Below, in pieces: positions 1-15,026 of a stretch of DNA of 15,026 nt. Position numbers and translations under genes: made by a program. The notes beneath the pieces were generated by a model. That model made no database searches. It was not told the DNA's origin and saw only the letters and a program-made list of their open reading frames with translations. Source of the stretch: an uncultured Ellagibacter sp. (GTDB taxonomy: Bacteria; Actinomycetota; Coriobacteriia; Coriobacteriales; Eggerthellaceae); NCBI GenBank assembly GCA_934654815.1, contig CAKUGU010000049.1:1-15026 (forward strand), read 5' to 3'. Numbering within the stretch: the first letter of the stretch is position 1; each line of letters opens with the position of its first letter.

Positions 1-44
1 GCTCCCGTCGCCGCCCTCCCTCTCGGGCCGCGGCGCGAAGATGT

Positions 45-73
45 ATACTACCCGCACTCCCCTGGGGCGTCAA
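45..73 (-). promoter_or_regulatory. Predicted sigma70-type promoter reading off the left edge
   Basis: On the minus strand a TTGACG -35 box (68-73) is followed after exactly 17 bp by a TAGTAT -10 box (45-50). Transcription would start near position 38 and run leftward out of the window. A purine-rich, SD-like stretch lies in the first 25 bases, so the gene it serves probably starts just beyond the edge. The -35 matches five of six consensus bases and the -10 four of six. The served gene is not visible. Confidence 0.55.
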
Positions 74-301
74 GGGGAATCGGGGGGATTTTCCGGGAAG
101 CTTCCTCGGAATCCGGGCGTTTTACCAGTGTTACCTGGTGAAACGATGTTCCCTGCCGCTTTTGGGCGCTTCACAGTTCCTCCACAACTCGCCTTCCTCG
201 CCGTGCCGGCGTTCCCAATGCCGTTCACGCCGATGCGGAAGCGTCCCGAAAAGCAAGGCCGCCGCCCTACCCCGGAAGGGCAGGACGGGGGTCCAGACGT
301 G
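74..301. other. Gene-free stretch upstream of the left-edge promoter
   Basis: No reading frame here has a plausible start, ribosome binding site or recognisable protein. The short open frames across it translate to low-complexity Pro/Arg/Ser-rich peptides typical of non-coding GC-rich DNA. The only structure I see is the palindrome at 120-143. The stretch lies between the tyrS terminator and a leftward promoter, so it is most simply the upstream control region of the neighbouring gene outside the window. Confidence 0.5.
120..143. promoter_or_regulatory. 24-bp imperfect palindrome, candidate operator
   Basis: TTTTACCAG and CTGGTGAAA are separated by six bases. The nine-base arms are inverted repeats with one mismatch. 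The site lies about 80-105 bp upstream of the predicted start of transcription of the left-edge promoter, a distance that suits an activator or distal operator. The regulator family cannot be named from the sequence. Confidence 0.35.
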
Positions 302-333
302 AAAAAAGCCCCGCATGTATTTGCATGCGGGGC
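302..333 (-). terminator. Rho-independent terminator of tyrS
   Basis: On the minus strand a perfect 10-bp stem GCCCCGCATG / CATGCGGGGC with a six-base loop is followed at once by six T residues (the A run at 302-307). It lies 33 bp after the tyrS stop codon. This is a canonical intrinsic terminator and isolates tyrS from the gene to the left. Confidence 0.93.
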
Positions 334-366
334 CAAGAAGATGATGCTTTCTTGCGATCTACCGAG

Positions 367-1578
367 CTACACGAGCTTGATGAACTTGCGCTTGCCCACC
401 TGGAGCACGCAATCCTTGAGCTTTTCAGGCTCGACGTTGTAGACTTTCGCCGCAACCGCTTCGCCGTTAAGCTTCACGCCGCCGCCGTCGATGAGGCGAC
501 GCGCTTCGCCGACGCTTTGCGCCAAACCCGCGTCGTGGATGATCTTCGCAAGGTAGACGAGCCCCTCGTCGTTCGGCGTGAGGTCGGGCGTGAACTCCGC
601 GATGTCGTCGGGGACGTCGTGCTTCTTGAACACGAGGTCGAACTGCTCTTCGGCGGCCTGAGCCTGCTCCTCGTCGTAGTACGCGGCGACGATGTTGCGG
701 GCAAGGGCGCGCTTCACCTTGTTCGGATGGAGCTCGTCATTGGCAAGCCCCTTCTCGATCGCGTCGATTTCCTTGACGGATTCAGTCGAGGCGAGTCGGT
801 AGTACTTCACCATGAGCTCGTCGGGGATGGACATGACCTTGCCGAACATGTCGGCAGGCTCATCGGTGAGGCCGATGTAGTTGCCGTAGCTCTTCGACAT
901 CTTCTTCACGCCGTCGGTGCCCTCGAGCAGCGGAAGCGTGAGGCACACCTGGGGCTCCATGCCCATCTTTTCCATGAGCTCGCGGCCCGCAAGCAGGTTG
1001 AACAGTTGGTCGGTGCCGCCGAGCTCGACGTCGGCTTTGATCACGACCGAGTCGTAGGCCTGCATGACCGGGTACATGAACTCGTGCAGGCTGATGGGGA
1101 GGTTAGTGGTGTAGCGGTTATGGAAGTCGTCGCGCTCGAGGATGCGGGCGACGGTGAAGTGCGCCATGAGCTTCAAAAGATGCTCCATGTCGAGCGAGAG
1201 GATCCACTCGGAGTTGTAGCGCAGCGTCGTCTTCTCCGGGTCGAGCACCTTGAACGCCTGGTCGACGTAGGTTTGCGCGTTCTGCTTGATCTGCTCGCGC
1301 GTGAGCTGCGGGCGCGTCGAGTTGCGGCCCGACGGGTCGCCGATGAGCGCCGTGCCGTCGCCGATGATGAGCGTGACCTGATGGCCCAGGTCCTGGAACT
1401 GACGCAGCTTGCGCAGCGGCACCGCGTGCCCGAGGTGGATGTCAGGGGCGGTGGGGTCGACGCCGAGCTTGATGTTGAGCGGCTTTCCCCGCTTGAGCTT
1501 TTCGAGAAGGGCGCTTTCGGGCACGATCTGCGATGCGCCCGAGGCGATGATGTGAAGTTGTTCTTCAGGTGTGAGCAT
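367..1578 (-). CDS. tyrS: Tyrosyl-tRNA synthetase
   Basis: This cytoplasmic class I aminoacyl-tRNA synthetase activates tyrosine with ATP and loads it on tRNA-Tyr. The 403-residue product has the HIGH-type motif HLGH (48-51), the GGTDQLFNLLAGR block of tyrosine-type enzymes (187-199), and an intact KMSKS loop (226-230). A C-terminal S4-like RNA-binding domain spans about 336-403. Length and motif spacing fit the shorter TyrRS group with an S4 domain. The ATG at 1578 is chosen because AAAGGAAG sits five bases upstream of it. A longer frame begins at 1632, but that start would overlap the promoter at 1623-1631 and has no SD. The gene has its own promoter and terminator, so it is probably monocistronic. 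The leader of about 38 nt is too short for a T-box, so tRNA-sensing control is unlikely. Family assignment is secure. Confidence 0.97.
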   Translation of the reverse strand: MLTPEEQLHIIASGASQIVPESALLEKLKRGKPLNIKLGVDPTAPDIHLGHAVPLRKLRQFQDLGHQVTLIIGDGTALIGDPSGRNSTRPQLTREQIKQNAQTYVDQAFKVLDPEKTTLRYNSEWILSLDMEHLLKLMAHFTVARILERDDFHNRYTTNLPISLHEFMYPVMQAYDSVVIKADVELGGTDQLFNLLAGRELMEKMGMEPQVCLTLPLLEGTDGVKKMSKSYGNYIGLTDEPADMFGKVMSIPDELMVKYYRLASTESVKEIDAIEKGLANDELHPNKVKRALARNIVAAYYDEEQAQAAEEQFDLVFKKHDVPDDIAEFTPDLTPNDEGLVYLAKIIHDAGLAQSVGEARRLIDGGGVKLNGEAVAAKVYNVEPEKLKDCVLQVGKRKFIKLV

Positions 1579-1622
1579 CGAAACTTCCTTTAATGTCTCT
1601 TTCGTGAATGAGCGTCTTTGCG

Positions 1623-1631
1623 ATTCTATCA
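1623..1631 (-). promoter_or_regulatory. Extended -10 promoter of tyrS
   Basis: The minus strand reads TGATAGAAT, an extended -10 (TGn plus TAGAAT, five of six matches to TATAAT). No good -35 lies 16-18 bp upstream, which is usual when the TG extension is present. Predicted transcription start is near 1616, giving a leader of about 38 nt before the ATG at 1578. It lies in the 96-bp gap after the U32 gene, so tyrS can be transcribed independently of it. Confidence 0.6.
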
Positions 1632-1674
1632 CAGCGCCCCGAACGCAACCTGCGCCGTGGCGCCGCCTCGAGCC

Positions 1675-4137
1675 TTACGACACGCCGCGGAACAGGTGCC
1701 CCGTCGTCGCGTTCGAGATCTTCGCGACCGCGTTGCCATCGCTTTGCGCGATGCGCAGCGCGCGTATCGCGCGCCCGATCGCCTGTGCCGCTTCCTCGCC
1801 GTTGAGCAGCGTCGTGTCGACCATGAACGACGACACGCCCGCGGCCATGAGCTCGGGAAGCGATGCCACAAGGTCGAGGTCGACGCTGTTGTAGAGGTGG
1901 CTTCGACCGAGCGCATCGGTGATGACCGGGAACTCGTAGTCTTTGCGGTCCTTAAGATAGTGCGGGCTGCGACGGCGACGGCAGTTCGGGCAGTCCTCGT
2001 TGCAAGGGCCCTGGCTCATGAGCAGGCAGTGCTCGGTGGTCATGAGCTCCTGGGCGCCCGAGACGAACAGGCCGAGCTCGACCGGCGTGTCCTTCGCGAG
2101 CTCGCGAATCTGATCGAGGGAAAGCTCCGGCGACAACCACACGCGCTGCGCCCCGAGGCGCGCCACCTCATCGAGCGCGAGCTTGTTCGTCACGGGAAGA
2201 TGCGGACCGACCTCGAAGGGAATCCCCATGTCGACGGCCATCTGCACCGCGGAGAGGCTTTCCGCGAAGATGGGCTTGCCCGATTTCGCGTAGCGCCAAG
2301 GATCGAACTCGAACGTCGCCTCGCGCGACGGGCCGACCTCGTCGTGATCGACGACGGGCATGGCGAGCAGGCACTGCTTGGGGTAGCCGGCCTGTTCCAC
2401 CGTCGCCGACAGCTGCCCCGCGACGGTCGCCTCGCCGCGCCCGTAGTTGAGCGCGGGAACGTAGATCATGTGAGCGCCCGTGCGCTTCGCGGCGCGCGCG
2501 CAAACGGGGTTGGTCGCCCACGCCCCGATGCGGCTGCCCGTCGGGCGGCCGGCCGGCTGGTATTCGCGGTCCTCGACGCGCGGAAGGCGCCTGTCATGGT
2601 AGGACGCGAGAAGCTCTTCGGTGAGGTTCTCGAGCGCCTCGGCGCGAACGTGGTGCAGCTGGGAGAAGCCGATGCCCACGCCCTCGTCCAAATCGAGCTG
2701 GAAGTCGGCGAGCACGTAGGGGGTCGAGCCCATGCGGTCGATGTGAGCACGCACGTCGTCGGCGCTCACGGCTTTCGTGCGCGCGGGCTCAACGGCGGGG
2801 CCGCTCGCCTTGCCCACCGCGTGCTCCTCGACGGGCGAGGCCGGGCTCGCAAGGCGGAACGACACGGAAAGCGGCTCGCCGATCTTCAGCCGCGCGGACC
2901 CGACGACCGCGATGCGCGGCTCGAGGGAATCGTCGGCGAAGGCGTCTTCGGCACTGCGCACGCGAAACACGCGGTCGCCTGCGCGGACGCCGCGCACCTT
3001 GGAATCGATCGCGATGCGGGCCCGACCCTTCTTGTCGAGAGAAAGGTCGGCGACCGTCTGCGCGGCATGCCCCTTCCCTGTCCAGAACTCGAGCACGTCG
3101 CCTGGGTGGATTTCCCGCTCGGAGGCAATCGTCGCTATGCCGTTCTTCATGTCGGCGACGCGGCCGATGAACGCGCCTCGGTTGTTCGGGCGCTGATAGC
3201 TCATGATGTCGTTGCCGCGATCGCCTTCCAGGTACGCGGTGGTGAACCCGCGAGAGAACGCCTCTTCGAGCGTGCGGCGCTCTTCCGCGGTCGGTTTCGC
3301 CGCGGAGATCTCGCCCGGGACCGCGTACACGCGGTCGAGCACGCTGCGGTAGACCGACGTCACCGAGGAAACATAGTCGGCCGATTTCATGCGGCCCTCG
3401 ATTTTAAGCGACGCGACCCCCGCTCGCGCGAGGTCAGACAGAAGATCGGCCGAGCAGAGGTCCTTCGGGGAAAGAAGGTGCTCGCCGGGGGAATTGAGCG
3501 GGTTGCGCTGGGCCGCGTTGTGCAGCTCGTAGGGAAGGCGGCACGCCTGGGCGCACAAGCCCCTGTTCGCCGAGCGCCCGCCGATCATCGACGACATGAA
3601 GCACTGCCCCGAGTAGCAGATGCAGAGCGCCCCGTGCCCGAACGCCTCGACCTCGATGCCCTCTTGCGCGGCAACGCTTGCCAGATGCGCGATTTCTTCG
3701 AGGGAAAGCTCGCGCGCGAGCGTGACGCGGGAGGCGCCCATGCGCGCGGCAGCGCGGATGCCAGCTGCGTTGCACGTGTTCATCTGCGTGGAGATATGAA
3801 GCCTGACCTGCGGCAACGTTCGCGCGATCTCGGACGCGATGCCGATGTCCTGGACGATGAGCGCATCGGCCCCGGCGCGCCATGCCTGACGAGCGCATTC
3901 GAGGGCGCGGGAAACCTCGTCGGGAAGGACGATCGTGTTAAGTGTCACGTAGATCTTGACACCGCGCAGGTGGGCGAAATCGCATGCCGCGGCAAGCGTC
4001 TTCGTCGTGAAGTTGTCGGCGCCGCGGCGCGCGTTGAACGCCTCGAGGCCGAGGTACACCGCGTCAGCTCCGGCGCGCACCGCCGCATGAAGGGCGCTCA
4101 CATTGCCGGCAGGCGCCAAAAGTTCCATTTTCCCCAT
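1675..4137 (-). CDS. Long U32-family protein with duplicated module (annotated peptidase; likely RNA hydroxylation-type)
   Basis: The 820-residue product begins with the TIM-barrel-like U32 module (MELLAPAGN; QMNTCNAAG) and carries the family signature around 164-183 (EAFGHGALC...YSGQC..S). Family members TrhP and RlhA take part in tRNA wobble-uridine and 23S rRNA hydroxylation, and UbiU/UbiV bind Fe-S clusters; older annotation calls them collagenase-like peptidases. Cysteines at 172, 174, 179, 195, 199 and 228 could supply cluster ligands. A beta-rich middle region spans about 310-430. A second U32-like half follows (about 470-800), with LSPELSLDQI (668-677) mirroring LARELSLEEI (140-149), and its own cysteines at 704, 712, 716 and 719. 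The ATG at 4137 has GAGGAG 13 bases upstream; M4 at 4128 is an alternative. Fold is confident; substrate is inferred. Confidence 0.85.
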   Translation of the reverse strand: MGKMELLAPAGNVSALHAAVRAGADAVYLGLEAFNARRGADNFTTKTLAAACDFAHLRGVKIYVTLNTIVLPDEVSRALECARQAWRAGADALIVQDIGIASEIARTLPQVRLHISTQMNTCNAAGIRAAARMGASRVTLARELSLEEIAHLASVAAQEGIEVEAFGHGALCICYSGQCFMSSMIGGRSANRGLCAQACRLPYELHNAAQRNPLNSPGEHLLSPKDLCSADLLSDLARAGVASLKIEGRMKSADYVSSVTSVYRSVLDRVYAVPGEISAAKPTAEERRTLEEAFSRGFTTAYLEGDRGNDIMSYQRPNNRGAFIGRVADMKNGIATIASEREIHPGDVLEFWTGKGHAAQTVADLSLDKKGRARIAIDSKVRGVRAGDRVFRVRSAEDAFADDSLEPRIAVVGSARLKIGEPLSVSFRLASPASPVEEHAVGKASGPAVEPARTKAVSADDVRAHIDRMGSTPYVLADFQLDLDEGVGIGFSQLHHVRAEALENLTEELLASYHDRRLPRVEDREYQPAGRPTGSRIGAWATNPVCARAAKRTGAHMIYVPALNYGRGEATVAGQLSATVEQAGYPKQCLLAMPVVDHDEVGPSREATFEFDPWRYAKSGKPIFAESLSAVQMAVDMGIPFEVGPHLPVTNKLALDEVARLGAQRVWLSPELSLDQIRELAKDTPVELGLFVSGAQELMTTEHCLLMSQGPCNEDCPNCRRRRSPHYLKDRKDYEFPVITDALGRSHLYNSVDLDLVASLPELMAAGVSSFMVDTTLLNGEEAAQAIGRAIRALRIAQSDGNAVAKISNATTGHLFRGVS

Positions 4138-4183
4138 GGGATCTGTCTGTCTCCTCGTCTAAAAGACCTGATGATTCGGTTCA

Positions 4184-4192
4184 TGGTAGTAT
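4184..4192 (+). promoter_or_regulatory. Extended -10 promoter of the PASTA-type PBP gene
   Basis: The plus strand reads TGGTAGTAT, an extended -10 element without a convincing -35. Transcription would start near 4199, or at 4202 if the overlapping TATAGA (4190-4195) is used, leaving almost no leader before the ATG at 4202. It overlaps the -10 of the divergent U32 promoter on the other strand. Confidence 0.45.
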
Positions 4193-4193
4193 A
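4188..4193 (-). promoter_or_regulatory. Predicted -10 box of the U32-family gene
   Basis: The minus strand reads TATACT, five of six matches to the -10 consensus. Predicted start is near 4181, giving a leader of about 44 nt containing the GAGGAG ribosome binding site. No good -35 is seen at 16-18 bp. The same base pairs form the plus-strand TAGTATAG, so the two divergent genes share their -10 region. Confidence 0.4.
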
Positions 4194-4201
4194 GACGAAC
4201 T

Positions 4202-6400
4202 ATGAGGATACGGAGAAAACACCGTGAAATGCGCACCCATGCCGTTGCGTGGGGCATCCTCGCTGCGGCCTTCTCGGTCATCCTCATCGTCGGCTTCGGA
4301 GCGTACGGCGTCGCGCGTTCCCTCGATTCGTGGGTTGGGAAGCTTCCCGACGTGCACGACCCCGAAGCGTTCTCCTATAGCGAGAAGACACGCATCTACG
4401 CCAACGACAAAACCACGCTCCTCGCGGAATTCTACCTTCAGGACCAAGAGCCCGTCGCGGCGAATCAAGTGAGCGACTACGTTTTGAAGGGGACGGTCGC
4501 CACCGAGGACGCCCGCTTCTACGAGCACGGCGGCGTCGACTACTACGGCATCGCGCGCGCCCTCGTGAACAACCTGCGCGGCGGCGACTTGGAGGGCGCC
4601 TCGACCATCACCCAGCAGCTCGTGCGGAACACGCTGCTCTCGGACGAGGCGAACGACATCTCGTTTCGCCGCAAGGCGCGCGAGGCGGAGCTCGCCATCG
4701 AGATGGAGCAGGCGTATTCCAAAGACGAGATCCTCATGATGTACCTGAACACGATCAACTACGGTTCGGGGACCTACGGCATCGAGACGGCCGCGCGACA
4801 TTACTTCTCGAAGCATGCGAGCGATCTTACCGTCGCCGAAGCCGCGACGCTTGTCGGGATACCGCAGTCGCCCACGTACAACAATCCCGAAACGTACCCG
4901 GAGCGGTGCACGAAGCGCCGCAACCTCGTGCTTTCGCGCATGCTCGACGCGGGTGTGATCACAAGCGACGAGTACGAGAACGCGAAAGCCGAGGAGCTTG
5001 CGCTCAACGTGGACCGAAGGGCCGAAGACGGCATCTACGCCTACCCCTACTTCACGAGCTACGTCCGCGATCAGCTCCTCGACGAGCTCTCCTTCGACGA
5101 GGTGTTCACCGGAGGGCTCACCGTGTACACGACGATCGACCCTGCGCTTCAGGGATACGCCGAGCAGGCGGCGGACGAGGTGTACGCCGAGATGACAAGC
5201 ACGGGCGACGACGACGTGAGCCTATCTCTCACCTGCATCGACCCGCGCACCGGCTACGTGCTCGCCATGATCGGCGGGAAGGACTGGGAGCGAAGCCAGT
5301 TCAACCTGGCGACGAGCGCCTCGGGCAGGCAGGCGGGGTCGTCGTTCAAGGCGTTCACCGTTGCGGCAGCCATCGAGCAGGGCATCAGCCCGCGCACGGC
5401 GATCGACTGCTCGACGGGGTACGAGAACCCCGCCTGGCCCGAGCCCGTCACCAACTACGACGGCGCGAACTACGGGAACCTCTCCATCGAGAACATGACC
5501 TGGGTTTCCGCGAACACCGGCTTTGCCCGCCTTGTCACCGACCCCGACGGCGTCTCGCCCGAAAGCCTACTCGAGATGGCCGAGCGTCTCAGCGTCTCGG
5601 GGGACGCGCGCTACGGATACGGCGCTTACCCCGCCCTCACGCTCGGCGCCGCGCAGACGAACACGCTGCGTATGGCGAGCGCTTACGGCGTTTTCGCAGC
5701 CGGCGGCGCGCGCTATGCGGACACGTGCATCACCGAGGTTACGGCAAGCGACGGCGCGAAGCTCATCGACCATACGACCCCTCGAAGCGAGCAGGTGCTT
5801 TCCCCTGAAGTCGCCGCCGCGACGACGAACGTTTTGCGCGGGGTCGTGACCCAGGGCACGGGCCGCGAGGCGAAGCTTCCCTCGGGCCAGGTGAGCGCAG
5901 GTAAGACGGGGACGTCGCAGGAGCACCGCGACCTGTGGTACTGCGGGTACACCCCGCAGCTTTCGTGCGCGGTGTGGACGGGTGCCGCACAAGAGCGCGA
6001 GATGTGGGAAGCCCCCTGGTGCAAGGACGCCTGGCGGCTGTTCATGTCGCGCGCGCTTGAAGGGCGCGAGCTCGAGGACTTCCCCGCCGTCGCGGAACCC
6101 GCCTACGCGAACCCCTTCAACGAAAAACAAGCCGCCTCCAGTGAGGAGGCGGCTAAGAGTCTGATCACGCGGCTTGACGGCGCGAGCCTTGAAGAGGTGA
6201 AGGCGGCACTCGGAGACAGCCTTTCGGTCGAGGAAGCGTACAGCGCCGACGTGCCGGCCGGCAGCATCATCTCGATCGAGTACGCGAACGGCTCGTACAC
6301 AGCGAAGGTATCGCTTGGGCAGGACCCGCGCCCGAACAGCGGAAACGCTCCTGCTGCCGAACGGCAGGAGCAGCGGGAAGCCGCTAACGCGGAAGGCTAG
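4202..6400 (+). CDS. Class A penicillin-binding protein with C-terminal PASTA domain
   Basis: This bifunctional membrane enzyme polymerises glycan strands from lipid II and cross-links the peptides outside the cell. The 732-residue product has a basic cytoplasmic start and one membrane segment (about 15-38). A GT51 transglycosylase domain carries TEDARFYEHGG (101-111, catalytic Glu102), GASTITQQLVRN (132-143), the RRKAREAE block and the ILMMYLNTINYGSG motif (177-190). A transpeptidase domain carries SSFK (Ser380 nucleophile), SAN (436-438) and KTG (568-570). Residues about 652-706 read as one PASTA domain (SLEEVKAALG... DVPAGSIIS). All catalytic residues are present. The ATG at 4202 lacks a Shine-Dalgarno and may be leaderless; M10 at 4229 is the alternative, with GGAG a long 13 bases away. 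It is a paralogue of the PBP at 6968-9217 and converges on the lipoprotein gene. Confidence 0.93.
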   Translation: MRIRRKHREMRTHAVAWGILAAAFSVILIVGFGAYGVARSLDSWVGKLPDVHDPEAFSYSEKTRIYANDKTTLLAEFYLQDQEPVAANQVSDYVLKGTVATEDARFYEHGGVDYYGIARALVNNLRGGDLEGASTITQQLVRNTLLSDEANDISFRRKAREAELAIEMEQAYSKDEILMMYLNTINYGSGTYGIETAARHYFSKHASDLTVAEAATLVGIPQSPTYNNPETYPERCTKRRNLVLSRMLDAGVITSDEYENAKAEELALNVDRRAEDGIYAYPYFTSYVRDQLLDELSFDEVFTGGLTVYTTIDPALQGYAEQAADEVYAEMTSTGDDDVSLSLTCIDPRTGYVLAMIGGKDWERSQFNLATSASGRQAGSSFKAFTVAAAIEQGISPRTAIDCSTGYENPAWPEPVTNYDGANYGNLSIENMTWVSANTGFARLVTDPDGVSPESLLEMAERLSVSGDARYGYGAYPALTLGAAQTNTLRMASAYGVFAAGGARYADTCITEVTASDGAKLIDHTTPRSEQVLSPEVAAATTNVLRGVVTQGTGREAKLPSGQVSAGKTGTSQEHRDLWYCGYTPQLSCAVWTGAAQEREMWEAPWCKDAWRLFMSRALEGRELEDFPAVAEPAYANPFNEKQAASSEEAAKSLITRLDGASLEEVKAALGDSLSVEEAYSADVPAGSIISIEYANGSYTAKVSLGQDPRPNSGNAPAAERQEQREAANAEG
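6122..6154 (-). terminator. Minus-strand intrinsic terminator embedded in the PBP coding region
   Basis: A perfect 9-bp stem AGCCGCCTC / GAGGCGGCT with a seven-base loop is followed, on the minus strand only, by TTGTTTTTC. That orientation suits termination of the lipoprotein transcript, whose stop codon is about 245 bp upstream. On the plus strand the hairpin is not followed by T residues, so it should not stop PBP transcription. It encodes PBP residues about 644-651, ahead of the PASTA domain. Confidence 0.7.
6347..6371. other. Hairpin near the 3' end of the plus-strand PBP gene
   Basis: GCTCCTGC and GCAGGAGC form a perfect 8-bp stem with a nine-base loop; a nested TGCC/GGCA pairing is an alternative. 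The minus strand continues GTTTCC, a weak T tract, and the plus strand has none. It could be a weak first terminator for the leftward lipoprotein transcript or chance structure in GC-rich coding DNA. Confidence 0.3.
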
Positions 6401-6900
6401 TTCTTGCCGGCGGCCGCGTCGTCTGCGGCCTTCAGCTTGTCGATGCCGTCGTTATAGGCGTTCTGGATGTCGGCGAGGCGGGAATCGTACGTCGAGTAGT
6501 CGAACGGATGCGCGTCGGTGGCGTTCTCGATGTCGGTGTAGAGCGCGATGTAGGAATCGAGTGCGCTCTTCAGCTCGTTGCAGCCGTCGACATAATCGGT
6601 TTTCACGTCCTTGAGCGCGTCGGGGGCATCGAGGTTGGAAAGATCGTCGATGGCCTTGTACGCGTTGTCGGCTTGCGTGCGCATCGTGACCACATCACCG
6701 CGGGACACCGCGTCGGTGAAGCTGGTAAGGCGCGTGTTCAGATCTTCCATCTTCTGGTTGACCTGCGTCATGTACTGACGGTTCTCGTTCTGCTGGTCGT
6801 TCTGCGCGCTGTTCTGCTGCGTGCACCCCGCGAGCGCGAACACGATGAGCGCGCTCGCCGCGCAGGCGATGAGGGAACGAAGGATGGGGGTCTTTGCCAT
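6397..6900 (-). CDS. Small helical lipoprotein of unknown function
   Basis: The 167-residue product has a lipoprotein signal peptide: basic n-region (K3, R8), hydrophobic core (about 9-22) and lipobox LAGC with Cys26 as the lipidated residue. A Gln/Asn-rich linker (27-42) leads to a domain predicted by eye to be mostly alpha-helical, with no membrane segment and no catalytic motif I recognise. It should be exported and anchored to the outer face of the cytoplasmic membrane. The start is supported by AAGGAG six bases upstream. It follows the class A PBP gene after 67 bp on the same strand, with no clear promoter of its own, so co-transcription is likely. Its stop codon overlaps that of the convergent PBP gene. 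I do not recognise the family; a role in PBP function is inference from position only. Confidence 0.85.
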   Translation of the reverse strand: MAKTPILRSLIACAASALIVFALAGCTQQNSAQNDQQNENRQYMTQVNQKMEDLNTRLTSFTDAVSRGDVVTMRTQADNAYKAIDDLSNLDAPDALKDVKTDYVDGCNELKSALDSYIALYTDIENATDAHPFDYSTYDSRLADIQNAYNDGIDKLKAADDAAAGKN

Positions 6901-6918
6901 GGGTTTCTCCTTGTGAAG

Positions 6919-6945
6919 GCGGGGCGGCGTGCCTTGCCGCCCCGC
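6919..6945 (-). other. GC-rich hairpin between PBP and lipoprotein genes
   Basis: GCGGGGCGGC and GCCGCCCCGC form a perfect 10-bp stem with a seven-base loop, seven bases before the lipoprotein ribosome binding site in the direction of transcription. There is no T tract, so it is not a standard terminator. It may protect or process the mRNA or lower expression of the downstream gene relative to the PBP. Confidence 0.5.
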
Positions 6946-6967
6946 ACATATGATGTCGCTTTCGCGC

Positions 6968-9217
6968 TTACTCTACTGGAATGGGGGCGTCAGTGCCACC
7001 GCCGGACTCGCCACCGGAGCCGCCGGTGCCGCCCGTGGTGCCCGAACCGCCGCCGGTCGTGCCGCCGCCGGTATCGCCCGTGCCGCCACCTGCGCCGCCG
7101 GTCGTGCCACCCGTGCCGGACGAGCCGCCGGTACCGCCGGTCGTTCCGCTGTGCGTGCCGCCCGACGTGCCCCGGCCGGTTTCGCTCTCGTCGCCGCGCC
7201 CGCTCGAATTCGAGCGGTTCCGCGAAGAATTCGTCCCCGAGTACTCGTTGTCGGACGAAGAGCTGTAGTAGCCGCCGATGTGGTACTGAGAATCCTTGAA
7301 GTCGCTCTTGTACTGCGGGTCGGCCGCGTCGGGGAACTGCTCCACCTTCGCGTTCTTCAGCACGACGTTCATGAAATCCGGGAACGTGCTCGCCGCGGAC
7401 ATGCCGGTCGGCACTCGCTGGGCGGTGCTGTAGTCCGAGCGGTCGCCGAACCAGATGGCAACCGAGAGCTGCGGGGTGATGCCGCAGAACCAGCTGTCCA
7501 TGTAGTTCTCGGACGTGCCCGTCTTGCCGGCAACGGGCTGCTCGCTGTTCTCGAGAGCAGCCGCCTTGCCCGTGCCGTCGGTGATGACGCCCTTCATGAC
7601 CTCGGTCGCCGCATGCGCGACTTCGGCGGAGATGGCACGCGTGCCCGCAGGCGACGAGTTGTCGACGACGATGGACCCGTTGCGGTCGATGATGCGCTCA
7701 ATGCATTCGGGGTCGTAGTGCGTGCCGCCGTTGGCGATGGTGGCGTAGGATTCGGCCATCTCGAGCGGCGTCACCGATTCGGAGCCGAGCGTGAGCGAGC
7801 CGGTCGCGGTAAGCGGCGAATCGATTCCCATGCGCTTCGCCACGTCGACGACCTTGTCCGGCCCCATGGAAAGGATGAGGCGCGCGAAGGCGGTGTTCGA
7901 GGAAACCGCGAACGCCTTCTTGATCGTCGTCGTGCCGTAGCTCGTGTGGTTGATGTTGGAGACTTCCCATCCGGGGAACTCGGCCGTGGACGACGCGTCG
8001 ATGAGCGTGTTCGGGTCGATTCCCTGCTCGATTGAGGAGACGAGGGTGAACGTCTTGAACGACGAGCCCGCCTGACGGCCCGAGCCGCCCGTGCCCGTTG
8101 CCATGTTGACCTGCGACGTCGAGTAGTCCTTGCCGCCGACGAGCGCCTTGATGTAACCGTTGTCGGGATCGATCGCGACGAGCGCGACCTCGAAGTTGGA
8201 ACCTGCCGCTTCCTCTTTCTTGCGCGCGGCGGCCTCGGCGGCTTCCTGCGCGGAGACGTCAAGCGTCGTGTACACTTTCAAGCCGCCCTTGAACAGCTCG
8301 TCTTTCGAGTAGGCGTACTTGCCGGTCGAGGAGGTGAGCTGGTCGCGCACGTAGCTGGTGAAGTAGGGGTACTTCTCGATGCCGGTCGTGGAGATCTCGG
8401 TCGGGTTGAGCACGAGCGGCTCAGCCTGGGCCGCATCGTGTTCGGCCTGGGTGATGACGCCGTTCGAGAGCATGCGATCGAGCACGAGGTTGCGGCGCTT
8501 CGTGCAGTTCTCAGGGTAGTTGATGGGGTTGTTGTAGGTAGGAGACTGAGGGATTCCCACAAGCGTCGCGGCCTCGGCGATGGTGAGGTCGTTCGCGTGC
8601 TTGGAGAAATAGCGCTCGGACGCGGCCTCGATGCCGTAGGCGCCCGATCCGTAGTTGATCGTGTTGAGGTACATGAGCAGGATGTCGTCTTTGGAATACG
8701 ACTCCTCGAGCTTGATGGAGATGTAGGCCTCGCGCACCTTGCGCTTGATGGAGATGTCGTCCATTTCCGACGACAGGATGGTGTTGCGGACGAACTGCTG
8801 CGTGATGGTAGAGGCACCTTCCAAGTCGCCGCCCATGAGGTTGTTCACGAGCGCGCGGGCGATGCCCCACGGGTCGATTGCGCCGTGCGAGTAAAAGCGC
8901 TCGTCCTCGGTCGCGACCGTGCCTTTGAGCACGTACTCGCTGATCCCGTCGGCCTCGACCGGCGTGCGGTTCTCCAGCTGGAATTCCGCGAGCACCGTTT
9001 CGCCGTCGGAAGCGTACACGACGGTCGGCTGGGAGGTGTTGTACGCATCGGCGCTTTTGTAGTCGGGAAGATCGGAGAGCCACGACGAACCGACGGCGAA
9101 GACGCCCCCGACAAGCGAGACGAAGAACGCGATGACGATCGCCACCGCAACGAGAACGCCCGTCGACGGGTGCTTCTTCTTGATGTTTGCCCTGCTTTTG
9201 ATCGCGCGTGATGCCAC
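6968..9217 (-). CDS. Class A penicillin-binding protein with Gly/Thr-rich C-terminal tail
   Basis: This membrane-anchored bifunctional glycosyltransferase/transpeptidase has 749 residues. A basic N-terminus precedes a membrane segment (about 21-43). The GT51 domain shows TEDERFYSHG (103-112, catalytic Glu104), GASTITQQFVRN (134-145) and ILLMYLNTINYGSG (179-192). The transpeptidase domain shows SSFK (Ser385 nucleophile), SSN (439-441) and KTG (565-567). After about 650 it turns Ser/Asn/Arg-rich and then almost purely Gly/Thr/Ser to near the end, instead of the PASTA domain of its paralogue. The start is GTG at 9217, decided by AGGAGG six bases upstream. An extended -10 promoter lies at 9244-9252. 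The lipoprotein gene follows after 67 bp. It lies behind argH but probably starts its own transcript. Both activities look intact. Confidence 0.94.
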   Translation of the reverse strand: MASRAIKSRANIKKKHPSTGVLVAVAIVIAFFVSLVGGVFAVGSSWLSDLPDYKSADAYNTSQPTVVYASDGETVLAEFQLENRTPVEADGISEYVLKGTVATEDERFYSHGAIDPWGIARALVNNLMGGDLEGASTITQQFVRNTILSSEMDDISIKRKVREAYISIKLEESYSKDDILLMYLNTINYGSGAYGIEAASERYFSKHANDLTIAEAATLVGIPQSPTYNNPINYPENCTKRRNLVLDRMLSNGVITQAEHDAAQAEPLVLNPTEISTTGIEKYPYFTSYVRDQLTSSTGKYAYSKDELFKGGLKVYTTLDVSAQEAAEAAARKKEEAAGSNFEVALVAIDPDNGYIKALVGGKDYSTSQVNMATGTGGSGRQAGSSFKTFTLVSSIEQGIDPNTLIDASSTAEFPGWEVSNINHTSYGTTTIKKAFAVSSNTAFARLILSMGPDKVVDVAKRMGIDSPLTATGSLTLGSESVTPLEMAESYATIANGGTHYDPECIERIIDRNGSIVVDNSSPAGTRAISAEVAHAATEVMKGVITDGTGKAAALENSEQPVAGKTGTSENYMDSWFCGITPQLSVAIWFGDRSDYSTAQRVPTGMSAASTFPDFMNVVLKNAKVEQFPDAADPQYKSDFKDSQYHIGGYYSSSSDNEYSGTNSSRNRSNSSGRGDESETGRGTSGGTHSGTTGGTGGSSGTGGTTGGAGGGTGDTGGGTTGGGSGTTGGTGGSGGESGGGTDAPIPVE
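6992..7171 (-). repeat. Low-complexity GGT/GGC repeat encoding the PBP tail
   Basis: About 180 bp encode residues 683-742, made of short Gly-Gly-Thr, Gly-Gly-Ser and Gly-Gly-Gly units with few other residues. Units vary in length and order, so this is a degenerate codon-level repeat rather than a fixed tandem array. Such tracts tend to change length by slippage. In the protein it probably forms a flexible, disordered tail in the cell wall. Confidence 0.8.
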
Positions 9218-9230
9218 GTGCCACCTCCTG

Positions 9231-9246
9231 AATAATCCCGATTATT
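9231..9246. promoter_or_regulatory. 16-bp perfect palindrome over the PBP transcription start
   Basis: AATAATC and GATTATT flank a two-base centre. The AT-rich arms stand out in GC-rich surroundings. The site overlaps three bases of the predicted -10, covers the predicted start near 9237 and ends next to the ribosome binding site. That placement suits a repressor operator. The regulator is unknown. Confidence 0.45.
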
Positions 9247-9252
9247 GTACCA
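9244..9252 (-). promoter_or_regulatory. Extended -10 promoter of the PBP-lipoprotein genes
   Basis: The minus strand reads TGGTACAAT: the TG extension plus TACAAT, five of six consensus matches. No good -35 is present at 16-18 bp. Predicted start is near 9237, giving a leader of about 20 nt that contains the AGGAGG site. Confidence 0.55.
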
Positions 9253-9271
9253 TCGGCCCTTTCAGGGGGAA

Positions 9272-9304
9272 TGTGCCCATCTGCAATGTCAGCAAATGGG
9301 CACA
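9272..9304 (-). terminator. Hairpin after argH, possible terminator
   Basis: TGTGCCCAT and ATGGGCACA form a perfect 9-bp stem. After one mismatch the stem continues with TGC/GCA, leaving a seven-base loop. It lies 21 bp after the argH stop in the direction of transcription. The following minus-strand bases (TTCCCCC) make a poor T tract, so termination is plausible but not textbook. It also lies about 35-67 bp upstream of the PBP transcription start and could be an operator. Confidence 0.45.
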
Positions 9305-9325
9305 ATGGGCGGTTTCGATCGGTTT

Positions 9326-10720
9326 CTACGCTTCGAGGGCGGCGACGTCGGACGCAAGCGCCGATTTCGCGGCGTCCATCTGCTCGGCGACGGCGGAATT
9401 GCCCGTGCCGCCGAACGTCGTGCGCGCGGCGACGATGCTCTTGAGGTCGAGGCACTTCGTGATGTCGGCTTCGAACAGGTCGCTTTCCGCCTTGAAATCC
9501 TCAAGCGACAGATCCTCGAGACCGCATCCGCGCTTGTCGCACAGGAGCACGAGGTGGCCGACGATCTCGTGCGCGCGGCGGAACGGAAGGCCCTTCTTCG
9601 CCAGGTAGTCGGCGACGTCGGTTGCGGCGAGGTAGCCTTTCTTCGCCTGCTCGAGCATGGCGTCGGGATGGATTTCCATCGTGTCGATCATGCCGGTCGC
9701 GCAGCGGTAGCAGTCCTCGAGCGTCTTCGCGGCGTCGATGGCGCCCTCCTTGTCTTCCTGGAGGTCCTTGTTGTAGGCGAGCGGCAGCGACTTCATGGTG
9801 ACGAGGAGCGCGACCAAGTCGCCGATCACGCGGCCGGACTTCCCGCGGATGAGCTCGGCGAAGTCGGGGTTCTTCTTCTGGGGCATGATCGAAGAGCCCG
9901 TGGAGAACGAGTCGGACAGCGTGACGAACCCGAATTCCGACGTGGACCAAAGGATGATCTCCTCACACAGGCGCGACAGGTGCATGCAGGAAACGCTGCA
10001 TGCGTAGAGGAGATCGAGCAGGAAGTCGCGGTCGGACACCGCGTCGAGCGAGTTGGGGATGACGCGCGAGAACCCGAGCGCCTCGGCGGTCATGAAGCGG
10101 TCGAGCGGGTAAGTGGTGCCGGCGAGCGCCGCCGATCCGAGCGGATTGGCGTCGGCCGCGTCGTAAGCGGCCTTCAGGCGGTCGTAGTCGCGCCCGAGCA
10201 TCCACACGTAAGCGAGCATATGGTGCGAGAAGAGCACCGGCTGCGCGTGCTGCATGTGGGTGTAGCCGGGCAAAATGACGTCGAAGTGCTTTTCAGCCTG
10301 CGAGATGAGCGCTTCGCGCAGCTCGACGTTCGCCTTCATGAGGTCGTGCGCGCGCTTCTTCGCGAACAGGCGCGTGTCGGTGCAGACCTGGTCGTTGCGG
10401 CTGCGACCCGTATGAAGGCGCGCGCCCGCGTCGCCGATCTCGGACGTGAGCACGCTCTCGACGGACATGTGGATGTCCTCGTTGTTGATGTCGAACGTGA
10501 AGTTGCCGGACTCGATCTCGCCCTTGATGTGCTCGAGGCCCTCGTCGATCTTCTTGGCGTCTTCCTCGGAGATGACCCCTTGGTGCGCGAGCATCGCCGC
10601 ATGAGCGCGGGAGCCGGCGATGTCCTGCGCGTAAAGCTGCTTGTCGATGGGCAGCGACGCGCCGAAACGCTGCGTGAACTCGCTCACGCCCTCTTCGAAT
10701 CTGCCTGACCAAAGTGCCAT
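9326..10720 (-). CDS. argH: Argininosuccinate lyase
   Basis: This cytoplasmic enzyme splits argininosuccinate to arginine and fumarate, the last step of arginine synthesis. The 464-residue product is full length for the fumarase/aspartase superfamily. It has HTGRSRNDQ (103-111), the THMQHAQP block with the conserved His155, and the superfamily signature GSSIMPQKKNPD (275-286) with the catalytic serine loop. The ATG at 10720 has AAGGAG six bases upstream. It is the last arginine gene of the leftward cluster, separated from argG by an unusually long 399-bp structured gap, so it may be expressed from its own promoter (near 10850-10855) as well as by read-through. Nothing in the coding sequence looks damaged. 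Confidence 0.97.
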   Translation of the reverse strand: MALWSGRFEEGVSEFTQRFGASLPIDKQLYAQDIAGSRAHAAMLAHQGVISEEDAKKIDEGLEHIKGEIESGNFTFDINNEDIHMSVESVLTSEIGDAGARLHTGRSRNDQVCTDTRLFAKKRAHDLMKANVELREALISQAEKHFDVILPGYTHMQHAQPVLFSHHMLAYVWMLGRDYDRLKAAYDAADANPLGSAALAGTTYPLDRFMTAEALGFSRVIPNSLDAVSDRDFLLDLLYACSVSCMHLSRLCEEIILWSTSEFGFVTLSDSFSTGSSIMPQKKNPDFAELIRGKSGRVIGDLVALLVTMKSLPLAYNKDLQEDKEGAIDAAKTLEDCYRCATGMIDTMEIHPDAMLEQAKKGYLAATDVADYLAKKGLPFRRAHEIVGHLVLLCDKRGCGLEDLSLEDFKAESDLFEADITKCLDLKSIVAARTTFGGTGNSAVAEQMDAAKSALASDVAALEA

Positions 10721-10751
10721 CTCAAGCTCCTTCTATCCATGGGTTCCGACC

Positions 10752-10840
10752 GGTCCTAGCGCCCGATGGTCTTCAGTCGCTCAAACAGTCCTCGCTTTGC
10801 TGCGGAACTCGCTTTGTGAAGGCCATCGGGCGCTAGGACC
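10752..10840. repeat. 89-nt inverted-repeat rod with 18-bp perfect arms, in the argH leader
   Basis: GGTCCTAGCGCCCGATGG (10752-10769) is the exact reverse complement of 10823-10840. After one non-Watson-Crick position (10770/10822) five more pairs form (10771-10775 with 10817-10821). The central 41 nt can pair further, including an AGTTC/GGACT-type inner hairpin, and hold two copies of CAAAGCGAG on the minus strand. The outer arm begins within three bases of the predicted argH start of transcription, and 31 nt remain between the structure and the argH ATG. It could be a leader RNA element, a small palindromic mobile element, or part of a plus-strand RNA. No known riboswitch class is recognised. 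Confidence 0.75.
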
Positions 10841-10849
10841 TGCATTTTC

Positions 10850-10855
10850 ATTTTA
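10850..10855 (-). promoter_or_regulatory. Possible argH promoter in an AT-rich island
   Basis: The minus strand reads TAAAAT (five of six -10 matches) in the only AT-rich patch of the gap. No good -35 is visible. The predicted start near 10843 would give argH a leader of about 123 nt beginning with the 18-bp stem. The island (10841-10858) loosely resembles the AT-rich half-sites of arginine-repressor boxes, but too poorly to call one. Confidence 0.35.
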
Positions 10856-10858
10856 TGA

Positions 10859-10885
10859 GAAGGGCGCTCGTTTCGAGCGCCCTTT
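10859..10885. terminator. Hairpin with T-rich flanks, possibly bidirectional terminator
   Basis: AAGGGCGCTCG and CGAGCGCCCTT form an 11-bp perfect stem with a TTT loop. On the plus strand it runs into TTTGGTTCGTTCGTT; on the minus strand into TTCTCATA. Both tails are only moderately T-rich. On the minus strand it would end or reduce read-through from argG just before the possible argH promoter. On the plus strand it could end an RNA that contains the 89-nt rod. Confidence 0.5.
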
Positions 10886-10971
10886 GGTTCGTTCGTTCTG
10901 AAGACAACGCTCGCTCAACACCGTGTGACCTGCAACTTTGTCGAACAAACAGGTTTCGTCGAAGTCAGCGA
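10886..10971. other. Unstructured spacer within the argG-argH gap
   Basis: No gene is visible. The spacer contains CTGAAGAC (10898-10905), the reverse complement of GTCTTCAG (10769-10776) in the 89-nt rod, and TCGCTCAA, which also occurs in that rod near 10777. In a read-through transcript the first pair could form an alternative to the rod. The matches are short and may be chance. Confidence 0.25.
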
Positions 10972-11072
10972 GCGGGGTTGTGGCGAGTGCAGGGGCCGCG
11001 AAAGGTTGAGGACGCGTACTTCGAGGTACGCGACGAGACCTTGGAGCAGCCCCTGTGCCGCCACAACCCCGC
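10972..11072. repeat. 101-nt multi-helix inverted-repeat rod between argG and argH
   Basis: The element folds into a single rod from four nested helices. Outer GCGGGGTTGTGGCG (10972-10985) pairs perfectly with 11059-11072. CAGGGGC (10990-10996) pairs with 11049-11055. AAGGT (11002-11006) pairs with 11038-11042. CGCGTAC (11013-11019) pairs with 11026-11032 around a six-base loop. No T tract follows on either strand. No coding frame, tRNA-like or riboswitch pattern is recognised. It may be a structured RNA or an intergenic palindromic repeat. Confidence 0.75.
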
Positions 11073-11085
11073 ACAGCGTCGGCAT

Positions 11086-11113
11086 GTTCCGCCGGTCGGC
11101 AGACCGGCGGAAC
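11086..11113 (-). other. Strong hairpin six bases after the argG stop
   Basis: GTTCCGCCGGTC and GACCGGCGGAAC form a perfect 12-bp stem with a four-base loop. No T tract follows in the argG direction, so it is unlikely to be an efficient intrinsic terminator by itself. A 3'-end stabilising structure or a roadblock to RNA decay is plausible. Confidence 0.6.
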
Positions 11114-11119
11114 CCCTTG

Positions 11120-12325
11120 CTAGCGATGCTTCTCAGCCCAGACCTTTCCGAAGAGGCTGTAGATGTTGATGAAGCCCTTCGCGGACTTGTGGTCGAAGGT
11201 GTCGCCCTCGTCGTAGGTCGCGAGCTCCTTGGTGTAGAGCGAGTAGTCGCTCTTCGAGCCGGTGACCGTGCAGGAGCCCTTGTAGAAGCGCAGGCGCACC
11301 GTGCCGGTGACCTTTTCCTGCGTGGTGGCGAGGAAGGCGTCGAGGCCGGCTTTGAGCGGCGCGTACCACTTGCCGTTGTAGACCTGATCGGCCCACTCGT
11401 GCTCGACGTGGAGCTTGAAGTGGAGCACGTCGCGCTCGAGGCAGATGTCCTCGAGGGCCTTATGCGCCTTGATGATGGCGAGCGCGCCCGGAGCCTCGTA
11501 GCACTCGCGGCTCTTCACGCCGACGAGGCGGTTCTCCACCATGTCGAGGCGGCCGTAGCCGTTTTCGCCCGAGATCTTGTTCATCGCGAGGATGATGTCG
11601 AGGTAGCTCATCTCCTTGCCGTCGAGGGCGCAGGGGATGCCGTCCTTGAACGAGATCTCGACGACGGTCGGGGTGTCGGGAGCGGCGTCAGCATCGGCGG
11701 TCATGGTGTAGATGTCCGCAGGCGGCTCGTTCCACGGGTCTTCGAGGACGCCGCATTCGATGGCGCGGCCCCACAGGTTGTCGTCGATGGAGTACGGCGA
11801 CTTCTTCGTGGTGGGAACCTCGACGCCGTGCGCCGCGGCCCAGTCCATCTCCTGCGGGCGGGTCTTCAGGTCCCACTCACGGACCGGGGCGATGATCTGC
11901 AGCTTCGGGTCGAGCATCATGATGGACGCCTCGAAGCGGACCTGGTCGTTGCCCTTGCCGGTGCAGCCGTGCGCGACGTACTTCGCGCCGAATTCGTGCG
12001 CGATGTCGACGAGGTGCTTGGCGATGAGCGGACGGGAAAGCGCGGACACGAGCGGGTACTTGTTCTCGTAGAGCGCGTTCGCGGCGAGTGCGCGGTTGAG
12101 GTACTCGTTGGCGAATTCCTCGCGCATGTCGACGACGCGGCACTCGATGGCGCCGGTGCGCAGCGCCTTGTCGTGGATCTTCTCGAGGCCGTCGTGCTCC
12201 TGCCCCACGTCGCCCACCACGGCGATGACGTCGAGGCCGCGCTCCTCCTGCAGCCACTTGATGCAGACGGACGTGTCAAGGCCGCCCGAGTAGGCCAAAA
12301 CGACCCTGTCTTTTTGCTCGCTCAT
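11120..12325 (-). CDS. argG: Argininosuccinate synthase
   Basis: This cytoplasmic enzyme joins citrulline and aspartate with ATP (to AMP and PPi) to give argininosuccinate. The 401-residue product has the N-type PP-loop AYSGGLDTS (11-19) and the second family signature GCTGKGNDQVRF (120-131). Length matches the family. The ATG at 12325 is chosen because AAAGGA lies seven to eight bases upstream and the protein then begins directly before the ATP-binding strand. The longer frame from 12361 adds twelve residues with no SD support. It is 71 bp downstream of argD on the same strand. A small AT-rich double palindrome in that gap (12341-12357) may carry regulation. The next gene of the pathway, argH, is separated by the hairpin-rich 399-bp gap. 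Confidence 0.97.
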   Translation of the reverse strand: MSEQKDRVVLAYSGGLDTSVCIKWLQEERGLDVIAVVGDVGQEHDGLEKIHDKALRTGAIECRVVDMREEFANEYLNRALAANALYENKYPLVSALSRPLIAKHLVDIAHEFGAKYVAHGCTGKGNDQVRFEASIMMLDPKLQIIAPVREWDLKTRPQEMDWAAAHGVEVPTTKKSPYSIDDNLWGRAIECGVLEDPWNEPPADIYTMTADADAAPDTPTVVEISFKDGIPCALDGKEMSYLDIILAMNKISGENGYGRLDMVENRLVGVKSRECYEAPGALAIIKAHKALEDICLERDVLHFKLHVEHEWADQVYNGKWYAPLKAGLDAFLATTQEKVTGTVRLRFYKGSCTVTGSKSDYSLYTKELATYDEGDTFDHKSAKGFINIYSLFGKVWAEKHR

Positions 12326-12340
12326 GAATCTATCCTTTCC

Positions 12341-12357
12341 CAGTTCAAAACTGTTTT
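12341..12357. promoter_or_regulatory. AT-rich overlapping palindromes upstream of argG
   Basis: CAGTT CAA AACTG (12341-12353) overlaps AAAAC T GTTTT (12347-12357), just upstream of the argG ribosome binding site. A TTGCGT about 25 bp further up might serve as a -35, but the matching -10 is weak. It could be an operator or minor promoter in the argD-argG gap. Confidence 0.25.
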
Positions 12358-12396
12358 CCAAAGGTAACGCAAACGTGCGCCGCGAAGCGCGCGAAT

Positions 12397-13626
12397 TTAC
12401 AAAAGCCCACTAAGTTTCTCGATAAGCGCGTCGACGTCGGCCTTGCCGCAGATGAGCGGCGGGAGGAAGCGCAGCGTGTGCGGGCCGGTCGCGTTGAGCA
12501 GAAGCCCCGCGGAAAGCCCTTCGAGCACGACGTCGGGCGCCGGCTTGCCGTCTTCTTTGAGGTCGGCCGCAAGCATGAGGCCGATGCCGCGAACGGACTC
12601 GACGCCGGGAAGCGCCTCGAGGGATTCGCGCAGGTAGGCGCCGACCTTAACCGCGTTGTCGGCGAGGTTTTCCGCCTTGAGCTCGGAAAGCGTCGCTTCG
12701 GCGGCCGCGACGGCGAGGCAGCTGCCGCCGAAAGTGGAGCCGTGATCGCCCGGGTTGAACGCGGCGGCCACCTCGGCGCGCGCGGCGCAGGCGCCGCAGG
12801 GGAAGCCCGAGGCCACGCCCTTGGCGATGGAGACGATGTCGGGGACGACGCCGAAGTTCTGGAACCCGAACGGCTTGCCCGTGCGGTAGATGCCGCACTG
12901 CACCTCGTCGCAGACGAGCAGCGCACCGCGTTCCGCAGTGAGACGGCGTGCGGCTTCCATGAACTCCTTCGTGCAGGGATGCACGCCGCTTTCGCCTTGG
13001 ATGGGCTCGAGCATGACGGCGCAGATGGAGTCGCCCTGCTCGGCGAAGAGCGCTTCGAGGGTCGCGACGTCGTTCTGCGGCGTGGCGACGAAGCCGTCGG
13101 GGAGGGGCTGGAAAAGCTCCTGTTTGGAAGGCTGGGCAGTCGCGGCGAGCGTGGCGAGCGTGCGGCCGTGGAAGCTCTTCTTCAGCGTGACGATGACGCG
13201 TGGGGCGGTCTCGGGGTCGCGGCCTTCGGCCTCGGCCTTGCGGCGTGCGTAGACGCGCGCGAGCTTGATGGCGCACTCGTTCGCCTCGGCACCGGAATTC
13301 GCGAAGAACGTCTGCCAGGGCTCGGGCGCGTCGGCGCCGTCGTTCAGCATATCGGACAGAAGCTTCGCGACTTCCCCGCGATGCTCGATATAGTAGTAGT
13401 TGCTCACGTGGATGAGCTTTTCCGCCTGCTTGGCGATGGCGCCCGTCACCGCGGGATGGCAGTGGCCTAAGCTGCATGCGCCGATGCCGGCGATGAAGTC
13501 GAGGTAGGTCCTGCCCTCGTCGTCGACCACGGTCATGCCGTGGCCGGAAACCAACTCGACCGGCTTGCGGCCGAAGGTGTGCATGACGTATTCGTCTTCG
13601 AGCTGTTGCTCGTGAGCGAGGCTCAT
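12397..13626 (-). CDS. argD: Acetylornithine aminotransferase
   Basis: This PLP-dependent class III aminotransferase makes N-acetylornithine from N-acetylglutamate semialdehyde, with glutamate as amino donor. The 409-residue product has the PLP-phosphate/ring region FANSGAEANECAIKLAR (108-124), the LEPIQGESGV block (206-215), CDEVQCG with the PLP-N1 aspartate (Asp240), and Lys269 in SIAKGVASG as the Schiff-base lysine. The C-terminal HTLRFLPPL motif is intact. The ATG at 13626 is chosen over an in-frame GTG at 13632, because AAGGAGG abuts that GTG but is six bases from the ATG. Related enzymes also use succinyl-diaminopimelate or ornithine, so some breadth of substrate is possible. Neighbours argB and argG make the arginine role firm. 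Confidence 0.95.
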   Translation of the reverse strand: MSLAHEQQLEDEYVMHTFGRKPVELVSGHGMTVVDDEGRTYLDFIAGIGACSLGHCHPAVTGAIAKQAEKLIHVSNYYYIEHRGEVAKLLSDMLNDGADAPEPWQTFFANSGAEANECAIKLARVYARRKAEAEGRDPETAPRVIVTLKKSFHGRTLATLAATAQPSKQELFQPLPDGFVATPQNDVATLEALFAEQGDSICAVMLEPIQGESGVHPCTKEFMEAARRLTAERGALLVCDEVQCGIYRTGKPFGFQNFGVVPDIVSIAKGVASGFPCGACAARAEVAAAFNPGDHGSTFGGSCLAVAAAEATLSELKAENLADNAVKVGAYLRESLEALPGVESVRGIGLMLAADLKEDGKPAPDVVLEGLSAGLLLNATGPHTLRFLPPLICGKADVDALIEKLSGLL

Positions 13627-13639
13627 ATTCACCCTCCTT

Positions 13640-13675
13640 AGGGGTCGGCCCCTTCATGCTCATACGCGAAGGGGC
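13640..13675 (-). promoter_or_regulatory. Two mutually exclusive hairpins in the argB-argD gap
   Basis: GCCCCTTC (13648-13655) and GAAGGGGC (13668-13675) form a perfect 8-bp stem with a 12-base loop. The competing AGGGG (13640-13644) and CCCCT (13649-13653) form a 5-bp stem next to the argD ribosome binding site. Both use the segment 13649-13653, so only one can form. There is no T tract. It may tune argD translation or be a simple intercistronic hairpin. Confidence 0.4.
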
Positions 13676-13693
13676 GCATCATCTGGGTTTTCG

Positions 13694-14638
13694 TTAGCTC
13701 AGCTTGCTTGCGAAGCTGTCGAGCGGGCGCGATTCGGCCGGCTCGTTCTCGTCGCTGTTGGTGATCATCGTGCCGACGCCCATGTCGGTGAGCATCTCGA
13801 GCAGAAGCGCGTGCGGCGTCGTGCCGTTCAAGATGTGGGCGCGGTGCACGCCGGCCTCGAGCGCGCGGACGCACGAGTTCAGCTTCGGGATCATGCCCGT
13901 CGACACCTGCTCCTTCTCGAGCATGTCCTTCACCTCGGCGAGGCTCATGCGCGAGATGAGCGTCGACTTGTCGCTGAAGTCGCGGTAGAGACCGTCGACG
14001 TCAGTGAGGAAGAACACCTTGTGCGCGCCGATGGCCGCAGCCACATGACCTGCGACGACGTCGGCGTTCACGTTGAAAAAGCCGCTGCCGGGCTCTTCGC
14101 CGATACCCACCGAAGCGAGCACGGGGATGTAGTCGGCCGCCGTGAGGTCCTCGAGCAACTGGGTGTTGATGCGCACGACGCGCCCCACGCGCCCGAGCTC
14201 GGGCGACGCCTGCTCGGCGATGATGGTGGCCCCGTCGGCGCCCGAAAGGCCCACCGCGACCCGGCCGTGCTCGTTCATGGCCTCGACGAGCTCCTGGTTC
14301 ACCTGGCCGGCGAGCACCGAACGCACGATCTTCATGGCCGCGTCGGACGTGACGCGCTGGCCGTCGATGAACTTGAACGGGATGTCGAAGCGCTTCATCG
14401 CCTCGGTGATGGCAAGGCCGCCGCCGTGGACGATAACCGGCTTCACGCCGATGATCTTCAGAAGCACGATATCGGCCATGACCTCGGCGCGGAGCTTCTC
14501 GTCGACCATCGCGGACCCGCCGTACTTGATGACGATCGTCTTGCCGGTGATCTTCTTGATCCAGGGCATCGCCTCGGCGAGAACCTCGCCGGTCGTGGTG
14601 TCGACGCCGTTCGGCCTGGATATATTGTCGTAGTTCAT
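13694..14638 (-). CDS. argB: N-acetylglutamate kinase
   Basis: This amino-acid-kinase-family enzyme phosphorylates N-acetylglutamate, usually the controlled step of arginine synthesis. The 314-residue product has KYGGSAM (38-44) with the catalytic lysine, HGGG (71-74), FNVNADVVAGHVA (188-200) and LTDVDGLY (211-218). About 20 residues precede the first strand and resemble the mobile N-terminal helix of arginine-inhibited hexameric kinases, so feedback inhibition is likely but inferred. The ATG at 14638 lies four bases after the argJ stop. Its AGGA site is inside the argJ 3' end, which points to translational coupling. A short Ser/Glu/Asn-rich C-terminal extension (about 295-314) follows the conserved GTMI. 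Confidence 0.96.
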   Translation of the reverse strand: MNYDNISRPNGVDTTTGEVLAEAMPWIKKITGKTIVIKYGGSAMVDEKLRAEVMADIVLLKIIGVKPVIVHGGGLAITEAMKRFDIPFKFIDGQRVTSDAAMKIVRSVLAGQVNQELVEAMNEHGRVAVGLSGADGATIIAEQASPELGRVGRVVRINTQLLEDLTAADYIPVLASVGIGEEPGSGFFNVNADVVAGHVAAAIGAHKVFFLTDVDGLYRDFSDKSTLISRMSLAEVKDMLEKEQVSTGMIPKLNSCVRALEAGVHRAHILNGTTPHALLLEMLTDMGVGTMITNSDENEPAESRPLDSFASKLS

Positions 14639-14642
14639 AGCA

Positions 14643-15026
14643 TTAAGTCCTGTAGTCTCCGTTGATCGTTACATAGTCGTGCGAGAAGTCGCAGGTCCAC
14701 ATCGTGGTTTCGCAAGTGCCGGCGCCGAGATCGATGTCGAGCACGATCTCAGGCGCCTCGAAACGTCGCAGGGCCTCGTCCTCGTCGAAGGGGACGGTGA
14801 GCCCGCCCCGGCACACGGGGATGCCCATGATGTCGATGGAGACGTCTTGCTGTTCGAACGACGCGCCCGAGCGCCCCGCCGCGCCGGCGATGCGGCCCCA
14901 GTTGGCGTCGTGGCCGTAGATGGCGGTCTTCACGAGCGGGGAGTTCGCGATCGTGCGCGCGCATGCGTCGGCATCGGCGTCGCTCGCCGCGCCCGTGACG
15001 TTCACGGTGACAAGACGCGTGGCGCC
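14643..15026 (-). CDS. argJ: Glutamate N-acetyltransferase / ornithine acetyltransferase ArgJ, C-terminal part (cut by window edge)
   Basis: ArgJ moves the acetyl group from N-acetylornithine to glutamate, recycling it, and in some species also makes acetylglutamate from acetyl-CoA. Only the last 127 residues are in the window. The frame is open to the right edge, so the GTG at 15005 is internal. Diagnostic stretches are ATRLVTVNVTGAASDADA at the edge, LVKTAIYGHDANWGRI, and the family's closing YVTINGDYRT. The nucleophilic Thr autocleavage site lies upstream, outside the window, so activity cannot be judged. Its stop is four bases before argB. argC is the usual upstream neighbour but is not visible. 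Confidence 0.94.
   Translation of the reverse strand, partial: GATRLVTVNVTGAASDADADACARTIANSPLVKTAIYGHDANWGRIAGAAGRSGASFEQQDVSIDIMGIPVCRGGLTVPFDEDEALRRFEAPEIVLDIDLGAGTCETTMWTCDFSHDYVTINGDYRT

Follow-up and report, generated by a model that had tools for sequence, protein, structure and literature searches.

A REP element is a short palindrome that follows a constant tetranucleotide (e.g., GTAG), and a genome with REPs carries a Y1 transposase (RAYT) that moves them. Other repeats in intergenic DNA, such as ERIC/IRU, BOX and similar elements, are imperfect palindromes of approximately 100–150 bp. In Escherichia coli, a REP that lies 15 nt or less from a stop codon is reported, in a passage of PMC12306157 that cites earlier work, to lower translation. 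In the part of PMC8355165 considered here, clusters of hairpins near stop codons are described as terminators for which U-tracts are dispensable, and part of PMC8040213 reports palindromic candidate RNAs in microbiomes.

The window analysed here is a stretch of DNA of 15,026 nt from an uncultured Ellagibacter sp. (Eggerthellaceae, Coriobacteriia), in which argG and argH are separated by a long gap. The original prediction described four inverted repeats in this gap and offered three explanations: one or more structured RNAs, a separate control of argH, or a landing zone of small palindromic elements. Rather than an arg-specific RNA, the gap contains dispersed palindromic elements stacked one after another, and as two of its units belong to dispersed families, the landing zone is the best of the three explanations.

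The argG–argH gap

The orthologous gap of two close relatives, with ArgH 96% and ArgG 94% identical, is found at loci L089 and L090 and has the layout seen in the window. The features of the gap and its flanks are as follows:

9326–10720, minus strand: argH, the next gene of the arg cluster, with its ATG at 10720
10721–11119: the argG–argH gap of 399 bp, both flanking genes being on the minus strand
10752–10840, minus strand: family A element, with 24-bp arms (10752–10775 and 10817–10840, from the repeat tool) that are 96% complementary, around a conserved core
10773–10824, minus strand: conserved core of family A, with copies in other genomes
10860–10884, no strand given: GC-rich hairpin with an 11-bp stem and a 3-nt loop, read from sequence and folds; L089 and L090 retain it with changes
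10903–10960, minus strand: predicted fifth, weaker stem-loop, from the folds; its counterpart in L089 is a clear GACCTGC/GCAGGTC hairpin
10954–11113, minus strand: full-length family B element, positions 1–158 of covariance model R1 (cmsearch 162.3 bits, E 4e-37; this copy was among the 20 sequences used to build R1)
10972–11072, minus strand: long hairpin of family B, approximately 100 nt, with arms 10972–10985 and 11059–11072 (repeat tool)
11086–11113, minus strand: H1 of family B, near the argG stop, with a 12-bp stem and a 4-nt loop (arms 11086–11097 and 11102–11113, repeat tool) and compensatory changes in relatives
11120–12361, minus strand: argG, the stop codon of which (11122–11120) anchors family B here; its start may be at 12361 or at 12325

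Each of the four inverted repeats is present: three were returned by the repeat tool, and the one at 10860–10884, which is below the length limit of that tool, was read from the sequence and folds instead and shows no clean U-tract when the gene strand is read. The family B element begins 6 nt after the stop codon of argG. Its long hairpin contains conserved motifs (e.g., GCTCCAAG, TCGTCGCGTACC and GTACGC), and the conserved edges GACGCTG and CTCGCTGAC are at the base of this hairpin or just outside it. The base of the family A element is 17 nt upstream of the presumed ribosome-binding site of argH (10727–10734, located by eye).

The folding of the gap was compared with that of shuffled sequences, as the original prediction had proposed, and an excess was found on both strands: −209.4 kcal/mol versus −146.0 ± 6.4 kcal/mol for the shuffles on the minus (gene) strand (z −10.0), and −215.6 versus −148.3 ± 5.6 kcal/mol on the plus strand (z −12.0), with 0 of 100 shuffles equalling the real gap on each strand. 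Rfam gave no match at gathering score across the whole window and, at relaxed thresholds, only sub-threshold matches in the gap, the best having an E-value of 0.54 and none being convincing; a promoter scan of 10500–11400 revealed no promoter-like site. Both H1 and the stem of family A are among the places where L089 and L090 show compensatory changes, and in L089 one arm of the family A stem has diverged from its partner. The ArgH of the window is 96% identical in genomes G059 and G060, and the scan for related loci with ArgH returned relatives at 66% identity or less. Beside the arg cluster there are two related long ORFs, at 4202–6400 (plus strand) and 6968–9217 (minus strand), the translations of which appear penicillin-binding-protein-like.

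Dispersed copies and their position after stop codons

Copies of the two units are dispersed over many genomes. The search for further copies that had been suggested, made with the gap DNA and with about 5 candidates scored per genome, gave matches in 76 of 138 Eggerthellaceae genomes, most of them within two distinct blocks corresponding to approximately 10962–11116 (family B) and 10773–10824 (family A). Family B is built of a short hairpin and a hairpin of approximately 100 nt, in 158 model positions. Its nested stems covary: the structure predicted from 20 aligned copies has 46 pairs, 34 of which show double changes in at least one sequence. Model R1, the calibration of which was short, so that its E-values are rough, matched 110 of the 138 Eggerthellaceae genomes at E ≤ 0.01, with approximately 21 candidates scored in each, and 155 of 396 Coriobacteriia genomes at E ≤ 0.001, with 7 scored in each; by our own count, 65 of these 155 are outside the Eggerthellaceae set. 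The single-contig genomes G066 and G056 (150 candidates scored in each) had 48 and 51 matches at E ≤ 0.01, and 38 and 45 at E ≤ 1e-6, respectively. Among 38 non-Coriobacteriia genomes, the best match had 32 bits (E 2e-4) and the next 21 bits; in a sample of 296 Actinomycetota, 11 genomes matched at E ≤ 1e-6, all of which were already positive in the Coriobacteriia search. Short forms of B, without most of the long hairpin, were seen at L244 (G087), L195:1501–1587 and L177:2343–2409.

Family B is anchored at stop codons. This was determined for 110 distinct copies (from 114 matches in 100 loci), using ORFs of at least 100 codons, or 60 where the ORF runs off the locus. For 89 of the 110 copies, a qualifying ORF has its stop in the interval from −60 to +45 relative to where the element starts. 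For 67 of the 110 the stop begins at −15 to −1, leaving −1 to 11 nt (mode 3) between stop and element, and for 16 the stop of the host gene is inside H1, in 14 of these at +12, i.e., in the loop. Counting copies that are at most 11 nt after a stop or have the stop inside H1, 83 of the 110 are anchored, all with an ORF of at least 100 codons, versus 136 of 2280 positions taken at random on the same strand of these loci. Other copies include some after short genes (e.g., L137), and a minority are inside reading frames. At L122, L125, L126, L156, L157, L164, L166 and L168, the stop is in the H1 loop, and the last codons (often V-P-x-A) together with the stop coincide with the element.

The genes upstream of B are diverse. 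In the 67 ORFs scanned of the 83 (those left out being mostly orthologous duplicates), there are 98 Pfam families, none of them in more than four members, and the 25 families shown are largely housekeeping; the linkage to one pathway by which a riboswitch or cis-leader is recognized was not found among these genes.

In family A, the core is near-invariant, whereas the arms differ at each locus and yet still pair, the locus-specific stems being mostly 19–37 bp. Across 15 copies and 25 pairs, 90.1% of cells are paired, versus 59.4% in shuffles, and double changes occur at 23 of the 25 pairs, a level that none of 500 shuffles reached. With ≤3 mismatches allowed, a core pattern matched 20 of the 396 Coriobacteriia genomes, every one of them from the Eggerthellaceae set, and the reversed control pattern had no match in the 396; the top count was 23 core copies, in G082. 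Taking the longest nearby ORF of at least 100 codons with its stop 15–75 nt before the core, i.e., in the stem region, family A follows a gene stop at 22 of 38 sites on one strand (one of the 22 being the window's own site, with a spurious antisense ORF) and at 4 of 38 on the other, versus 193 of 1520 random positions. Ten of the 22 ORFs were scanned, and all ten match Pfam. The element in the window is inverted relative to this usual placement and lies upstream of argH.

Junction contents, copying and the strand of pairing

The argG–argH junction was compared in loci from 30 of 124 matching genomes, argH being adjacent in 29. Among these 29 Eggerthellaceae junctions, 15 gaps are ≤36 bp and 14 are 80–658 bp; thus, the alignment of relatives that had been proposed as a check gave compensatory changes in L089 and L090, but gap content is not conserved with argGH. 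A complete B is present only in the window's two close relatives. Locus L239 has a decayed B (53 bits), L244 has a B reduced to H1 and tail (seen by eye and not reported by R1), and several other gaps contain unrelated palindromes. The gaps at L254 (G021) and L261 (G022) have other inverted-repeat families, e.g., GCGCTAATCGGGCGAAACG and CTCTAAATCGAAG repeats, which resemble neither A nor B.

At pheS–pheT, compared in 30 of 134 genomes with the start of pheT located by pattern, the gap is 13–22 nt in 6 of the 30 and 177–398 nt in the other 24. Both edge motifs of B are present in seven genomes, among which G091 adds one A motif, and both motifs of A in 14, among which G064 adds a B motif; of the remaining long gaps, that of G021 has a single A motif only, and those of G093 and G054 have no A or B motif. 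At E ≤ 0.001, R1 matched 8 of these 30 loci, and one of the 8 matches, at L371, is weak and partial. PheS is 92% identical between G022, which has B at this junction, and G023, which has a short gap. Thus, one junction can be filled, empty, or filled with another family. Three sequences at pheS–pheT are of separate note: G071 (L354) has an outer stem much like that of G069 (L352), and its A core includes an additional inner hairpin, making it a longer A form; L358 (G064) reads as an apparent hybrid, its A-type hairpin carrying an edge motif of B; and L369 (G091) reads as an apparent hybrid in which a further hairpin is nested within the inner part of B.

Copying of the elements has probably happened. 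The most similar pair of B copies in G056 is 88% identical (median 57%), and no identical copies were found among those compared. Clustering of 92 proteins gave only five clear cases in which B copies of G056 and G066 follow the same gene; these are 56–79% identical in the best pairing. Orthologous retention was rejected as proof of an old function, as there are five shared genes only and their copies are only somewhat above the between-genome median of 57% and below the best pairs at different genes (85–87%). A Y1 (HUH, RAYT-type) transposase was rejected as the mover: PF01797 matches 71 of the 138 Eggerthellaceae genomes, and G056 and G066 are not among these despite their 45 and 38 B copies (E ≤ 1e-6).

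If pairing is selected in mRNA, then G.U is expected to exceed A.C on the gene strand. For B, the gene strand has 79 G.U versus 82 A.C in the 38 of 46 columns that are at least 85% Watson–Crick; over all columns the counts are 109 and 208, the surplus being mostly from three columns that are often A.C (G.U on the other strand). For A, the inner 18 pairs of 37 copies (three of which share identical arms) have 56 G.U versus 10 A.C on the strand AAGCGAGTTCC... (p 7e-9), the antisense strand with respect to the gene that ends beside A; at 11 pheS–pheT loci, the gene strand of A has 3 G.U versus 11 A.C, the same direction as in the 37 copies. A count in 33 tRNAs (ARAGORN) gave 38:0; it is not a fair control and is not relied on, because ARAGORN is not known to draw any but standard pairs. 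Given these counts in B and A, covariation alone does not reveal an mRNA hairpin, and a structure at the DNA level or on the antisense strand fits the covariation at least as well. Of the structured RNA in the original prediction, the conserved, covarying structure stands, for family B; it is not arg-specific, and the G.U and A.C counts single out no mRNA strand. Strand-symmetric covariation such as this is a warning that covariation by itself is no proof of RNA function.

Possible roles and comparison with described elements

A regulatory RNA specific to arg (leader, attenuator or riboswitch) that controls argH would be consistent with the strong folding of the gap and the compensatory changes among the three close relatives. 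However, the same units follow dozens of unrelated genes, most other argG–argH junctions compared are without them, and neither an Rfam match at gathering score nor a promoter-like site was found in the gap, so that this explanation is very improbable, being largely refuted by the dispersed copies. A separate control of argH may still exist, but as the same elements follow unrelated genes, any effect on argH is likely generic. Hairpin-cluster terminators, which would end transcription without a U-tract as proposed in other bacteria, GC-rich ones especially, are also improbable, if less so. Strong hairpins at most 11 nt from stop codons argue for termination, as does the precedent in the part of PMC8355165 cited above. 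Against this, B is most often between co-directional genes (50 of 110 copies tandem and 16 convergent, with 44 unassigned or other, by a crude ORF finder, which also placed the next ORF start ≤60 nt away in 34 of the 50), and B is also found between pheS and pheT, where full termination would silence the next gene. The search for U-tracts around A and B gave a weak result, TTTT occurring in the 80 nt downstream of 25 of the 110 B copies and, for 1 of 38 and 4 of 38 A stems, in the adjoining 15 nt; the hairpin with a U-tract at an operon end that marks an intrinsic terminator was not what this search revealed. Furthermore, A and B are conserved, whereas the part of PMC8355165 considered here found no sequence conservation near the stop.

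On balance, we lean towards A and B, as repeat families of Coriobacteriia, being REP-like intercistronic repeats that are kept as barriers between cistrons. The hairpin, transcribed or looped out, would act as a barrier at the cistron boundary, either blocking 3′ exonucleases or slowing the terminating ribosome or RNA polymerase, with the outcome that the upstream gene (argG) would be expressed or preserved more than the downstream gene (argH); for argG–argH, this predicts that expression or stability changes stepwise from one cistron to the other. The elements would spread by copying and be kept where a boundary is tolerated or useful. Counting against a barrier are the lack of a G.U excess over A.C in B, the antisense excess in A, the inverted A of the window, and there being five shared-gene cases only. 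Possibly, though this is rather unlikely, the elements are selfish palindromic DNA that spreads without any host role, keeps its palindromes at the level of DNA (by a single-strand hairpin, a cruciform or template switching during repair between the arms) and gathers after stops because insertion is least harmful there. The strand symmetry of G.U and A.C in B and the opposite-strand bias in A, the patchy presence at argG–argH, copies up to 88% identical at unrelated genes of one genome, and the host stop carried inside H1 in 16 of 110 copies all fit selfish DNA, as does the orientation of B in G056, where 43 of 45 copies are oriented with the leading strand versus 106 of 165 sampled genes (replichores by GC skew; with the skew turn at 2.07 Mb, 40 of 45). 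Harmlessness alone would hardly account for the 3 nt that usually separate stop and element, nor does it suffice for 24 of 30 pheS–pheT junctions being filled, and by different families; the lack of identical copies among those compared and of a RAYT-type transposase in the copy-rich G056 and G066 also speaks against it. It is unlikely, yet conceivable, that Coriobacteriia use an exchangeable, modular set of nested hairpins (B, A, the longer A and the apparent hybrids) as stop-codon devices, in which the conserved internal loops would be recognition nodes, the stems would drift freely under pairing, the element may supply the stop in its loop, and the expression step would be set via structure in the DNA or antisense strand, not via an mRNA hairpin.

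These are class-wide, high-copy, stop-codon-locked repeats in common gut bacteria that appear to be unnamed, a literature search having found no description of such elements in Coriobacteriia; if they set the ratios of gene products within operons, then the reading of expression in these bacteria would change. They may overlap with one of the candidates of PMC8040213. Like the hairpin-cluster terminators in the part of PMC8355165 considered here, A and B have hairpins near stops without a U-tract; unlike these, A and B have conserved sequence motifs and are mostly between tandem genes. Compared with ERIC/IRU and BOX, by general description only, the copies of A and B are highly diverged, with compensated stems, and locked to stop codons. 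Compared with REP elements, no constant tag was seen by eye between the stop and H1 in 58 B contexts, and no Y1 transposase was found in the two copy-rich genomes. The E. coli REP/BIME also differ in that B has 158 positions and two hairpins, that A has locus-specific stems, and that A and B are found in Coriobacteriia. Like the REP/BIME of E. coli, however, A and B are dispersed extragenic palindromes downstream of genes and close to stop codons, B being at a stop in 83 of 110 copies. Thus, REP elements appear to be the closest described relatives of A and B, and a REP-like mode of working is our best guess.
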